A stretch of DNA of 64,000 bases from Actinomyces bowdenii (GTDB lineage: Bacteria > Actinomycetota > Actinomycetes > Actinomycetales > Actinomycetaceae), in assembly GCF_017592395.1 (NCBI RefSeq), contig NZ_JAGFOU010000006.1, positions 1 to 64,000 of the forward strand, given 5' to 3'. Shown in pieces: positions 1 through 64,000 of the stretch. The notes beneath the pieces are model-generated. The model made no database searches. It was not told where the DNA came from and was given only the letters and a program-made list of their open reading frames with translations. The position numbers and the translations under genes are program-made. Within the stretch, counting starts at the first letter, position 1. Every line of letters begins with the position of its first letter.

Positions 1-132
1 ACCAGCCAGACCCAGCGCGAGACCGCCTACCAGGACTGGCTGCACTCCTACAATCACCACCGCCCCCACACCGCCCTCGACGGCCAAACCCCCGCCAGCC
101 GCGTCCACAACCTCACGGGGAAGTACAACTAG
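1..132 (+). CDS. IS481-type transposase, C-terminal end (cut by window edge)
   Basis: The first 43 codons read in frame 1 to a TAG at 130-132. They contain YNHHRPHTALDGQTPASR, the typical end of an IS481/IS3-type DDE integrase catalytic domain, followed by the N-L-T-G-K-Y-N tail common in IS481 transposases. Only the C-terminus is in the window, so intactness cannot be judged. The stop lies nine bases before the lipB start, so the insertion sequence end, if present, must be very close to or overlap the lipB leader. Confidence 0.75.
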   Translation, partial: TSQTQRETAYQDWLHSYNHHRPHTALDGQTPASRVHNLTGKYN

Positions 133-141
133 GCTGGGCCT

Positions 142-882
142 GTGCGCCGTGAGGATGTCGAGCTGGGATCCAGGCTCATCCCCTACCGGGAGGGCCGCGA
201 GCTCCAGCGCCGCGTCCACGAGCAGGTCGTGGCGGGCGCGGCGCCCAGCACGCTGCTGCTCCTGGAGCACGAGCCGGTCTACACGGTGGGGCGGCGCACC
301 CGCTCCTGGGAGCGGCCCCCGGGCGACGTCGTCGAGCCGGGGGCGGTCCCGGTCATCGAGGTGGACCGCGGCGGCAAGACCACCTGGCACGGCCCCGGGC
401 AGTTGACCGTCTACCCGATCGTGCGCCTGGCGGCACCGATGGATGTCATCGCCTACGTGCGCGCGCTGGAGGCCGCGGTCATGGAGCTGTGCGGGCTCTA
501 CGGGCTGCCGGCCATGCGGGTGGAGGGCCGCTCGGGAGTCTGGGTGCCCGGGCCCTCGGCCGACCCGGAGGAGAGCGGCGGGCCCGGGGCCGGCCGGGGC
601 GGGTGCGACGGGGATCGGGCGGCCCGGGCGGAGCGCAAGGTGTGCGCCCTGGGGGTGAGAGTCTCGCGGGGCGTGACCCTGCACGGCATCGGCCTGAACG
701 TCGATCCGGATCTGGAGGCCTTCTCCCTGGAGCGGATCATCCCCTGCGGCATTGAGGATGCCGGGGTGACCTCGTTGAGCCGGGAGCTGGGACGGCCCCT
801 GGCCACAGCCGAGCCGGCCGACGCCCTGGTCCGGGCGCTGAGCGCCCATCTGTCGCCGCTGATGGCGGAGGCGCGGCCCTGA
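142..882 (+). CDS. lipB: Octanoyl-[acyl-carrier-protein]-protein N-octanoyltransferase LipB
   Basis: Transfers octanoyl from acyl carrier protein to lipoyl domains, the first step of lipoate synthesis in the cytosol. The family signature GGKTTWHGPGQLTVYP is clear. The catalytic pair is Lys166 (KVCALGVRV) and Cys202 (IIPCGI). Length (246 aa) is normal, but residues about 136-163 form a Gly/Pro/Arg-rich insert just before the catalytic Lys. The GTG start has no clear Shine-Dalgarno sequence and lies next to a transposase stop, so the native promoter or a few N-terminal codons may have been altered by an insertion. lipA follows in the same direction after 118 bp. Confidence 0.95.
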   Translation: MRREDVELGSRLIPYREGRELQRRVHEQVVAGAAPSTLLLLEHEPVYTVGRRTRSWERPPGDVVEPGAVPVIEVDRGGKTTWHGPGQLTVYPIVRLAAPMDVIAYVRALEAAVMELCGLYGLPAMRVEGRSGVWVPGPSADPEESGGPGAGRGGCDGDRAARAERKVCALGVRVSRGVTLHGIGLNVDPDLEAFSLERIIPCGIEDAGVTSLSRELGRPLATAEPADALVRALSAHLSPLMAEARP

Positions 883-1000
883 GCCCGACGCCATAGGCCT
901 GAAGTCCTAATCCGGCCGGGTTGCGGTCTACACTGGTGCCCGCGCCCTGGGGCCCCATGAGGCAGCAGGTCAGGGCCGACCGATCCGAGGAGGATGCCCC

Positions 1001-2242
1001 GTGGCCACCACGCCCATCACAGCCACACCCGCGAGCGCGGCGCAGCAGGTCAGCGGCGCCGACCCGGGCCCCGGGCCCCGCAGCGCCATCCCCGCCGCGG
1101 GGGCCGTGGCCCAGGCCGCCGCCGGGGTCGCCGTCGAGCCCGTGGCGCCCACGGCACATGGCTGCGGCTCCGGATGCGGTTGCGGCCCCTCGCACGGGAG
1201 CGCCGGGAAGGCCTCCGGCGCCTCGGCGAAGGTCGCCCCCGAGGGCCGCCGGCTGCTGCGCGTCGAGGCCCGCAACGCCCAGACCCCCATCGAGTCCAAG
1301 CCCGACTGGCTGCGCACCAGGGCCGTGGTCTCCGAGACCTACCAGGAGGTCAGGGGCCTGGTGCGGGAGAAGAAGCTGCACACGGTGTGCGCCGAGGCCA
1401 ACTGCCCCAACATCTACGAGTGCTGGAACGACCGGGAGGCCACCTTCCTCATCGGCGGGGAGCTGTGCACCCGCCGCTGCGACTTCTGCGATATCGCCAC
1501 CGGCCGGCCCACCGAGTACGACGTCGATGAGCCAAGCCGCGTGGCGGCCTCCATCAAGGAGATGGAGCTGCGCTACGCCACTGTCACGGGCGTCTCGCGC
1601 GATGACCTGCCCGACGGCGGGGCCTGGCTCTACGCCGAGACCGCCCGCCAGATCCACCGGGTCTCCCCCGGCACCGGTGTGGAGCTGCTCATCCCCGATT
1701 TCAAGGTGGACCCGGCGGCGCTGGAGGAGGTCTTCTCCTCCCGTCCCGAGGTCCTGGGCCACAACCTGGAGACCGTGCCGCGCATCTTCAAGCGCATCCG
1801 CCCGGCCTTCTCCTACGAGGGCAGCCTCGAGGTCATCACCGCGGCCTCCGAGGCGGGCCTGGTGACCAAGTCCAATCTCATCCTGGGCATGGGCGAGACT
1901 CGCGCGGAGATCGAGGAGGCGATGGCCGCCCTGGTCGCCGCCAGGTGCGACATCCTGACCATCACCCAGTACATGCGCCCCTCCAAGCTCCACCACCCCA
2001 TCGACCGATGGGTCAAGCCCCAGGAGTTCGTCGAGCTCAGCGAGATGGCCCAGGACATGGGCTTCGCCGCTGTCATGAGCGGCCCCATGGTCCGCTCCTC
2101 CTACCGGGCGGGCATGCTGTGGGGCCGGGCCATGACCAAGCGGGGCTGGCCCATCCCCGAGCACCTGGCCGAGCTGGCCAGGCCGAGCACTGCCCGCCAG
2201 GAGGCCTCCGCCCTCGTGGCCCAGCGCCTGGCAGCCTCCTGA
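1001..2242 (+). CDS. lipA: Lipoyl synthase LipA
   Basis: Radical SAM enzyme that inserts two sulfurs into protein-bound octanoyl groups. The auxiliary-cluster cysteines are C130, C135 and C141 ([12 protein letters not shown]) and the radical-SAM cluster cysteines C156, C160 and C163 (CTRRCDFC). The C-terminal SSYRAG serine that ligates the auxiliary cluster is present. Start is GTG with an AGGAGG ribosome site about 9 nt upstream. At 413 aa it is longer than usual because of an N-terminal extension of about 85 residues containing a Gly-Cys run ([10 protein letters not shown]) between Ala/Pro-rich stretches. It pairs functionally with lipB. Confidence 0.97.
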
Positions 2243-2285
2243 GGCCGCAGGGCCCCCGCCCGCGCCCGCCCTCGAGTCGTCTATT

Positions 2286-3020
2286 GTGAGACCCGTGAGC
2301 ACCACCCAGGACCCCAAGCCCGCCAAGAGGCGCCGCCTGGCGCAGTACGTCCAGAACGTCAAGGACTCCTACACGATCTCCCGGCGCACCTACCCGTGGG
2401 TGGGGTGGGCGATGCTGGGCGGCGCCCTGGCGGTCCTGGCGCTGGCCGTCGGGCTGTCCTACGCCACCGGGGTGGCGCTGTGGTACTGCCTCAGCCTGGG
2501 CCTGCTCGTGGCCCTGCTGGTGGTCATGACCATCCTGTCCCTCACGGTGCGGCCGGCCGCCTACAGCCAGCTCGAGGGGCACCCGGGCGCCGCCAAGGCG
2601 GTCCTGGACCAGGTGGGCCGCGGCTGGTACGTGGAGTCCGACCCGGTGGCCATCAATCCCAAGACCCAGGAGGTCGTCTGGCGCCTGGTGGGCCGCCCCG
2701 GCGTCGTCCTGGTGGCCGAGGGCGCGCTCCACCGGGCCCAGAAGCTCGCCAAGGAGGAGAACCGCGCCGTCCACCGCATCCTGTCCACCGTGCCGATCCA
2801 CACCATCTACGTGGGCACGGGCACGACCCAGGTGCGGCTGAAGGACCTGCGCTCCGCGCTGCGCAAGCTGCCCACCAAGCCCCTGCGGCTGACCGACTCC
2901 GAGATCTCCCAGGTCGTCAAGCGCCTGAGCTCGCTGTCCAACCGGAGCATTCCCCAAGCCAACAAGGGCATCGATCCCACCAAGGCCCGCATCGACCGCC
3001 GCGCCATGCGCGGCCGCTGA
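2286..3020 (+). CDS. DUF4191 family membrane protein
   Basis: Actinobacterial membrane protein of unknown function that commonly sits between lipA and glnA, as it does here. The N-terminal cytosolic segment RRRLAQYVQNVKDSYTISRR is followed by two adjacent transmembrane helices (about residues 40-85) and a soluble C-terminal domain with the conserved VGRPGVVLVAEG stretch. Starts are GTG at 2286 or GTG at 2295 (MSTTQDPKP); neither has a strong ribosome site, and the second gives the more usual N-terminus. Function is not known. Confidence 0.85.
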   Translation: MRPVSTTQDPKPAKRRRLAQYVQNVKDSYTISRRTYPWVGWAMLGGALAVLALAVGLSYATGVALWYCLSLGLLVALLVVMTILSLTVRPAAYSQLEGHPGAAKAVLDQVGRGWYVESDPVAINPKTQEVVWRLVGRPGVVLVAEGALHRAQKLAKEENRAVHRILSTVPIHTIYVGTGTTQVRLKDLRSALRKLPTKPLRLTDSEISQVVKRLSSLSNRSIPQANKGIDPTKARIDRRAMRGR

Positions 3021-3222
3021 CGCCTGACGCCCATCATCGGCGGCGCCGTCTCCGGCCATCCAGGGCGGGGCCGGCGCAGGGCTCGCGCTGCGGTGGGGCG
3101 CACCCGGGCCGCGCATGCAGGCGAAACACCGGGGCAACATGCCCGCCACTCGCGCGTCACTGCCCGCTCCTAACCTTTTTCACGTCAGCCGCCGCCGTGC
3201 GGAGCCCCCTCCTGGAGGAAAC

Positions 3223-4647
3223 ATGTTCAAGGATGCAGCCGAGGCCCTGGATTTTATTGAGAAGGAGGGTGTCGCACTCATCGACGTCCGCTTCTGCGAC
3301 CTGCCTGGCATCATGCAGCACTTCACCATCCCCGTGGCCGCATTCAAGGATGGGGCGCTGACCGAGGGGCTGATGTTCGACGGCTCGTCCATCCGGGGCT
3401 TCCAGGCGATCCACGAGTCCGACATGAAGCTCATCCCCGATGTCACCACCGCCTTCCTCGACCCCTTCCGCCGTGAGAAGACGCTGGTCATCAACTTCTC
3501 CATCGTGGACCCCTTCACCGATGAGGTCTACTCCAGGGACCCCCGCTCCATCGCGGCCAAGGCCGAGGACTACCTGCGCTCCACGGGCATCGCGGACACC
3601 TGCTACATCGGCGCCGAGGCCGAGTTCTATCTCTTCGACTCCGTGGAGTTCGAGTCCACCCCCGCCGTCTCGCGCTACGCCATCGACTCCGGCGAGGCCG
3701 CCTGGAACACCGGGCGCTCCGAGGAGGGCGGCAACAAGGGGTACAAGACCCGTTTCAAGGGCGGCTACTTCCCCGTGCCCCCCAGTGACCAGATGGCCGA
3801 CCTGCGCGACGAGATGGTGCGCGTGTGCATGGAGGCCGGCCTGGACATCGAGCGCGCCCACCACGAGGTGGGCACCGCCGGCCAGCAGGAGATCAACTAC
3901 CGCTTCAACACCCTGCTGGCCGCGGGCGATGACATGATGAAGTTCAAGTACCTCATCAAGAACGTGGCCTGGCACAACGACAAGACCGCCACCTTCATGC
4001 CCAAGCCGATCCTCGGCGACAACGGCTCGGGCATGCACTGCCACCACTCACTGTGGAAGGACGGCAAGCCCCTGTTCTTCGACGAGCGCGGCTACGGCCA
4101 GCTCTCGGACCTGGCGCGCTGGTACATCGGGGGGATCCTGGCGCACGCCCCCGCGCTGCTGGCCTTCACCAACCCCTCGGTCAACTCCTTCCACCGGCTG
4201 GTCCCCGGCTTCGAGGCCCCGGTCAACCTGGTCTACTCCGCCCGCAACCGCTCGGCCTGCATCCGCATCCCGGTCACCGGCTCCTCCCCCAAGGCCAAGC
4301 GCGTGGAGTACCGCGTCCCGGACCCCTCCTCCAACCCCTACCTGTGCTTCGCCGCCGTCCTCATGGCGGGCATCGACGGCATCCGGGGCCGGATCGAGCC
4401 GCGCGAGCCCATTGACAAGGACCTCTACGAGCTGGCCCCCGAGGAGTACCACGACATCGACAAGCTCCCCTACTCCCTGGACCAGGCCCTGGACGCCCTG
4501 GAGGCGGACCACGACTTCCTCACCGAGGGCGATGTCTTCACCCCCGACCTCATCGAGACCTGGATCGACTACAAGCGGGCCAACGAGATCGAGCCCCTGC
4601 GGCTGCGCCCCCACCCCTACGAGTTCGAGCTCTACTACGACCTGTGA
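3223..4647 (+). CDS. glnA: Type I glutamine synthetase (GSI-beta)
   Basis: Makes glutamine from glutamate, ammonia and ATP; dodecameric cytosolic enzyme. At 474 aa it has the normal GSI-beta length. Family motifs visible are [10 protein letters not shown], the catalytic [10 protein letters not shown], and the adenylylation loop [11 protein letters not shown] with Tyr402, the target of the GlnE protein encoded at 8498-12157. ATG start at 3223 follows GGAGGAA. The roughly 200 bp upstream has no gene and probably holds the promoter. A strong hairpin terminator follows. The adenylylatable Tyr shows this is the GlnE-regulated main enzyme. Confidence 0.97.
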
Positions 4648-4707
4648 GCCGGGCGGAGGCCTCGCGCGCCGGACCTGATGGCCCCTGATGGCCAGAGGCG
4701 CGCCGAT

Positions 4708-4746
4708 GCGGGCCCCGGGCCTCTCCGATGAGGCTCCGGGGCCCGC
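4708..4746 (+). terminator. GC-rich hairpin after glnA
   Basis: Inverted repeat with a 16-bp stem (one bulged T) and a 6-nt loop, left arm beginning GCGGGCCCCGGG and right arm ending CCGGGGCCCGC. There is no T-tract, which is usual for actinobacterial terminators. It separates glnA from the ABC-importer operon. Confidence 0.7.
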
Positions 4747-4879
4747 ACTGCGCTGGGACGGGCCCCGGAGCGCCCGCGAAGGGCCCGGAGAATCACGTGC
4801 GGCACTTCACAGAATTTGCATATCTATGCCCCACCATGCATATTTGCCGCCGTTGCTGTTCCCCACAGAGGAGTCCCGC

Positions 4880-5800
4880 ATGAGGATCCACCGCATCACC
4901 GCACTGGGCGTGGCAGCAGTGGTCTGCCTGGCGCTCAGCGGATGCACCCACGCCGCCGACTGGCGCACCAGTGATCGGGACGCCTTCCAGGGCTACGACG
5001 TCTCCGGCATCGAGGTCCAGCCCGAGATCGCCGCCCTCCTGCCCGCGCAGGCCCTGGAGGACGGCGTGCTCGACGTGGGGGCCGCCACCAACTACGCCCC
5101 GGCGGAGTTCCTCAACACCGAGGGCCAGCCCATCGGCTACGACGTCGACCTGACCAGGGCCATCGCCGCCGTCCTGGGCGTGGACTCGCGCACCCACACC
5201 GCGGAGTTCGACTCGATCATCGCGGCCATCGGCTCGAACTACGACGCCGGCATCTCCTCCTTCACCATCACCTCCGAGCGGACCGCCGAGGTGGACATGA
5301 CCTCCTACATCAACGTCGGCTCGCGCTTCAACGTGGCCGCGGGCAACCCCGAGGGCATCACGGCCTCCAGCCACCTGGACCTGTGCGGGCGCACCGTGGG
5401 CGTCCAGGTGGGCACCGCCCAGGAGGAGACCATGCAGGCCTCCGCCCAGGACTGCGCCCCGGCGGGCAGGCCAGCGATGGAGGTGCGCTCCTACGACGAC
5501 CAGGACGCGGCCACCAGCGCGCTGGCCGGAGGCACCATCGACGCCACCTACTCCGACTCCACAGTGGCCGGCTACGCCGTCGAGCGCACCGAGGGCGCGG
5601 TGGAGACCATCGGGCAGGTCGAGGACGCCCTGCCGCAGGGCATCGTCACCTCCAAGCAGGACAAGGAGCTGACCGCAGCGATCCAGGCGGCCGTCCAGTA
5701 CCTCATGGACCAGGGCATCTGGCAGGAGATCCTCCAGGCCTGGGGCGTGGAGGACGCCGCCCTGACCACCAGTGAGCTCAACCCGGCAGTGGAGGGCTGA
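4880..5800 (+). CDS. Polar amino-acid ABC transporter, substrate-binding lipoprotein
   Basis: Extracytoplasmic receptor of a PAAT-family importer. The N-terminus (MRIHRITALG...LALSGC) is a lipoprotein signal peptide with lipobox LSGC and Cys at about residue 22. The rest matches the SBP_bac_3 fold: GVLDVGAATNYAPAEF, GQPIGYDVDLTRAIAAVLG and the FTITSERTAEVDM strand. ATG start at 4880 follows GAGGAG. Permease and ATPase genes follow with 3-bp and overlapping spacing, so the three form one operon. Proximity to glnA hints at glutamine or glutamate uptake; the ligand is inferred only. Confidence 0.93.
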   Translation: MRIHRITALGVAAVVCLALSGCTHAADWRTSDRDAFQGYDVSGIEVQPEIAALLPAQALEDGVLDVGAATNYAPAEFLNTEGQPIGYDVDLTRAIAAVLGVDSRTHTAEFDSIIAAIGSNYDAGISSFTITSERTAEVDMTSYINVGSRFNVAAGNPEGITASSHLDLCGRTVGVQVGTAQEETMQASAQDCAPAGRPAMEVRSYDDQDAATSALAGGTIDATYSDSTVAGYAVERTEGAVETIGQVEDALPQGIVTSKQDKELTAAIQAAVQYLMDQGIWQEILQAWGVEDAALTTSELNPAVEG

Positions 5801-5803
5801 GGC

Positions 5804-6807
5804 ATGGGCGCAGCATCGGGCACCACCGGCGCGGGCACCCGCCCCGCGCCCGCCGCCGAGGACTCCAGGAGCACCATCGCGCTCAACAACCCCAAGCCCG
5901 TGCCCCGCCCGGGGACGTGGATCAGCGCCGCCATCGTCGCGGTGCTGGGAGCCATGCTCCTCAACGCCCTCATCACCAATGAGAAGTTCCACTGGGACAC
6001 CGTCTGGTTCTTCTTCCGGGAGGTCCGGGTCATCGCGGCGGTGGGATGGACCCTGCTGCTGACCTTCATGGCCATGGGCATCGGCATCGTCCTGGCGGTG
6101 ACGACGGCGATCATGCGCCAATCCTCCAATCCCGTCCTGCGGGTGGTCTCCCTGGCCTACCTCTGGTTCTTCCGCGGCACCCCGATCTACACCCAGCTGG
6201 TCTTCTGGGGCGCCCTGTCCGCGCTCTACCAGCACCTGAGCCTGGGGGTGCCCTTCGGCCCCGAGCTGCTGACCTTCAAGACCACCACGGTCTTCACGCC
6301 CTTCGTGGCCGCGGTCCTGGGACTGGGCATCAATGAGGGCGCCTACCTCTCCGAGATCGTCCGCTCGGGACTGAACTCCGTGGACCGGGGCCAGTCCGAG
6401 GCGGCCCGCGCCCTGGGCATGGGCAAGGGCCAGATCCTGCGGCGCATCATCCTCCCCCAGGCGATGCGCGTCATCGTGCCGCCCACGGGCAATGAGACGA
6501 TCTCCATGCTCAAGACCACCTCCCTGGTGCTGGCGGTGCCCTTCACCCTGGACCTGACCTTCGTGACCAACGCCTACGCCTCGTGGACCTACCAGACCAT
6601 CCCGCTGCTCCTGGTGGCGGCGATCTGGTACATCATCATCACCTCGATCCTCATGGTGTGCCAGCACTACATCGAGCGCTACTACGGCCGGGGATTCGAG
6701 TCTGGGCGCGACCCGCGCCGTGGTGCGAGGCGATCCCTGTCCGCCCGCCAGCAGGCGATCCTGGATGCCCACACCACCAAGGACGACCCCTTCCTGGAGT
6801 ACACGCC

Positions 6808-6811
<4 letters not shown>
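5804..6811 (+). CDS. Polar amino-acid ABC transporter permease
   Basis: Inner-membrane channel subunit of the HisM/GlnP type. A 45-residue cytosolic N-terminus rich in Ala/Pro precedes the first membrane helix ([19 protein letters not shown]). The EAA-loop that docks the ATPase is [38 protein letters not shown] is typical of the family. The gene starts 3 bp after the receptor gene and its TGA overlaps the ATPase ATG (ATGA), implying translational coupling. The basic C-terminal tail of about 45 aa after the last helix is longer than usual. Confidence 0.93.
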
Positions 6812-7659
<848 letters not shown>

Positions 7660-7690
7660 ATCCAGGGGCGGCCTTCCGCACTTCTGCCCC

Positions 7691-7790
7691 TCAAGACGCG
7701 GATTCACCCTGATAGAGGAGGCCAATCCGCGTCTTGAAGGGCCAATCCGCGTCCTGAAGGGCCAATCCGCGTCTTGAAGGGCCAATCCGC
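7691..7790. repeat. 20-bp tandem repeat with an inverted copy
   Basis: The unit GCCAATCCGCGTCTTGAAGG occurs at 7721-7740, 7741-7760 (one mismatch), 7761-7780 and partly at 7781-7790. Its reverse complement begins at 7691 (TCAAGACGCGGATT, to 7704), so the first copy can form a 14-bp stem with a 19-nt loop. It lies between two convergent genes, so the hairpin could act as a bidirectional terminator. A related, degenerate sequence occurs at 17363-17404. Confidence 0.8.
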
Positions 7791-7812
7791 GGGTGGAGCC
7801 CCGATCAGGCCG

Positions 7813-8451
7813 TCACGGCGCCCGCCAGGCGCCCTCGTTCCAGTCCACGAGGCGCCAGCCGTCCTGGGCGCCCTCGATGAGCGTGATGCCGGTGTTCCCC
7901 ATGGGGTGGTCGGCGATCCAGGCGGGGTCGGCCCCGGCGGCCTCGGCGGCGGCCAGGGCGGTCCACAGGCGCAGCACCGTCCCGTGGGCCACCAGGAGGG
8001 CCGAGCCGCCCTCGGGGGTGGCCTGGGCGATGCGCGACACGACCTCGTCGAAGCGCGCGAAGGTGCTCTCGCCGTCCTCCAGCGAGCCGGGGATGCGGGC
8101 GGCCAGGCGCCCGACCATCCAGGAGCGGGTGGTGTCCACATAGCAGCGCATGGACCCCGCCGCCGTGCTCATCTCCAGGTCACCGGCGAGCACCTCGCGC
8201 AGGCCCGACTCGATGCGCGCGCTCAGGCCGGTGGCGGCCTCGATGGGGGCGATGGTCTGGCGGGCCCGAAGGATCGGGGATACCCACAGGGAGGAGATGC
8301 CCTCCAGATGCCCGGCACGGGCCAGGCGCCCGGGCAGCTCCTCGGCCTGAGCCAGCCCCACCTCATCGAGGGGGTTCCCGGGGAAGGCCGTGTCCAGGGC
8401 CCTCATGACATTGGCGATGGTGCGGCCGTGACGGACCAGGATGAGCTTCAC
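7813..8451 (-). CDS. Histidine phosphatase family protein
   Basis: Cytosolic phosphoglycerate-mutase-like phosphatase. The N-terminal catalytic motif is LILVRHGRTIANV (RHG with the phospho-accepting His at residue 8), the second Arg lies in SPILRARQT, and the second catalytic His in VAHGTVLRL. Length of 212 aa is typical. Start is GTG (MKLILV). The substrate cannot be read from the sequence. It is followed on the opposite strand by the tandem repeat and the convergent ABC operon. Confidence 0.88.
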   Translation of the reverse strand: MKLILVRHGRTIANVMRALDTAFPGNPLDEVGLAQAEELPGRLARAGHLEGISSLWVSPILRARQTIAPIEAATGLSARIESGLREVLAGDLEMSTAAGSMRCYVDTTRSWMVGRLAARIPGSLEDGESTFARFDEVVSRIAQATPEGGSALLVAHGTVLRLWTALAAAEAAGADPAWIADHPMGNTGITLIEGAQDGWRLVDWNEGAWRAP

Positions 8452-8497
8452 GCCCCCGATTCTGCCAGGTCAGCGCCCCGCGCCCGTCCCTGATCCC

Positions 8498-11400
8498 TCA
8501 GCTCCAGGGGTAAGGGCCCTCACGGTGGGGGCGGCGTCGCGCCGCGGGCCCGCGCCTCGAAGCCGTCGGGGACGCCGGGGCCCCGCCCGACGGGCTGCGC
8601 CCCGGCGCCTGCGGCCGCGAGGTCGAGCCCGGAGCCGTGGAGGACGCCGGCCCCGCCGCGCGCCCATCCTCCCGGCCCGAGGACGCCGGCCCCGCCGCGC
8701 GCCCGGCCTCCCGCCCTGCCGGTGCAGGCCCCCATCGGCCGCGCCGCTGGCCCTCCCGCGGCCTGTCGCCCTGGGGCCCCTGGTGCTGCTTCCCGGCCCG
8801 ATCCAGGCCGGCACGGGGGATCGCGGCGCCCGGGACCCCGGCCCGGTTCGGACCGTCGGCGCCGCCAGGGCGGCCAGTGGGCTCGTGCCCCCCGAAGATG
8901 ATGGTCTCGGCCACCGCCCGCGCATGGCGGGCGCTGCGCCGGTAGAGGTCCTCGATCTGCCGCTCGGCCCCCGACTCCAGGCCGATGAGCCGCCCCACCA
9001 GGCGGATGTCCCTGATGGCGTCCGGGAGGGCCTGGGAGCGGGGCCCTGAGGCGCGCCCCGTGCCCAGGACGATGGCCGAGCGCAGCCTGGAGGCCAGGAT
9101 CCACGCGGCGGCCAGGCGGCCGGCCTCATCGGCGCCCAGGAGCCCGCCGGCCGCGGCCGCCTGGAGGGCCTCCAGGGTCGAGGTGGTGCGCAGCCCCTCG
9201 ACCCTCCCGGCGCTGCCCAGCTGGAGGATCTGGGCGCTCCACTCCACGTCGCTCAGCCCGCCCGGGCCGAGCTTGAGGTGACGGGCGGGGGCCACGCCGC
9301 GGGGCAGGCGCTCGGCCTCCACCCTGGCCTTGATCCTGCGGATCTCCCGCAGCTCCTCGGCGCTCAGGCCCCCAGGGGCCCAGCGCAGGGGGCCGATGAG
9401 CTTCTCGAAGGCCCGCCCCAGCGCCGCGTCCCCGGCGCAGGCCCGGGCCCGCAGCAGCGCCTGGCGCTCCCAGACCTGCGCCCAGCGCCCGTAGTAGTCC
9501 GCGTAGGCGCTCAAGGACCGGCTCATCGCCCCCTGGCGGCCCTCCGGGCGCAGGTCGGCGTCCACCTCCAGTGCGTGGGGGCGGGCGGCGGCGAGCAGGC
9601 GCACCATGGTCCTGGCCACGGCGTCGGCCTCCCTGGCGGCAGCATCCTCATCGGCCCCGGCCCGGGCCCGGTGGACGAAGAGCACATCGGCGTCGGAGGC
9701 GTAGCCCACCTCCCTCCCGCCCAGGCGCCCCATGGCGATGACGGCGTGGTCGGCCAGTGCCCCCGGCCAGCGCCCGTGGGGGCCGGGCCCCTGGGCCAGG
9801 GCGGCGGCGCCCTCGCGCTGGGCGATGACCAGGGCCGTGGCCACGCTCATAGCCCCGGACAGGACGGCGTCGGTGGCGTTGCTCAGGACGGTGGCGGTGC
9901 GCTGGGGGTCGATGCCGTCGAGGCAGTCGGCCAGGGCGGCCCGCACCTCCTCGCGGGCGCGCACGCGCACCACGGCCTGGACCGCCTCCAGCGCCTGGGC
10001 CTCCAGTGAGGCCTCATCGGGCCCGCTCAGGGGCCGGCGGCGCAGCACCGCGGCGATCTCCTCGGCCAGGGCGGCGGGCGGGCGGGCGGCCAGCTCGGCG
10101 TCGCCGTCGAGCCAGGCGATGGACTCGGGGAACTCCACGAGCCTCTCGGCGGCCCAGTGGGACCCGGACAGCACCTGGCACAGGCGCTGGGCGGCCACCG
10201 GGGAGTCGCGCAGCATCGCCAGGTACCAGTGGGATCCGCCGATGGCCTCGGAGACCTTCCTGAAGGACAGCAGCCCGGCGTCGGGGTCGGCGCCCTGCCC
10301 GATCCACCCGATGATCACCGGCAGGAGCTGGCGCTGGATGGCGGCCCGCCGGCTCACCCCCTCGGTGAGGGCCTGGATGTGGCGCAGTGCGCCCTCGGCG
10401 TCGATATAGCCCACCGCCTCCAGGCGCTCCCGGGCGGCCTGGGGGCTCAGGGCCATCTCATCGGCGCTCAGGCGCGCCGCTGCCCCCAGCAGGGGCCGGT
10501 AGTAGATGTCCTCGTGCAGGGCCCGCACCCGGCGGCGCAGCTCGCGGAAGGTCGTCCGCAGGGAGGGGCCGTCGGCCAGGCTGCGGTGCACGCTGCGCCC
10601 CAGGCGCCGCAGATCCTCCTCCTTGGCGGGCATGCTGTGGGTGCGGCGCAGGCGATGGAGCTGGGCGCGGTGCTCCAGCAGGCGCAGGCCCTTGTAGCAG
10701 TCGGCCATGGCCGCCGCGTCCTGGCGGCTGACATACCCGCCGGCCGACAGCGCCTCCAGGCCCGCCAGGGTCTGGCGCACCCGCAGGGAGGCATCGGCCC
10801 GCCCGTGGACCAGCTGGAGGAGCTGGACGGTGAACTCCACGTCGCGCAGGCCCCCAGGGCCCAGCTTGATGCGCAGGTCGGGGCCGGAGCGGGGACCGGA
10901 CTCCCGCTCCACGCGCCGGCGCATCGCCCGGGCGTCCTCCACGAAGTTCTCCCGGCTGGAGGCCTGCCACACCAGGGGGGCGATGGCCTGCTCGTAGGCG
11001 GCCCCCAGCGCCGCGTCCCCCGCGCAGGCGCGGGCCTTGAGCAGGGCCTGGAACTCCCAGGAGGCGGCCCAGCGCTGGTAGTAGGCCAGGTGGGAGTCCA
11101 GGGTGCGCACCAGGGCGCCGTCCTTGCCCTCGGGCCGCAGGGCGGTGTCCAGGGGCCACAGGGCGGGCTCGGGGCCGGTGGCCGAGGTGGCGCGGGCCAG
11201 CTCGGTGGCGATCTGGGTGCCGGTCTCCACCAGCCGGGCCTCGGTGATCCCGCACCCCTGGGCGGGCCCGACGACGTAGACCACATCGACATCGGAGATG
11301 TAGTTGAGCTCCTGGGCCCCCGTCTTGCCCATGGCGATGATGGCGAGGGCCACGTCCTGGGCGGGAGGCCCGACAGCGGCGCGGGCGATGAGCAGGGCGC

Positions 11401-12157
11401 CGTCCAGGGCGGCGTCGACCAGGCGGCTCATGCGCTCGCCGACCACCGGCACATGGTCCAGGGGGGCCTCGCCCACCAGGTCGTCGGCGGCGATGGCCAG
11501 GAGCCTGTCCTTGTAGGCGCAGCGCAGGGCGGCGGTGGCCCGGGCCACCGGGTCATCGCCGTCCGGGGCCGGGCCCCTCGCACCGGCCCGCTCCCGGCAG
11601 ACCGCCTCCTCGCGCGGGCCCGGCCCGCCGGCCTCCAGGGCCTGCACGACGGCGCCGCGCAGGTAGTCCTCGACGGCGGGGGCGCCCGGTGCCTCCCAGG
11701 CGCGGGCCGGGCCCAGGGCGCTGATCCGCTCGGGGTGGGCCACCAGGAAGTCCCCCAGGGCCTGGGAGTAGCCCACCACGCGCAGCAGCCGACGCCGGTG
11801 CTCGATGAGCGCCGGCGGGTCCTGCTCCCCGGCGGTGAGGATCCGGCGCAGCAGCGGCACGGGCTGCTGCGGGGCGGCCCCGGCGGCCCGGGGCCCGGGG
11901 GCGCAGGCCTGGGCCAGGCGCACCAGGGTCAGCAGGGCCAGGTCGGGGTCGGCGCACTGGGCCAGCTCGGGGACCAGGGCGAGGCCGGTCCCCTCCGGCT
12001 CGGCGGCGTCGGACAGGCAGGCGGCCAGGGCGGGGTCCTCCAGGAGCACGGCCGCCCGAGCGGCGTCGGCGAATCCCGCCCTGATGAGGCGCCGCCGCGG
12101 TGAGGTGCGGCGCGATGCCAGGGGGCCCTCCTGCGCGCGCCCCGCCGTCCCGCTCAC
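8498..12157 (-). CDS. glnE: Bifunctional glutamine synthetase adenylyltransferase/adenylyl-removing enzyme
   Basis: Adds AMP to, and removes it from, a Tyr of glutamine synthetase in response to nitrogen status. It has two nucleotidyltransferase modules: the first with NYISDVDVVYV, the second with GYASDADVLFVHRA; each is followed by a GLRDVEFTVQLLQL or GLSDVEWSAQILQL segment. About 1,219 aa, longer than most homologues because the last 125 residues form a Gly/Pro/Arg/Ser-rich tail that includes a 13-residue tandem duplication (GREAGRAAGPASS and GREDGRAAGPASS). GTG start at 12157 is chosen because the frame remains open upstream only across the neighbouring gene. Gap from the glnA2-type gene is 22 bp, implying one transcript. 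Confidence 0.94.
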   Translation of the reverse strand: MSGTAGRAQEGPLASRRTSPRRRLIRAGFADAARAAVLLEDPALAACLSDAAEPEGTGLALVPELAQCADPDLALLTLVRLAQACAPGPRAAGAAPQQPVPLLRRILTAGEQDPPALIEHRRRLLRVVGYSQALGDFLVAHPERISALGPARAWEAPGAPAVEDYLRGAVVQALEAGGPGPREEAVCRERAGARGPAPDGDDPVARATAALRCAYKDRLLAIAADDLVGEAPLDHVPVVGERMSRLVDAALDGALLIARAAVGPPAQDVALAIIAMGKTGAQELNYISDVDVVYVVGPAQGCGITEARLVETGTQIATELARATSATGPEPALWPLDTALRPEGKDGALVRTLDSHLAYYQRWAASWEFQALLKARACAGDAALGAAYEQAIAPLVWQASSRENFVEDARAMRRRVERESGPRSGPDLRIKLGPGGLRDVEFTVQLLQLVHGRADASLRVRQTLAGLEALSAGGYVSRQDAAAMADCYKGLRLLEHRAQLHRLRRTHSMPAKEEDLRRLGRSVHRSLADGPSLRTTFRELRRRVRALHEDIYYRPLLGAAARLSADEMALSPQAARERLEAVGYIDAEGALRHIQALTEGVSRRAAIQRQLLPVIIGWIGQGADPDAGLLSFRKVSEAIGGSHWYLAMLRDSPVAAQRLCQVLSGSHWAAERLVEFPESIAWLDGDAELAARPPAALAEEIAAVLRRRPLSGPDEASLEAQALEAVQAVVRVRAREEVRAALADCLDGIDPQRTATVLSNATDAVLSGAMSVATALVIAQREGAAALAQGPGPHGRWPGALADHAVIAMGRLGGREVGYASDADVLFVHRARAGADEDAAAREADAVARTMVRLLAAARPHALEVDADLRPEGRQGAMSRSLSAYADYYGRWAQVWERQALLRARACAGDAALGRAFEKLIGPLRWAPGGLSAEELREIRRIKARVEAERLPRGVAPARHLKLGPGGLSDVEWSAQILQLGSAGRVEGLRTTSTLEALQAAAAGGLLGADEAGRLAAAWILASRLRSAIVLGTGRASGPRSQALPDAIRDIRLVGRLIGLESGAERQIEDLYRRSARHARAVAETIIFGGHEPTGRPGGADGPNRAGVPGAAIPRAGLDRAGKQHQGPQGDRPREGQRRGRWGPAPAGREAGRAAGPASSGREDGRAAGPASSTAPGSTSRPQAPGRSPSGGAPASPTASRRGPAARRRPHREGPYPWS

Positions 12158-12179
12158 TGCCCGCCCCGGTCCGGCCCGC

Positions 12180-13520
12180 TCAGGCGCGGGGGAAGAACTG
12201 CTCGATCTCGAAGGGGGTGACCTGGGCGTCGTAGGCCCGGTACTCCCGGCGCTTGTTGCGCAGGAAGTACTCGAAGCTGTCCTCCCCGAAGGTGTCGGCC
12301 ACCAGGTCGGAGTCCTGCGTGGCGGCGACCGCGCTCTTGAGCGAGGTCGGCAGGGCCCGGATCCCCAGGGCCTTGCGCTCGAGGTCGGACAGCGCCCACA
12401 CGTCGTCCTCGGCCTCGGGGGGCAGCTCGTAGCCCTCCTCGATGCCCTTGAGGCCGGCGGCGATGATGACGGCGTAGGCCAGGTAGGGGTTGGCCGAGGA
12501 GTCGATGCCGCGGTACTCCACCCGCACCGACTGGGCCTTGCCGGGCTTGTGCATGGGCACGCGCACCAGGGCGGAGCGGTTGTTGTGCCCCCAGCACACA
12601 TAGCTGGGAGCCTCGTCGCCGCGCTTGCCGCTCCACAGGCGCTTGTAGGAGTTGACGTGCTGGTTGGTCACCGCGGTGATCTCCGAGGCGTGGTGGAGCA
12701 GGCCGGCGATGAAGGCCCGCCCCGTGGCCGAGAGCTGGTACTGGCCCGCGGGGTCGAAGAAGGCGTTGCGGTCGCCCTCGAACAGGGAGAAGTGGGTGTG
12801 CATGCCCGAGCCGAACTCGTCGGCGAAGGGCTTGGGCATGAAGGTGGCCACGCAGCCCTCCTGGAGGGCGACCTCCTCGACCACGGCCCGGAAGGTCATG
12901 ATGTTGTCCGCCATGGACAGGGCGTCGGCGAAGCGCAGGTCGATCTCGTTCTGGCCCGGCCCGCCCTCGTGGTGGGAGAACTCCACCGAGATCCCCATCT
13001 GCTCGAGCATGAGGATGGCCCGGCGCCGGAAGTCGTGGGCGGTCCCGCCCGGGACGTGGTCGAAGTAGCCGGCGTAGTCGGTGGGGCGGATACGGCCCTG
13101 CTCGTCGCGCTTGACCAGGTAGAACTCGATCTCGGGGTGGATGTAGCAGGTGAAGCCGGCCTCGGCCACCCGGGCGATCTGGCGCTCGAGCACCGAGCGG
13201 GGATCGGTGCGGGCGGGCTCGCCGTCGGGGGTGAGCACATCGCAGAACATGCGGGCCACGCCATTGGCGCCCTCCCTCCAGGGAAGCATCTGGAAGGTGG
13301 AGGGGTCGGGGGCCAGGAGCATGTCGGACTCGAAGACCCGGGTCAGGCCCTCGATGGCCGAGCCGTCGAAGCCGATGCCCTCCTCGAAGGCCCCCTCGAC
13401 CTCGGCCGGCGCGATGGCCACCGATTTCAGCTGCCCGGACACATCGGTGAACCACAGGCGCACGAAGCTGATGTCGCGCTCCTCGATCGCGCGGAGCACG
13501 TACTCCTGCTGCTTGTCCAC
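12180..13520 (-). CDS. glnA2: Type I glutamine synthetase, second paralogue (GlnA2-type)
   Basis: 446-aa glutamine-synthetase-fold protein. Motifs include FVRLWFTDVSGQLKSV, EIEFYLV, and the catalytic GSGMHTHFSLF. Its C-terminal region lacks the adenylylation loop seen in glnA (ELPPEAEDDVWALSD replaces the Tyr-containing loop). This resembles the shorter actinobacterial GlnA2 group, which may use glutamate or related amines; whether it makes glutamine is uncertain. GTG start at 13520 follows AGGAGG with 5-nt spacing. It is transcribed ahead of glnE. Confidence 0.9.
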   Translation of the reverse strand: MDKQQEYVLRAIEERDISFVRLWFTDVSGQLKSVAIAPAEVEGAFEEGIGFDGSAIEGLTRVFESDMLLAPDPSTFQMLPWREGANGVARMFCDVLTPDGEPARTDPRSVLERQIARVAEAGFTCYIHPEIEFYLVKRDEQGRIRPTDYAGYFDHVPGGTAHDFRRRAILMLEQMGISVEFSHHEGGPGQNEIDLRFADALSMADNIMTFRAVVEEVALQEGCVATFMPKPFADEFGSGMHTHFSLFEGDRNAFFDPAGQYQLSATGRAFIAGLLHHASEITAVTNQHVNSYKRLWSGKRGDEAPSYVCWGHNNRSALVRVPMHKPGKAQSVRVEYRGIDSSANPYLAYAVIIAAGLKGIEEGYELPPEAEDDVWALSDLERKALGIRALPTSLKSAVAATQDSDLVADTFGEDSFEYFLRNKRREYRAYDAQVTPFEIEQFFPRA

Positions 13521-13547
13521 AGTGCCTCCTGAGCGGGTTGAGAGCAC

Positions 13548-13901
13548 GGCTGCGGTCGGGCCGACGGTGGTGGCCCCCGTGCACCCACCACCCTAGCCGC
13601 ACTTCCTCGGGAGGTTGTCAGCAGGGAGGGTGGTGGGGGGGTGGCGTGCGGCGGGTGGTGGTGGGCCGCGGTTCGAATGGGCGTCACTTCGCGACAGAGG
13701 CGTCACTTCGCGGAAAGAGCGACACCTACAAGTACCGTCCAAGTCGCGAAGTATCGCGCCTGTCGCGAAGCGACGTCCAACCTGAAGCCCGAACCACACA
13801 GGTATGAAACGACCAGTGCGGGACGCGGTGGAAGGACCTCCACAGCTGCCACCGCGCCCACTGCGAGCCTCGCCTGGCCGGCGCTCGAGTAGCCTCGGGG
13901 C
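13548..13901. repeat. Intergenic region with symmetric TTCGCGA-type repeats
   Basis: This stretch between divergent glnA2 and panB holds no gene. CTTCGCG occurs at 13687 and 13706 and its complement CGCGAAG at 13745 and 13764, so two direct copies 19 bp apart face two inverted copies 19 bp apart. Flanks extend the similarity: bases 13682-13702 are nearly the reverse complement of 13757-13775. Another CTTCGCGACAGG occurs at 15895. The array could be an operator or a dispersed palindromic repeat; it should also contain both promoters. Confidence 0.6.
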
Positions 13902-14792
13902 ATGGCTACTCCCGCACCCTCCGACGCGCAGCACCCCGACTCCTCCCCCGCGGCCGCCGCCGCGGGGCCCGCCGCACCGCCGTCGGGGGCCGGCGGGGGC
14001 CGGCCCGTGCGCGTCCACCACCTGAGGGACGCCAAGGCCGCCGGCACCAGGCTGGTCATGCTCACCGCCTACGACGCCGTCACCGCCCGGATCCTGGATG
14101 CCGCCGGCGTCGACATGCTCCTGGTGGGCGACTCCATCGGCAATGTCATGCACGGGCACGACTCGACCCTGCCGGTGGAGCTCGACGAGATGGTGGTGGC
14201 CACCCGCTCGGTGGCCCGCGCCACGAAGCGCGCCCTGGTGGTGGCCGACCTGCCCTTCGGCTCCTACGAGGCCGGCCCCCAGCAGGCCCTGGCCAGTGCG
14301 GTGCGCCTGATGAAGGCCGGCGCCAGCGCCGTCAAGCTCGAGGGCGGGCGGGCGCGCTGCGAGACGATCCGCCTGCTGTCCCAGGCCGGCATCCCGGTCA
14401 TGGGGCACCTGGGCTTCACCCCCCAGTCGATCCACGCCCTGGGCGGCTTCCGCGTCCAGGGCCGGGGGCCTGCAGGTGAGGAGCTGCTGGCCGACGCCCT
14501 GGCCATCGAGGAGGCCGGCGCCATGAGCATGGTCCTGGAGATGGTCCCCGAGCCGCTGGCCGCCCGCGTCACCCGGGCCCTGGGCGTGCCCACCATCGGC
14601 ATCGGGGCGGGCGCGCGCACGGACGGCCAGGTGCTGGTGTGGACGGACATGGCGGGCATGACCGACTGGTCGCCGCGCTTCGCCGCGCGCTTCGCCGAGC
14701 TGGGCCAGGAGCTGGGACGGGCCGCCTCGCAGTACGCAGCCGAGGTCCGCTCCGGCGCCTTCCCCCGCCAGGAGCACTGGTTCGACTCCTGA
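13902..14792 (+). CDS. panB: 3-methyl-2-oxobutanoate hydroxymethyltransferase
   Basis: First committed step of pantothenate synthesis: adds a hydroxymethyl group from methylene-tetrahydrofolate to alpha-ketoisovalerate. Motifs are [39 protein letters not shown] (metal-binding Asp), VKLEGG, and [10 protein letters not shown]. The catalytic Glu lies in the [13 protein letters not shown] stretch. The first 35 residues are an Ala/Pro-rich extension; length 296 aa otherwise normal. ATG start fits but no strong ribosome site is visible. map follows 68 bp downstream. Confidence 0.96.
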
Positions 14793-14860
14793 TCGCGGGC
14801 GACGGCGGAGGGCGAGCCTGCCCGCGCACCCCGCCCCTCCTGTCCTCCTATGCTGAGTCC

Positions 14861-15763
14861 ATGAACTCCGCCGCCCCCGCGACCCCGGACCAGCTCGCCG
14901 ACCGCGCCCCGCGAGGCACCCTCGTGCCGGGCCGGCTCAGCCCCCAGCGCCAGGTTCCCAGCGCCATCGCCCGCCCCGAGTACCTGTTCCACGACGGGCC
15001 CGAGCGGGTCACCGCCCCGGAGATTAAGAGCGCGGAGACCATCGAGCGCATCCGAGTGGCCGGGCGCCTGGCGGCCCGCGCCCTGCAGGAGGCCGCCAAG
15101 GCCATCGCCCCGGGGGTGAGCACCGATGAGCTGGACCGGATCGCCCACGAGTACCTGTGCGACCACGGCGCCTACCCCTCCTGCCTGGGCTACATGGGCT
15201 TCCCCAAATCCATCTGCACCTCGATCAACGAGGTCATCTGCCATGGGATTCCCGACAGCACGGTGCTCCAGGAGGGCGACCTCATCAATCTCGACGTCAC
15301 CGCCTACATCGGCGACGTGCACGGGGACACCAACGCCACCTTCCCCGTCGGCCAGGTCGATGAGCAGAGCGCACTGCTCATCGAGCGCACCCGCACCGCC
15401 ATGGAGCGCGGGATCAAGGCGGTCAGACCCGGCAGGGAGGTCAATGTCATCGGCCGAGTCATCGAGGCCTACGCCAGGCGCTTCGACTACGGGGTGGTGC
15501 GGGACTTCACCGGGCACGGCGTGGGTGAGGCATTTCACTCCGGCCTCATCATCCCGCACTACGACGCCGCGCCGGCGCACAACGACGTCATCGAGGTGGG
15601 CATGGTCTTCACCATCGAGCCGATGCTGACCCTGGGCGCCATCGACTGGGAGCAGTGGGAGGACGGCTGGACGGTGGTGACCAAGGATCGCTCCCGCACC
15701 GCCCAGTTCGAGCACACCATGGTGGTCACGGAGGACGGCGCCGAGGTCCTGACCCTGCCCTGA
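14861..15763 (+). CDS. map: Type I methionine aminopeptidase
   Basis: Removes initiator Met from nascent proteins. The pita-bread fold motifs are present: the active-site His in [11 protein letters not shown], metal ligands in [26 protein letters not shown], and TIEPML and [12 protein letters not shown] near the C-terminus. At 300 aa it includes an N-terminal extension of about 50 residues ([16 protein letters not shown]) typical of the actinobacterial MapB type. ATG start at 14861. Confidence 0.95.
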
Positions 15764-16005
15764 GCAGGTGGGAGGCGGGGGTGCGGGGGTCGCACCCGCG
15801 CCCATGGGCCGGCGGCACCGGCCCGCGCTCCGGCCCTCGCGGCCCGGCGCACGGGTTCGCGCTGGGGCAGCAGGTGGGCAGCGCTCCCCACCGTCTTCGC
15901 GACAGGCTTCTGACCTACCCTGCATGATGACCGTGTACATTCGGTCCGTGAGAAGGCCGCTGTTCCCGGTGGCCCCGCCCGATCTTTTCCTTCCCGGAGG
16001 TTCAC

Positions 16006-17163
16006 ATGGCACTGCGCTTCAACCCACCGCCGAACTGGCCGGCACCGCCCGAGGGTTTCCAGCCGCCCGCCGGCTGGCAGCCCGACCCGGCCTGGGGGCC
16101 GGCGCCCGAAGGATGGCAGCTCTGGGTGGATGACTCCGCCTCCTCCGGCGGCTCGGCCTCCTCCGCGCCTGCGGCTGCCTCCGGCGCCGACCCGGCGTGG
16201 GCTCCGACCCAGGCGGTTTCCACCGGGGCCACCGCCCCGGTCGCCGACCCCACTGGTCAGTCCGCCTCCGTGCCCCCGGGCGACTTCCCCTCCCCCGCGC
16301 CTGCGGGAGGGGCCAGCCCCTACGCCCCCAGTGGCGATTACGCCCAGTCCCCCACGCCCTTCCAGAACCAGGCCGCGCCCCAGGGAGTCCCCAGCGCGCC
16401 GGGGGCCCCCGGCGGCTGGCAGCCCATGGATGTCGGCGGCCAGCCCGGCTACGCCGCGGCCGCTGCCAAGCCGATCACCAAGCAGTGGTGGTTCTGGGCC
16501 ATCATCGCCGGCACCCTCGTCGTCGTCCTGGTCCTGGGAATGGTCATCGTCAACAGCCTGGGCTCGAGCGGGGACAACAACAGCCGTGGAGGCTCCAGCT
16601 CCTCCCAGGGCTCCGGCAGCGGCACCTCGGACAAGTCCGACAAGAGCGATTCCGACAGCTCTGACAGCTCAGATGACTCTGACTCCTCCGCCAACAAGGA
16701 CCAGCCGGGCACGGACCCCAACAACCCGGCCGACCCCGACAGCAGCATCCTCACCTTCACCGCGGGCAAGTACTCGTCCAACAAGGGCGCCACCGCGGAT
16801 GTGGAGATCACCGAGGTCAAGTGGGACGCCACCGCGGAGGTCGAGCAGGGTCAGAACAAGTACAGCTACGAGGCACCGCCGGAGGGCTCGGTCTATGTGC
16901 GCGCCAAGGTCAAGCTGACCTACCACGGCTCGGGCCAGTTCAACGAGTTCGACTTCAAGATGGACTACACCAAGGACGGCAACACCGTCGAGGCCACGCG
17001 GATCTACGACATGGCTGATGAGTTCGCCCAGCAGGCCATGCCCCGCGACGGTGGCTCGGCCGAGGGCTATATCACCTTCGCCATCCCCAAGGAGAACGCC
17101 AACACCGGGGCGTGGGCCATCAGCGTCTTCGGTGGCGACGAGCTGTACATGGCCGCCAAGTGA
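16006..17163 (+). CDS. Membrane-anchored protein with Pro/Trp repeats and Ser/Asp linker
   Basis: The N-terminal ~45 residues have the actinobacterial PPPNWPAPPEGFQPPAGWQP-type Trp/Pro pattern ending PEGWQLWV. A Pro/Ala/Ser-rich stretch follows, then one transmembrane helix (about residues 165-190, FWAIIAGTLVVVLVLGMVIV). After it comes a Ser/Asp/Lys-rich linker (DKSDKSDSDSSDSSDDSDSS) and a beta-rich C-terminal domain of about 130 residues resembling DUF4352-type extracellular domains. The layout suggests a cytosolic N-terminus and exported C-terminal domain. ATG start follows GGAGG (ttcccggaggttcac). Function unknown. Confidence 0.85.
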   Translation: MALRFNPPPNWPAPPEGFQPPAGWQPDPAWGPAPEGWQLWVDDSASSGGSASSAPAAASGADPAWAPTQAVSTGATAPVADPTGQSASVPPGDFPSPAPAGGASPYAPSGDYAQSPTPFQNQAAPQGVPSAPGAPGGWQPMDVGGQPGYAAAAAKPITKQWWFWAIIAGTLVVVLVLGMVIVNSLGSSGDNNSRGGSSSSQGSGSGTSDKSDKSDSDSSDSSDDSDSSANKDQPGTDPNNPADPDSSILTFTAGKYSSNKGATADVEITEVKWDATAEVEQGQNKYSYEAPPEGSVYVRAKVKLTYHGSGQFNEFDFKMDYTKDGNTVEATRIYDMADEFAQQAMPRDGGSAEGYITFAIPKENANTGAWAISVFGGDELYMAAK

Positions 17164-17250
17164 CCCCTGAGCCCCGCCTCGGCACTCGCGACGCGCTCCG
17201 GCATCCTTGAAGCGCGGTCGCTGCTCGCCGAAGGCCCCAGAGGGACTGAG

Positions 17251-17285
17251 ACGGTGCCCCTGCCCGGATCGGGCAGGGGCACCGT
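17251..17285 (+). terminator. Perfect 15-bp hairpin terminator
   Basis: ACGGTGCCCCTGCCC and its exact complement flank a 5-nt loop. It lies 88 bp after the surface-protein gene. No T-tract, as usual in high-GC bacteria. It may also serve as a back-stop for rnpB transcription from the other strand. Confidence 0.8.
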
Positions 17286-17362
17286 CCTGCCGTCGGGGGC
17301 GCGCCGTCCCGTGGCCAAGGGCTCCCGGCAGGCACGAGGGGCCCGCACCATGGGCCATGGGG

Positions 17363-17404
17363 ACGCGGATTAGCCCTCCTAGAAGGGGTGGGACTGCGTC
17401 TTGA
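17363..17404. repeat. Degenerate copy of the 7.7-kb intergenic repeat
   Basis: Begins ACGCGGATT, has a CCCT..TAGA.G middle and ends GCGTCTTGA, in the same order and spacing as bases 7695-7737. This shows that the element is dispersed in the genome and not a local duplication. It lies just beyond the 3' end of rnpB. Confidence 0.55.
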
Positions 17405-17472
17405 GCGGGAGGAGCGCGGGTGCCCCCGCCAACGATGCGCCTGATGAGGCGGGCAATGAGAGCAGGTGGGCG

Positions 17473-17863
17473 GACGAGCCGACCTGTACGCCGGGTTCTG
17501 TTGCCGCCCGCCGTTGCCGGCCCTGGGCGGTGGCGACCATTCATCTTGGACCACCGTTGCCGATGGCCTCGCGCGACCAACCCGCCGGCTCGGGCGAGCA
17601 GCCCTCAATCGCCGGCTGTGCGGTCTTGCTCCGGACGGGGTTTACCCAGCCGCGACGGTCACCCGCCGCGCTGGTGGGCTCTTACCCCACCCTTTCACCC
17701 TTACCGGCCCCATCGGGCCGGCGGTCTGCTCTCTGTGGCACTGTCCCGCGGGTCACCCCGGGTGGCCGTTAGCCACCGTCCTGCTCTGTGGAGCCCGGAC
17801 GTTCCTCAGCCCCGGGAGCGCCCGAAGGCGCCACGGGTACCGCGGCCGCCCGGTCGGCTCGTC
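17473..17863 (-). ncRNA. rnpB: RNase P RNA (bacterial type A)
   Basis: Catalytic RNA that matures tRNA 5' ends. Read on the minus strand, the 5' end GACGAGCCGACC pairs with the 3' end GGTCGGCTCGTC to form helix P1. Conserved core segments are GAGGAACGTCCGGGCTCCA (CR-I), ACAGAGCAGGACGGTGGCTA with AACGGCC, and ACAGAACCCGGCGTACAG near the 3' end. Length of about 390 nt is typical. The ends are set by P1 pairing and may be off by a few bases. Its place next to yaaA and Nif3 is common in actinobacteria. Confidence 0.95.
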
Positions 17864-17908
17864 CGCGGGCACAGCATACCCCGAGGACCGCAGGGGCTGA
17901 TCTAGCAT

Positions 17909-18721
17909 GTGCCCGTGCTCATCCTGCTCCCGCCCTCCGAGGGCAAGACCCCGCCCTCCTCGGGCCCGCCCCTGGACCTGGCCGGCCTCCTGGGCAGCGC
18001 CGAGCTGGGCGCCGCCAGGCTCACGGTCATGGAGGCCCTCTCCCGGGCCAGCGCCTCCCCCGATGCTGCGGCGCTTCTGGGCCTGGGTCCCAGGAGCGCC
18101 GCTGATGCGGCCCTCAACCTGCACCTGGCCACGGCCCCCTGCGCCCCGGCCCATGAGCTGTTCACCGGGGTGCTCTACGAGGCCGCCGCACTGTCCCGCC
18201 ATGCCGGCGGCCAGCCGGGGCGCAGGATCCTGAGCAGCAGCGTCGTCATCCTCTCCGGGCTGTGGGGCGCGGTGCGCGCCACCGACGCCCTGCCCGATCA
18301 CCGCCTGTCCATGGGCCTCGCCCTGCCCGGCCTGGGCCGGATGTCGGCCTTCTGGAAGAGGCCGCTGGCGCCGGTGCTCGACGGTCTGGCCGACGGCGTC
18401 GTCGTGGACTGCCGCTCCTCGGCCTATGCCGCTGCCTGGCAGCCCTCCGCCCAGGCGCCGCCGGCCGGCGGCCTGCTCAGGGTCGCGGTGGTCAAGGAGG
18501 CGCCCCATGGCGCGCGCACGGCGGTCTCCCACCACGCCAAGCACACGCGCGGTCTGCTGGTCGGGGCGATCATCGACGCCCTAGCAGGCGCAACCCTCGC
18601 CCAGGAGGCCGACGCCGAGTCGATCGCCGGCATCGCCCAGGGCCTGGAGGCCGTCCACGCCGTGGAGCTGGGCGAGCCCGACAGGCGCGGCAGGCGCGAT
18701 CTGAGACTCGTCCTGCGCTGA
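17909..18721 (+). CDS. yaaA: YaaA family (DUF328) peroxide stress protein
   Basis: Begins with the signature VLILLPPSEGKT. The family is linked to protection from peroxide damage by limiting free iron, in E. coli. Other conserved parts visible are SRRILSSSVVILSGLWG-like segments, MGLALPGLG, and KEAPHGARTAVSHHAKHTRG near the C-terminus, which carries the conserved basic cluster. GTG start at 17909 (MPVLILL). 270 aa is typical. The first bases lie 46 bp from the rnpB 5' end in the opposite direction, so promoters are divergent. Confidence 0.9.
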   Translation: MPVLILLPPSEGKTPPSSGPPLDLAGLLGSAELGAARLTVMEALSRASASPDAAALLGLGPRSAADAALNLHLATAPCAPAHELFTGVLYEAAALSRHAGGQPGRRILSSSVVILSGLWGAVRATDALPDHRLSMGLALPGLGRMSAFWKRPLAPVLDGLADGVVVDCRSSAYAAAWQPSAQAPPAGGLLRVAVVKEAPHGARTAVSHHAKHTRGLLVGAIIDALAGATLAQEADAESIAGIAQGLEAVHAVELGEPDRRGRRDLRLVLR

Positions 18722-18786
18722 CGGGCTCATCATGCATGGTGGTCGGGTGCGGGCAGGCGCCGGCCGTCCCTGGCCCGCGCCCGGGC

Positions 18787-19518
18787 TCAGATGTCCATGC
18801 GCACGATGATGACGTCGTTCTCCTCGGCATGCAGGACGGCCTCCGGCGGGGCGGCCGCGATCCGGGCCATCTCCTGCGGGCTGATCTCCAGCGAGCCGCC
18901 CTCGATGCGCCGTCCGCGCAGGGCCACCGCCCCCAGGCCGCCGGTGCGGGCGCGCACGGCGTCGTAGTCCTCCAGCAGTCCGGCATCGATGGTGCCCGCC
19001 AGGTCGGCGCGCTGGTCCTCCACTGAGGCGATCTCCTCATCGAGGCGCGCGAAGCCGGCGTCGCGCTCGGCGGTCAGCTCCCGGCCCGCGGCACGGATCT
19101 GCTGCTCCTCCTGGGCGAGGCGCTCGACCTCGGCCCGGGCCTGCTCCAGCTCCTCCATCGCGGCGATCTGCGCCTCCTCCAGGACTCCCTGGCGCACCCC
19201 CAGGTGGTCGATCTCGTGCTGGATGGCGCTCAGGTCCCGGGCCGCATCCCGGCCGGACAGGAGCCGCTCGCGCAGCGCCTCGGAGCGGCGCACGACCTGG
19301 TCGACCTCCTCCTCGCGGCGGGTGGAGGCCTCCTTGGCCTGGGCCAGGGCCGCATCAGCCAGGACGGCCTGGCGCTTGTTGGCGGTGAGCCGTTCGATGG
19401 TGGCCTCGATGCGCGCCAGCACCGGCAGGTGGGTGCGCTCGTGGCGCAGCCGGGCCAGGCGGGAGTCGAGGGCCTGCAGCTCGATCAGCAGGCGCTGCTG
19501 GGCGATGGGAGCGCTCAT
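18787..19518 (-). CDS. CT398-like coiled-coil protein with lost zinc ribbon
   Basis: The N-terminal 170 residues form a long antiparallel coiled coil (LIELQALDSRLARLRHERTHL onward). This family normally ends in a C4 zinc ribbon with two CxxC pairs. Here the aligned segments read RRIEGGSLEIS and LHAEENDVIIVRMDI, so all four cysteines are gone; the protein has none. The flanking pattern (ALRG, APPEAVL) is retained. It lies downstream of Nif3, its usual partner, 63 bp away. ATG at 19518 chosen over the adjacent GTG at 19521. Family function is unproven, with suggested links to nucleic-acid-binding partners. Confidence 0.8.
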   Translation of the reverse strand: MSAPIAQQRLLIELQALDSRLARLRHERTHLPVLARIEATIERLTANKRQAVLADAALAQAKEASTRREEEVDQVVRRSEALRERLLSGRDAARDLSAIQHEIDHLGVRQGVLEEAQIAAMEELEQARAEVERLAQEEQQIRAAGRELTAERDAGFARLDEEIASVEDQRADLAGTIDAGLLEDYDAVRARTGGLGAVALRGRRIEGGSLEISPQEMARIAAAPPEAVLHAEENDVIIVRMDI

Positions 19519-19581
19519 CACGGGTGTCCTTCGATGCTGGAGGTGGTGTGGTGCGGTGGACCGGGGCCGGGTCCGATCCTC

Positions 19582-20526
19582 TCACGCGCCGTCGGCCGTG
19601 GTCAGGCGCATGGTCCACGGGTCGGTGACGGTACGGGACACGACGGCGCTCAGGCCGGCTCCCTTGGCGAGCGCCTCGGCCTCCAGGCGCCGGGCCAGTG
19701 GTGGCAGCCCCACCCATTCGGTGGCCCAGTGGGTGCCGCACAGCAGGTAGGGCCGTCCGCCCTCGAGGTGCTCGGAGGCGGGGTGGTGGCGCAGGTCGGC
19801 GGTGAGGAGGACATCGGCACCCACCTGGCGGGCGCGCGCCAGCAGGGAGTCCCCGGCGCCCCCGGACACGGCGATGGTCCGCACCTCGGCCTCGGGGTCG
19901 CCGCCCAGGAGCAGCCCGGGGGCGGAGTCCGGGAGGGCCCGGGCCGCGGCGGCGGCGAAGTCCCGCAGGCTGACGGGCCGGGGCAGGCGCCCGACCCGGC
20001 CGATCCCCTGGGCGGGGTCGGTGGGGTCCGGCTCCAGCGGGACGACGTCGTCAAGCCCCACGGCCGCGGCCAGGGCGTCCGCCACTCCCCCGTGCGCGGC
20101 ATCCAGGCTGGTGTGGGCGTTGAGCAGGGCGATGCCCGAGCGGATGAGCCGGTGGATGAGGCGGCCCTTGGGATCGGTGGCGGCCACGGCCTCGGTGCCG
20201 CGCAGGTAGAGGGGGTGATGGGTGATGATCATCTCCACGCCGCGCTCGATGGCCTCGTCAATGACGGCGGTGACCGGGTCGACGGCCAGCAGCACTGAGG
20301 AGACCCGGTCCTGCGGGTCGCCGCAGATGAGCCGGTTGGAGTCCCAGGAGGCCGCCAGGGCGGGGGGCGCGACCCGCTCCACCAGGTCCACGACCTCGGC
20401 CACGCTCAGGCAGGCCCCGTCAGCGCGGCCGCCCGGGTCGGGGGCCGGCCGTGCGCCCGGGGCGCCGTCAGGGGCGGGGGCGGGAGCATCTGTGGTCGGT
20501 CTCGTCAGGTCTGCCGGCTGCGTCAT
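19582..20526 (-). CDS. Nif3-like dinuclear metal centre protein
   Basis: NIF3/YqfO family, often assigned GTP cyclohydrolase I type 2. Motifs: PPALAASWDSNRLICGDPQD at the N-terminus, VLLAVDPVTAVIDEAIERG, the metal-binding MIITHHPLYLRG, NAHTSLDAAHGGVADALA, and the C-terminal VLLTADLRHHPASEH and GTHWATEW. The first 45 residues are a Pro/Ala/Asp-rich extension. ATG start at 20526. Forms an apparent operon with the downstream CT398-like gene. The true cellular substrate is uncertain. Confidence 0.92.
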   Translation of the reverse strand: MTQPADLTRPTTDAPAPAPDGAPGARPAPDPGGRADGACLSVAEVVDLVERVAPPALAASWDSNRLICGDPQDRVSSVLLAVDPVTAVIDEAIERGVEMIITHHPLYLRGTEAVAATDPKGRLIHRLIRSGIALLNAHTSLDAAHGGVADALAAAVGLDDVVPLEPDPTDPAQGIGRVGRLPRPVSLRDFAAAAARALPDSAPGLLLGGDPEAEVRTIAVSGGAGDSLLARARQVGADVLLTADLRHHPASEHLEGGRPYLLCGTHWATEWVGLPPLARRLEAEALAKGAGLSAVVSRTVTDPWTMRLTTADGA

Positions 20527-20964
20527 GGACCCAGGCTAGAGGACACGGGCGGGTCTGAAGCGGCCCTGGGGATCAGACCCGGCAGGACGATCTCTGCGCG
20601 CCAGCAGAGAGTCTCCTGGGATCTCGGGGCGAGGTGGCGCACATGGGACGAGCCCCTCGCACAATCCCGGCGAGTGCATGTTGCGCGGTTGCTACAAACG
20701 TGGCAGCGTAAAGCCAGAGAATCACAATCCAGTATCTTTTCCTACCTTCGGTTCAATTTTTCGTGGGGTGGCGCATCCAGTGACCTGTGACGAGCAGACG
20801 CGACGCCGGGAGGGCGCGGCCGTGCGCCCGGGCCCGTGTCGGGACCGGGAGGCACCGACCGGCTGACCCCCGGTGCGAGGGCCCTCCGGCCGCCTCGTGG
20901 TAGAGGCCGTGCCGCGCCCCGCACGTCCCCGCTCCGCACCTGTCCCGTCCCAGAAGAGGTCCCC
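20527..20964. other. Intergenic leader upstream of the glycosyltransferase
   Basis: No gene seen in 438 bp between divergent genes. Bases about 20690-20765 are clearly less GC-rich than the surroundings (GTAAAGCCAGAGAATCACAA onward), a likely promoter zone for the plus-strand gene. The following 200 bp to the start codon would be a long GC-rich leader. I could not match it to a known riboswitch. Confidence 0.4.
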
Positions 20965-22983
20965 ATGTCCTGGTCCTTCGGAATGTTCGTCGTGCTCATA
21001 TGCGGCGTCATCCTCACGGCCGCCATCGGCGTCAAGCTGTTCTTCAAGCGAGGCCTGCCCCTGAGCTCGCGCCGGGGCCCGCAGGAGCGCGAGGGCCGGG
21101 CCGCCGCGCCGACGGCGCAGCGGCCGGAGGAGCCGGACTGGCGCGGGCGCGGGTCCGACCGGCCCCAGACCGCCCGCTACCGCCTGGACTCCCCCCGACA
21201 GGCCCAGGGCTTCGCCGATCGCACGGGGCTGCCGCGGGCGCTCATGGACTCCTCCCCCTACCTGCCCCTACTGGTGCTGGTGGGCGCCTACCTGGTGGTG
21301 TGGTTCTTCTGGCGGATCATCGTCACCCGGCACGGCAGCTTCGACCCCTGGCTGATCTGGGCCTTCAACATCGTCTTCCTCTTCGTGGCGCTCCAGCTGC
21401 TGCTGGCCTTCTCCGAGCAGCGCCTCATCGGCTCCGGGCCCACGCCCCAGCGGGTATCGGTGCTCGTGCCCCTGTACAACGAGGACCCCGCAGTGGTCCA
21501 GCGCATGCTCACCGCGCTGCTGGTCCAGAGCCTGGTGCCCTCCGAGATCCACGTCGTCGACGACGGCTCCACCCAGGGCACCTACTTCGAGCAGCGCCAG
21601 TGGTTCCTGCGCGAGGCCCGCGCTCACGGGGTCTACGCGACCTGGCAGCGCACCCCCAATCGCGGCAAGCGCCACGCCCAGGCGCAGGCCTTCCAGCAGA
21701 TCAGGGAGGCGGAGGTCTTCGTGACGGTGGACTCCGACTCGATGCTCGACGCCGAGGCGCTGCGCGAGATCACCCTGCCCTTCTGCGACCCCCGGGTGAT
21801 GTCGGTGGCCGGCGTCATCCTGGCCACCAACAACCGGATGAACCTGCTGGCACGGGTCACCGACATCATCTTCGTCACCCAGCAGCTCACCGACCGCTCC
21901 TCCATGTCCCGGCTGGGGATGGTGCTGGTCAACTCCGGAGGGCTGGCGGCCTACCGGGTATCCGTGCTGGCCGACCACATCGACCTCTACATGAGTGAGG
22001 AGTTCCTGGGCCGGCACGTGGAGTTCTCCGACGACTCCCTCCTCACCCTCTTCGCGGCGCTGAGGGGCCGCACGGTCCAGCAGCCCACGGCCTTCGCCTT
22101 CGCCTGGATGCCCGAGCGCTTCAGCCACCACCTGCGCCAGCAGATGCGGTGGTTCCGCGGCTCCTTCATCCGAGGGCTGTGGCGGCTGCGCTTCCTGCCG
22201 GTGATCTCCTGGGGCTGGTGGCGCCAGCTGCTGGGCTGGCTCCAGCTGTGGGTGGTGGGCGCCACCTTCATCTACCTGGTGATCTGGCGCCCCCTGATGA
22301 CTGATCACGGGATCCCCGTGGAGGTCGTCATCATCCCGGCGATCATCGGCCTGGTGCAGAACATGCGCTATGCGGGCGTGTGGCGGTCGGACACCTCCGA
22401 GCGGCAGCGCTACAGCGCTCTGGTGCTCTCCCCGCTGGCCACCATGTGGACCACCGTGCTGCTGCGCCCCCTGCGCGTGTGGGGGATGCTCACCAGCACG
22501 AGGATGGGATGGAACACCCGCCAGCAGGTGGAGGTCTCCGAGGACGGCGGGATGGTCAACCAGGTGCTGGCCCACGCCGGGGCTCTCAGTGCGCCGGGCG
22601 AGATCGCCGCACCGCCTCCGCCGGGGCGGGCGGCGGCGGCCGCGACTCCCCCGCCCCCGAGTGAGGCGCCCATGGCTGCCGGGACCGCCGTCATCGCGGC
22701 GAGCCCGGAGACGGCGGGCCCTCCTCCCCCGCCGCCCCCGCCTGCGCCCGCACCGCCACCGCCGCCTCCCCCGCCGCTGTCGGGCCACGTGGCGCGCCCG
22801 CCACGGCACAGCCCGCTGCCACCGCTGCCGCCGAAGGCACCGCTGGCAGGCGCCTCGAACTCCGCCTCCTCACCGCCCTCGGCACCCGCCAGCGGTGCGA
22901 AGTCACCCGCCTCCGTGCACAAATCCTCCCAGGGCAGGCGGCCCTACCCCCCGGGTCACCTGTCCGTGGGCTCGTGGTCCTGA
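20965..22983 (+). CDS. GT2 family processive glycosyltransferase (hyaluronan/chitin synthase-like)
   Basis: Membrane enzyme that would polymerise a nucleotide-sugar into an extracellular polysaccharide. N-terminal helix (MSWSFGMFVVLICGVILTAA), two further helices before the catalytic domain, then GT2 motifs: VLVPLYNEDP, VVDDGSTQG, VDSDSML, EFSDDSLLT and QQMRWFRGSF (QxxRW). Several helices follow. The last 150 residues are a Pro/Ala-rich tail containing polyproline runs (PPPPPPPPAPAPPPPPPPPL), unlike the family. ATG start at 20965 follows AGAAGAGG. Product is inferred from family only. Confidence 0.88.
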   Translation: MSWSFGMFVVLICGVILTAAIGVKLFFKRGLPLSSRRGPQEREGRAAAPTAQRPEEPDWRGRGSDRPQTARYRLDSPRQAQGFADRTGLPRALMDSSPYLPLLVLVGAYLVVWFFWRIIVTRHGSFDPWLIWAFNIVFLFVALQLLLAFSEQRLIGSGPTPQRVSVLVPLYNEDPAVVQRMLTALLVQSLVPSEIHVVDDGSTQGTYFEQRQWFLREARAHGVYATWQRTPNRGKRHAQAQAFQQIREAEVFVTVDSDSMLDAEALREITLPFCDPRVMSVAGVILATNNRMNLLARVTDIIFVTQQLTDRSSMSRLGMVLVNSGGLAAYRVSVLADHIDLYMSEEFLGRHVEFSDDSLLTLFAALRGRTVQQPTAFAFAWMPERFSHHLRQQMRWFRGSFIRGLWRLRFLPVISWGWWRQLLGWLQLWVVGATFIYLVIWRPLMTDHGIPVEVVIIPAIIGLVQNMRYAGVWRSDTSERQRYSALVLSPLATMWTTVLLRPLRVWGMLTSTRMGWNTRQQVEVSEDGGMVNQVLAHAGALSAPGEIAAPPPPGRAAAAATPPPPSEAPMAAGTAVIAASPETAGPPPPPPPPAPAPPPPPPPPLSGHVARPPRHSPLPPLPPKAPLAGASNSASSPPSAPASGAKSPASVHKSSQGRRPYPPGHLSVGSWS

Positions 22984-23063
22984 GCGGGAGTCGCCCCCGA
23001 GCCGCACTCAAGAGGCCCGCAGTGGCCCCCGGTGGATCGTCACCGGGCCCCTCACATGGCCCC

Positions 23064-23843
23064 TCAGTGGCTGCGGATGTAGGAGTAGAGCAGGAGATCG
23101 GGGCGTGAGGGCCCGGGTCGGCAGCCGGCGGTGGCGGCCTGAGCCGCCAGCTCCTCCGGGGTGCGGATCCTCCAGGAGGTGGTGGCCTCGCGGGTCTCGA
23201 GGACCTCGCCGGCTTCATCGGCCCCAGTGCCGGCCCCGTCCTCAGGGCGGGCGCAGGCGCTGATGGTCCACCGCATGGTCCAGGAGACGGCGCCGTCCCG
23301 GGCGGCGTCGGCCCTGCCCTCGGTGCGGTAGGCCAGGTCGCCGATACGGGTGGTGCCGAAATCGGTCCAGGGCAGCGCGGCGCCGTCGAGGGGGCCTTGG
23401 AGCGCGATGATCACCGGCGCCCCGGGCACCAGCCGGGAGCCCACCAGCTCCCAGAAGCCGGCCAGGGCGTCGTCGTCGAGGTGCCCGATGACGTTCAGGG
23501 CCGTGATGGCCCCCAGGCGGCGGGGCAGGAGGTGGGCGACCTGGTCGAGGGTGCCGGCCAGGACGGTGGTGCGCTCGGCCAGCTCCTCGCTGGCGGCGAC
23601 GGTGGCCATGAGGCCGGCGCGCATGGCGGCGGAGGGCTCGACGGCATACAGCCTGCGGTGCCCGGTGGCCAGGGCGGGCAGTGCCGTGCCGATACCGGCA
23701 CCGAGGTCGAGGGCGGGCTCCTCACCTCCCTGCGCGCTGGCGAGGATCCGGCTCAGGGCGGCGTTGATGGGCGGGGTGAAGGGGCGCGTGAGGGCGCCGT
23801 AGATGTCGGCGTTGCCGGTGTAGAAGTCGTGCGGCTCGTTCAT
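23064..23843 (-). CDS. Class I SAM-dependent methyltransferase
   Basis: SAM-binding motif I is ALDLGAGIGTALPALA, motif II YAVEPSAAMRAGL, and a following ITALNVIGHLDDDAL segment. 259 aa. The N-terminus YTGNADIYGALTRPFTPPINAAL is of the small-molecule methyltransferase type. ATG start at 23843 has only a weak GGGGGCGAG site. Substrate unknown; neighbours give no strong clue. Confidence 0.85.
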   Translation of the reverse strand: MNEPHDFYTGNADIYGALTRPFTPPINAALSRILASAQGGEEPALDLGAGIGTALPALATGHRRLYAVEPSAAMRAGLMATVAASEELAERTTVLAGTLDQVAHLLPRRLGAITALNVIGHLDDDALAGFWELVGSRLVPGAPVIIALQGPLDGAALPWTDFGTTRIGDLAYRTEGRADAARDGAVSWTMRWTISACARPEDGAGTGADEAGEVLETREATTSWRIRTPEELAAQAATAGCRPGPSRPDLLLYSYIRSH

Positions 23844-24055
23844 CTCGCCCCCAGTGCGGTGCCATGCGGTGGGAGGAATCCTCCCACGGGGCCCGCCGGC
23901 CCGGCGCCATCGGACTGCGCGACCAGCGCCCTGGGCTGTACAGAACTCCCCATGGGAACGGTCAGGAAGGGGTGCCGCGCTGGGGTAACCTTCGGTGTGT
24001 CGTCCTCCCCGACGGCGTCCTGAGCCCCGCGCGCCGGCGCGAGAGCACAGGCACT

Positions 24056-24147
24056 GCCCCCATAGCTCAGCGGTTAGAGCAGCGAGCTTATACCTCGTTT
24101 CGTGCCTGATAAGCACAAGGTCCTGGGTTCGAATCCCAGTGGGGGTA
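24056..24147 (+). tRNA. tRNA-Ile(UAU) with long variable arm
   Basis: Acceptor GCCCCCA pairs with TGGGGGT, leaving a G1-U72 wobble; D-stem GCTC/GAGC; anticodon stem GCGAG/CTCGT with loop CTTATAC, anticodon TAT at 24089-24091; T-stem CTGGG/CCCAG with TTCGAAT. Between the anticodon and T arms lie about 24 nt that form a second hairpin, GTGC/GCAC with loop CTGATAA, a class II-like variable arm. CCA is not encoded. UAU-anticodon isoleucine tRNAs with long variable arms have been described in a few bacteria as an alternative to tRNA-Ile2(CAU)/TilS decoding of AUA. Confidence 0.8.
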
Positions 24148-24194
24148 CTCCTTATCGGTGGGGTGCTGCAGGGCGCTGCGGCATCCCGCCGCGC

Positions 24195-25448
24195 TCACAG
24201 CGGGTGGGCGGCGCTGAAGGAGCGCACTCGGGCTCCCAGGCCGCTCAACAATCCCTCCAGGCGCCAGGTGAGCTCGGCACTGGCCGGCCCCAGTGCCCCC
24301 CAGTCCGGGTAGAGGGTGCCCAGAAGCGCGCCCCCGGCATGGAAGGCGACCTGCTTGCCGGGGCTCACGGTGGCGGTGATCCTCGCCTGCTCCCAGGGCA
24401 CGGGGGTGAAGGCGCGGTGCACGCCGGTCCTGGAGACCAGGACGCAGGCCTGCTCGGTCAGGACCGCGGTGAGCCTGCCGCCGTCGCTGATGCGCAGGAA
24501 GGGCACCCCCGACCAGTGCTCGCGCTCGAGGCGGACGTCGCGCCAGAACGTCTTCGCGGCCCGGCCATCGCCGTGGGCGGGCAGATCCCACGGGGGCAGC
24601 CGCGAGCTCCTCAGATCCTCGAAGACCGGCCAGAGCCGGGCCATGCCCACGGGGCGCCAGAAGACCTCCTGTGCCAGGGAGCGCGAGCGCAGGAAGGTTC
24701 CCGTATCCGTTGCGGTGGCCTGGAGCACTTTGGTGGTGGCCGCATCCAGGGGGTGGCTGGCGGTCGCCACCCACCCGCCGGCCCCCAGGCGGGCGGCGCG
24801 GGCGCGCTCAGCGGGGATGATCGCCTCGATGGCGTCGATGAGGGCACTGAGGTCCTCCGGGTGCCACAGTCCGGCGCGGAACAGGGTGACGGGGGCGCTG
24901 AGCGCCATGATGTGGACGGCTTCGAGAATCCTCTGCGATGGGACGATGCAGTGGCTGCCCGACGTGGCGCCCATGGCCTGGAAGGCGGTTTTGCCGACGA
25001 TGACGGAGGCCAGGTACTGGCCCCAGCCGGAGTAGTGCACGAGGGTGCGCCGAGCGTGGCTCTCCAGGAGGCCGGCCAGGGCGCCGTCGTCGATGTAGCC
25101 CGCGGTGCGGGCCCGGGTGAGCACGTTGACGATTCGGCAGTCGTCGAATCCCCGCGCCCCGGCCGCGCCGGCAAGCATGGCGAGGGCGGGCACCTGCTGG
25201 GCCGCGATGAGCGGATCGGCCCAGGAGCCGGCCGCTGCCGCCAGCTCCTCGCATTGGGCGATCGCCGAGGGCCCGTCGATGACGCCGAAGGCGTTCTTCA
25301 GGGCCCTGGCCGAGGCCGGACGGTTCAGTGCCGCCCAGCCGGGGCCCTGCGTGTCGCGCAGCTCCTCGATGGCGGCGGGGTAGGACTTGGCCAGCAGGGT
25401 GTGGTCGGCGCAGTAGGGAGAGGCGAGCAGGTTGAGATTGCTGAGCAC
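24195..25448 (-). CDS. DUF1266-like protein
   Basis: 417-aa protein starting at ATG 25448. The segment from about residue 90 (SWADPLIAAQQVPALAMLAG, then AYIDDGALAGLLESHARRTLVHYSGWGQYLASVIVGKTAF) matches the DUF1266 pattern: an Ala-rich helix, a gly-tyr turn, and a Tyr-x-x-Trp-x-x-Tyr core followed by a Gly-Lys/Arg-Ala-Phe helix. The C-terminal half looks like a beta-rich domain (LTEQACVLVSRTGVHRAFTP). No catalytic motif is recognisable. Divergently transcribed from acs. Confidence 0.6.
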   Translation of the reverse strand: MLSNLNLLASPYCADHTLLAKSYPAAIEELRDTQGPGWAALNRPASARALKNAFGVIDGPSAIAQCEELAAAAGSWADPLIAAQQVPALAMLAGAAGARGFDDCRIVNVLTRARTAGYIDDGALAGLLESHARRTLVHYSGWGQYLASVIVGKTAFQAMGATSGSHCIVPSQRILEAVHIMALSAPVTLFRAGLWHPEDLSALIDAIEAIIPAERARAARLGAGGWVATASHPLDAATTKVLQATATDTGTFLRSRSLAQEVFWRPVGMARLWPVFEDLRSSRLPPWDLPAHGDGRAAKTFWRDVRLEREHWSGVPFLRISDGGRLTAVLTEQACVLVSRTGVHRAFTPVPWEQARITATVSPGKQVAFHAGGALLGTLYPDWGALGPASAELTWRLEGLLSGLGARVRSFSAAHPL

Positions 25449-25715
25449 GAGGAGACTCCCTCCTGGGGCCGGTCATTCTCCCGGCGATCCTGGCAGAGGC
25501 GGTGGAGGGCTGACAAGAGCCCGCTTCCTGGGTGCAGGGCGCGCCCGTGCCGGTGGGCCAGTGAGGCCGGCCCGGCCGCGATCGTCGGGGCGCGGTGGTC
25601 GGTCCCCCGATCTGCTGGCTGTCTGCCATGGCCAGCGGGCCGCACTGCGGGTACTGTTCTGCGAATCGCTCCGGGGAGCCGGCCCGGGGCACTGAGCGCC
25701 GTCGAGGAGGACGTC

Positions 25716-27614
25716 GTGACGCAGGCACACGAGAGCACGGATTTCATCGCCCCCGACCCCGAGTCCCTCAAGGGCGCCTGGGTCCAGGACTGGAGGGCGC
25801 TGGAGGAGCAGGCCCTGGCAGACCCCCAGGGGTACTGGGCCGGGCGCGCCCGGGAGCTGGAGTGGTCCCGGCCGTGGGAGGAGGTCCTGGACGACTCCGG
25901 GGCTCCCTTCTACCGCTGGTTCGTGGGGGCAAGGACCAATATCGTCACCAACGCGGTGGACCGCCACCTGGTCACGGCCCGCAAGAACAAGCTGGCGCTG
26001 GTGTGGGTCGGTGAGGACACCGACCAGGTGCGCACCTTCTCCTACTTCGCCCTGGCCAAGCAGGTCGAGCGCATGGCCAATGTGCTCAAGGCGATGGGCG
26101 TGGGCAAGGGGGATGTGGTGACCATCTACCTGCCGCGCATCCCCGAGGTCTTCTTCGCGATGCTCGCCTGCGCCAAGCTCGGGGCCATCCACTCGGTGGT
26201 CTTCGCCGGGTACTCCGCCGACGCCCTGACCGCCCGCATCGATGACTCGGAGTCCAAGGTGGTCATCACCGCCGACGGGTCGTGGATCAACGGCAAGGTC
26301 TTCCCCCTCAAGGAGATCATCGATGAGGCGGTGCGCTTCTCCCCCACGATCCAGAACGTCATCGTGGTGCGCAACACCGGCTCTGAGGTCGCCATGGACC
26401 CGATCCGCGACCACTGGTACCACGAGCTGTGCAAGCTGCCGGTGGCCAAGGGCCGCTGCGAGACCGTCCAGGTCGATGCCGAGGACCCGCTGTTCATCCT
26501 CTACACCTCGGGATCCACGGGCCGGCCCAAGGCGATCCTGCACTCCCATGGCGGCTACATGGTGGGCACCTATGTCACCCTCCACGACTGCTTCGACATC
26601 CATGACGAGGACCGCTGGTGGTGCACCTCCGACCCGGGGTGGATCACCGGCCACAGCTACCTGGTCTACGGCCCCCTGCTGTGCGGCGCGACCGTGTTCA
26701 TGTACGAGGGCAACCCGACCTTCCCCTACCCCGACCGGTGGTGGGACCTCATCGAGAGCTATGGGATCACCTCCTTCTACACCGCGCCCACCGCGATCCG
26801 TACTCTCATGCGCTTCGGGCAGGCCTGGGTCAAGCGCCACGACCTGTCCAGCCTGCGGCTGCTGGGAAGCGTGGGCGAGCCGCTCAACCCCGAGGCCTGG
26901 ACCTGGTTCCACCAGGTGGTGGGCGAGGGCCGCTGCCCGATCATCGACACCTGGTGGCAGACCGAGACCGGCATGTTCCAGATCACCACGGTGCCGACGA
27001 TGCCGGCCAAGCCGGGTGCGGCCGGCCGCCCGGTCTTCGGCCAGGAGGCGGCCGTCGTCGATGAGCAGGGGCGGGAGGTGCCCGACGGCGTGGAGGGCAA
27101 CCTCGTGCTCAAGCGCCCCTGGCCCTCCATGCTGCGCACCCTCTACCGGGACCCCGAGCGCTACCGGCGCACCTACTGGGGAAAGTACCCGGGCCTGTAC
27201 CTCACGGGGGACTCGGCCAAGCGCGACGCCGATGGCTGGTTCTGGATCATCGGGCGCACCGACGACATCATCAAGGTCTCCGGGCACCGCCTGGGCACCG
27301 CGGAGGTGGAGTCCGCGCTGGTCTCGCATCCTGCGGTGGCCGAGGCGGCGGCCGTGGGCCTGCCCCACGAGGTCAAGGGGCACGCCATCCACGTGGCGGT
27401 GGTGCTCCACCAGGGCGTGGAGCCCTCCCGCAGGCTGGAGGCCGAGCTGCGCCAGCATGTGGCGGCGACGCTCTCGCCCATCGCCAAGCCCGAGTCCTTC
27501 GACTTCCCCGAGGCGCTGCCCAAGACCCGCTCGGGCAAGATCCTGCGCCGGGTGCTGCGGGCCCGCGCCCTGGGGCAGGACGAGGGAGACCTGTCCACAC
27601 TGGACACCGACTGA
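25716..27614 (+). CDS. acs: Acetyl-CoA synthetase (acetate-CoA ligase)
   Basis: AMP-forming ligase that activates acetate (or propionate) to the CoA thioester. P-loop signature YTSGSTGRPKAILHSHGGY, WWCTSDPGWITGHSY, DTWWQTETG, GRTDDIIKVSGHRL and the C-terminal acetylatable-Lys motif PKTRSGKILRR are all present. 632 aa is typical. GTG start at 25716 follows GAGGAGG with 5-nt spacing. The WWQTETG core favours acetyl-CoA synthetase, but a propionyl-CoA synthetase role cannot be excluded. Confidence 0.93.
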   Translation: MTQAHESTDFIAPDPESLKGAWVQDWRALEEQALADPQGYWAGRARELEWSRPWEEVLDDSGAPFYRWFVGARTNIVTNAVDRHLVTARKNKLALVWVGEDTDQVRTFSYFALAKQVERMANVLKAMGVGKGDVVTIYLPRIPEVFFAMLACAKLGAIHSVVFAGYSADALTARIDDSESKVVITADGSWINGKVFPLKEIIDEAVRFSPTIQNVIVVRNTGSEVAMDPIRDHWYHELCKLPVAKGRCETVQVDAEDPLFILYTSGSTGRPKAILHSHGGYMVGTYVTLHDCFDIHDEDRWWCTSDPGWITGHSYLVYGPLLCGATVFMYEGNPTFPYPDRWWDLIESYGITSFYTAPTAIRTLMRFGQAWVKRHDLSSLRLLGSVGEPLNPEAWTWFHQVVGEGRCPIIDTWWQTETGMFQITTVPTMPAKPGAAGRPVFGQEAAVVDEQGREVPDGVEGNLVLKRPWPSMLRTLYRDPERYRRTYWGKYPGLYLTGDSAKRDADGWFWIIGRTDDIIKVSGHRLGTAEVESALVSHPAVAEAAAVGLPHEVKGHAIHVAVVLHQGVEPSRRLEAELRQHVAATLSPIAKPESFDFPEALPKTRSGKILRRVLRARALGQDEGDLSTLDTD

Positions 27615-29916
27615 GCCGGGGCCGCCGCGCCCCGGCACGTGCCGGGGCTGTCGGCTGAGCAGGGAAGGCAGCCCGCATCGGGCCTCCGAAGGCCTGACCT
27701 GAGGGAGCGGCGGTGCTAGGTTGTTCCGGTGCCCCGGCGCGAGCCGGGGCACCGGCCCCTGTGGTGGAATCGGTAGACACCGCGACCTTAAAAGTCGCTG
27801 CCTTCGGGCGTGCGGGTTCGAGTCCCGCCGGGGGCACCACGGTGCTCGAGTACGAACCCGCAGCAAGCGAGGTCGTGGCCGGAGCCATCTCAGACGACGA
27901 GTGATGCTCACCCTTGGCGGTGGGCGTTTTTCGTTGGGATGAGAGGCCTGGGTCCGGGGCCGGGCTCAGGGCGGTCCGGCTGGATCGGCTTGCAGTGGTG
28001 GCGCTGCCGTGGTCGGCAAGTTCCTGGGAAGGGGCACTGGTCTGGGCGTGCTGGTGCGCCGCCTGCCGTAGCCCGGGGCTGGTCAGGTGGTCGAAGGGGA
28101 AGCTGAGGATGGCGGCGGCGCTGGTGCGCTGCTCGGGGTCCTGGGTCAGGATGAGGCCTGTGCTCGGGGCTGGGTTGCGGGCGGTGTGGTCGTCGGTCAC
28201 TCCGGCGCCTTTCTGCCGTCCGGCAGAACCTGCCTCCGACTGGTTGGTCGGCCAACCAGCATCGCCCCCAGCGTCTCCGGTCTCCCCGGTGGCCGTATGC
28301 CCACCATCACTCCCAGGGCCGTCGCCCTCGGGTTGGTGGGGATCGGCTGGTAGCACCACTCGTCCGTCCTCATCGACCGCTGGGTTGACCAGGATTCGTT
28401 GGAAGAAGACGCGGTCGAGCTGTTTCTTCAGGTGCTCCGGCGCTACGGCGTAGAGCCGCTGGCAGTCCTCCAGCAAGTCCAGGGCCTGGGTCAGGTGCTG
28501 GCGGACCTGGGTGATGTCTGCCTGGTAGCCGTCGAGCTGGCGCTGAATCCCAGTGATCTGCCGGGTCAGGCGCTCCTGCTCCTCCTTGAGCAGTTCCAGG
28601 GGAACGGCGCCGGCGTAGTGGGCCTGAAGCAGCTGGCGGCGCTGGTCCTCCAAGCCGGTGCGCCGGGTGGTCAGGGAGCGGATCTGCTGCTGGCGCCCGG
28701 ACTTGATGTGGTCCAACTCGGCCAGCAGGTAGGTCTCAACAGCCTGCCTGTCCTCGGGTGTCAGGCAGATCCTCCCGTACAACTCGGCTACCCGGGCCTC
28801 GACCTGGTCGATGAGGACGGCTCGGAAGGTGCAGTCGTGGGTGCGGTGGCGCCGGGCGCACACGAAGTAGGGGTAGGTCTGGCCGTGGCGGTTGGTAGCC
28901 TTGTGCACCAGCAGGCGGCAGCCGCATAGCCCGCACACCACGGTGGATTTCAGGTGGTGGTTGTGCAGGCGCTGCTGCTCCCCGTGACGGTGGGCGGCCA
29001 GGATGTCCTGGACCTGCTGCCAGGTCACCTCATCGACCAGCGCCTCATGCCGGCCGGGATACTCCACGCCCTGGAAGGAGACCACCCCACGGTAGTAGGG
29101 GTGGCGCAGCAGGGTGTGCAACCGGTTCTTGGTCAAGGGCTTGGCCGGCTTACTGGGGGTAGCGGGGATGTCCAGGCCCAGGCCGGCCAGGTGCTCGGCC
29201 AGGCGGGCCACCGTCCAATTGCCGGTAGCGTACTCGCTGAAGGCCAGGCGCATCAGGGGCGCGCGGTCGGGGTCCAGCTCGACAGTGCGGATCTCGCGGC
29301 CCTGGGCATCCTGGCCGCGCACGTTGCGATACCCCAGGGGTGCCTTGCCGATAGTGCCGCCGTTGCGGGCCTTCTGCCCCATGCCTTTGAGGACCTCGTT
29401 GGCCAGGTTGCGCGAGTAGAACTCGGCGATCGAGCTCATGATGCCGTGCAGCAGGATGCCGCCCGGGGTCTGGTCGATGTTCTCGCTGGTGGAGACCAGG
29501 CGCACCCCGGCCTGCTCGAAGGCCCGGTTGATCTCCACGTCATCAGCCCGGTTGCGCGCCAGGCGGTCCAGCTTGTGGACGATGACGTAGTCGATGCCGC
29601 GATCGTCCTGGAGGTAGGCCAGCATCCGCTGCAGCTCGGGGCGGTTGGCGCTGCGGGCCGACTCGCCGCGGTCGACGAACTCCTTGACGATGAGGGCGCC
29701 CATAGAGGCGGCCTTCTTCTTGTTGGCCTCCCGCTGGGCCGGGATGGAGAACCCCTCCTCAGCCCCCGCCCGCTGAGCCTGCTCACGGGTGGAGACCCGG
29801 ATGTAGGAGACAGCCCGCTTGGGCTCCAGAGCGGCAGACATGGCCTGAAGCGGGTCAACGCCCGGCGAAGCCGCTGCGGCGGTGGGCGCGTCTGAGGTGG
29901 TTGTTGTCGGGTTCAT
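27373..29916 (-). CDS. Large serine recombinase; 3' end of frame runs through attL
   Basis: Probable integrase of the element. Resolvase domain near residues 33-185 with catalytic Ser42 in VSYIRVSTREQ and VIVHKLDRLARNRAD; recombinase domain (GKAPLGYRNV...KNRLHTLLRHPYYRG); zinc ribbon with cysteines in VCGLCGCRLL and FVCARRHRTHDC; long coiled coil; VFFQRILVNPAVDEDGRV at the normal family end (about residue 560). ATG at 29916 follows AAAGGAGG. After about 130 further polar residues the frame crosses attL (residue 694) and continues 153 codons antisense to tRNA-Leu and acs, so that tail is not native sequence. See the finding on C-terminal exchange. Confidence 0.85.
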   Translation of the reverse strand: MNPTTTTSDAPTAAAASPGVDPLQAMSAALEPKRAVSYIRVSTREQAQRAGAEEGFSIPAQREANKKKAASMGALIVKEFVDRGESARSANRPELQRMLAYLQDDRGIDYVIVHKLDRLARNRADDVEINRAFEQAGVRLVSTSENIDQTPGGILLHGIMSSIAEFYSRNLANEVLKGMGQKARNGGTIGKAPLGYRNVRGQDAQGREIRTVELDPDRAPLMRLAFSEYATGNWTVARLAEHLAGLGLDIPATPSKPAKPLTKNRLHTLLRHPYYRGVVSFQGVEYPGRHEALVDEVTWQQVQDILAAHRHGEQQRLHNHHLKSTVVCGLCGCRLLVHKATNRHGQTYPYFVCARRHRTHDCTFRAVLIDQVEARVAELYGRICLTPEDRQAVETYLLAELDHIKSGRQQQIRSLTTRRTGLEDQRRQLLQAHYAGAVPLELLKEEQERLTRQITGIQRQLDGYQADITQVRQHLTQALDLLEDCQRLYAVAPEHLKKQLDRVFFQRILVNPAVDEDGRVVLPADPHQPEGDGPGSDGGHTATGETGDAGGDAGWPTNQSEAGSAGRQKGAGVTDDHTARNPAPSTGLILTQDPEQRTSAAAILSFPFDHLTSPGLRQAAHQHAQTSAPSQELADHGSATTASRSSRTALSPAPDPGLSSQRKTPTAKGEHHSSSEMAPATTSLAAGSYSSTVVPPAGLEPARPKAATFKVAVSTDSTTGAGAPARAGAPEQPSTAAPSGQAFGGPMRAAFPAQPTAPARAGARRPRLSRCPVWTGLPRPAPGRGPAAPGAGSCPSGSWAAPRGSRRTRAWRWARASPPHAGAARPPACGRAPRPGGAPPPRGWRAP
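27694..27722 (+). promoter_or_regulatory. Putative promoter of tRNA-Leu
   Basis: CTGACC, a 17-bp spacer and TAGGTT, placed so that transcription would start near 27729, about 25 nt before the tRNA. The match to sigma-70 consensus is partial, so this is tentative. Confidence 0.4.
27726..27755 (+). terminator. 13-bp hairpin with GNRA-type loop between acs and tRNA-Leu
   Basis: CCGGTGCCCCGGC and its complement flank a GCGA tetraloop. The last base of the hairpin is the first base of tRNA-Leu. It could terminate acs transcription or form a leader structure cleaved off by RNase P; the overlap with the mature 5' end makes the second role notable. Confidence 0.55.
27755..27839 (+). tRNA. tRNA-Leu(UAA)
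   Basis: Acceptor GCCCCTG pairs with CGGGGGC; anticodon stem GCGAC/GTCGC with loop CTTAAAA gives anticodon TAA; long variable arm (TGCCTTCGGGCGT) typical of leucine tRNA; T-arm GCGGG-TTCGAGT-CCCGC; discriminator A at 27836 and encoded CCA at 27837-27839. The left attachment repeat begins at 27834, inside the last bases, so the tRNA is kept intact by integration of the mobile element. Confidence 0.97.
27834..27862. repeat. Left attachment repeat (attL)
   Basis: 29-bp sequence beginning GCACCACGGTGCTCGAGTAC, identical to 53470-53498. The first six bases are the end of tRNA-Leu including CCA; the rest lies downstream. It contains the palindrome-like GGTGCTCGAGTAC core. It also falls inside the serine-recombinase reading frame, where it encodes AGSYSSTVV on the minus strand. 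Confidence 0.9.
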
Positions 29917-30071
29917 GAGGTCCTCCTTTCGGCGTGATTGCTGTGTTGGGGTCTGGCGGTGAGGTTGGCAGCCGACGGCGACGCGAACTTGCACAGCGCT
30001 GGCATCCTGGCGCCACTGGCAGGGCTGACCACCCCAGACCGTCATCTCACTCAGTGAGATGGCCTGTCTCC

Positions 30072-30101
30072 ATTGACGCTCAGATGGGCGGAAGAGTCAA
30101 G
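30072..30101 (-). promoter_or_regulatory. Promoter/operator copy 1, upstream of the recombinase
   Basis: On the minus strand: TTGACT, a 17-bp spacer, then GTCAAT. The ends TTGAC and GTCAA form an interrupted palindrome. Twenty-seven of 30 bases match 33913-33942, which sits upstream of the other recombinase-like gene. The leader to the recombinase start would be about 150 nt. Confidence 0.6.
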
Positions 30102-30562
30102 GGGGATCATTGAAATCGCAACAATAGCGGGACGCCTCACCAACATGCCCAAGCCGAGGGCAGTACCCCCTACCAACGCCTCTACGTCGCCATCTCGACC
30201 ACCATCATGCAAGGCTTGGTGTGTGGTGCTAGCAAGAACCACCGACTACGTGTACAATCTCATACAAGACCTCCCCACAAGCCAACCTAGCACTCCACAC
30301 TCCTCTATGGGACATCAAAGAACTCATAACACTCCTCACTCTCCCCCACGCATCCTTGACGCATGTCGTGAATCTTGCCGAGAGTAGGACACAACCCTAC
30401 CGCCAACTATTACCTGAAACTACTCTCAATTGAAAAGACGTGGAACCAATCGAAAATTTTATCGCAACATAAACCACCAGCCCTTATCGTCTAAATAAAA
30501 ATACGCCACATACTCTCGCACCTAAATTCCCCCTAGTTTTCTATCAGGAATGGACCATAAGA
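30102..30562. other. AT-rich intergenic region before the WbqC cassette
   Basis: No gene of convincing quality in this 460-bp stretch. Base composition falls sharply from about 30380 (CGTGGAACCAATCGAAAATT onward), marking the left edge of an AT-rich cassette. It should hold the promoter for the operon starting at 30563; no strong consensus was found. Confidence 0.4.
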
Positions 30563-30859
30563 ATGACAGCCCTTAGCGAAATTATCTCAGGTTTACGAAA
30601 TTTTCGATCCTCACTTTTAACAGGCACATTGATTGGCGCCACGATTTATGTAGCATTCTACAAACAACTCGAGTTGTCCATAAATCCCAGTCCTGCGATA
30701 ATAAATCTATATTCTTTTCAATCCTGGATGCCTCTAGCGATGACAGCCTTATGCGCTTTTTTAGTAGGTTCTCTGTACGTAACTGCTCTTGAAGGTGCTG
30801 TTGATTGGGTTCATCGCAGGCGGCTAGGCAAGAATTGCAAGAAAAAAAGTTCCCTTTAA
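30563..30859 (+). CDS. Two-helix membrane protein, possibly 5' half of a frameshifted 4-TM gene
   Basis: 98 codons encoding two transmembrane helices (SSLLTGTLIGATIYVAFY and WMPLAMTALCAFLVGSLYVTAL) and a basic tail RRRLGKNCKKK. The frame ends six codons after a run of seven A (30842-30848). The overlapping -1 frame continues as a second membrane protein to 31344. A one-base slip in the A run would give one protein of about 260 aa with four helices. Family not recognised. First gene of an AT-rich operon. Confidence 0.6.
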   Translation: MTALSEIISGLRNFRSSLLTGTLIGATIYVAFYKQLELSINPSPAIINLYSFQSWMPLAMTALCAFLVGSLYVTALEGAVDWVHRRRLGKNCKKKSSL

Positions 30860-31344
30860 ATCGCATTTGTTTAACAATCTCACCCATATCGCAAGCGTCT
30901 CTTGAGCGACTTCAAATTGAAAGCGAGCGTTATTACCGCGAATTAACTATTCCTTCAAATGCTCCGTTTTGGCTGAGAGACGAAGATAGTTTTCTTTATA
31001 AAAATCAAGCGGATATACTATGGATGGAAGGAAAACTTGCAGGGTTGCCGCTTAAAGCCGAGTATCGTCAGTATCGTGCTGAAGGAGAGTGGCAGTTAGC
31101 AGTCGCAATTTTATTGCCGTTCACTAGTGTTGCTATGTTAAGCGGATTTGGAATCTCGAAAATTCAAATAGCCATCGCCTGTATCGTCATCGTCTCGCTT
31201 TCTATTAAACTTGCAGGGTATGGGCTTTACTACTATCGTAGAGCTAATAGTCTTATTGCTCATCATATTGCGGATGGTTCTTTAATGACACCAGCAATGG
31301 AGACCGCCAGTCGCATATGCAGTTCCCAAGATGTCTCGAATTAA
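30805..31344 (+). CDS. Two-helix membrane protein, possibly 3' half of the preceding gene
   Basis: Open frame starting at TTG 30805 (GAAGG 9 nt before) and overlapping the previous gene by 55 bp in the -1 frame. A soluble stretch (SLERLQIESERYYRELTIPSNAP) precedes two helices (LAVAILLPFTSVAMLSGFG and IQIAIACIVIVSLSIKLAGYG) and an RRANSLIAHHIADG tail. It either starts internally by itself or is joined to the upstream frame through slippage at the A7 run. Not recognised as a named family. Confidence 0.55.
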   Translation: MGSSQAARQELQEKKFPLNRICLTISPISQASLERLQIESERYYRELTIPSNAPFWLRDEDSFLYKNQADILWMEGKLAGLPLKAEYRQYRAEGEWQLAVAILLPFTSVAMLSGFGISKIQIAIACIVIVSLSIKLAGYGLYYYRRANSLIAHHIADGSLMTPAMETASRICSSQDVSN

Positions 31345-31396
31345 GGTATTATATAATTATCAGTCAAACGAATCAGAAGACAGGAGTCTAGAAATC

Positions 31397-32164
31397 ATGC
31401 AGATCGAACGCGAACTATTTGAGATTCCCTCTCAAGATGGCCCGCTTATTGCAAGTCTGAGTGATACGCCCGAGGTAATTCGCAAGAACAGAATACCTCT
31501 AATCATTCTCGCTACTGGTGATGGCCCTTCCGGCAGCAAAGGGCAAACTTGGACGCAACTTTTGCCAATGATAAAAAATGCAGGAATGGCATCATTATTA
31601 TTTGATTTCCGCGGTCTTGGATATTCCGATGGAACTTATGAAGATCTTACTTTAAGCATGGGCTGTCGAAATCTGGAGGCGATTCTCAAGTATGTTACTA
31701 GCTCTAATTTACAGGGGGATAAAGGCGTGGGAATTCTAGGGTCTAGCTTTGGAGGAAACGTGGCCTTGCTCACTGCTGGTAAATATACTGAAGTAGGCGC
31801 TATTGCTTTAAAGTCTCCAAGTTCTTTCCTTCCTGAAGGGTACCAACTACAATATGGTGCTAAGTTGATGAAAATATGGAGCGACGAAGGTTATCATCCA
31901 GAAGTTGGATTGAAATACACTGCAGTGATTGATTCACTGATGCACAACACGTTCCTTGAAGCATCAAAAATTTCCGTTCCTGTGCGGATTGTTCAAGGAG
32001 ATGCTGACACTGCAGTTCCCATTCGTCATTCTCGAGACTTGGTTCAAGTCATGAAAAAAGCGAGTCTTCTTGAACTTCCCGGAGTTGATCACTGGTACGC
32101 AGAGACCGGCGCCTGGGACGCCATGTCTAACGATCTTATCTCTTTCCTCAAGGAGAATCTGTGA
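31397..32164 (+). CDS. Alpha/beta hydrolase
   Basis: 255-aa serine hydrolase. Nucleophile elbow GSSFGG with Ser117; oxyanion-region MASLLFDFRGLGYSDG; acid in RIVQGDADTAVP; His in LPGVDHWYAE. It resembles the lipase/esterase-type dienelactone-hydrolase group acting on small acyl or lipid substrates. ATG at 31397 is preferred because GACAGGAG lies 11 nt before; an ATG at 31331 in the same frame overlaps the upstream gene. Third gene of the AT-rich operon, followed by the methyltransferase 1 bp after its stop. Confidence 0.85.
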   Translation: MQIERELFEIPSQDGPLIASLSDTPEVIRKNRIPLIILATGDGPSGSKGQTWTQLLPMIKNAGMASLLFDFRGLGYSDGTYEDLTLSMGCRNLEAILKYVTSSNLQGDKGVGILGSSFGGNVALLTAGKYTEVGAIALKSPSSFLPEGYQLQYGAKLMKIWSDEGYHPEVGLKYTAVIDSLMHNTFLEASKISVPVRIVQGDADTAVPIRHSRDLVQVMKKASLLELPGVDHWYAETGAWDAMSNDLISFLKENL

Positions 32165-32165
32165 A

Positions 32166-32822
32166 ATGGATAACTTCATCGACGCTTCTGAATATGAAAT
32201 TCAGTACTCGAGTGTTTTTACACAGAGTCAAGTGGTTGGCGCCTATACAAATTGGAATGAATTTTCGGAAACTGAATCCGAATTGCTGTCTTCTCTCTTG
32301 CCTCAAACGGATAAGGTTTTAGATCTCGGTTGCGGCGCAGGTCGAGCATCTTTACTAGTGCCGAAGGCTACTTATTATGTTGGTGTTGATCTTTCCGCTG
32401 AGATGATAAATAGCGCCAAGATAAGGTTTCCTGATAGGAATTTCATACAGAAGGATATCCTTGAATATTTAGTATCACTCAACGCAGATTCCTTCGATTG
32501 CGTGCTATTGCTCAATAATGTGATCGATATACTGCATCCGCTGGAGCGTAGAAAAATGGTACTCTCAGAAATTAAAAGAATCCTAATTAGTGACGGAAAT
32601 TTGGTATTATCATCTCATATTTTGTCAGATTATCAACCTACTTCCGGGTATTATAAAGAAATGTATCATGGAAACTATATTCAAATTTACAGGAGTCGCC
32701 ATAGTTCTTTTATACGAGAACTAGAAGAGATTGGTTACGGCGTGATTAAATCTGCCATTGACTATCGTGACTCCCGTGGTGATTGGGTGTATGTATATGC
32801 AAAAGTTCATTCTCGCTCTTAA
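32166..32822 (+). CDS. SAM-dependent methyltransferase of the cargo operon
   Basis: 218 aa; motif I VLDLGCGAGRASLLVP, YVGVDLSAEMINSAKIRFP, and DSFDCVLLLNNVIDIL are the class I methyltransferase signatures. ATG at 32166 follows AAGGAG located in the end of the hydrolase gene. Substrate unknown, presumably a small molecule handled with the hydrolase and the WbqC-like protein. Confidence 0.85.
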   Translation: MDNFIDASEYEIQYSSVFTQSQVVGAYTNWNEFSETESELLSSLLPQTDKVLDLGCGAGRASLLVPKATYYVGVDLSAEMINSAKIRFPDRNFIQKDILEYLVSLNADSFDCVLLLNNVIDILHPLERRKMVLSEIKRILISDGNLVLSSHILSDYQPTSGYYKEMYHGNYIQIYRSRHSSFIRELEEIGYGVIKSAIDYRDSRGDWVYVYAKVHSRS

Positions 32823-32835
32823 CAAAGGAGATTAG

Positions 32836-33540
32836 ATGAATATCACTTGCGTCACATCCAGATACATTCCTAACGTCCCGCATTTAGTTCGTCTGCTGGA
32901 AGTTGATCGTTCGATCGTACTAGATTTGTCTCTAATGCCAGATCGAAACAAGAATTCTTTTGTCAATAGAAATAGGATTCTGACCGCTAATGGCGATACA
33001 TGGTTGACGATTCCTGTACACAGGCAGCGAGGGTTGCCCGTGTGTGATATAAAAATATGCGAAGAGCAATCGGATTGGCGTCAGAGACATTTATCTATAT
33101 TGAGGCAGGCATATCCAAAACTAGATTCAGATGGAGAGCGTTTCCTTGAGATATACCGTTCGACTTCTATTGAATCAGGATCGCTGGTGCATGTCAATAT
33201 GATTATCTTAGAACATCTATTTGATTGCCTATCCATAAAATTTCCAAACATTTCTCTTGAAAGCAGTCTAACCTGCACCCATCCTCATTTCCATCGTTGG
33301 CATTTATCAGAGATCCTAAACGCAAGTACCTATGTCGCGGGCAGTGTGGAGTTTGAGGTCATGCGTAGGAAGGGTAGGGAAATTAGCAGGTTTCACCAGA
33401 GCAAAATCTCTATCTTCGAAGGCAGGAAAGTGAAGCAAAAGGAATTGATTCATTATTCTGCAATCCACTGGCTTTTAAATAGAGGATCCGCGTGGACTAG
33501 GGAACAAATAGAAGCGCTTTATAAGGGCGACGAGTTCTAG
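32836..33540 (+). CDS. WbqC-like family protein
   Basis: 234 aa. The N-terminus SRYIPNVPHLVRLLEVDRSIVLDLSLMPDRNKNSFVNRNRIL, the WLTIPVHRQRGLPVCDIKI strand and DWRQRHLSILRQAYPK follow the WbqC pattern. Members of this family lie in O-antigen and other small-molecule gene sets, and the reaction is not settled. ATG follows AAAGGAG. It is the last gene of the AT-rich operon; its end overlaps the resolvase-like gene on the other strand by 44 bp. Confidence 0.8.
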   Translation: MNITCVTSRYIPNVPHLVRLLEVDRSIVLDLSLMPDRNKNSFVNRNRILTANGDTWLTIPVHRQRGLPVCDIKICEEQSDWRQRHLSILRQAYPKLDSDGERFLEIYRSTSIESGSLVHVNMIILEHLFDCLSIKFPNISLESSLTCTHPHFHRWHLSEILNASTYVAGSVEFEVMRRKGREISRFHQSKISIFEGRKVKQKELIHYSAIHWLLNRGSAWTREQIEALYKGDEF

Positions 33541-33841
33541 AGACAATATCATGTCTCAGGACTTCGGTGACGGACAGGGCGTCCTCGGCGTCGAGGCTGG
33601 TGGGCGGCCAGCTTGTAGTGCACAGGTAGCGGATGCCGGGCTCCTGGATGGCGCGCAGCGCCATGTCCAGGCCGATGGTGTGGTCCCCCAAGTCGTGGAA
33701 CTCGGTCATCACCTCCAGACCTGCGTGCCGGCAGTAGCGTCGCAGCTCGGTGCTCTGCCAGGCGATTTCGGCCGGGCGCTGGCCGTGGGTGTAGATGACG
33801 ACACCCTCGATGCTGGATTGAGTTGGCGTGGTTTCGGGCAT
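33497..33841 (-). CDS. Resolvase-like protein without the catalytic serine
   Basis: 114 aa that follow the resolvase N-terminal pattern: VVIYTHGQRPAEIAWQSTELRRYCRHAGLEVMTEFHDLG, then GLDMALRAIQEPGIRYLCTT. The usual Y-x-R-V-S motif reads YTHGQ, so Ser and the key Arg are absent. No DNA-binding domain follows. It may be a remnant or a regulatory paralogue of the main recombinase. Its last 15 codons lie in the AT-rich cassette, so the native end may have been replaced. It shares promoter sequence with the main recombinase. Confidence 0.55.
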   Translation of the reverse strand: MPETTPTQSSIEGVVIYTHGQRPAEIAWQSTELRRYCRHAGLEVMTEFHDLGDHTIGLDMALRAIQEPGIRYLCTTSWPPTSLDAEDALSVTEVLRHDIVSRTRRPYKALLFVP

Positions 33842-33912
33842 GAGATTATTCCTCCCCTCAGTGATTCTTAGCTATTCATGCAAGAGACTGACACAGTCCC
33901 GTCTCTGCTTCT

Positions 33913-33942
33913 ATTGACGCTCAGTTGGCCCGAAGAGTCAAG
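33913..33942 (-). promoter_or_regulatory. Promoter/operator copy 2, upstream of the resolvase-like gene
   Basis: Minus strand TTGACT, 17-bp spacer, GTCAAT, with TTGAC/GTCAA ends forming an interrupted palindrome. Three mismatches in 30 bp to 30072-30101. The leader to the start at 33841 is about 65 nt. Confidence 0.6.
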
Positions 33943-34102
33943 TCCGAATACTCCAATTCCACCCGCTCCGCTCATTAGTAGCCCTAGATGGCGGCAGCAA
34001 TAGGACGGAGAACGCACCTCCGAAGTTGACGGGTGATCGAATTAGCGGCATGGATGCGTGGATCTCTCTTTTTACTCTGATGGATGATCTCCAGGGGTGG
34101 CG

Positions 34103-34978
34103 TTATGGGCCTTGCTGGATGAGGCGGGTCAACTGCTCGGCACTGGCTACGATCTTGAACAACCCTGGCATCAGGTACTGGTCAGCCTGGATCTGCCGCT
34201 CCAGCCACTCCGCCCGCATGGAGCTATTCATCACCCACACGACCTGCGGGTAGTACCCGCCATTACCTGTTTGCTCGGTGCCGCTGTTCAGGTGGTCTTG
34301 GTAGGTGTGGCATTTGGCTATGAGGCGGGCGGGGTTCTCAGTGCCCAGGTCGATCTCGATGAGCCAGTGGTCCTCCTCGCCGCCAGCGGTGGTGGTGATG
34401 GCTTCCAGATCGGGTTTGAGCCAGCGTTGGGCCCCGGAAGGCATGATCCAGTTGCGCCAACAGGCCGGCTCGGTGGCCAGGAGGGTGAGCCTGCCCCCGG
34501 CGTCCCGAGCAGCGCCCTCGATGGTCAGTCGGGCCTGGGTGATAGCCAGGGTGTGGGTCAGGAAGGCGTGGGAGGGCTCGCTGTGGCGCCAGCGCCTACC
34601 GGCACCTGGTGGGGCCTGGGCTCGGGCCTGCCGGACGTCATTGGCATGCTGCTGGGCGACGAGTCGATGGCCGGGCTCCCGAAGGTGCCAGACGAACCCT
34701 GTGGAGCCGGCTCGTACTCCCCCGATGCGCCTGGCCAGGTGGTCGACCAGGCCCAGGCAGTGGTGGCGGCTCAGGCGTCGGGTGGTCTGGCGCAGTGCGG
34801 AGCGCTGGGTGGCCCAGCGGCCGCCCAGGTTGGTGATCTGGGCCAGCTGGCCGGTGGTGGCGTATCGGTGGGTGGCCAGCAGCTCAAGGAGGCGGTGGTC
34901 GATGGCGTCGAGCTGGTCGGCGATGGCCTGGAGCTGGCGGCGCCCGATGCGCCTGCTGGTCTCGGTGGTGGCTGGCAT
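34103..34978 (-). CDS. Replication-relaxation family protein
   Basis: 291 aa. Typical layout of this plasmid/ICE family: a winged-helix N-terminus (DAIDHRLLELLATHRYATTGQLAQIT, RRLSRHHCLGLVDHLAR) and a PD-(D/E)xK-like C-terminal core (LKPDLEAITT, HWLIEIDLGTENPARLIAKCHTYQDHL). Thought to act in replication or DNA processing of mobile elements; direct biochemical evidence is limited. ATG at 34978 follows GGAGG. It is downstream of the VirD4/TraG-like gene after a 228-bp gap that holds no evident gene. Confidence 0.85.
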   Translation of the reverse strand: MPATTETSRRIGRRQLQAIADQLDAIDHRLLELLATHRYATTGQLAQITNLGGRWATQRSALRQTTRRLSRHHCLGLVDHLARRIGGVRAGSTGFVWHLREPGHRLVAQQHANDVRQARAQAPPGAGRRWRHSEPSHAFLTHTLAITQARLTIEGAARDAGGRLTLLATEPACWRNWIMPSGAQRWLKPDLEAITTTAGGEEDHWLIEIDLGTENPARLIAKCHTYQDHLNSGTEQTGNGGYYPQVVWVMNSSMRAEWLERQIQADQYLMPGLFKIVASAEQLTRLIQQGP

Positions 34979-35206
34979 TGCTTGTCCTCCTTCCTCTTCC
35001 TTGTCTCACGGTGGCTGCCGGCCCGGCACGGGTGGGATGGCAGCCAGCAAGGGCTGGCAGTCGCCTCCGCTGTTGGCTGGTGTGGGCCGGCATGCCGCCG
35101 AAAACGGCGAATGCTTATCGTCGCGAGTGGTCTGGCGATTGGTCGCCCGGCTCGTGGCGCACCGGTGCGCCATCGGCATAACTCATCGGCTGCTTCAACC
35201 ACTACT

Positions 35207-37441
35207 TCATATGCCGCTGTCTGGTCTGCTGGTGGCCTTGCGTGGTCGTCGCCCGATGATTGTCTCCGCCCCGCTCACGGCCCCGGTCGGTGGCGCTGGG
35301 CCGGCTGTGGTGTGGGGTGTGAGTCCGAGGCGCTCGAGCAGCTGGGCCTCGACCTCTGGGGCATCTCGTCCGTAGCGGGCGGTGCTGGCGACATGCAGCT
35401 CCACCGGGTCAGTAGTCGGAGGTGGCAACGGCATGGTGGTAGCCATCGCCCAGGGCTGCGCCTGGCCCCGGTGCAGGGTCTGGGTGTAAATGCCGAAGCG
35501 CGGCAGCAGCTGGAAGTCGGCCGGTTCCACTCCGGTGGCCTGGCGGGCCATCTCGGTGGCATCACTGGCGGATAGGCTGAAGATGATCTTATTCCTGGCA
35601 TTGGTGTCGATGCCGGCCCGCAGAGCTGGTGGCAGCTGGGCGCGGTACTGGTGGGCCAGGTGGAAGGCCGCCCCCAGCGATCTGGCTTGGGCTAATGCGT
35701 CGGCCAGGTCGCCGGGCAGGGCCAGGTAGTCCTGGACCTCGTCGATGTAGAGGCTGACGATATGCCGGCGCTCGGGCGGCAGAGCGGCCCGAGCCAGGAT
35801 GAGCGGCCATAACTGCCCGATCAGCAAGCTGCCCAGCAGGCGGGCCGACTCCGCCCCCAGCACGCCCTTGTTCAGCGATACCAGGACGATGCGCCGGCGG
35901 GTCAGCAGCTCGGCCAGGTCGAAGCGTGGTGTGGCCTGGCCCAGGGTGGCGCGCAAGTGGGGGCGGATGAGGAAGGGCTGGAGCTTGTTGAGCACCGGGG
36001 CGATCCACTGGCTGCGCTGAGCCTCGGGCAGTGCCTCGTACTTGGCCCAGAACCGATCGGTACCCAAGGGGTCAGGGGCGGCTGTAGTGATACGCCGGCG
36101 GTGGGCGGGGCTGGTCAGCAGCAGTGGCAGATCCACCAGAGTCGCGCCCGGGGTACGGGCCAGGGTCAGCAGGCCGGCGGTCAGGATCTCCTCGGTGCGC
36201 GGCCCCCACGAGTCGGCGAACAGCGTCTTGAAGGTGGCCAGCACGGCATCGGCGATGAGCTCCGGCCGGCGACCTCGCCTCATACTGGTTGGCGAGCCGG
36301 TGGTCGTGGCCAGTGGGTTGATACCCACCGGCGTGGGGCTGGTCGGATCGATCACCACCACGTCATCGTGCCGCTCCGGCGGTATGCGGGCCAGCAGATC
36401 ATGCACCAGGTCGGCCTTGGGGTCGATGAGCAGCACGCCGCGCCCGGCCTGGATGTCGGCCAGCGCCAGCTGAGCCATAGCGGTGGACTTACCCGCACCA
36501 GTAGGGCCCAACAGAACGGTATGGAACAAGGCATCATGGATGGAGATGCCCAAGCGTCCCGGCCGGTGCTCATCCACCCCGGTGGCGAAGACGCGGGTGG
36601 TGTCTCGATGCTCGGGCAGCGCCAGACGGCGCGGGTGCGCCCCAGGGGTGGCCGGCAGCTCGCCGGCCCCGATGGGCCACCCGATAAGGCAGGCCAGCTC
36701 GTGCGCGCTCAAGGCCAGTGGGTAGCGCCAGGGCCGGCGCGCCTGGGTAAGGCGCTCGGGCTGCTCGTCACAGGCCCGCAGCCGTACCCCGGCGCCCTCG
36801 CTCATGCGCAGCGCCCCCAGCAGGCCGCTCAGGAGGGCTCGCCATCGGGCAGGGGTGGCGGCACGGGCGCCGAGCCGGAGCATCACACCGGCCTGGTGCT
36901 GGCCCTCTCGCCGGCGGATCGCAGCGCTCAGCCGAGGCTCCTGGACGGGGTGGGCGAATCCGAGCAGCTCCATCCAGCCGCTGCGCGTCAACTGACCGCT
37001 ACTGAGTGAGGGCCGGTAGCGAGGCCCGATCATGGCCTGGATGACCAGCTCCTCCCCCGCGCCGGTAGCGGCCATCGCCGCCAGGACCGCCCTGACAACG
37101 GTCTCGATGCGCTCGGTGTTCAGCGGCAGCAGCGGCCGAGACACCTTCAGCCGCAGCGCCGCATCGACGCTCTGCCTGTCCTCAGCGGAGGTGGTGACAC
37201 GGCTACCGGGCACCAGCTCAGGGATCGTCGCCTCAAGGCTGGCACCGGGCCTGGTGGCCACGAGGGTGCGCGCCCGGCCACCACTGGCCCTGGTCTCCAG
37301 CACCACCCGGCCCAGATGCCTGTCAGCCAGGATCCGATCCAGCAGCCCGGCGGCATCAGCGGTGCTCAGCGGCTGTCCCAACTGCACCTGAAACCAGCTC
37401 AATGGTGCGGCGTGAGCGGCCTGGCTACCCCAGGGGGTCAT
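35207..37441 (-). CDS. VirD4/TraG-like conjugative coupling ATPase
   Basis: 744 aa. Walker A LLGPTGAGKSTAM near residue 317; VLLIDPKADLVHDLLA; a second conserved block GILLVSLNKG-like (RRIVLVSLNKGVLG); Walker B-type VSLYIDEVQDYLALP near residue 570, and FHLAHQYRAQLP. No N-terminal membrane helices are visible, unlike classical VirD4, so it resembles the soluble actinobacterial transfer ATPases. ATG at 37441 is supported by GAAGGAGG 8 nt upstream. It would pump element DNA during transfer, together with the downstream replication-relaxation protein. Confidence 0.88.
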   Translation of the reverse strand: MTPWGSQAAHAAPLSWFQVQLGQPLSTADAAGLLDRILADRHLGRVVLETRASGGRARTLVATRPGASLEATIPELVPGSRVTTSAEDRQSVDAALRLKVSRPLLPLNTERIETVVRAVLAAMAATGAGEELVIQAMIGPRYRPSLSSGQLTRSGWMELLGFAHPVQEPRLSAAIRRREGQHQAGVMLRLGARAATPARWRALLSGLLGALRMSEGAGVRLRACDEQPERLTQARRPWRYPLALSAHELACLIGWPIGAGELPATPGAHPRRLALPEHRDTTRVFATGVDEHRPGRLGISIHDALFHTVLLGPTGAGKSTAMAQLALADIQAGRGVLLIDPKADLVHDLLARIPPERHDDVVVIDPTSPTPVGINPLATTTGSPTSMRRGRRPELIADAVLATFKTLFADSWGPRTEEILTAGLLTLARTPGATLVDLPLLLTSPAHRRRITTAAPDPLGTDRFWAKYEALPEAQRSQWIAPVLNKLQPFLIRPHLRATLGQATPRFDLAELLTRRRIVLVSLNKGVLGAESARLLGSLLIGQLWPLILARAALPPERRHIVSLYIDEVQDYLALPGDLADALAQARSLGAAFHLAHQYRAQLPPALRAGIDTNARNKIIFSLSASDATEMARQATGVEPADFQLLPRFGIYTQTLHRGQAQPWAMATTMPLPPPTTDPVELHVASTARYGRDAPEVEAQLLERLGLTPHTTAGPAPPTGAVSGAETIIGRRPRKATSRPDSGI

Positions 37442-37682
37442 CGTCCGCCTCCTTCGGTTCAGGCCGGCTGGCGTCGTGAAGAACTGCGCCGGCCTGCCCG
37501 GCGGTGTCGTCGTCGGCCGCCGTCGGTGCACTGTCTTGAGTGTGCTGGTGGCACAGCAGCGCCAGCAGGACTCGGGCCAGCTCCTGATGATCCAGGAGTC
37601 GTCGGCGCCCAACCACCCAGACCGCGTGGGACGAAGCCGGGCGGCCACCACGACGCCGGACTGGTTGAGGGCTCGGGCTCAT
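37425..37682 (-). CDS. Small protein encoded ahead of the coupling ATPase
   Basis: 85 aa: SHAVWVVGRRRLLDHQELARVLLALLCHQHTQ is a folded-looking core, followed by an acidic Pro/Ala tail. Its end overlaps the ATPase start by 17 bp, and it starts 10 bp after the preceding small membrane protein, fitting translational coupling in the transfer operon. Family not recognised. Confidence 0.5.
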   Translation of the reverse strand: MSPSPQPVRRRGGRPASSHAVWVVGRRRLLDHQELARVLLALLCHQHTQDSAPTAADDDTAGQAGAVLHDASRPEPKEADDDPLG

Positions 37683-37692
37683 GTCCGCCTCC

Positions 37693-37887
37693 TCACCACT
37701 GATCCCGGCCCCGCCACCAGGACACTGCTGCGGCGCAGGCTCCCGCGACGACGAGCCCGCCGGCGAGCCACATCCAGGCGCTTTGCAGCACGCAGGCGAT
37801 CCACTTCAGCCCAATCGCGACCAGGACGAGTCCGACGCCGGCGCGCAGCAGACTCCCGGGCAGCGAGCTCCTCGAATCCCCAGACAT
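37693..37887 (-). CDS. Small two-helix membrane protein
   Basis: 64 aa with hydrophobic segments LLRAGVGLVLVAIGLKWIACVL and WMWLAGGLVVAGACAAAVSWW and a basic C-terminus. Located in the transfer operon between the MT-A70 methyltransferase and the 85-aa gene. Perhaps a membrane anchor for the coupling ATPase, which lacks its own helices; this is inference. Confidence 0.5.
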   Translation of the reverse strand: MSGDSRSSLPGSLLRAGVGLVLVAIGLKWIACVLQSAWMWLAGGLVVAGACAAAVSWWRGRDQW

Positions 37888-37917
37888 CCCAGCTTCTTCG
37901 TTGTGCTCCGTACCGAC

Positions 37918-38535
37918 TCATGGCCGGGCCTCCTGACTGCCAGCGGTGGCGCGCTGGCTGTAGCGCGGCACCGGGTAGCCGGGGATGCGGATGTCGGAGA
38001 CGATCTCGTTGCCCCAGACGGCCCAGTCCTGGTTGGACTCCGGGTGGCGGCGGGCGAACAGCTCCAGGTATGGCCCGGGGCTGATGCGCTCGATGATGGC
38101 GAACTGCTCGGCGGGTTTGCGCGAGTGCTCGGTAACGGGGGCGTTGAACCAGGTGGGTTGGGAGTGGTTGCCCAGCGGAGCTCGCCCTCGGGTGCAGAAC
38201 AGCAGCTGCTCGGTAGCGTTGCGCAGCTGGTTGGCCCCGGACAGGCCCAGGCGGAATTTGACCCAGGTCAGCGGGCTGCGCACCGTGAAGCCCCAGGCGG
38301 TGGCCACCTCGTAGGCCCGCGGCAGCATGGCGTTGGTGGTCCACAACCACAGGTGGGCATCACCGGCTGCCAACTGGCTCACCGGCAGGCCCATGATCCG
38401 CTCCAGACTCATCGTCCGGTAATGGCGCTCCCCGCTCTGGGCCGGCCAGGGCGGGTCAGCCAGGATGGTGCGGAAGCCACCGGCCGGTAAGCCCAGCACT
38501 CGGCGCTCATCGCTGATAGTCGTCTTACTGTTCAT
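37918..38535 (-). CDS. MT-A70 family DNA N6-adenine methyltransferase
   Basis: 205 aa. Catalytic DPPW at residues 27-30 (FRTILADPPWPAQ), then HLWLWTTNAMLPRAYEVA, TWVKFRLGLSG and the SRKPAEQFAIIERISPGPYLELFARR block typical of the family. No partner restriction enzyme is seen, so it probably protects the element or is an orphan adenine methylase. ATG at 38535 follows GAAAGGAG. Encoded in the transfer operon. Confidence 0.88.
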   Translation of the reverse strand: MNSKTTISDERRVLGLPAGGFRTILADPPWPAQSGERHYRTMSLERIMGLPVSQLAAGDAHLWLWTTNAMLPRAYEVATAWGFTVRSPLTWVKFRLGLSGANQLRNATEQLLFCTRGRAPLGNHSQPTWFNAPVTEHSRKPAEQFAIIERISPGPYLELFARRHPESNQDWAVWGNEIVSDIRIPGYPVPRYSQRATAGSQEARP

Positions 38536-38846
38536 GGTCGACTCTCCTTTCTTTTTGCTTTCTTGGTGATAGCAGCAGAGGAATGCTCCACTGCTGGCGC
38601 ATTCATAGCGCCCTGCCTCCATATGTCGCATAAACCAGTGCTGCCGACAACACCCTGAGATCGCTCCTTTCCAAGCGATACGACACCACCGGCGACCAGC
38701 AAGGTCGGGAGGGTGCCAGCGGTCAGAGATGGAAGGAATCGCTGTCGTGACCCCTCATTCCGGCCATTAAGGGAGATGACAGTGCTTGCTGTTGTTTCCA
38801 CAACAGTCACTGGTGTGCGGGGTTCAGGGAACTGCTGGTTCTATGG

Positions 38847-39152
38847 CTAGCGCTGGTCATCCCGGCACGCGTGCGCGACGGCCAACATGAGCCTGGCGGC
38901 GTGGAGGGCAGCCGCATCTTGCTCTCGTTTGGTGGCCACCATGCGACGCTGCAGGGCTCGATGCTCTGCGGCCGATTGACAGTGCAGACAGCTGCATACC
39001 TGCTGCGGCAGCAGGGCCGGGTCGAGCCTCTTGGCAGTCCGACGACGCTGCTCCTGACGGCTGGCCTGTGCGCGCCGGTGGCTGGCTCGAGCGACCAGGT
39101 GGAGCGCCAGCAGGACCAGGACGCCCAGCAGGATGGCGGTGGTGGTGCTCAT
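38847..39152 (-). CDS. Small membrane-anchored basic protein
   Basis: 101 aa: one N-terminal helix (AILLGVLVLLALHLVA) then a basic helical region (RRAQASRQEQRRRTAKRL) with a CSCLHC cysteine cluster and HRALQRRMVATKREQDAAALHAARL. ATG at 39152 follows GGAGGAG. It begins 26 bp after the preceding gene. Function unknown; conserved position in the transfer module is suggestive. Confidence 0.6.
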   Translation of the reverse strand: MSTTTAILLGVLVLLALHLVARASHRRAQASRQEQRRRTAKRLDPALLPQQVCSCLHCQSAAEHRALQRRMVATKREQDAAALHAARLMLAVAHACRDDQR

Positions 39153-39178
39153 GTCGAGTGCTCCTCCGGGCGTCATGC

Positions 39179-39490
39179 TCAGAACCGGGCGATAGCGCGG
39201 GCCGCGCCCAGACCGTAGGCCTGCATGATGGCCTCGTAGTACGGCGCTCCGGCTGGTGCCGCCTGGTAGCACTGCTCGGCCAACCCCGCCAGAGCACTGG
39301 CGTTGCTCAAGGCGCCCGCTGCCAATACGGCACGGGCCTGGTCGGTCGCGTGCGCCACCTCAGCTCGAGCCAGGACAGTGTCGGTCTCCCGCCTGACACT
39401 GCGCGCCACCGCCCGCGACGACGGCTGGCCGAACGGCATGATGCCGGTGGCGTAGGACTCCGGAACCTGAGGGATGATCTCGTTTGACAT
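39179..39490 (-). CDS. Small Ala-rich helical protein, first gene of the transfer module
   Basis: 103 aa, almost all helix: SSRAVARSVRRETDTVLARAEVAHATDQARAVLAAGALSNASALAGLAEQCYQ. ATG at 39490 follows AAGGAG. Similar small proteins occur in actinobacterial plasmids and ICEs; no function is known. Coding quality (third-position GC, strong ribosome site) is good. Confidence 0.65.
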   Translation of the reverse strand: MSNEIIPQVPESYATGIMPFGQPSSRAVARSVRRETDTVLARAEVAHATDQARAVLAAGALSNASALAGLAEQCYQAAPAGAPYYEAIMQAYGLGAARAIARF

Positions 39491-39686
39491 GACATGGACT
39501 CCTTCTTACGCCCTTTGGCGCAGATCGAACCGACCGGCCGAGACCGCTGCCACCAGGGCAGATGTGTACGGTGCCTCTCGGCCACGAGACCAGGGCGACC
39601 TCGCGCATCTAGGAGACCTCGGCGGGGTGGGTGGAGTCGTGACACAGAAGTGACATCGTGTTGCTCCAGCCAGGTACCCTGCGCCT

Positions 39687-40508
39687 GTGTCCGACGACGC
39701 ACATGACCCGGCAGATCAATCGCGACCAGCGCTGGTCGAGCAGGTCCTCAGTGAACTGCTCGCGGCTCGCAAGCGTCCGGCTGGCCTCTCTCCCGCTGGT
39801 ATGACAGCGCTGCCTACTGTTGTTGCTCTCCTGGGCGGAGGCGATCCATCGGTGGCCTTCACTCAACTACAGGACCGCGTTCTCCAGGTCATCGATCAAG
39901 ACGACGATGTCCTACCCATTCAGGCTGCCGCCTACTCCCTGGGGTTTGCCTCTGGTCGGGAAACCCACCTCGCACGGCTCAACGATTTCGGTGCCGACTA
40001 CGGCTTTGAAGCCCGACAGGCCCGCCGCCACTCCGATGTGGGACTGCAGCGCATCGCTCACCTGATATGTAGCACCTGGACGGTTCAGCTCGTGCCGGCA
40101 TGCCATGTCTGGCTGACCGGCCAGGCAGACGGAACTCTCGAAGTCCAGATCTCCAAGGCTTGGCCCTGGTTCATCGACATGCGGACTATGAGTCTTGACA
40201 CTTTAGATAGTGACAGCCGATGGATTCCATGGCAGTCGACTCTGCGGTTCACGGCACCACCCGATCCCACCGCAGACCCGGAGACTCTCTGGCTCCGCTG
40301 TCACCTGGAGCAGCCGCTTCACCTCCGACCCGCACTGCCGGTCCGCCTCCGATGGCCTGGCGAAGTCTGGCCACAGTTCACGACCATCACCATCGATCTG
40401 CCATCTGGAGCGCCGCTCAGTATCACCACCCTGGGCAACACATGGATCCTGTCCAGCACCCCTTCGCTCCTGGTCAGCCGGGAAGAAGGGGAGAGAATCC
40501 ACCCGTGA
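39687..40508 (+). CDS. Hypothetical protein facing the transfer module
   Basis: 273 aa from GTG 39687. N-terminal helical part (LVEQVLSELLAARKRP, QLQDRVLQVIDQDDDVLPIQAAAYSLG) and a beta-rich C-terminal half with aromatic residues (WPWFIDMRTMSL, RLRWPGEVWPQFTTITIDLP). No recognisable motif. It is divergent from the 39179-39490 gene; the 196-bp gap should hold both promoters. Confidence 0.65.
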   Translation: MSDDAHDPADQSRPALVEQVLSELLAARKRPAGLSPAGMTALPTVVALLGGGDPSVAFTQLQDRVLQVIDQDDDVLPIQAAAYSLGFASGRETHLARLNDFGADYGFEARQARRHSDVGLQRIAHLICSTWTVQLVPACHVWLTGQADGTLEVQISKAWPWFIDMRTMSLDTLDSDSRWIPWQSTLRFTAPPDPTADPETLWLRCHLEQPLHLRPALPVRLRWPGEVWPQFTTITIDLPSGAPLSITTLGNTWILSSTPSLLVSREEGERIHP

Positions 40509-40935
40509 CGCAGATCATATCGTCTGACGAACCTCCATCTCCATCCTACCGCTCCGGCGATACCTCTGGTATCCTGTATGGTCTTCATTCGTACCGATCG
40601 AGCCCGTCCTGCGATGCTTCAGGACGCTCCGCCAGGGGCGAGTCAGTGCGACCCGCTCGGAGCGTCGCCGCACCGCGAGCCCCATCTCGCTCTACACTGA
40701 CCCCAGACAGTCGCCTACGATGAGCGATCGCCTGAGACAGCAGATATGAACGCACTTTTTCGGAACCCCGGACTGGACGTCCGACAGGCCGAGCGGCAGC
40801 CACGAGGGTCGTTCGGACATACCCGGTGCGCCATTTCTTCCTTGACGATGTTGTTGGTGGATTTCCGTGCCACCAATGATGCTACCCTCCATCTTCATTC
40901 TACGCCGCAGTGTGCCGATTTTGCGCCCAAGGTTA
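40509..40935. other. Intergenic region before the three-gene membrane cluster
   Basis: 427 bp without a convincing gene. Composition shifts from GC-rich to AT-rich near 40840, the left edge of a cargo cassette. A clear promoter lies at its right end. Confidence 0.4.
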
Positions 40936-40964
40936 TTGACTTTGGGTGTGCGAATTGGTATATG
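40936..40964 (+). promoter_or_regulatory. Promoter of the three-gene cluster
   Basis: TTGACT at 40936-40941, 17-bp spacer, TATATG at 40959-40964. Predicted start of transcription is within one or two bases of the ATG at 40973, so the mRNA would be leaderless. Confidence 0.65.
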
Positions 40965-40972
40965 TGGAGTAT

Positions 40973-41449
40973 ATGGAGAAAGTACCACGATATATTCCTG
41001 AAGATGAAATGGCGCCAGACTACGCGCCGAATACGCCGCCGATGTTGGGCGAATATACCAAAGATGCGCGCGACAACATCTTAAAGATGCGCACATGGAA
41101 GAAAATTGGAAGATTAGCAATGAGTCGGATCGCATATCTTTTACCTCGCACCAGCAAGAAAGACCGCACCGTTCCTAACGACTTCGACGGCCAAGAAGCA
41201 ACAGAACTTGTCCCTGACTCGACTATAGTTGTTGATTCCAACGTTCCGGCGGACGGTGTGTCGGACGAGCCGTCTAGCGATACGTCCGACTTGGAAAAAG
41301 AGTTCAGCCCGGAGATCATTAAGCTCGCCGACGAACTCATGGCTTGCAATTTCGATATACCAGCCATGTACGCTGTGCTCGATGAGCATGAACGAAAGCG
41401 TAGAGAAGATCCGTGGGAGCGTTATATCGACAATCTCGGCTGGGTCTAG
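40973..41449 (+). CDS. Acidic hypothetical protein, gene 1 of the cluster
   Basis: 158 aa from the probable leaderless ATG at 40973. Basic first third (WKKIGRLAMSRIAYLLPRTSKK), then a disordered Ser/Asp/Glu/Val-rich middle and a helical C-terminus (IIKLADELMACNFDIPAMYAVLDEHERKRREDPWERYIDNLGWV). No family recognised. Followed 48 bp later by a membrane protein in the same direction. Confidence 0.6.
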   Translation: MEKVPRYIPEDEMAPDYAPNTPPMLGEYTKDARDNILKMRTWKKIGRLAMSRIAYLLPRTSKKDRTVPNDFDGQEATELVPDSTIVVDSNVPADGVSDEPSSDTSDLEKEFSPEIIKLADELMACNFDIPAMYAVLDEHERKRREDPWERYIDNLGWV

Positions 41450-41497
41450 TCTCAGCGCCACCTAAACTGCTCAATTTCACATCTGAAGGATGTCATT

Positions 41498-42859
41498 TTG
41501 CGCACCGATACTCCTCGCACTATTCCAGAGTCAGGCAACATTGCTAGTTTTTACCGCGACTTATATGAAGACCGAAGGTGGATTACTAGGCAGGTCATAT
41601 CAATTGAAGCGATAGATGCAAAAACCTACTATCGGAAAGTGACGTATGATATCGACTGCGACCACATCGAGTATTTAATCAGGAAACATGGAATCCCGAA
41701 AGACTTCTGTTCACTAATCTACCTTCCACTTCGGGTCGGCCCTAAAACACCGCCATTAGAAGTTGACGTCAGAGATGCATCCGGTTCACCTCTTTCCTTA
41801 GCGACAGGTGCTCACAACACCAAGATCGTTAGCCTAATTCTGTGTGGATACTTAGGTAGTTACTACAGTAACCTAAACGGCATATTAAAGGAGGATCTCC
41901 GAGACGCCTTCTCCAGCATGCTGCGCCGAGCTAGCTTGTCGCCCAAAGAGGAACTGGCTTGGAACAGACTTCAAGCGGATGCTAGCACCGTAGCGACATT
42001 CGATTTACGTAAATTTCTTTCAGCGTTCGCCGCCCTCACCGAGACCAGAGTATTCTCTGTAAGCATCGGAGAATGCGCCTCTTCTGGTGTTAGGATTATT
42101 AAGACTAAAGAGATGGTGAAGGGCCTGGAGTTAGATAAAAACCAAATGACGATGCAACTTCGCACTTCTTCTATCGGTACTGCCCGATCTAATCACATAA
42201 GCGTACGCGCCCCCGAAGGAACTTGGATAATGGGAATGGAACTATTTCGCAACGGAGAGCGCGTGCCCTTTAAGCGTAACAACATCAGTGAAAAGAACGA
42301 TTACGTTATTAGATCCCACTATATGCGATCCGTATTAGCCGACAAAAATCTTCCGTCTTTCAAAACTGGAGCTAGCAGTTATACTGTTAAAATTCACCTT
42401 CGCCCAATGCGGTCATACTTCCTAGGTCCACATATGGCCGTCACGGCAGTCTCCTTAGCGATTCATGCCTTCCTCGTCGCAATGATCATTGTCATATGTC
42501 ATTGGTCGTCTCAGTCGACCATACCCCTCAATACGGGCGCGTTCGTCCCCGTCATTGCGATTATTCCGACTATATACGCGGTTTTCTTGCATCACGTGGG
42601 AGAGCATAAAATTTTATCTTCTCTGCAGAGAAATTGGCGAACCCAAGGCTATCTTGCGGTATCATTCATTATCCTCATGGCGATTTTATATTCCCTGATC
42701 CCGTCAAACAGTGACGGCGTCGACGCCTCCTGGCTCTTTGTCGCGTCCTCTATCGGGACAGTAGTTTCATTAGCCTTCTTCGCATATGGATTTCGGCAGT
42801 TCTACAAGTTGGGTCAAGATTTGAAGAATAACGAGGGGTCCTCGGACGGCACATGGTGA
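41498..42859 (+). CDS. Four-helix membrane protein with large N-terminal domain, gene 2
   Basis: 453 aa. Residues 1-305 are a soluble, mixed alpha/beta domain (FYRDLYEDRRWITRQVISIE, LIYLPLRVGPKTPPLEVDVRD). The C-terminal 140 residues hold four helices: AVTAVSLAIHAFLVAMIIVI, FVPVIAIIPTIYAVFLHHV, GYLAVSFIILMAILYSLI and SWLFVASSIGTVVSLAFFAYG. TTG start at 41498 follows GAAGGA. The sensor-plus-membrane-effector layout is common among phage-defence proteins, but no named family was recognised. Confidence 0.65.
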   Translation: MRTDTPRTIPESGNIASFYRDLYEDRRWITRQVISIEAIDAKTYYRKVTYDIDCDHIEYLIRKHGIPKDFCSLIYLPLRVGPKTPPLEVDVRDASGSPLSLATGAHNTKIVSLILCGYLGSYYSNLNGILKEDLRDAFSSMLRRASLSPKEELAWNRLQADASTVATFDLRKFLSAFAALTETRVFSVSIGECASSGVRIIKTKEMVKGLELDKNQMTMQLRTSSIGTARSNHISVRAPEGTWIMGMELFRNGERVPFKRNNISEKNDYVIRSHYMRSVLADKNLPSFKTGASSYTVKIHLRPMRSYFLGPHMAVTAVSLAIHAFLVAMIIVICHWSSQSTIPLNTGAFVPVIAIIPTIYAVFLHHVGEHKILSSLQRNWRTQGYLAVSFIILMAILYSLIPSNSDGVDASWLFVASSIGTVVSLAFFAYGFRQFYKLGQDLKNNEGSSDGTW

Positions 42860-42903
42860 TTTCTGGCATAACATTCGTACAGTTATGATAAAATAGAAAG
42901 GCA

Positions 42904-44043
42904 ATGACTAAAAGCAGTATAGTTTATTCAAACCGCCTCCGCCGTCTCAAAGCGGCCCTAGTTGCCGTGTCTCTGACTCTAGCCGGCATCCTCCTCATGA
43001 TGCTTAACGGCTGGATAGTAAACCTGGATCTGGAGTCATGGTCGTGGCTGCACGCACTTCCCCTGGGTGAACTGGGCGGAACGCTGTTCGGTGCAGGTCT
43101 GCTGGGTACGCTGTTCGAGTACACCTTCCGCCGAGACCAAGAAGAGTCGACGGTGGAGCGGTTCCGCGAGATTATCCGGGAGCAGGCGCCGGCCATGCGG
43201 GATGCAGTGGTGGAGGGATTCGCCATCCATCCGGAGGATCTGAAGCGAGTGGCGAACCCGGAGCTACTGGATGACATCGCCAGCAACGTCATGTCGCTGC
43301 GGTTGGGTGATGAGCAGTTCGCTCGGGAGATCTACGCCGACATCCGAGATCAGGCCATCCGTGCTGCCGAACGGTGGTACGACGTAGAGGTGCGTGTTCG
43401 TCTCTCTAACATGTTAGAGAGTAGTACCAAAGGTACTACTCTGTTCGACGTTACTGTGGAATGGGAGTACACGACGGTTCCGAGTGGTTCGGTGCGCAGG
43501 TTCGCGTGTGTGTCGGACCGAGAGGAGTACCGAGAGCTGCTCCTGGACGTGCCGGCCACATCTCCATGGCTCATGCAGAATCGCCCGGGCGTCGATGCCG
43601 CCAGTCGTGAGTCTTACGAGCTCCTGGAGCTCACTGTCGACGGCCGGCCGCAGAGCATCCGCCGCAGCACCCGCAAAACCGGCCAGACCTACAGTGTCCA
43701 CCTGGATGCCGCGGCATGCAGTGGGGAGGCGGTGCGGATCAGGCAGGTGTTTCGTGTTGTGACACCGACCTGGGGACATCGTTTGTACTTCGAACTCCCC
43801 CAGCCGTGCCGCAGCCTGTCCTTGGATATCGACTACACCAACACCGACATCGCCCAGCTGACCGTTAGCGACACGGTCGCGACGAGCAGGACTGCTCAGA
43901 TCACCAGGTCTCCCGCCAGCGTTGCCAGCCGAGTGGTCTCAGTCGATCTTCAGGGCTGGCTACTACCGAAAAGCGGCTTCTCCGCCAACTGGACCCTGGA
44001 AGCAGAACTGCCTCACGATGAAGCGCATCGCAAGGCAGCCTGA
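42904..44043 (+). CDS. Membrane protein with conserved actinobacterial soluble domain, gene 3
   Basis: 379 aa. Two N-terminal helices (AALVAVSLTLAGILLMMLNGW and LGELGGTLFGAGLLGTLFEY), a helical region with the conserved run REQAPAMRDAVVEGFAIHPEDLKRVA, then a beta-rich C-terminal domain of about 200 residues. The family is widespread in actinobacteria without known function. A TATGAT -10-like box lies 14 nt before the GAAAGG ribosome site. Third positions are more GC-rich than in gene 2, so the two may have separate origins. Confidence 0.7.
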   Translation: MTKSSIVYSNRLRRLKAALVAVSLTLAGILLMMLNGWIVNLDLESWSWLHALPLGELGGTLFGAGLLGTLFEYTFRRDQEESTVERFREIIREQAPAMRDAVVEGFAIHPEDLKRVANPELLDDIASNVMSLRLGDEQFAREIYADIRDQAIRAAERWYDVEVRVRLSNMLESSTKGTTLFDVTVEWEYTTVPSGSVRRFACVSDREEYRELLLDVPATSPWLMQNRPGVDAASRESYELLELTVDGRPQSIRRSTRKTGQTYSVHLDAAACSGEAVRIRQVFRVVTPTWGHRLYFELPQPCRSLSLDIDYTNTDIAQLTVSDTVATSRTAQITRSPASVASRVVSVDLQGWLLPKSGFSANWTLEAELPHDEAHRKAA

Positions 44044-44185
44044 GCATCGGATCTTCATATCCGACGCCATTCACGTCAGTCGCCGCCGCCCATCATGATG
44101 CTCACCTCCCCAGTGCTCGTCCGACCTGTCAGCAGTTGATGCTACTCATAAGTCTGCGAATCAGCAAGTCCGTGACCAGCACTGT

Positions 44186-44521
44186 TCACAGAAGCTCCAG
44201 ATCCTCTAGCGCTGCCAAGACCGTACGAGCCAGCCGCCGAGCACTCTCTGGGCTGAGGTCCAAGCCACTGTGTCCATCGCCGATGTAGATCCACTCTTCA
44301 TGATCGCCCTGGTAGCAGTAGCGGACGACACTGAGCTCCACGGCCACCGGCTGGCGTCGAGGAATGTCGCCCACGCCAGCGTGGCGCTCCGTCACGATGC
44401 CAGGGACCAGGTGGGCTGCCGCCTCGTGGATGACCTCGGCAGGAGCCTCGACATCCTCATGAGGCAGCACACACCAAGCAGGGCAGGTCGCAGCTGCTCC
44501 GTCCCATGGCTCTTCGCTCAT
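44186..44521 (-). CDS. DUF6907-like protein
   Basis: 111 aa starting MSEEPWDGAAATCPAWCVLPHEDV. The C-P-x-W-C-x-x-x-H start, a beta-rich middle (VAVELSVVRYCYQG) and the C-terminal GLDLSPESARRLARTVLAAL helix match the DUF6907 pattern common in actinobacterial plasmids and prophages. Function unknown. Confidence 0.6.
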   Translation of the reverse strand: MSEEPWDGAAATCPAWCVLPHEDVEAPAEVIHEAAAHLVPGIVTERHAGVGDIPRRQPVAVELSVVRYCYQGDHEEWIYIGDGHSGLDLSPESARRLARTVLAALEDLELL

Positions 44522-44700
44522 GCCAGTACCTCCACTCCCCCGGGCACTCCTGATGGACCACCGACTCAACCGCACCGTGATCCCAGAAGCCAGCGGACGG
44601 CCACAGCCGAGGGAGAACGCCGGCCTCGAACCCCTACGGGACCGTCTGGATACAAGGAAATTTCATTGAGCTGAACAGCATTATATGATTAAATAGATAT

Positions 44701-45102
44701 ATGACGAACGAAGATATATCCAAGCAGATTCAACAACTGAATGAGACCGTCGCCGCAATGGCGGGGACTATGCAGGATAAATTCCAGCAAATCGACCAAA
44801 GATTCGAGGCGATCGATAAACGCTTCGAGAAAATCGATGAGCAACTGGCTGATGTTCGCAAGGATAATAAGAACCTGAAGGACATTATTCGAGACATGGA
44901 TCTGCGCATGAACATCCGTTTCGCTGAACTGCAAGAGGGGCAGGCCGAGCTGCGCTCCAGCATCAGCGATCTTCGTTATCAGCTCTTCCACGAGGAGGGC
45001 GCTCGTGAGATAGTGGATGAGTCAATCTACCAAGATCTGGACAAGCGTCTCCGCCTGGTCGAGGCCAAGTTCCCAGACCTGGCGCAGCAACCTGTCGCGT
45101 AG
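44701..45102 (+). CDS. Coiled-coil protein
   Basis: 133 aa, nearly all heptad repeats: QQIDQRFEAIDKRFEKIDEQL, DNKNLKDIIRDMDLRMNIRF and LRSSISDLRYQLF. TTGAGC (44666-44671), an 18-bp spacer and TAAATA (44690-44695) place the transcript start at or next to the ATG, so it is probably leaderless. Such small coiled-coil proteins can act as antitoxins or structural partners; nothing here decides which. Confidence 0.65.
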   Translation: MTNEDISKQIQQLNETVAAMAGTMQDKFQQIDQRFEAIDKRFEKIDEQLADVRKDNKNLKDIIRDMDLRMNIRFAELQEGQAELRSSISDLRYQLFHEEGAREIVDESIYQDLDKRLRLVEAKFPDLAQQPVA

Positions 45103-45236
45103 CAGATCGGGTTGTCCTATCTGTCGACCCCATGTGGACGCTGTTGGATCGCGCCCTGCCAACACCCCGCATGAGGTCAACACTGGCTTCAACGCTGCCG
45201 CTACTCATCAGTCTGTAGACCATGAAGTAGCGGTCG

Positions 45237-45473
45237 GTGAGGCTACAGGGCGTGGCCTTGGGAGATCTGCAGCGGACGGTGGGCGCCAACCTGCGTGCCT
45301 ACCGCAAAGAGCGCGGTCTGAGCCAGGAGGCGTTCGCCGAGGTCATCGGCGTACACCGCACCTACATGGGCGGTGTGGAACGCGGCGAGCGCAACCTGAC
45401 ACTCAAGAGCGTGGAGAAGATCGCCGAGCAGCTGGGCATCGAGGCTCTGGAGTTGTTGTTACCCAAGGACTGA
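45237..45473 (+). CDS. XRE-family helix-turn-helix regulator
   Basis: 78 aa. Lambda-repressor-type HTH: LRAYRKERGLSQEAFAEVIGVHRTYMGGVERGERNLTLKSVEKIAEQLGI. GTG at 45237 (a second in-frame GTG at 45252 is possible). Probably regulates neighbouring cargo or element genes. Confidence 0.8.
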   Translation: MRLQGVALGDLQRTVGANLRAYRKERGLSQEAFAEVIGVHRTYMGGVERGERNLTLKSVEKIAEQLGIEALELLLPKD

Positions 45474-45624
45474 GAGGTCATAGCAGACAACTCGCCTCCG
45501 GGTAGGGCGAACTCCAGAACCAGCCTCCGCTGGATGGGTGTACGCGCAAGAATCACCGCCAGCCCGTAGCGCCTTTCCTTGTCAGCGCCAACTATCCGGA
45601 AAGTCCGGAGAGTTGAGGACGCCT

Positions 45625-46131
45625 TCACCTCACCAAGCCATAAACGCAGACGTCATGCTGCCGACCGCCATGCCGGTAGCGGCCGGCCAGTGTGCCCTCG
45701 TGAGTGAAGCCCAGCCGAGAGAACAGCGCCCGCGAGGCGCTGTTGCTAGCCAGGATCCACGCCTCCAACCGCAGCAAGCCCAGCTCGTCGTGTGCCCAGG
45801 CCATCATCTCGGAGACTGCCCGGCGACCGTAGCCGTTGCCGCGGTCCTGCGGCGACCAGAGGCAGACCCCGACCTGAGCGTGCCGGCTGCGCCAGTCGAT
45901 GGCGTGTAGCGAGCACTCCCCCACCAGGCGGCCATCCGTCTCGATGACGAAGGTGTACTCCGTGGCCGGCGTTGGGCCCGACATGGCAGCGATCTTGCGG
46001 TCGAGTTCAGCCGTAGCGCGGGGCCGCCAGTACGGTGGGCCGTGCTGCGCCAGTTCCCGCCAGTCCGCGCAAGCCTCGACCACAGCAGGGACGTCCGAAG
46101 GAGTCATGGAGCGAATCCGAACCTGAGCCAT
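45625..46131 (-). CDS. GNAT family N-acetyltransferase
   Basis: 168 aa. Acetyl-CoA-binding motif A VGVCLWSPQDRGNGYGRRAV, then LGLLRLEAWILASNSASRALFSRLGFTHEGTLAGRYRHGG as in the RimJ/RimL-type group. ATG at 46131. Substrate unknown. It lies between the XRE gene and the Fic module, in the opposite direction. Confidence 0.88.
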   Translation of the reverse strand: MAQVRIRSMTPSDVPAVVEACADWRELAQHGPPYWRPRATAELDRKIAAMSGPTPATEYTFVIETDGRLVGECSLHAIDWRSRHAQVGVCLWSPQDRGNGYGRRAVSEMMAWAHDELGLLRLEAWILASNSASRALFSRLGFTHEGTLAGRYRHGGRQHDVCVYGLVR

Positions 46132-46270
46132 GGCGAGACCTGCCTTCCTGCCCAGATGGGGCACCGGCATACCAGGCGCGCCGTCCGGGCAGGATGGATG
46201 ATACGTATAGGTGTACAGAGAGGCAAGTCAGGGCCCTTCTTACGGAGGCACCACCCACCAGTACATTCTA

Positions 46271-46299
46271 TTGTTGTCCACTCGCAATCTTGTTATAAT
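46271..46299 (+). promoter_or_regulatory. Promoter of the VbhA-Fic operon
   Basis: TTGTTG (46271-46276), 17-bp spacer, perfect TATAAT (46294-46299). Transcription should start about 46306, leaving a leader of five bases or less before the ATG at 46311. Confidence 0.7.
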
Positions 46300-46310
46300 T
46301 ATAAGTAGAT

Positions 46311-46511
46311 ATGACAGCGAAAGAACTGAATCATCGCAAGCGAATCATCCGAGCAGTCATCGGTTCGCAGGAACTGGAAGGTGCACTGGTCACTCCACAG
46401 ACCAAACAACTGCTGGAGGAGCTCGCCAGCGGCAAGCTGACCGACCAGGATCTGCAAACTGCTATCAGGCGAATATATACCGCAGCTGCGTCAAAGGGAG
46501 ACTCTCGATAG
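46311..46511 (+). CDS. VbhA-type antitoxin
   Basis: 66 aa. Contains the Fic-inhibitory motif S-x-x-x-E-G: Ser19, Glu23 and Gly24 in GSQELEGALV. In the VbhA class this Glu blocks the ATP gamma-phosphate in the Fic active site. The C-terminal helices (TKQLLEELASGKLTDQDLQTAIRRI) match the family. The Fic gene starts 3 bp after its stop. Likely leaderless. Confidence 0.88.
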   Translation: MTAKELNHRKRIIRAVIGSQELEGALVTPQTKQLLEELASGKLTDQDLQTAIRRIYTAAASKGDSR

Positions 46512-46514
46512 CGC

Positions 46515-47225
46515 ATGGCGGTCTATGACCTTGTGCGTGATCCGTATCTTGATCCTGCTAGTGGCGTGTTGCGCAATCGGCTCGATATCTCCGACCCACA
46601 GGTATTGGCCGAAACAGAAGAAGTACTAGTAGCGACAGCTGCCTTCAGTCTTCTCGAATCTCTAAAGCCCGACCATTGGGATGCCGCACTCCTCAAACAT
46701 CTGCATCACGAGTTGTTTGGCCGGCTCTATACTTGGGCTGGTCAGTATCGCACCGTGGAGATCAGCAAGGGTTCCTCGCGCTTCGCCATGGCTCAGTACA
46801 TCCCGTCGCAGACAGAAGTTGTCTTCTCCAACCTGGAGCAGGAGCGCCACGACTGGCAGCCGGGCGATCCTGCCGTGATCGATCGACTGGCGCACTACTA
46901 CTCCGAGCTCAACGCCATCCACCCCTTCCGTGAGGGCAACGGCCGCACCATCCGCTTGCTGCTCAGTTTGTTATCCAACCGTTACGGTTGGTGGCTGGAC
47001 TGGGCGGCCATCACCGCCGAAGAGAACACCCGAGCGAGTACACTAGCGTTCCATGGGGATGAGAGTGAGCTACGCGAAGTGTTGCAGAGAGTAGCGGGCC
47101 GGATCCAGGCTAGTGAGTCGATCAGAAAGGACGATGGTGGCAGTTATGAATGGACGCGAGAAGCAGGAAATCAGGCAACGACTTCTCCAGGAAAAGGTCA
47201 TCGAAGAAAGTCTCGCCAATGGTGA
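46515..47225 (+). CDS. Fic family AMP-transferase toxin (VbhT-like)
   Basis: 236 aa. N-terminal YDLVRDPYLDPASGVLRNRLDISDP and GRLYTWAGQYRTVEISKG, with the catalytic motif HPFREGNGR at residues 136-144 (His136, Glu140, Asn142, Arg144 all intact). Would transfer AMP from ATP to a host protein; the targets of VbhT-type toxins include DNA gyrase and topoisomerase IV. Kept in check by the antitoxin encoded upstream. The last 30 codons, including SPGKGHRRKSRQW, overlap the next gene and may be a replaced tail. Confidence 0.9.
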   Translation: MAVYDLVRDPYLDPASGVLRNRLDISDPQVLAETEEVLVATAAFSLLESLKPDHWDAALLKHLHHELFGRLYTWAGQYRTVEISKGSSRFAMAQYIPSQTEVVFSNLEQERHDWQPGDPAVIDRLAHYYSELNAIHPFREGNGRTIRLLLSLLSNRYGWWLDWAAITAEENTRASTLAFHGDESELREVLQRVAGRIQASESIRKDDGGSYEWTREAGNQATTSPGKGHRRKSRQW

Positions 47226-48783
47226 TGGCCCATGGACAGTTGTCTATGACACATGGGGCCAAGACAGCCAAAGGGGGGCTCGATATGTTGCGTTAGCACA
47301 ACCCGCTATCCGAGACAAGGTGCTCAGTAGTTCAACCTGGGATCTCTCTATAGGAGCAGGGACGCCAGGCTTTATTCAACGCAGCAATAGTGATGTGGAG
47401 GCAGAATACTATCGAATTTACGAAGCCCCCGAACTTGAACCTCTTATTATCGTCCAGGAATTCCATGGCGTGGCCCCTAATGCAACTCTGGTATCTGAAG
47501 AGTTCATTCTTCTCATGAATCTATGGAAAGATCCGAAGTCGGGAAATTATTTTAAGATTGGCGACGACGGCTCTAAAGATCTTGCTATCAAAATTGACGG
47601 AAGCAAGATCGAGATACGCACCCCCATACTAAAGAAATATCTTGCGGCGCGGCAACTTGACGCCATATTATATGTTGACTCGGTAGTTTCAGTGCCGACC
47701 GCACTGTCTGGCAAGGAGTTTTCTGGTATAGAGATCGAAGATCGATCCAACGGACGAGATGAGTGTCTTTCTCGTAGTGTCGGTGAGATGCCGTACGGCC
47801 ATCAAAAAGTATTTTCTCGGGTGTTAGTAAAACATGTTTTAATTGCTCCGCCTCAAGAGACTTGCGGTATCTGGCCGTGGGATGAACTGGATCCGCTAGA
47901 TTACCCAGATTTCGTTATTGGTGAAGATGAGATAGGCAAACCAATCAAGTTCACTTGCGATCCTGATCAACTGGCAAACTATTTTGGAGCTAATCCAGAT
48001 GCGCCTCATTACCTCACTCCTGTATTCTTCAAGCCGGAAGTACTTCAAAAATATTATGATAATTCTGACCTCTATACAGTGAGCGCTGGTAGAATCTCTT
48101 GCGGCTGCAAGTGGGCTGTAGATATAGACAACTACGACTCTGGCGCTGTATCGGTGTTTCTAGGCGACATTGGACGTGATATACCTCGCGGAGATTGGAG
48201 TCACTGGCTCGCACACAATGTACCGCCCACACAAAAGATGAGCGAAACCAACATACGCTTATCCTTTCTCAATCAATCTGTTGAAAGCCCCAATCCTGAG
48301 CATCGTTTTAAGCTCTCCTATCAAAACCTTCTGGGTGTGTGGAATGAACGTTGGGGATGGACGCTATACAGAGACGCCACCGGATCGGACGCTGGCATTA
48401 TCAAACGGCTTCGCATTCCACTTAATGATACTGACGCCGAGTTGAGGCTGCAACTACTTAATCTAGCACTTGTGCTTGTTGATCTTCTCAACGAAAAGGC
48501 ATTATCAGCAGAGATCTCAGCAGACAAGAACGAGAAAGGAATCGCTAAATTAAGAAGATTCCTTGAACTAAAGGGCTACCCTCAGGTGGACCGGGATATC
48601 AAACTCCTCCAAAAGGTGCAGCAAATGCGTTCTCGTATCGCTGCGCATGCTTCAGGTAGTAGTGGCGCGCAGTTGCTAGATTCAGAACTCGACGGTAAGT
48701 CACCACGCGAGTATATAGCGCGGTTGATGTCAGATGCGACACAGATGTTGAATGATCTGACTGAGTTCTCTAAGTGCAAGTGA
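47134..48783 (+). CDS. Large uncharacterised protein with HEPN-like C-terminus
   Basis: 549 aa. The middle holds a conserved-looking block PVFFKPEVLQKYYDNSDLYTVSAGRISCGC...WAVDIDNYDSGAVSVFLGDIGRDIP that I recall in a widespread but unnamed bacterial protein family. The last ~140 residues are helical and contain R499-x5-H505 (RSRIAAH), the pattern of HEPN RNases, near QQMRSRIAAHASG. Start ATG 47134 follows AGAAAGG closely; GTG 47113 and ATG 47146 are alternatives. The start lies inside the Fic gene. AT-rich, unlike the host. Confidence 0.65.
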   Translation: MVAVMNGREKQEIRQRLLQEKVIEESLANGDGPWTVVYDTWGQDSQRGARYVALAQPAIRDKVLSSSTWDLSIGAGTPGFIQRSNSDVEAEYYRIYEAPELEPLIIVQEFHGVAPNATLVSEEFILLMNLWKDPKSGNYFKIGDDGSKDLAIKIDGSKIEIRTPILKKYLAARQLDAILYVDSVVSVPTALSGKEFSGIEIEDRSNGRDECLSRSVGEMPYGHQKVFSRVLVKHVLIAPPQETCGIWPWDELDPLDYPDFVIGEDEIGKPIKFTCDPDQLANYFGANPDAPHYLTPVFFKPEVLQKYYDNSDLYTVSAGRISCGCKWAVDIDNYDSGAVSVFLGDIGRDIPRGDWSHWLAHNVPPTQKMSETNIRLSFLNQSVESPNPEHRFKLSYQNLLGVWNERWGWTLYRDATGSDAGIIKRLRIPLNDTDAELRLQLLNLALVLVDLLNEKALSAEISADKNEKGIAKLRRFLELKGYPQVDRDIKLLQKVQQMRSRIAAHASGSSGAQLLDSELDGKSPREYIARLMSDATQMLNDLTEFSKCK

Positions 48784-49345
48784 CTCGACAGACGCATCCG
48801 CAACGTCACTGCCGAGTTCCTGATCTTCACCGCGCAGGACGGCGGGGTAGCATTGAGGCGCGCTACGAAGATGCGCCGGTCTGGCTGACTCAAAAGTTGA
48901 TGGCCGAACTGTTCGGTGTCGATGTGCGTACTATCAGTGAGCACCCTGGGCAACGTCTTCAGGTCAGGAGAACTGGAGAGCGACGCAGTTATCCGGAAGT
49001 TCCGGATAACTGCCACCGACGGCAAGGTCCTCCCCAGCGACGTCGCCATCGGCAAGAACTACCTCACCAGCGAGGAACTGGCGGACCTAGGGCGCCAGGT
49101 CAATGCCTTCCTTGTCCTGGTCGATTCCCGCGCCCGTCGCCAGATCCTCATGACCATGGAGGATTGGGCTAAGCGCCTCGACGCCTTCCTCAATCTCGAC
49201 GACCGCGAGATCCTTGAAGGCGCTGGCCGCATCTCCAAGACCTAAGCAGACGACCACGCCCTGAGTGAGTTCGAGAAGTTCAGGGTGGTGCAGGACCGCA
49301 AGTATGTGAGTGATTTTGATAGACTAGAAGATGCGCGCATTGAAA
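48783..49345 (+). pseudogene. Broken RhuM-family gene
   Basis: Fragments of one RhuM (virulence-type KilA-N/ORF6N-related) protein appear in order but in different frames: YEDAPVWLTQKLMAELFGVDVRTISEH (about 48865-48945), then ELESDAVIRKFRIT (about 48973-49015), then EELADLGRQVNAFLVLVDSRARRQILMTMEDWAKRLDAFLNLDDREIL to a TAA at 49243, and after that stop in frame EFEKFRVVQDRKYVSDFD. At least one frameshift, an internal deletion of the mid-domain and one nonsense codon are present. Confidence 0.75.
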
Positions 49346-49357
49346 GGAGGGTAGACA

Positions 49358-50137
49358 ATGACGAAGAAAACGACTAAAGACGATAAGCCTAATCTGATCA
49401 AAGTCGTCTACTTCGACGAGGAGTCAGCCTCGGACTACTTGGATATGTCCGCCGGCGGTAAAGCCGCATCCACGAGCGAAGATGTAAAAGAGCGGACCAA
49501 TCAGGCCCATGGTAAAGTCGAAGCTGGCCTCATCACGAAGCTCAGTTGGTTGCCGTTTTTTGGTGCGTCAGGCGATCTGAACGCAGGTGCCGGAGTGGCC
49601 GCAGCTGGCAAGAGCATCCTGAGCAAGACGCTGTCGAACACGATCCTGACAGACTACCTCGTCAAGTCGGATAGTGACCCTCGAGTGGTCCAGTTACGAG
49701 ATCTTCGCGTGACCGCGCCTAAGGGGTCTATGACGTACATGAAGATGTTCACACCTTACATGGTGCTGCTCAAGCTGGACGATGTGCCTTTCGACTTGGC
49801 GCGCATGGATGAAGTGCTTGCGAACGCGAAAGGCTATTATGAGTTACTCGGTGAATATGATAATGGTTCCAAGTGTGTACTGCGATTCAACCTCAAGGCG
49901 TTCCGGAACAACTACGGGCTCACAGATCTCGGACGTATGCACCTCGTCTTCCACGGCGTACTCGTCGGACAGACATCTGAGCAAGCGCTCGGCATGGAGG
50001 CCGAGATGTCAGGCGCTACGGACTGTGCAGTTGTGACAGCTGCCGAACTCGTTGATGGCGAAGACACGGAGAATGACGACCTCCTGGATGTCTACGACGT
50101 CATCCTTGCAGGAGTTGAGGCCGAGTATGCCAAGTGA
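49358..50137 (+). CDS. DUF6414 family protein
   Basis: 259 aa. Opens with VVYFDEESASDYLDMSAGGK, the hallmark of DUF6414, and has a Gly/Ala-rich centre (ASGDLNAGAGVAAAGKSILSKTLSNTILTDYL) that may insert in or contact membrane, followed by a beta-rich domain. ATG follows GAAAGGAGGG, an unusually strong ribosome site. The AAA+ gene overlaps its last 11 bp. No biochemical function is known to me; tight coupling to an ATPase suggests a two-component system. Confidence 0.7.
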   Translation: MTKKTTKDDKPNLIKVVYFDEESASDYLDMSAGGKAASTSEDVKERTNQAHGKVEAGLITKLSWLPFFGASGDLNAGAGVAAAGKSILSKTLSNTILTDYLVKSDSDPRVVQLRDLRVTAPKGSMTYMKMFTPYMVLLKLDDVPFDLARMDEVLANAKGYYELLGEYDNGSKCVLRFNLKAFRNNYGLTDLGRMHLVFHGVLVGQTSEQALGMEAEMSGATDCAVVTAAELVDGEDTENDDLLDVYDVILAGVEAEYAK

Positions 50138-51296
50138 TACGACGGTCACCATCTACTACGGCCCGCTGTCGTGGTTCAATGAACAACTGGGAGAGAAGGG
50201 GTACACGCCCCTTCTCGACATCGTTTACGAGCGCGACGAGGCCAATCGACGCTATATACATATACATGTCGCTGAAGGCCAGGAGCCCCCTCCGGCCGAG
50301 GAACCTGGACCGAGACCGAAGCGGGTGGCAGTAGAGTCGAGCGATTACGCCAGCCTGAACGAACACGCCATCACCAACTTTGCTGGCCTCATACGATCGA
50401 TCAACCCCAAGCACCTTCATCTGCACAACCCACCGGCCTACGTTCACTCACAGCTTGAGCGTGCTTTCACGACCGAGGAGAAGCGCTATGAGTACCCGGT
50501 GGTAACACGGGACATGCTCGTTGGCTTCCACGACGGCTTTGCCGACCATCTCGTGGGTCAGGCCAAAGTGAAGGAGGCGCTGCTCGCGGCGCTGTATCCA
50601 CTGACCACGGCACGGCAGACGAAGCCAGTCGTTTTAATGTTCTACGGCCCGTCTGGTGTCGGTAAGACTGAAACCGCGCAGTTCATCAACGGTTTACTCG
50701 GGGGGAAGTTGCTGCGCAAACAGTTCTCTATGTTCCACAATGACAAGTTCGCATCGTATTTATTTGGCGGAGCGCACCTCGAGGCCTCCTTCGCACGCGA
50801 CTTACTCGATCGTGAGTCCGGTGTCATCCTTATCGATGAGTTCGACAAAGCAAACTCGGTCTTCCACAGCGCCTTCTACCAGTTATTCGACAGTGGCGTG
50901 TTCGAGGATAAGAACTACAGCGTCAAACTCGGCCCATCCTTGATCATTTGCACCTCAAACTACGCCACCGAAGACGAAATCCGCAAGACTCTCGGCGACG
51001 CTCTCTATTCACGATTTGACTCCTTGATTCACTTCAAGCCACTCTCCAAGAATGAGATCTATCAGGTTATCGACAGGATTGTTGATAACCGCTTCTCGAA
51101 GCTCGGACCTGACGAAAAAGCGCGACTGGACCCCAGTGTTATCAAGACCATACTGTATCCGCTAGCCAACAAGGGAGGCAATGTCCGCAAGCTCGGTAAG
51201 TTAGCCGACGAGGTTATTTCGCTGGTGTTGGTGCGCGACATACTGAAAAACACCAGCCAGACCAGTAGCGAAACCAATGCGGAGGATGGGTCATAA
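50127..51296 (+). CDS. ClpB-D2-like AAA+ ATPase
   Basis: 389 aa. A unique N-terminal domain (~115 aa, VTIYYGPLSWFNEQLG; ANRRYIHIHVAEGQ) precedes an AAA_2 module: Walker A GPSGVGKT at residues 174-181, Walker B VILIDEFDK near 233, sensor 1 IICTSNYA, Arg finger in DALYSRFDSLIHF, and a D2-small-like C-terminus ending NVRKLGKLADEV. Only one ATPase domain, like torsins and some defence unfoldases. Start ATG 50127 lies inside the DUF6414 gene. A hydrophobic segment continues in frame after the TAA stop. Confidence 0.85.
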   Translation: MPSDTTVTIYYGPLSWFNEQLGEKGYTPLLDIVYERDEANRRYIHIHVAEGQEPPPAEEPGPRPKRVAVESSDYASLNEHAITNFAGLIRSINPKHLHLHNPPAYVHSQLERAFTTEEKRYEYPVVTRDMLVGFHDGFADHLVGQAKVKEALLAALYPLTTARQTKPVVLMFYGPSGVGKTETAQFINGLLGGKLLRKQFSMFHNDKFASYLFGGAHLEASFARDLLDRESGVILIDEFDKANSVFHSAFYQLFDSGVFEDKNYSVKLGPSLIICTSNYATEDEIRKTLGDALYSRFDSLIHFKPLSKNEIYQVIDRIVDNRFSKLGPDEKARLDPSVIKTILYPLANKGGNVRKLGKLADEVISLVLVRDILKNTSQTSSETNAEDGS

Positions 51297-51488
51297 ACGA
51301 CGAATCGCGACAATGCTATCAGTAAAATACTGTTCATAGCATTTGCATCTTTAGTGGGTGTATTGCTTATTTATATACGTCTATTCTGTTCGACATTCAT
51401 CCAAGTAGAGGTTAAGAATATATATTCGATCAACGTTGAACTTGCGATATCACATCGCTCAATGAACTTGGCGCAAAGACACCTCTAA
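51297..51488 (+). other. Hydrophobic in-frame extension after the AAA+ stop codon
   Basis: Directly after the TAA of the AAA+ gene the same frame stays open for 63 codons with one good membrane helix (ILFIAFASLVGVLLIYIRLF) and no ATG, GTG or TTG before the helix. It overlaps the 3' end of the minus-strand gene at 51430. It may be a tail lost through a nonsense mutation or reached by readthrough. Confidence 0.4.
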
Positions 51489-51978
51489 GAACAATCGCAT
51501 AAAGTCCAATAATCTCAACGACGGTCGAAGCGAACCATCCTAGAATCACTTTATCCGACGGCCACATTCCATGAACTGCTTGAATGACCGCTAACAGCAT
51601 AAACGAACCATTAACGACCCATACTTGAATTTTTGTCAGCCGTATAATCTCTGATGCTAACTTATTCCTCATCTCAAGGCCAGTTCTAAGATCTTCGATG
51701 AAGGCATCATTCAGGGCGGATTTTCTCTTAGATTCTTCCAAACGCAGAATTTTTTTGAACGACAGAACTGAATCAGACTTAAAAGTGTCATCAGTGTTCT
51801 TTAATTGAAATGAGCGCTTTGGTGAGCCTATATCACTGTCGCTAGCTTTGGATCCACCAGGCGGCGGAGCGATTGGCTTGCTGGCAGTGTTCAATAAAGG
51901 AATGTAATCCTCGATTTGTTGAATCGATAATTCTGAATTATTTGATTGAAACTGGCTGTCAGACACAAATGACTCCAA
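51430..51978 (-). CDS. Two-helix membrane protein partnered with the ImmA-like gene
   Basis: 182 aa from TTG 51978 (weak AAGTGAG site). Long disordered N-terminus, a helical linker (SFKKILRLEESKRKSALNDAFIEDLRTGLEMRNKLASEI) and two helices (VWVVNGSFMLLAVIQAVHG and ILGWFASTVVEIIGLYAIVLRGVF). It begins 26 bp after the ImmA-like stop, so the two are co-transcribed. Family unknown; similar two-helix proteins act as membrane effectors in some defence systems. Confidence 0.65.
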   Translation of the reverse strand: MESFVSDSQFQSNNSELSIQQIEDYIPLLNTASKPIAPPPGGSKASDSDIGSPKRSFQLKNTDDTFKSDSVLSFKKILRLEESKRKSALNDAFIEDLRTGLEMRNKLASEIIRLTKIQVWVVNGSFMLLAVIQAVHGMWPSDKVILGWFASTVVEIIGLYAIVLRGVFAPSSLSDVISQVQR

Positions 51979-52004
51979 ATCTCACTTAAGGCATCATTGT
52001 TTCT

Positions 52005-52739
52005 CTATAAAATGACATTAAGTTCATGCAAGCGATTCTGCATCGTGACCTCCGACACCCCGAAAGCATGTGCTACAAGTTCAACGGGCATTCCGAGCCC
52101 CGCAAATTCTTCAACTTCTGCCCGAGGCATCAGCAACGAATGAGCAAAACGGTCTGCAAATAATTCAGACTGATGCTGATCAGGTAAACCTGAAGGAGTA
52201 GGCCTACGACCTGCGAGGATTAGTAGGTCGCTTGTCATGGCTTCATCAGAAAACCCAAATGGCCCCCTAATTGGCTTATCGAGACTTTCAATTTTCTCAA
52301 TATAGTGACCAATTTCGTGGGCAATCGTGAATCGCTTGCGTGGAGTACTTGCACCTTCGTCGACAAATATCGATGGCATCGACTGATCGGCGGTCTTTAA
52401 AATTAGACCAGCCAGACGCCCTGGAATTCGCGCAAAATACACGTCCATACCCATCGACACAGCGATAGCGTTCGGGTCTACCGGATACTCACCGTCCCAG
52501 TACCTTTCCAGTACTGCATTAGCCCAGCACTCTGCTCGACGCAAGTCGGCAGATTCACACATTCCGTCCATAGTGTCGGAGCTGTTTGCAGCCATCTGGA
52601 GCGTCCGCCGCCTCTCTGTGTCCTCATCCTGAAGTTCATCAACCCGGGTAAACTTATATCCAAGCCTACAGGCATATGATCCCAGACATCGCTTCAACCG
52701 CGATGCTGGGCCGCGCTCACCATCATAAAGTTCTCGCAT
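52005..52739 (-). CDS. ImmA/IrrE family metalloprotease
   Basis: 244 aa. Zinc motif HEIGH near residue 140 (RFTIAHEIGHYIE) with the downstream Glu ligand in ELFADRFAHSLLMP, as in proteases that cleave HTH repressors to release mobile-element or stress genes. N-terminal 60 residues are an unrelated basic/helical region. The C-terminal MPVELVAHAFGVSEVTMQNRLHEL is a short HTH-like helix pair. A consensus promoter sits five bases upstream of the ATG. The partner repressor could be the XRE protein at 45237. Confidence 0.88.
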   Translation of the reverse strand: MRELYDGERGPASRLKRCLGSYACRLGYKFTRVDELQDEDTERRRTLQMAANSSDTMDGMCESADLRRAECWANAVLERYWDGEYPVDPNAIAVSMGMDVYFARIPGRLAGLILKTADQSMPSIFVDEGASTPRKRFTIAHEIGHYIEKIESLDKPIRGPFGFSDEAMTSDLLILAGRRPTPSGLPDQHQSELFADRFAHSLLMPRAEVEEFAGLGMPVELVAHAFGVSEVTMQNRLHELNVIL

Positions 52740-52750
52740 AATTACGAGCT

Positions 52751-52779
52751 ATTATATCTATTTATATCGACAACATCAA
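52751..52779 (-). promoter_or_regulatory. Promoter of the ImmA-like operon
   Basis: Minus strand: TTGATG (52779-52774), 17-bp spacer, TATAAT (52756-52751). Predicted transcript start is about 52744, giving a nearly leaderless message for the gene starting at 52739. Confidence 0.65.
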
Positions 52780-52987
52780 GACTCATAGGTGACAGCAATC
52801 GCCTGGTGTACCGCCGGCGCTTAAGTCCGCTGTGTTGTCGAAGTGAATCTACCTCTTCCGTTTGGGAAACGATCGTCCGGTCAAGTAAAAAGTACATGTG
52901 ATCTTGGGCACTATTCAGACTCAAGCCATGCAGTGCGCCTGTCACGGCTGTCGTCTCGCTTCCGTCCTTGTTGGCGGCGATCATCTT

Positions 52988-53473
52988 CTAAGCATCGTTG
53001 CCTCTCGCGCTCAGATGCCTCCGCACCGTCCCCCGATCGAACCCAAGCTCCAGGCCGATGTCGATGAGGGACACGCCCTGGGCTACGAGCACCTCGGCGC
53101 GCTGTCGGTGCTCCTGGGTGAAGCGATGGGGTCCTCGATGGGCTGGCCTGGGACGCTCCCGCCAGATGGCACGCACCGTGTTCTCGTGCACGCCGTGACG
53201 CTCCGCTACCGCCCGGGCCCCAAGAGACCCGCTGGCCTCTCGCCGGATGGCAGCCCGCTTCTCGCGCGAGATGGGGCGTTTCTCGGCGTGGATGATCCTC
53301 CGCACGACCTTGGACTGCTCGGGCGGCGGGGTGGTGTCGCCGTCTGCCGGCTTCGCGGTATCGTCGAGATCCCGCTCCTCCGAGCCGAGCCTGGGCCACC
53401 CTCGCTGCAGGAAGCGCTCACGGAACCGGAGCAGGCTCCTCCAGTTCTTCGTGTCGAGGGTGCTGAGGCGCAC
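52988..53473 (-). CDS. Two-HTH module, probable detached C-terminus of the serine recombinase
   Basis: About 161 codons. Two successive Hin-like HTH units: SLGARAVAERHGVHENTVRAIWRE and FTQEHRQRAEVLVAQGVSLIDIGLELGFDRGTVRRHLSARG, the tandem arrangement found at the C-terminus of many actinobacterial recombinases. The frame is open across attR and matches the recombinase frame within the repeat, so in the excised circle it would be fused to it. In the integrated form GTG 53473, inside the repeat, is the only plausible start near the boundary and has no ribosome site. Confidence 0.55.
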   Translation of the reverse strand: MRLSTLDTKNWRSLLRFRERFLQRGWPRLGSEERDLDDTAKPADGDTTPPPEQSKVVRRIIHAEKRPISREKRAAIRREASGSLGARAVAERHGVHENTVRAIWRERPRPAHRGPHRFTQEHRQRAEVLVAQGVSLIDIGLELGFDRGTVRRHLSARGNDA

Positions 53474-53498
53474 CACGGTGCTCGAGTACGAACCCGCA
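53470..53498. repeat. Right attachment repeat (attR)
   Basis: Perfect copy of 27834-27862. The sequence to the left is element, to the right chromosome. The bases before it differ (CG-CACC here, GG-CACC after tRNA-Leu), which fixes the length of identity at 29 bp. Confidence 0.9.
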
Positions 53499-54107
53499 TG
53501 AAGGGGCGTCCTAGCAGGGGATGCCGGGGACGACGAGGGGTGTTTCCGCTGGTAGACGTGTCTCACAGTGGGACCAGGTGGCTTCCGCTGACGCAGAGGC
53601 CGCTGTATTCGCCTCCGCTCCCGAGCCTGGTGCCTTCACTCCAGGCAACCTCGCCGGCCCCATCGGCATGGTGATACCGGCGCTCACTGCGCTTCAGCCT
53701 GTGCTGTGTCGTCGACCCGCCCGTCTCAGGTTGAGCACTGAGCCGGCATCGGCAAGCAGGGCGTCTCAGCCCGGGGTCACGCATCCGATGATGAGCAGGG
53801 CTCCCAGTGTTCCGAAGGGGAGGTACCACAAGCCCGCGACTGCGAGGACGACCATCAGCACTGCTGAGCCGGGGATCCCCACGAGATGACAGATCAGAGT
53901 GAGCAGGATCAGGGACCCTTGCCCACGAACCAACTGGCGACGAGGCGGGATCGCGGGTCAAGGCCGACCTGCCGCAGAACTCCATATCCGGAGCACCAAA
54001 GGACGGCTGGGAAACGACATTGAGAATCTCAGCCCGGCAGGCCCCACCGGAGTCGCAATCCTGCGACATGAGTCAACTGCGGCGGTAAAGCACCATACGC
54101 TGAAGCC
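53499..54107. other. Chromosomal intergenic region right of attR
   Basis: Mostly without convincing genes except a possible 55-codon minus-strand ORF at 53766-53933. In the uninterrupted chromosome this sequence would follow tRNA-Leu directly. Confidence 0.5.
53766..53933 (-). CDS. Possible small hydrophobic protein
   Basis: 55 codons from TTG 53933: VRGQGSLILLTLICHLVG, then IPGSAVLMVVLAVAGLWYLP and TLGALLIIGCVTPG. Strong GC at third positions and two helices favour coding, but there is no ribosome site and an in-frame stop lies eight codons upstream. Could be the end of a decayed membrane gene. Confidence 0.3.
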   Translation of the reverse strand: MVRGQGSLILLTLICHLVGIPGSAVLMVVLAVAGLWYLPFGTLGALLIIGCVTPG

Positions 54108-55172
54108 ATGACTAGCACGCCACCGCCGAACACACAGGATCCCATGCGCCCAACGGGCATGCCACCTCAGACTGCTCGACTCCACAGCCCGGCCACCGGA
54201 AGCGCCACTCACACCACTCCCCCGCCATGGACCCAAGGCGGCGCCGTTGAGCAGCACCCTCAGCCTCACATCCACACACCCGTCTACTACCGACCAGAGC
54301 GGCCGAACATTACCGCAATACTAACCCTATCCCTGACCGCCTCAGGCATGTCATTCCTCCTACTATTATTGACTATATTCAGTCTTGCTATCTTCGCGCG
54401 CGAGGGCACGGACGCCGACATCCTCACGCCAGCCGCCCCTCTTATCGCATGGCAGGCGATAAATATTGGCTGCATCATCCAAGTGGCCATGCGTAGAGCA
54501 CCGAGCCTACTCATCGCCAATGCAGCGCTTCCCCTATCCTCTTTTTTGAACTACTCCTTCTACGAAATGAACCTGAGCAGCCCACAGGATGCCGCTCATT
54601 CCATACAGTCAACTATCATCATGCTGGCATTGGCGCTGCCATGGACTGCAGCCGGAGCCGTTGCAATTTTCGAGAAGAGAAGCCATCATCACTCTCGTTC
54701 CTCGGTTGCGGCAAGCGGCGCGGCTGCTGCAGCCCTGATCACGCAGCTCCACTCCATGGCAACAACCAAGATCATCGAATCCCTATGCCCCAGCAGGACG
54801 CATCATCTAGGCGACTCATGCACGACAACCGACATCTTCTCATTGAAGCACGGGGCTGTTCCCGCTATGATCATCATCGTATCCACAGCCGTTCTGGCCA
54901 TGGTGGCCCGTCGCCGCAACCTCAACCGCATCAGAGCCGGAATGGTCACCCTCATCATCCTCGTCATCGCCGATGTCATCACTCACCAGACGCCCGAATC
55001 CTACACAAGCCAGCCGCTACCACCCCTGTTCTCCAGCATTCCGCTCATCGGCCTGGCAGCAGCAGCCTTCCTGCCATCCTTCAGAGAATGGATCACCAGA
55101 GGAGGCCAGCTCCCGCAGCACACCGCCCCACCCGGTACCCAGACCCCACCACCAGTGGCGAGGGCCGACTAG
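54108..55172 (+). CDS. Polytopic membrane protein
   Basis: 354 aa. A 60-residue Pro/Thr/His-rich N-terminus is followed by seven or eight helices, among them ITAILTLSLTASGMSFLLLLLTI, TIIMLALALPWTAAGAVAIF, AVPAMIIIVSTAVLAMVA and GMVTLIILVIADVI. No recognised family. It is the first gene on the chromosome right of the element and converges with the DUF418 gene (26-bp gap). Confidence 0.7.
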   Translation: MTSTPPPNTQDPMRPTGMPPQTARLHSPATGSATHTTPPPWTQGGAVEQHPQPHIHTPVYYRPERPNITAILTLSLTASGMSFLLLLLTIFSLAIFAREGTDADILTPAAPLIAWQAINIGCIIQVAMRRAPSLLIANAALPLSSFLNYSFYEMNLSSPQDAAHSIQSTIIMLALALPWTAAGAVAIFEKRSHHHSRSSVAASGAAAAALITQLHSMATTKIIESLCPSRTHHLGDSCTTTDIFSLKHGAVPAMIIIVSTAVLAMVARRRNLNRIRAGMVTLIILVIADVITHQTPESYTSQPLPPLFSSIPLIGLAAAAFLPSFREWITRGGQLPQHTAPPGTQTPPPVARAD

Positions 55173-55197
55173 ATCCCCTCCCCCAGGCACACCCATC

Positions 55198-56397
55198 TCA
55201 GGGCTTCGCTGCCGCACCGGTCGAGGTCTGAGCCTTCCCCTCCCTCCAGCGCGTGTACCTGCCGGCCAGGGAGTTGTAGGACCAGTGCCATAGGAGCTCG
55301 ACCGGACCACGGGCGCGGAACCGCAGCCACAGCCTGCTCGCCATCACTAGGAGCGCCGCGATCAGTACATAGATCACCAGGGTGTACAGCTCCAACCACG
55401 GCCCCCGGATGACCTTCGCCATACCCAGCCCGTAGTCATAGAACACGAACGCCGCAATGAGATTCTGCGCCAGGTAGCAGGTCAGGGCCATCCGGCCGAC
55501 ATCACTCATCGCCCGGCCGAGCAGGCCAAGACGATCACGGCGGGCGTAGAACGCCGCCACCGCAGCCAGAAGACCTATAGACACACCAGCCGACGTCACA
55601 TACCTCGTGAACGCCGCGACCATCTCATGCGCACCCGTCAGACGAATAGCCCAATCCACCGGCAGGCCGACACCGAAGGACAAGCACATGATGATCCGAC
55701 GCAGACGAGCCCCCTCCGGAGCGAAGATCCCCGCACGATAGAGGTGGACCCCCACCAGGTACAACGCCGCCCCCATGAGGAGGATAAAAGGAATCTCCAG
55801 CCGCATGAGCAGCACGTGCTGAAGCCGAAAGAGCACATCACCCCAGTAGGACGAGTGATCATACTCCGCCAGGACCCCGATCGTATCATCCTTGAGCTCA
55901 TCACGGTGCACGTAACCCACCACACTGATCGCCGCCATGAGCACGACATGGACCGCCAGGGCCGCATACATCCAGATCTTCTGCGCCCTGGGACTACGGG
56001 CCGTCACAGCAGCAATGACCAGGGCCGTCAGCCCATACCCCATGAGCACATCGAACTCGAAGATGAAGATGAAGTTCAGCACGCCGTCAAGGATCAGCAG
56101 TCCAGCCCGGATCGGGTACGTCCCGGGCCAGGGCAGCCCCTTGCGGATCGCCGACTGCCGTTGAATCTCCAAGCCAATACCGAACATGATCGTCAGCAGT
56201 CCGATGAACTTGCCATCGGTCACCAGGTCGAGGCAGGCCCTGATGACAGTATTCGCCATCGACGTCACCTGCTCTTCACGGTCGATGGATGCGAAGATCG
56301 CGATATTCGTCAGCAGCGTCCCAAGGATCGCCAACCCCCGCAATACATCCAGCGCCACCAGGCGCCTGTACTCGGTGAACACAGCGGCTCTCATCAT
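55198..56397 (-). CDS. DUF418 family membrane protein
   Basis: 399 aa. N-terminus RRLVALDVLRGLAILGTLLTNIAIFA matches the acyltransferase_3/DUF418 start, followed by about eight to ten helices and a C-terminal FRARGPVELLWHWSYNSLAGR, the typical DUF418 ending. Predicted transporter-like or acyl-transferring membrane protein; no activity is established. ATG ATG start at 56397/56394 after GGGGGA. Confidence 0.88.
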   Translation of the reverse strand: MMRAAVFTEYRRLVALDVLRGLAILGTLLTNIAIFASIDREEQVTSMANTVIRACLDLVTDGKFIGLLTIMFGIGLEIQRQSAIRKGLPWPGTYPIRAGLLILDGVLNFIFIFEFDVLMGYGLTALVIAAVTARSPRAQKIWMYAALAVHVVLMAAISVVGYVHRDELKDDTIGVLAEYDHSSYWGDVLFRLQHVLLMRLEIPFILLMGAALYLVGVHLYRAGIFAPEGARLRRIIMCLSFGVGLPVDWAIRLTGAHEMVAAFTRYVTSAGVSIGLLAAVAAFYARRDRLGLLGRAMSDVGRMALTCYLAQNLIAAFVFYDYGLGMAKVIRGPWLELYTLVIYVLIAALLVMASRLWLRFRARGPVELLWHWSYNSLAGRYTRWREGKAQTSTGAAAKP

Positions 56398-56850
56398 CGT
56401 CCCCCATCAGTGGCTCAATCGTCGGCCCCGGTCACCGACCGGCGGGCGAAGGACCGGTGCACCATGGGCACGCCAAGTTTCATGTCACGATGGAGTATCC
56501 GCATCGGCCCCCGGGACGAGCACCGCCTCCTTCTTGGGACGGCACGTCAACAACGCGTGCCGCCCCCCCCTGTCACTTCCCCGGGAAGGACTGATTCCCT
56601 TCCAGAGCACGACCCGAGGAGGAGCATTCTTCTCTCCTCCCGATGGACACTCTCTCCTCCTCCATGCGAGTCGCCAGCCGATTGCTCCGCACGGCCCGGA
56701 CTGCCCCCGCACCACCCCACCGGAGCGCACACGACGGCGCGGCCACCGATTCGGTGGCCGCGCCGTGCTCCTCTCCGCCAGCATCCGCCAGCCTGCCCGC
56801 CCCTCATCGGAGCGGGCCGCCTCAGTCAGGCTCAGGCCCAGCAGCTCCGC
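56398..56850. other. Intergenic region upstream of the DUF418 gene
   Basis: No gene seen. It contains the ppgK terminator (56734-56766) and must carry the DUF418 promoter near its left end. Confidence 0.45.
56734..56766 (-). terminator. Perfect 15-bp hairpin after ppgK
   Basis: ACGGCGCGGCCACCG pairs with its complement around an ATT loop. It lies 85 bp beyond the ppgK stop on the minus strand. Confidence 0.75.
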
Positions 56851-57597
56851 TCAGACCCGGGAGGCCTGATAGGCGGCGCCGACGATGCCCGCCGTGTTGA
56901 GCAGCTGGGCGGGCACGATCGGCGTCTTGAGCTCCAGCAGCGGCAGGAACTTCTCGTGCTTCCGGGACACCCCGCCGCCCACGACGAACAGGTCCGGGGA
57001 GAAGAGCATCTCCACATGCGAGTAGTAGCGCTGGAGGCGCTTGGCCCACTTCTTCCAGGACAGGTCCTGGAGGGTCTTCTGCCCCGCCGAGGCCTGCTTC
57101 TCAGCGTCATACCCGTCGATCTCCAGGTGCCCCAGCTCGGTGTTGGGCACCAGGGTGCCGTCCACGATGACCGCCGAGCCGATACCGGTGCCCTGGGTGG
57201 TCACGATGATCGTGCCCGGCACTCCCTTGGCCGCGCCGTAGGCGACCTCGGCCAGGCCCGCGGCGTCGGCGTCGTTGAGGGCCACCACGGGGCGGCCCAG
57301 GGCGGCCTCCATCACCTCATTGACATCGGCGCCCGTCCATGACTGGTCGAGATTGGCCATGAAGGGCACGCGCCCGTGGACGATCGGGGCGGGCAGGGCC
57401 ACCCCCACCGGAACCTCCGGGCCCACCCCCAACTGCTCCAGGAGCTGGCGGCACACCTCGGCCACCGCCTCGGGCGTTGCGGGGACCGGCGTCTCGATGC
57501 GCACCCGCTCCCCTGCCAGCTCGCCCGTCTCCAGGTTCACCAGCGCGCTCTTGATCCCCGAGCCGCCGATGTCGATTCCGCATGCCACCGCTGCCAT
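56851..57597 (-). CDS. ppgK: Polyphosphate glucokinase
   Basis: 248-aa ROK-family kinase that phosphorylates glucose with polyphosphate (or ATP). ACGIDIGGSGIKSALVNLETG phosphate loop, VPVGVALPAPIVHG, catalytic Asp in VVALNDADAAGLAE, GTGIGSAVIVDGTLVPNTELGHLEIDG, and LFVVGGGVSRKHEKFLP. The polyphosphate-binding SWKKWAKRLQRYYSHVEMLFSPDLF segment is typical of the actinobacterial enzyme. ATG at 57597 follows GGAGGG. Confidence 0.95.
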   Translation of the reverse strand: MAAVACGIDIGGSGIKSALVNLETGELAGERVRIETPVPATPEAVAEVCRQLLEQLGVGPEVPVGVALPAPIVHGRVPFMANLDQSWTGADVNEVMEAALGRPVVALNDADAAGLAEVAYGAAKGVPGTIIVTTQGTGIGSAVIVDGTLVPNTELGHLEIDGYDAEKQASAGQKTLQDLSWKKWAKRLQRYYSHVEMLFSPDLFVVGGGVSRKHEKFLPLLELKTPIVPAQLLNTAGIVGAAYQASRV

Positions 57598-57729
57598 GTT
57601 CCCTCCAAAGTGACGCCGCAAGGCGCGATAAGACTCACGGCCAAGGCTATAGCACGGCCCACGCCGCAGGTGCGGGGATGAGGCTGCGCTTGGGCACCGA
57701 TCCACCAAGGATCCGCCCCCGGCACTCCC

Positions 57730-58758
57730 TCACAACGCCCCTGCCCCTGCGATCGTCGCCCTCGGAGCCCGGCTCGCAGCCCGACGGCGCCCCACCACGC
57801 GCCCACGGCCCCTCCGCCAGGAGCGGGAGGCGGCCAGCCGGCGCAGGCCCGCCAGCCCGGGCGCGGACCACCTACTCCACCCGGGCACCCACCGCGACAG
57901 CCCCAGGTCGATGAGCCCGTTGACGGCGGTGGCCGGCTTGAGCAGGAGCCGCTCCCCGAAGCGGTAGTCCTCGCCGCGCACCAGCCGCATCGCCAGGTCG
58001 GGGCGCTGTGAGGCCAGGAAGCGGCGGGCCTTGAGGGCGTGCACGGGATCCGAGACGATGATGATCCGCCCCGCATCCTCGATGAGCGGGGTGATCCCCA
58101 CGATGTTCTCCCAGGTGGAGCGGCTGGCGGTCTCCATGAGCACCGGGCCGCGGTAGCCCAGCCCGCGGGCATGGCGGCGCATGAGCTCGGCCTCGGGCAC
58201 GGGCCCCGCCACCGCGCCGCCGGCCAGGACGAGCACCGGCTCCCCCCGGACACCGGCGGGGCCATCGTGCCCCGTCCGGCGCAGGCTGCGCAGCCCGGCC
58301 CGCACCCGCGCCCGGTTCTCCCTGCCCGCCCGCGGCCCGGCGTCGGCGCGGCCCAGGACGATGACGGCCGTCGGCCCGTCCGCCATCGCCTCGCCCCCGG
58401 GCGCGCCTCCCGCCGCTGCTCCCGTGGCCGGCGCCCCCTGCGCTGATGGCCGATCGAGGGGCCCCAGCCCGGACCGGCTCGCCCACCAGTGCGCCAGCTC
58501 ACCCGCGCCGAGCACGCCGCCGCACACCAGGGCCCCGCCCAGGATCACCCGGCGGCTGCGCCCCGCCCGGGGACGCCCGGCCCGGCCACGTGCTGACCAG
58601 CGCCGCACCGCCGGGCCCCTCAGCGCGGAGCCCCGCGCCGTCCGGCGCCGCGACCCCCGGCCCTGCGCGCGCCCACCGGTCATCCGGAGCCACTGGAGCC
58701 ATCCGGGCATGCCCCGCACCCACTCCCCCACCATTGTCCCTGTCATCTTCCCTGTCAT
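57730..58758 (-). CDS. YdcF/SanA-type (DUF218) protein
   Basis: About 342 aa with a very basic N-terminus and one helix (ILGGALVCGGVLGAGELAHWW). The DUF218 core is TAVIVLGRADAGPRAG, VLVLAGGAVAGPVPEAELMRRHARGLG, ETASRSTWENI and IIIVSDPVHALKARRFL. These proteins act on cell-envelope lipid intermediates in known cases (ElyC, SanA). Start is uncertain: ATG codons at 58758, 58746, 58734 and 58710 are possible; the frame extends to 58851 inside the TSUP gene. Confidence 0.8.
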   Translation of the reverse strand: MTGKMTGTMVGEWVRGMPGWLQWLRMTGGRAQGRGSRRRTARGSALRGPAVRRWSARGRAGRPRAGRSRRVILGGALVCGGVLGAGELAHWWASRSGLGPLDRPSAQGAPATGAAAGGAPGGEAMADGPTAVIVLGRADAGPRAGRENRARVRAGLRSLRRTGHDGPAGVRGEPVLVLAGGAVAGPVPEAELMRRHARGLGYRGPVLMETASRSTWENIVGITPLIEDAGRIIIVSDPVHALKARRFLASQRPDLAMRLVRGEDYRFGERLLLKPATAVNGLIDLGLSRWVPGWSRWSAPGLAGLRRLAASRSWRRGRGRVVGRRRAASRAPRATIAGAGAL

Positions 58759-58814
58759 CGTGGCGCACCCCGCGTGGCACTCCACCGCGCAGGGTATCGC
58801 TTGGAGGCTCCCGC

Positions 58815-59624
58815 TCATCCGGCCAGGGTCGCCGCCGCCGTGGCGGCGCACACGCCCAGGAGCAGCAGGCCGAGCAGAATGGTCAGGATGTCGCCGGGCA
58901 CTCTCCGCGTGAGGGAGCCGCCGAGCACTCCACCGCCCATGGAGGCCCCGGCGAAGAGCAGGACCACCGGCCAGTCAACAGCCACTCCCGTGCCCACCCG
59001 GGCAAGGAGCCCGGCACCGGCGGAGATCACCATGACCAGCAGGGAGGTCCCTGCCGCCTCCTTGATCGGGAAGTCCAGGGCCAGCGCGAGCATCGGCACC
59101 ACAATGAACCCTCCCCCCACCCCGAAGAAGCCGGTGAGCAGGCCCGTGGTGGTCGCGGCCAGGGTGATAGCGAGCAGCCCGCGCCTCCTGCGCTCCTCCC
59201 GCACAGCCGCAGTGGCGGCCCCGTCGCCCGCCGCCCCGCCACCGGTCCCCAGGGCCCGCCGCGCAGCCACGCCTCGTCGAAGCATGATGAGGCCCACCAC
59301 GCCCAGCAGGGCGCAGAACAGGCGCATGAGGAGCAGCTCGTCGAGCCGTACCGAGGTCCGCGCTCCCAGGACGGAGCCGGCGATGCTCAGCGCGCCGAAC
59401 AGCAGGCCCTCGCGCCAGTGCACGCGGCGGTCCCGCGCGGCCGAGCGCAGGGCGGCCAGGGCGGTCAGTCCCACGATCAGCAGGCTGCCGGCGGCCGCAT
59501 CATGCGCAGGCTGGCCCAGGACATAGGTGAGCACGGGCACGGAGAGCACCCCTCCACCTGCACCCAGTGCTCCGACGACCACGCCGATGAGCAGGCCCGC
59601 GACCGCGGAGGCGAGGAGCGTCAT
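58815..59624 (-). CDS. TauE/SafE family sulfite/sulfoacetate exporter
   Basis: 269 aa, eight helices in two internally repeated halves; the hallmark GALGAGGGVLSVPVLTYVLG and its repeat GFFGVGGGFIVVPMLALALD are clear. In this operon it would export sulfite or sulfate released by the sulfatase. Start overlaps the stop of the maturase gene (ATGA). Confidence 0.9.
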   Translation of the reverse strand: MTLLASAVAGLLIGVVVGALGAGGGVLSVPVLTYVLGQPAHDAAAGSLLIVGLTALAALRSAARDRRVHWREGLLFGALSIAGSVLGARTSVRLDELLLMRLFCALLGVVGLIMLRRGVAARRALGTGGGAAGDGAATAAVREERRRRGLLAITLAATTTGLLTGFFGVGGGFIVVPMLALALDFPIKEAAGTSLLVMVISAGAGLLARVGTGVAVDWPVVLLFAGASMGGGVLGGSLTRRVPGDILTILLGLLLLGVCAATAAATLAG

Positions 59625-60907
59625 GGCAGTGTGACTCGGGGCCGTGCCGCAGCCCTGGGAGCGGGGCCCATGATCTCAGCAGGAGCCCGTCCGGCCCTGA
59701 TGAGGCGCGCCATCGCCATGAGATCGGGCAGGGCGTGGGCGTAGAAGGCCTCGTACCCGGGGCACAGGTAGTTGTGCCCCGGCTCTCCGTCCACGGAGGA
59801 GGCGAAGCGGTCCTTGGGGCAGCCTCCCCAGCACAGGCCCAGCACGGGGCAGCGACGGCACTGGGCGGTCAGCTCGCGGTTCTTCTTCGCCGAGAAGCGC
59901 TGCATCGTCGGGGTCTCCACCAGGTCGGCGAAGCCGGCCTCGGCGATGCTGCCCAGCCGCCACGACGGCTCCACCCAGTGGTCGCAGGCGAAGACGTCCC
60001 CGTTGAACTCCATGGCCAGGTTGTTGCCGCACTCGGGGGCGTGGACGCATGCCGCATGGATGCCGAACAGGGAGGACAGGGCCGTATCGAAGTCCTGGAC
60101 GAAGACCGTCGCGACATCGTGGTGGATCCACTCCTCGAAGACCTCGATGAGGAAGGCGCCGTAGTGCTCGGGGCCGACCGAGCGGGAGGTGGTGGCATCG
60201 CCCTGCTGGCGGTAGAGCAGGCGGCGCCCCCCGCCGGTCCTCCACCCGCTCTCGGCGGTGGGCAGGTCCGCGGCCCGCACCCGCTCGACGACGGGGATGA
60301 ACTGGAGGAAGCGGGCCCCCAGCTCATCGCGGAAGTACCGGTAGACCTCCGCGCCCCGGTGCTGGTTGGCCGCGTTGACGGTGCACAGGATGTTCGTCCT
60401 GACCCCGGCGCCCTGGAGGTGGCCCCACCCGCGCAGCACCATGGCGTGGGTCCCCCGCCCGCCCCGGTTGACCCGGTAGGCGTCGTGCAGCTCCTCCGGC
60501 CCGTCCATGGACACGCCCACGAGCACGTCGTGCTCGGCCAGGAAGGCCGCCCACCCCTCATCGATGAGGGTGGCGTTGGTCTGGAGCGCATGGGTCACGA
60601 CCTGCGTGGGCCGCCGGTAGCGCTCGCACAGGTCCATGGCGGCGGCGAAGAAGTCGATGCCGCGCAGCGTGGGCTCCCCGCCCTGCCACAGCACCGTCAC
60701 CTCGCCGTCAGGGCTCGCCGCCAGGTACTGGGCCACAAAGGTCTCCAGTGTCTCGCGGCTCATCAGCTGGCGCGGGACGTCGTAGAGCAGCTCCTTGGAC
60801 AGGAAGAAGCAGTACTGGCAGTCCAGGTTGCATCCCGCCCCCGTCGGCTTGGCGACGACGCTCAGGGGCAGGCGGCGCCGCGTCCCGGACGCCGTGGCCC
60901 GGCTCAT
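59621..60907 (-). CDS. Anaerobic sulfatase-maturating enzyme (radical SAM, SPASM)
   Basis: 428 aa. Radical-SAM cluster Cys26, Cys30 and Cys33 in GAGCNLDCQYCFFL; TVLWQGGEPTLRG; C-terminal SPASM cysteines in CVHAPECGNNLAMEFNGDVFACDHW and CRRCPVLGLCWGGCPKDRF. Converts the active-site Cys of sulfatases to formylglycine, here that of the adjacent sulfatase. ATGA overlaps with both neighbours show coupled translation. Confidence 0.94.
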   Translation of the reverse strand: MSRATASGTRRRLPLSVVAKPTGAGCNLDCQYCFFLSKELLYDVPRQLMSRETLETFVAQYLAASPDGEVTVLWQGGEPTLRGIDFFAAAMDLCERYRRPTQVVTHALQTNATLIDEGWAAFLAEHDVLVGVSMDGPEELHDAYRVNRGGRGTHAMVLRGWGHLQGAGVRTNILCTVNAANQHRGAEVYRYFRDELGARFLQFIPVVERVRAADLPTAESGWRTGGGRRLLYRQQGDATTSRSVGPEHYGAFLIEVFEEWIHHDVATVFVQDFDTALSSLFGIHAACVHAPECGNNLAMEFNGDVFACDHWVEPSWRLGSIAEAGFADLVETPTMQRFSAKKNRELTAQCRRCPVLGLCWGGCPKDRFASSVDGEPGHNYLCPGYEAFYAHALPDLMAMARLIRAGRAPAEIMGPAPRAAARPRVTLP

Positions 60908-62448
60908 CGCGCAGCAGGGGTCGGGGGGTGGGGGCGGGTGAGCACGGGGGTGGGCGGGCGGCCCGCCACGAGAGCGCCGTCGACGACGAAGCCCTCCTCG
61001 CGCCCCTCCAGCTCGGCCACGAGTGCCTGGCGCCCGTGAGCCAGCGCCTCGGCGTAGCGCTCCTGGCCGGCGCAGTCGATGAGCTCATCGGGATCCTCGC
61101 CCAGATCGAAGAGCTGCTCGCGGCCGGTGCCCGACCACCACACGTACTTCATCTGGCCACCGGGCCCCTGGGCGCCGTCGTGGCCGAAGCGGATCCACTG
61201 CAGGGACTGGCCCAGGACGAGATGCTCGCCATGGAGGTAGTCGCGCCACGGCTCCCCCGGCTCCTCACGGCCGCCGCGCAGCCGGGAGGCCAGGGAGCGG
61301 CCCTCGACGCCGTCGGGGACGGGCAGGCCGACCAGCTCCAGCAGTGTGGGCATGAGGTCGCGCAGCTCGACGATCTCCTCGCGGCGCGTGCCCGGCTCGA
61401 TGCCCGGGCCGGAGATGATGAGCGGCACCCGTGAGGACCCCTCGTAGGGGTAGCCCTTGCGCCACAGGTCGTGGTCGCCCATCATGTCGCCGTGGTCGGA
61501 GACGAACACGATGTAGGTGTTCTCCAGGGCCCCGAACTCCCCCAGCGCCTGGAGGATGCGCGAGACCTGGCCATCGATGTGGGTCATGTGCCCGTAGTAG
61601 CCGGCGCGGGCCCGCTGGGCGTCCCGCTCCCGGTAGCGCGCCACGTGGCTGGTGGGGTCGTGGTCGCGGCGCAGCCCGCCCAGCGCCTCCTCCTCCCACT
61701 GGCCCACTCGGGGGCCGGCCAGGCCGCCGTGGTCGTAGCGCTCGAAGGCCCACCGGGGCGGGTCGTAGGGCGCATGGGGCCGGTGGAAGGACAGGTAGAG
61801 GAGGAAGGGGACGGTCGGGTCCCGGCGGTAGAGCCAGCGGATCGCCTGCGCGGCCACCCACGTCGTGGGGTGCAGGCGCTCGGGCTTGTCCCACGGGCGG
61901 GCGACGACGGAGTTGCACTCCAGGCCGGAGTCCAGGTAGTCCTCCACCGCCGTCGCCCCGGCCTGCTCGCGCAGCCAGCTCAAGTAGTCGTCGTAGAGCG
62001 CGGGGTCGCGCTGCCGGTCCCGCGAGTAGTGAAGGTAGCCGTCGTGGAGGATGACGTCATCGAAGCCGATGCGCACCCGCTCGGGCCAGTAGTGCATCTT
62101 CCCGATGGCCTGGGTGTGGTAGCCCGCCTCCCGGAAGGCGCGGGGCAGGGTGCTGGCCACATCGAAGTCGACGCCGTCCCTGTAGCCGACCCTCCTGTGG
62201 GAGCCCGGGCTCAACCCGGTCATGAGGCTCATGCGCGCGGGCACGCAGGTGGGTGCGGCCGAGTAGGCCTGGCCCATGAGCGCGCCCTGATCGGCCACCT
62301 GGTCCAGGTAGGGCGTCTCGACATCCGGGTGCCCCAGGATGGACAGGCAGTCACCACGCCACTGATCCGCGCAGATGAGCACGACATTGGGACGCGGGTC
62401 GGCCGGTTCCCTGCCCACCCCGGGGCCATGTGTCTCAGAGCTGTGCAC
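60904..62448 (-). CDS. Sulfatase (Cys-type, arylsulfatase/choline-sulfatase fold)
   Basis: 514 aa. Metal-binding PNVVLICADQWRGDCLS, formylglycine motif Cys68-x-Pro70-x-Arg72 (APTCVPARMSLMTG), HYWPERVRIGFDD, and VFVSDHGDMMGDHDLW with ligand Asp and His. No signal peptide, so it acts in the cytosol on imported sulfate esters. GTG start at 62448 follows GGGGAGGGG. The gene lies ten bases after the permease and overlaps its own maturase gene by four. Confidence 0.93.
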   Translation of the reverse strand: MHSSETHGPGVGREPADPRPNVVLICADQWRGDCLSILGHPDVETPYLDQVADQGALMGQAYSAAPTCVPARMSLMTGLSPGSHRRVGYRDGVDFDVASTLPRAFREAGYHTQAIGKMHYWPERVRIGFDDVILHDGYLHYSRDRQRDPALYDDYLSWLREQAGATAVEDYLDSGLECNSVVARPWDKPERLHPTTWVAAQAIRWLYRRDPTVPFLLYLSFHRPHAPYDPPRWAFERYDHGGLAGPRVGQWEEEALGGLRRDHDPTSHVARYRERDAQRARAGYYGHMTHIDGQVSRILQALGEFGALENTYIVFVSDHGDMMGDHDLWRKGYPYEGSSRVPLIISGPGIEPGTRREEIVELRDLMPTLLELVGLPVPDGVEGRSLASRLRGGREEPGEPWRDYLHGEHLVLGQSLQWIRFGHDGAQGPGGQMKYVWWSGTGREQLFDLGEDPDELIDCAGQERYAEALAHGRQALVAELEGREEGFVVDGALVAGRPPTPVLTRPHPPTPAAR

Positions 62449-62458
62449 GGCCCCTCCC

Positions 62459-63325
62459 CTACTTGATCCCGGTCATCGCGATGCCCTGGACGATATGCCT
62501 CTGGGTGAGCACGAACAGCAGGCACACCGGGATGAACAGCATGAGGGAGCCCATGGCCGTGAGGTTCCACAGGGTGAAGCTCTCCCGGTTGAACAGGGAC
62601 AGCCCGATGGGGATGGTGCGCATGGCATTGGACTTGGTGACGATGAGGGGCCAGAGGAACTCATTCATCTGGAACACGAAGGTGAACAACCCCAGGACCA
62701 CCAGGGCGGGCTTGGTCTGCGGCAGGACGATGGAGCGGTAGATGCGCAGCTCGCCGGCACCGTCGACCCGCCCGGCCTCGATGAGCTCATTGGGCACCCC
62801 GGTGATGAACTGGCGCATGAGGAAGATCGAGAAGGCGCTCATGAGGAAGGGCGTCACCAGGCCCTGATAGGTGTCCAGCCACCCGATCTGGCTGAACCAG
62901 ACGTACAGCGGGATCATGCGCACGAAGAAGGGGATCATCATCGTGGACAGGATGAGGATGAACATGAGGCTCTTGCCGGGGAAGTCGAACTTCGCGAAGG
63001 CGTAGGCCACCACCGGCGCCAGGAGCAGGTGGGAGCAGGTGATGAGCCCCGCCACCAGCACCGAGTTGAGGAAGAAGCGTCCGAAGGGGGCGGCCTGGAA
63101 CAGGCGGGCGATGTTGCCCCACTGGATCTCCTCGGGCCACAGCACGGCCCGCCCACCCGCGACCTCGGCGTCGGATTGGAAGGCCAGGGAGACCATGTAG
63201 ACCAGCGGCGCCACGGCGATGAGTGCCGCCAGGGCCACGATGATGAGCGAGACCACGCGCGCCCCGGGGAACAGCTCCTCCTGCGTGAGCCTGCGGCGGG
63301 ATGCGGCTTTTGCGGGTGCGGGCAT
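62459..63325 (-). CDS. Carbohydrate ABC transporter permease (MalG type)
   Basis: 288 aa, six helices, with the EAA-loop LIEAGRVDGAGELRIYRSIVLPQTKPAL. N-terminus MPAPAKAASRRRLTQEELFP is cytosolic. Start overlaps the stop of the upstream permease (TGATG). Partner binding protein and ATPase are not in the window. Confidence 0.93.
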   Translation of the reverse strand: MPAPAKAASRRRLTQEELFPGARVVSLIIVALAALIAVAPLVYMVSLAFQSDAEVAGGRAVLWPEEIQWGNIARLFQAAPFGRFFLNSVLVAGLITCSHLLLAPVVAYAFAKFDFPGKSLMFILILSTMMIPFFVRMIPLYVWFSQIGWLDTYQGLVTPFLMSAFSIFLMRQFITGVPNELIEAGRVDGAGELRIYRSIVLPQTKPALVVLGLFTFVFQMNEFLWPLIVTKSNAMRTIPIGLSLFNRESFTLWNLTAMGSLMLFIPVCLLFVLTQRHIVQGIAMTGIK

Positions 63326-64000
63326 CACAGTGCCTCCTTCCTGCGGCCCACGAGGAGCTGGATCATGGAGAGGATGAGGATGACCACGAGCAGGAGGAAG
63401 GACATCGCCGAGGCGTATCCCAGGTTCCCGCTGGTGAAGGTCTCCTGGTAGACCTGGTAGACGTACAGGGAGGTCGCGTTGCCGGGGCCGCCATTGGTCA
63501 CGATGTAGGGCAGGCCGAACTGCTGCAGGGTGCTGGTCATCCCGATGAGCATGACGAACAGGGTGGTGGGCGCCAGCAGGGGCAGGGTGATGGACCGGAA
63601 CCGCCGCCACACCGAGGCCCCGTCGAGCCGCGCCGCCTCATAGAGCTGCTGGTCGATGCCCTGGAGCCCGGCCAGGAAGAGCAGCATGACGTATCCCGAC
63701 TCCTGCCACACGGTGATGCCCACGAGGGTGGCCAGGGGGTGGGTCGCCAGCCATTGCTGCTCGGGCAGGCCGACGGCCGACAGCACGGCATTGAGCACAC
63801 CGGTGGTGGGGTCGAGCATGTTGCGCCACATGAGGCCGATGATGGCGATCGAGGTCATGTAGGGGGTGAGGATCATCGTGCGAACCACGGTGCGCCCCCG
63901 GAACTCCTGGTTGAGGATGAGGGCAAGGAGCAGGCCGATCACTGTGGACAGGGCCAGGCAGGCGAAGGCGTAGACCAGGGTGATGAGGAAGGCGTGTCGC
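63325..64000 (-). CDS. Carbohydrate ABC transporter permease (MalF type), cut by window edge
   Basis: C-terminal 224 codons visible; the start is outside the window. Helices LSTVIGLLLALILNQ and VRTMILTPYMTSIAIIGLMW, EAA-loop LYEAARLDGASVWRRFRSITLPLLAPT, then two more helices and a basic end VGRRKEAL. First visible gene of the sulfated-glycan operon. Confidence 0.92.
   Translation of the reverse strand, partial: RHAFLITLVYAFACLALSTVIGLLLALILNQEFRGRTVVRTMILTPYMTSIAIIGLMWRNMLDPTTGVLNAVLSAVGLPEQQWLATHPLATLVGITVWQESGYVMLLFLAGLQGIDQQLYEAARLDGASVWRRFRSITLPLLAPTTLFVMLIGMTSTLQQFGLPYIVTNGGPGNATSLYVYQVYQETFTSGNLGYASAMSFLLLVVILILSMIQLLVGRRKEAL

Follow-up and report, generated by a model that had tools for sequence, protein, structure and literature searches.

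A foreign gene cassette in Actinomyces bowdenii

The 64,000-nucleotide stretch of Actinomyces bowdenii DNA analyzed here (hereafter, the window) carries, within a mobile element, a short AT-rich operon at positions 30563-33540, which raises the question of whether its genes form a genuine foreign unit and, if so, what this unit does. The operon is real: its G+C content is 0.419, as opposed to 0.68 in the adjoining element genes on both sides and 0.72 and 0.68 in the host flanks around the element; its five open reading frames (ORFs) are open; and homologues in the same order are found on plasmid pRLN1 of Rhizobium leguminosarum strain Norway. Because homologues of all parts keep their order on this plasmid, the ORFs are true genes rather than chance frames. 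The genes are overlapping or nearly so, all lie on the plus strand, and encode, in order, a membrane protein, an alpha/beta-hydrolase, a SAM-dependent methyltransferase and a WbqC-like protein. The first-pass annotation had described four or five genes with strong ribosome sites. Four is the appropriate count, as ORF1 and ORF2 correspond to consecutive portions of a single Rhizobium protein of 274 aa. On visual inspection, the strong ribosome site AAGGAG precedes the methyltransferase and wbqC genes, and upstream of the first gene there is only an AGGA at some distance. The cassette lead-in (30110-30562, no strand assigned; 48.8% G+C) presumably bears the promoter; promoter-like sites in the region are about as frequent as in shuffled sequences (10 versus a mean of 7.2, sd 2.2). 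Promoter and terminator scans gave results near the chance level, and an Rfam search at gathering scores matched the tRNA alone.

The hydrolase (31331-32164, plus strand; PF12146, E 2.8e-10) possesses a GxSxG motif (GSSFG at 137), and its Ser139, Asp226 and His254, whose catalytic roles were assigned by position, are identical in the window and Rhizobium copies. The class I SAM-dependent methyltransferase (32166-32822, plus strand; ORF 32160-32822 with ATG 32166 as the likely start; PF08241, E 1.6e-14) contains the motif DLGCGAGR, and the catalytic motifs of both enzymes are intact. The last gene (32836-33540, plus strand) encodes a divergent WbqC-like protein (PF08889, E 9.5e-20, 71.8 bits versus a cut-off of 21.3). 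These enzyme families suggest, as the first-pass annotation had proposed, that the product could be a small acylated molecule. The hydrolase is also weakly similar to the UilS lactonase model (46.9 bits versus a cut-off of 400), and an esterase- or lactonase-like hydrolase next to a methyltransferase would suit a short gene set making a diffusible antimicrobial or signalling molecule, for which the membrane protein would provide export or immunity. We regard such a role as improbable, since the cassette has no scaffold-making enzyme and its membrane protein resembles no transporter family above cut-off.

The split membrane protein gene

In the window, the N-terminal part of the membrane protein is encoded by ORF1 (98 aa; 30563-30859, plus strand), which is 35% identical over 81 residues to the N-terminal part of the Rhizobium protein and has a hydrophobic segment at residues 58-76. 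The C-terminal part is encoded in the -1 frame by ORF2 (30805-31344, plus strand; 42% identity over 170 residues to the 274-aa protein), with hydrophobic segments at residues 99-117 and 120-138 of its product. The ORF2 frame is closed by a stop codon at 30802-30804, directly followed by TTG 30805, and therefore a frame shift or a restart at this TTG must fall within 30805-30859. The sequence AAGGTG is located 7 nt upstream of the TTG. The idea that two separate membrane genes are a conserved trait was rejected, the gene being single in Rhizobium, and so was a canonical -1 slippery heptamer, since by eye the A7 run at 30842-30848 yields A AAA AAG solely when read out of the required frame. Slippage on the poly-A run or restart at the TTG are possible remaining routes across the split. 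It may be due to mutation, faulty assembly, a recoding site or functional splitting, and the single copy is compatible with each of these.

In Rhizobium the gene occupies one frame; in the window, reading it throughout takes a -1 change or a restart, as would be expected if the cassette were a decaying passenger whose window copy has been inactivated by a frameshift. Against such decay, the reading frames of both membrane halves and of all three enzymes are uninterrupted, the catalytic motifs are preserved, ORF2 could be translated alone from its TTG, and the tight gene spacing is retained, so that we consider it quite unlikely.

Neither ORF product matches a Pfam, NCBIfam or PADLOC family above cut-off, and a comparison with PDB sequences returned nothing useful (designed proteins, best E 0.0086). 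Hydropathy analysis of the Rhizobium protein revealed two clear segments in the N-terminal part and none above threshold in the C-terminal part, and the window halves have one and two segments, respectively; putting both together, we estimate about four helices. An AlphaFold2 model built from 2-3 sequences was poor (pLDDT 51.8), as was that of the WbqC-like protein (pLDDT 32.2).

The carrier element and the cassette insertion

The carrier is a 25.7-kb integrative element (27834-53498, no strand assigned) bounded by perfect 29-bp direct repeats (27834-27862 and 53470-53498), the left of which overlaps the 3' end of tRNA-Leu(taa). It encodes a large serine recombinase, a Replic_Relax protein and a TraG/TrwB-like ATPase, the latter two being the only conjugation genes among the 20 element proteins scanned, and it has relatives in other genomes. 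The low G+C content of the cassette and its position in this element bear out the earlier view of a self-contained foreign unit on a mobile element.

A search for the TraG-like protein matched 8 of 151 genomes of the family, five of them from the same genus, including the window's own. We compared five related regions of 19 kb from the four other congeners, leaving out the three matches in other genera. The gene order TraG, Replic_Relax, a small gene (orf33k) and recombinase is kept in all five regions, each of which has a tRNA-Leu or tRNA-Ile gene after the recombinase. The cassette proteins have no match anywhere in these regions (0/5, E 1e-4), and because these five congener elements lack the cassette at the same place, it is most likely an insertion. 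The small backbone gene (33497-33841, minus strand), present in 5/5 related regions, had its 3' end replaced by the cassette: its DNA match to the related region L021 ends at about 33557, approximately 17 bp beyond the wbqC stop codon, and about 140 bp separate the portions of the small gene and of the recombinase that were matched in L021. The small gene, which lies ahead of the large serine recombinase, belongs to neither a Pfam nor an NCBIfam family, and on visual inspection its product is reminiscent of the N-terminal domain of a resolvase.

A 38-bp TTGACT...GTCAAT site is located before the small gene (33905-33942, minus strand), where each of the five related regions has its single copy. 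The window possesses a second copy, 84% identical, before the recombinase gene (30064-30101, minus strand), and a pattern built from the two copies has no further match in the window. L021 has the TTGACT...GTCAAT form and the other four regions have CTGGACTTTTC variants, with TTGAC/GTCAA arms. The site is likely a promoter or operator of the recombination genes. Since it is doubled in the window and single in the relatives, the cassette came together with a second copy of an element control site, which probably allows expression of the recombinase. The duplication could have originated, for example, through recombination between two elements.

A second copy on Rhizobium plasmid pRLN1

The one other cassette copy found belongs to another phylum and is located on pRLN1 (loci L004/L008). 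The same four genes follow each other in the same order on this plasmid, so that synteny of the whole set, observed at this one other locus, is conserved outside the window, and the missing synteny that the first-pass annotation had named as a counter-argument does not apply. The plasmid-encoded hydrolase, methyltransferase and WbqC proteins are 52% (231 residues), 39% (207 residues) and 35% (236 residues) identical to their window counterparts, respectively. The two loci share gene order, strand and defence-type surroundings, and the Rhizobium cassette also has a lowered G+C content (0.499; the outer portions of the locus reach 0.561 and 0.577). They differ in that the Rhizobium membrane gene is in one piece and is preceded by an NTP_transferase gene. 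Downstream of the Rhizobium cassette are a 348-aa gene without classification and, on the opposite strand, a gene for a HamB-like helicase. A gap of 141 bp separates the nucleotidyltransferase gene (PF00483, 5.4e-16) from the membrane gene downstream of it; both have a G+C content of 0.484, and the former is the only sugar-type gene noticed near either copy. It is a possible further member of the unit, with no homologue in the window. Altogether, the view of the cassette as a real, co-conserved and horizontally moving unit is well supported.

Defence-gene surroundings and distribution

In the window, the same element carries a Dodola pair at 49358-51296 (DolA, E 9.3e-75, and DolB, 3.3e-136, by PADLOC). 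The Rhizobium copy is flanked on one side by a truncated DpdF-like gene (L008 6235-7323), which covers positions 12-339 of the 811-position profile, and on the other by the Hachiman-like HamB-like helicase gene (1.5e-51, L008 13412-17023), encoded on the opposite strand. The 348-aa gene preceding the helicase (L008 12154-13200) could not be assigned to a family with any of the three libraries used and appears nuclease-like by eye.

Several other genes of the window element were also noted. A Fic/DOC protein (46515-47225) matches the PADLOC candidate model PDC-S04 (4.9e-63), the VbhT/Fic models being below their cut-offs. A 556-aa protein (47113-48783) has no Pfam, NCBIfam or PADLOC family and carries RSRIAAH near its C-terminal end, which is HEPN-like by eye; in L022, beyond the tRNA, a 58%-identical copy of it adjoins a 71%-identical copy of the 42904-44043 gene product. 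Positions 48916-49245 encode an apparently truncated RhuM-family protein, which covers positions 156-230 of the 252-position profile.

The cassette itself matched no named defence system, in line with the first-pass annotation: the only PADLOC-DB 2.0.0 match was a generic one, between the methyltransferase and part of mad2 (E 1.1e-11 in the window, 3.5e-12 in Rhizobium), and assignment to a known defence system was rejected.

In the genomes searched, the cassette is rare and patchy. The hydrolase profile identified 1 of 396 genomes of the phylum, namely the window's own (E limit 1e-30, with about six candidates per genome scored). The WbqC search identified 2 of 396 genomes of the order, the second protein being 24% identical and encoded beside a PIG-L gene. 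In samples that overlap in part, the membrane protein profile was found in one of 397 genomes of the Rhizobium order and one of 349 of its phylum, both the Rhizobium itself, and within the window's genus in 1/49, the window's own. Genome contigs scanned with two exact peptide patterns and a plasmid collection searched with the membrane protein both yielded pRLN1 only. Scans of viral contigs yielded no relative, E. coli genomes gave no DNA match, and phage records had no match to the WbqC or membrane proteins and three distant hydrolases (26-28% identity). These absences are weak evidence of rarity because the WbqC family search misses diverged copies, exact patterns were used in the contig scan and few candidates were scored in the hydrolase search.

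The occurrence of both copies among defence genes, the patchy distribution and the small multi-pass membrane protein outside known families are all consistent with a dedicated intracellular anti-phage system of the abortive-infection type, in which the enzymes would make or remove a signal or cap and the membrane protein would be an effector damaging the inner membrane. We rate this scenario as rather unlikely, since PADLOC offered only the generic methyltransferase match and no sensor or nucleotide-cyclase-like gene was noticed. The defence setting of both copies suggests protection, but such neighbours are expected for any cargo of mobile elements, and two loci give no statistics with which enrichment could be tested.

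An atypical WbqC subfamily

PF08889 was found in 64 of 249 genomes sampled from the phylum of Rhizobium by a search that misses diverged copies (genome G781 was scored as lacking the family, although its WbqC gene reaches 59.3 bits), yet the family is called functionally uncharacterised in a passage of PMC5532660. The passages on WbqC in PMC5507510, PMC7848895 and PMC5532660 describe it only as possibly O-antigen-linked, and a section of PMC9650423 places a WbqC gene between flagellar genes, together with methyltransferase and aminotransferase genes. The Rhizobium cassette protein scores 59.3 bits against PF08889 (cut-off 21.3), and a comparison of the window protein with PDB sequences gave no useful match (best E 0.49).

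We compared both cassette copies with 33 other WbqC proteins, which comprise those of the 30 best-scoring PF08889 loci and of loci L003, L005 and L006. Columns replaced in both cassette copies include a Q, a G, one D (changed to H in both), one Y and one F that are invariant in the others (33/33), two W (31/33) and a P (30/33), the C-terminal columns being less sure as they fall in a gapped stretch of the alignment. P12, D24, D30, R45, W56, P60, W81, Y93, Y166, G169, F186 and other residues are kept. As judged from these alignments, the cassette proteins constitute a diverged, atypical WbqC subfamily, and their reaction may differ because near-universal residues of the 33 others are missing.

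The 30 best-scoring places were taken as loci of about 3.6 kb (L026-L055), which may be closely related. In 20 of these 30, wbqC is accompanied by a PIG-L deacetylase-like stretch, a proportion that is not an unbiased frequency. This pairing suggests that WbqC proteins exchange an N-acyl group, re-acylating de-acetylated amino groups. The same loci contain no relatives of the methyltransferase (E 1e-4) or of the hydrolase, the membrane protein and the Rhizobium nucleotidyltransferase (E 1e-3). With one PIG-L query, no match was obtained in the window or in L008. An O-antigen or nonulosonic-acid cluster was rejected as an explanation, given the lack of a PIG-L match and the scanned neighbours, which are element and defence genes; nor was any homologous operon with an established role such as O-antigen assembly, the alternative raised at first pass, found.

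Proposed role of the cassette

We tentatively favour, while giving it less than an even chance, a horizontally moving defence-island cassette working as one metabolic unit at the membrane, where a small acylated substrate resembling an amino sugar would be given a new acyl group and methylated. Three cytosolic enzymes would act in turn on one such substrate, probably amino-sugar-like or lipid-linked. The hydrolase would strip an acyl group, in place of the PIG-L deacetylase encoded beside many other wbqC genes, the WbqC-like protein would install a different amide, and the methyltransferase would add the final cap. The membrane protein, with its approximately four helices, would anchor the enzymes at the membrane or pass the product on, tying this chemistry to the envelope. 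The Rhizobium copy might activate the sugar via its own nucleotidyltransferase, a step that the host would supply in the case of the window. From the enzyme families and the gene setting we infer both the substrate and the benefit, which would be an altered envelope chemistry, most likely protecting against phage or competitors.

This metabolic unit is consistent with the shared gene order in a second phylum, the tight spacing, the low G+C content of both copies, the absence from all five related elements, the defence neighbours, the wbqC/PIG-L pairing and the intact hydrolase and methyltransferase motifs. Against it are the existence of only two known copies, the lack of a glycosyltransferase, aminotransferase or acyl carrier in the cassette and of a nucleotidyltransferase in the window, the absence of methyltransferase relatives from the 30 wbqC loci, the split membrane gene, which might be broken in the window, and the fact that the reaction of WbqC is not known. 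A bolder proposal, which we hold to be somewhat doubtful, is that the cassette represents an anti-phage system not described before: a new membrane protein family, a reprogrammed WbqC, the hydrolase and the methyltransferase would chemically remodel a membrane-linked small molecule, and the system would move between Actinobacteria-like and Proteobacteria hosts in defence islands.

The cassette is a compact portable gene set combining an unclassified membrane protein family with an atypical WbqC subfamily. A clonable set of four genes, together with the wbqC/PIG-L pairing, would make the reaction of the WbqC family testable, and the defence-type setting makes a phage-resistance test worthwhile.

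Comparison with known systems

Dodola, for which the passage cited reports experimental phage resistance (PMC12322248), is carried by the same element as the cassette but constitutes a separate gene pair, and the cassette proteins match none of its models. Similarly, helicase genes related to Hachiman and Dpd flank the Rhizobium copy, whereas the cassette proteins match neither system. Among WbqC-encoding loci, L005 and L006 are clusters of the nonulosonic-acid type with sugar pathway genes (e.g., NeuB, cytidylyltransferase and PIG-L genes in L006), which the cassette lacks, along with the canonical WbqC residues; a PIG-L deacetylase is encoded nearby in L003, L005 and L006 (3/3), in contrast to the cassette. 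What all three loci have in common with the cassette is a WbqC gene above the Pfam cut-off for PF08889, and the L005 cluster shares with it a methyltransferase as well.
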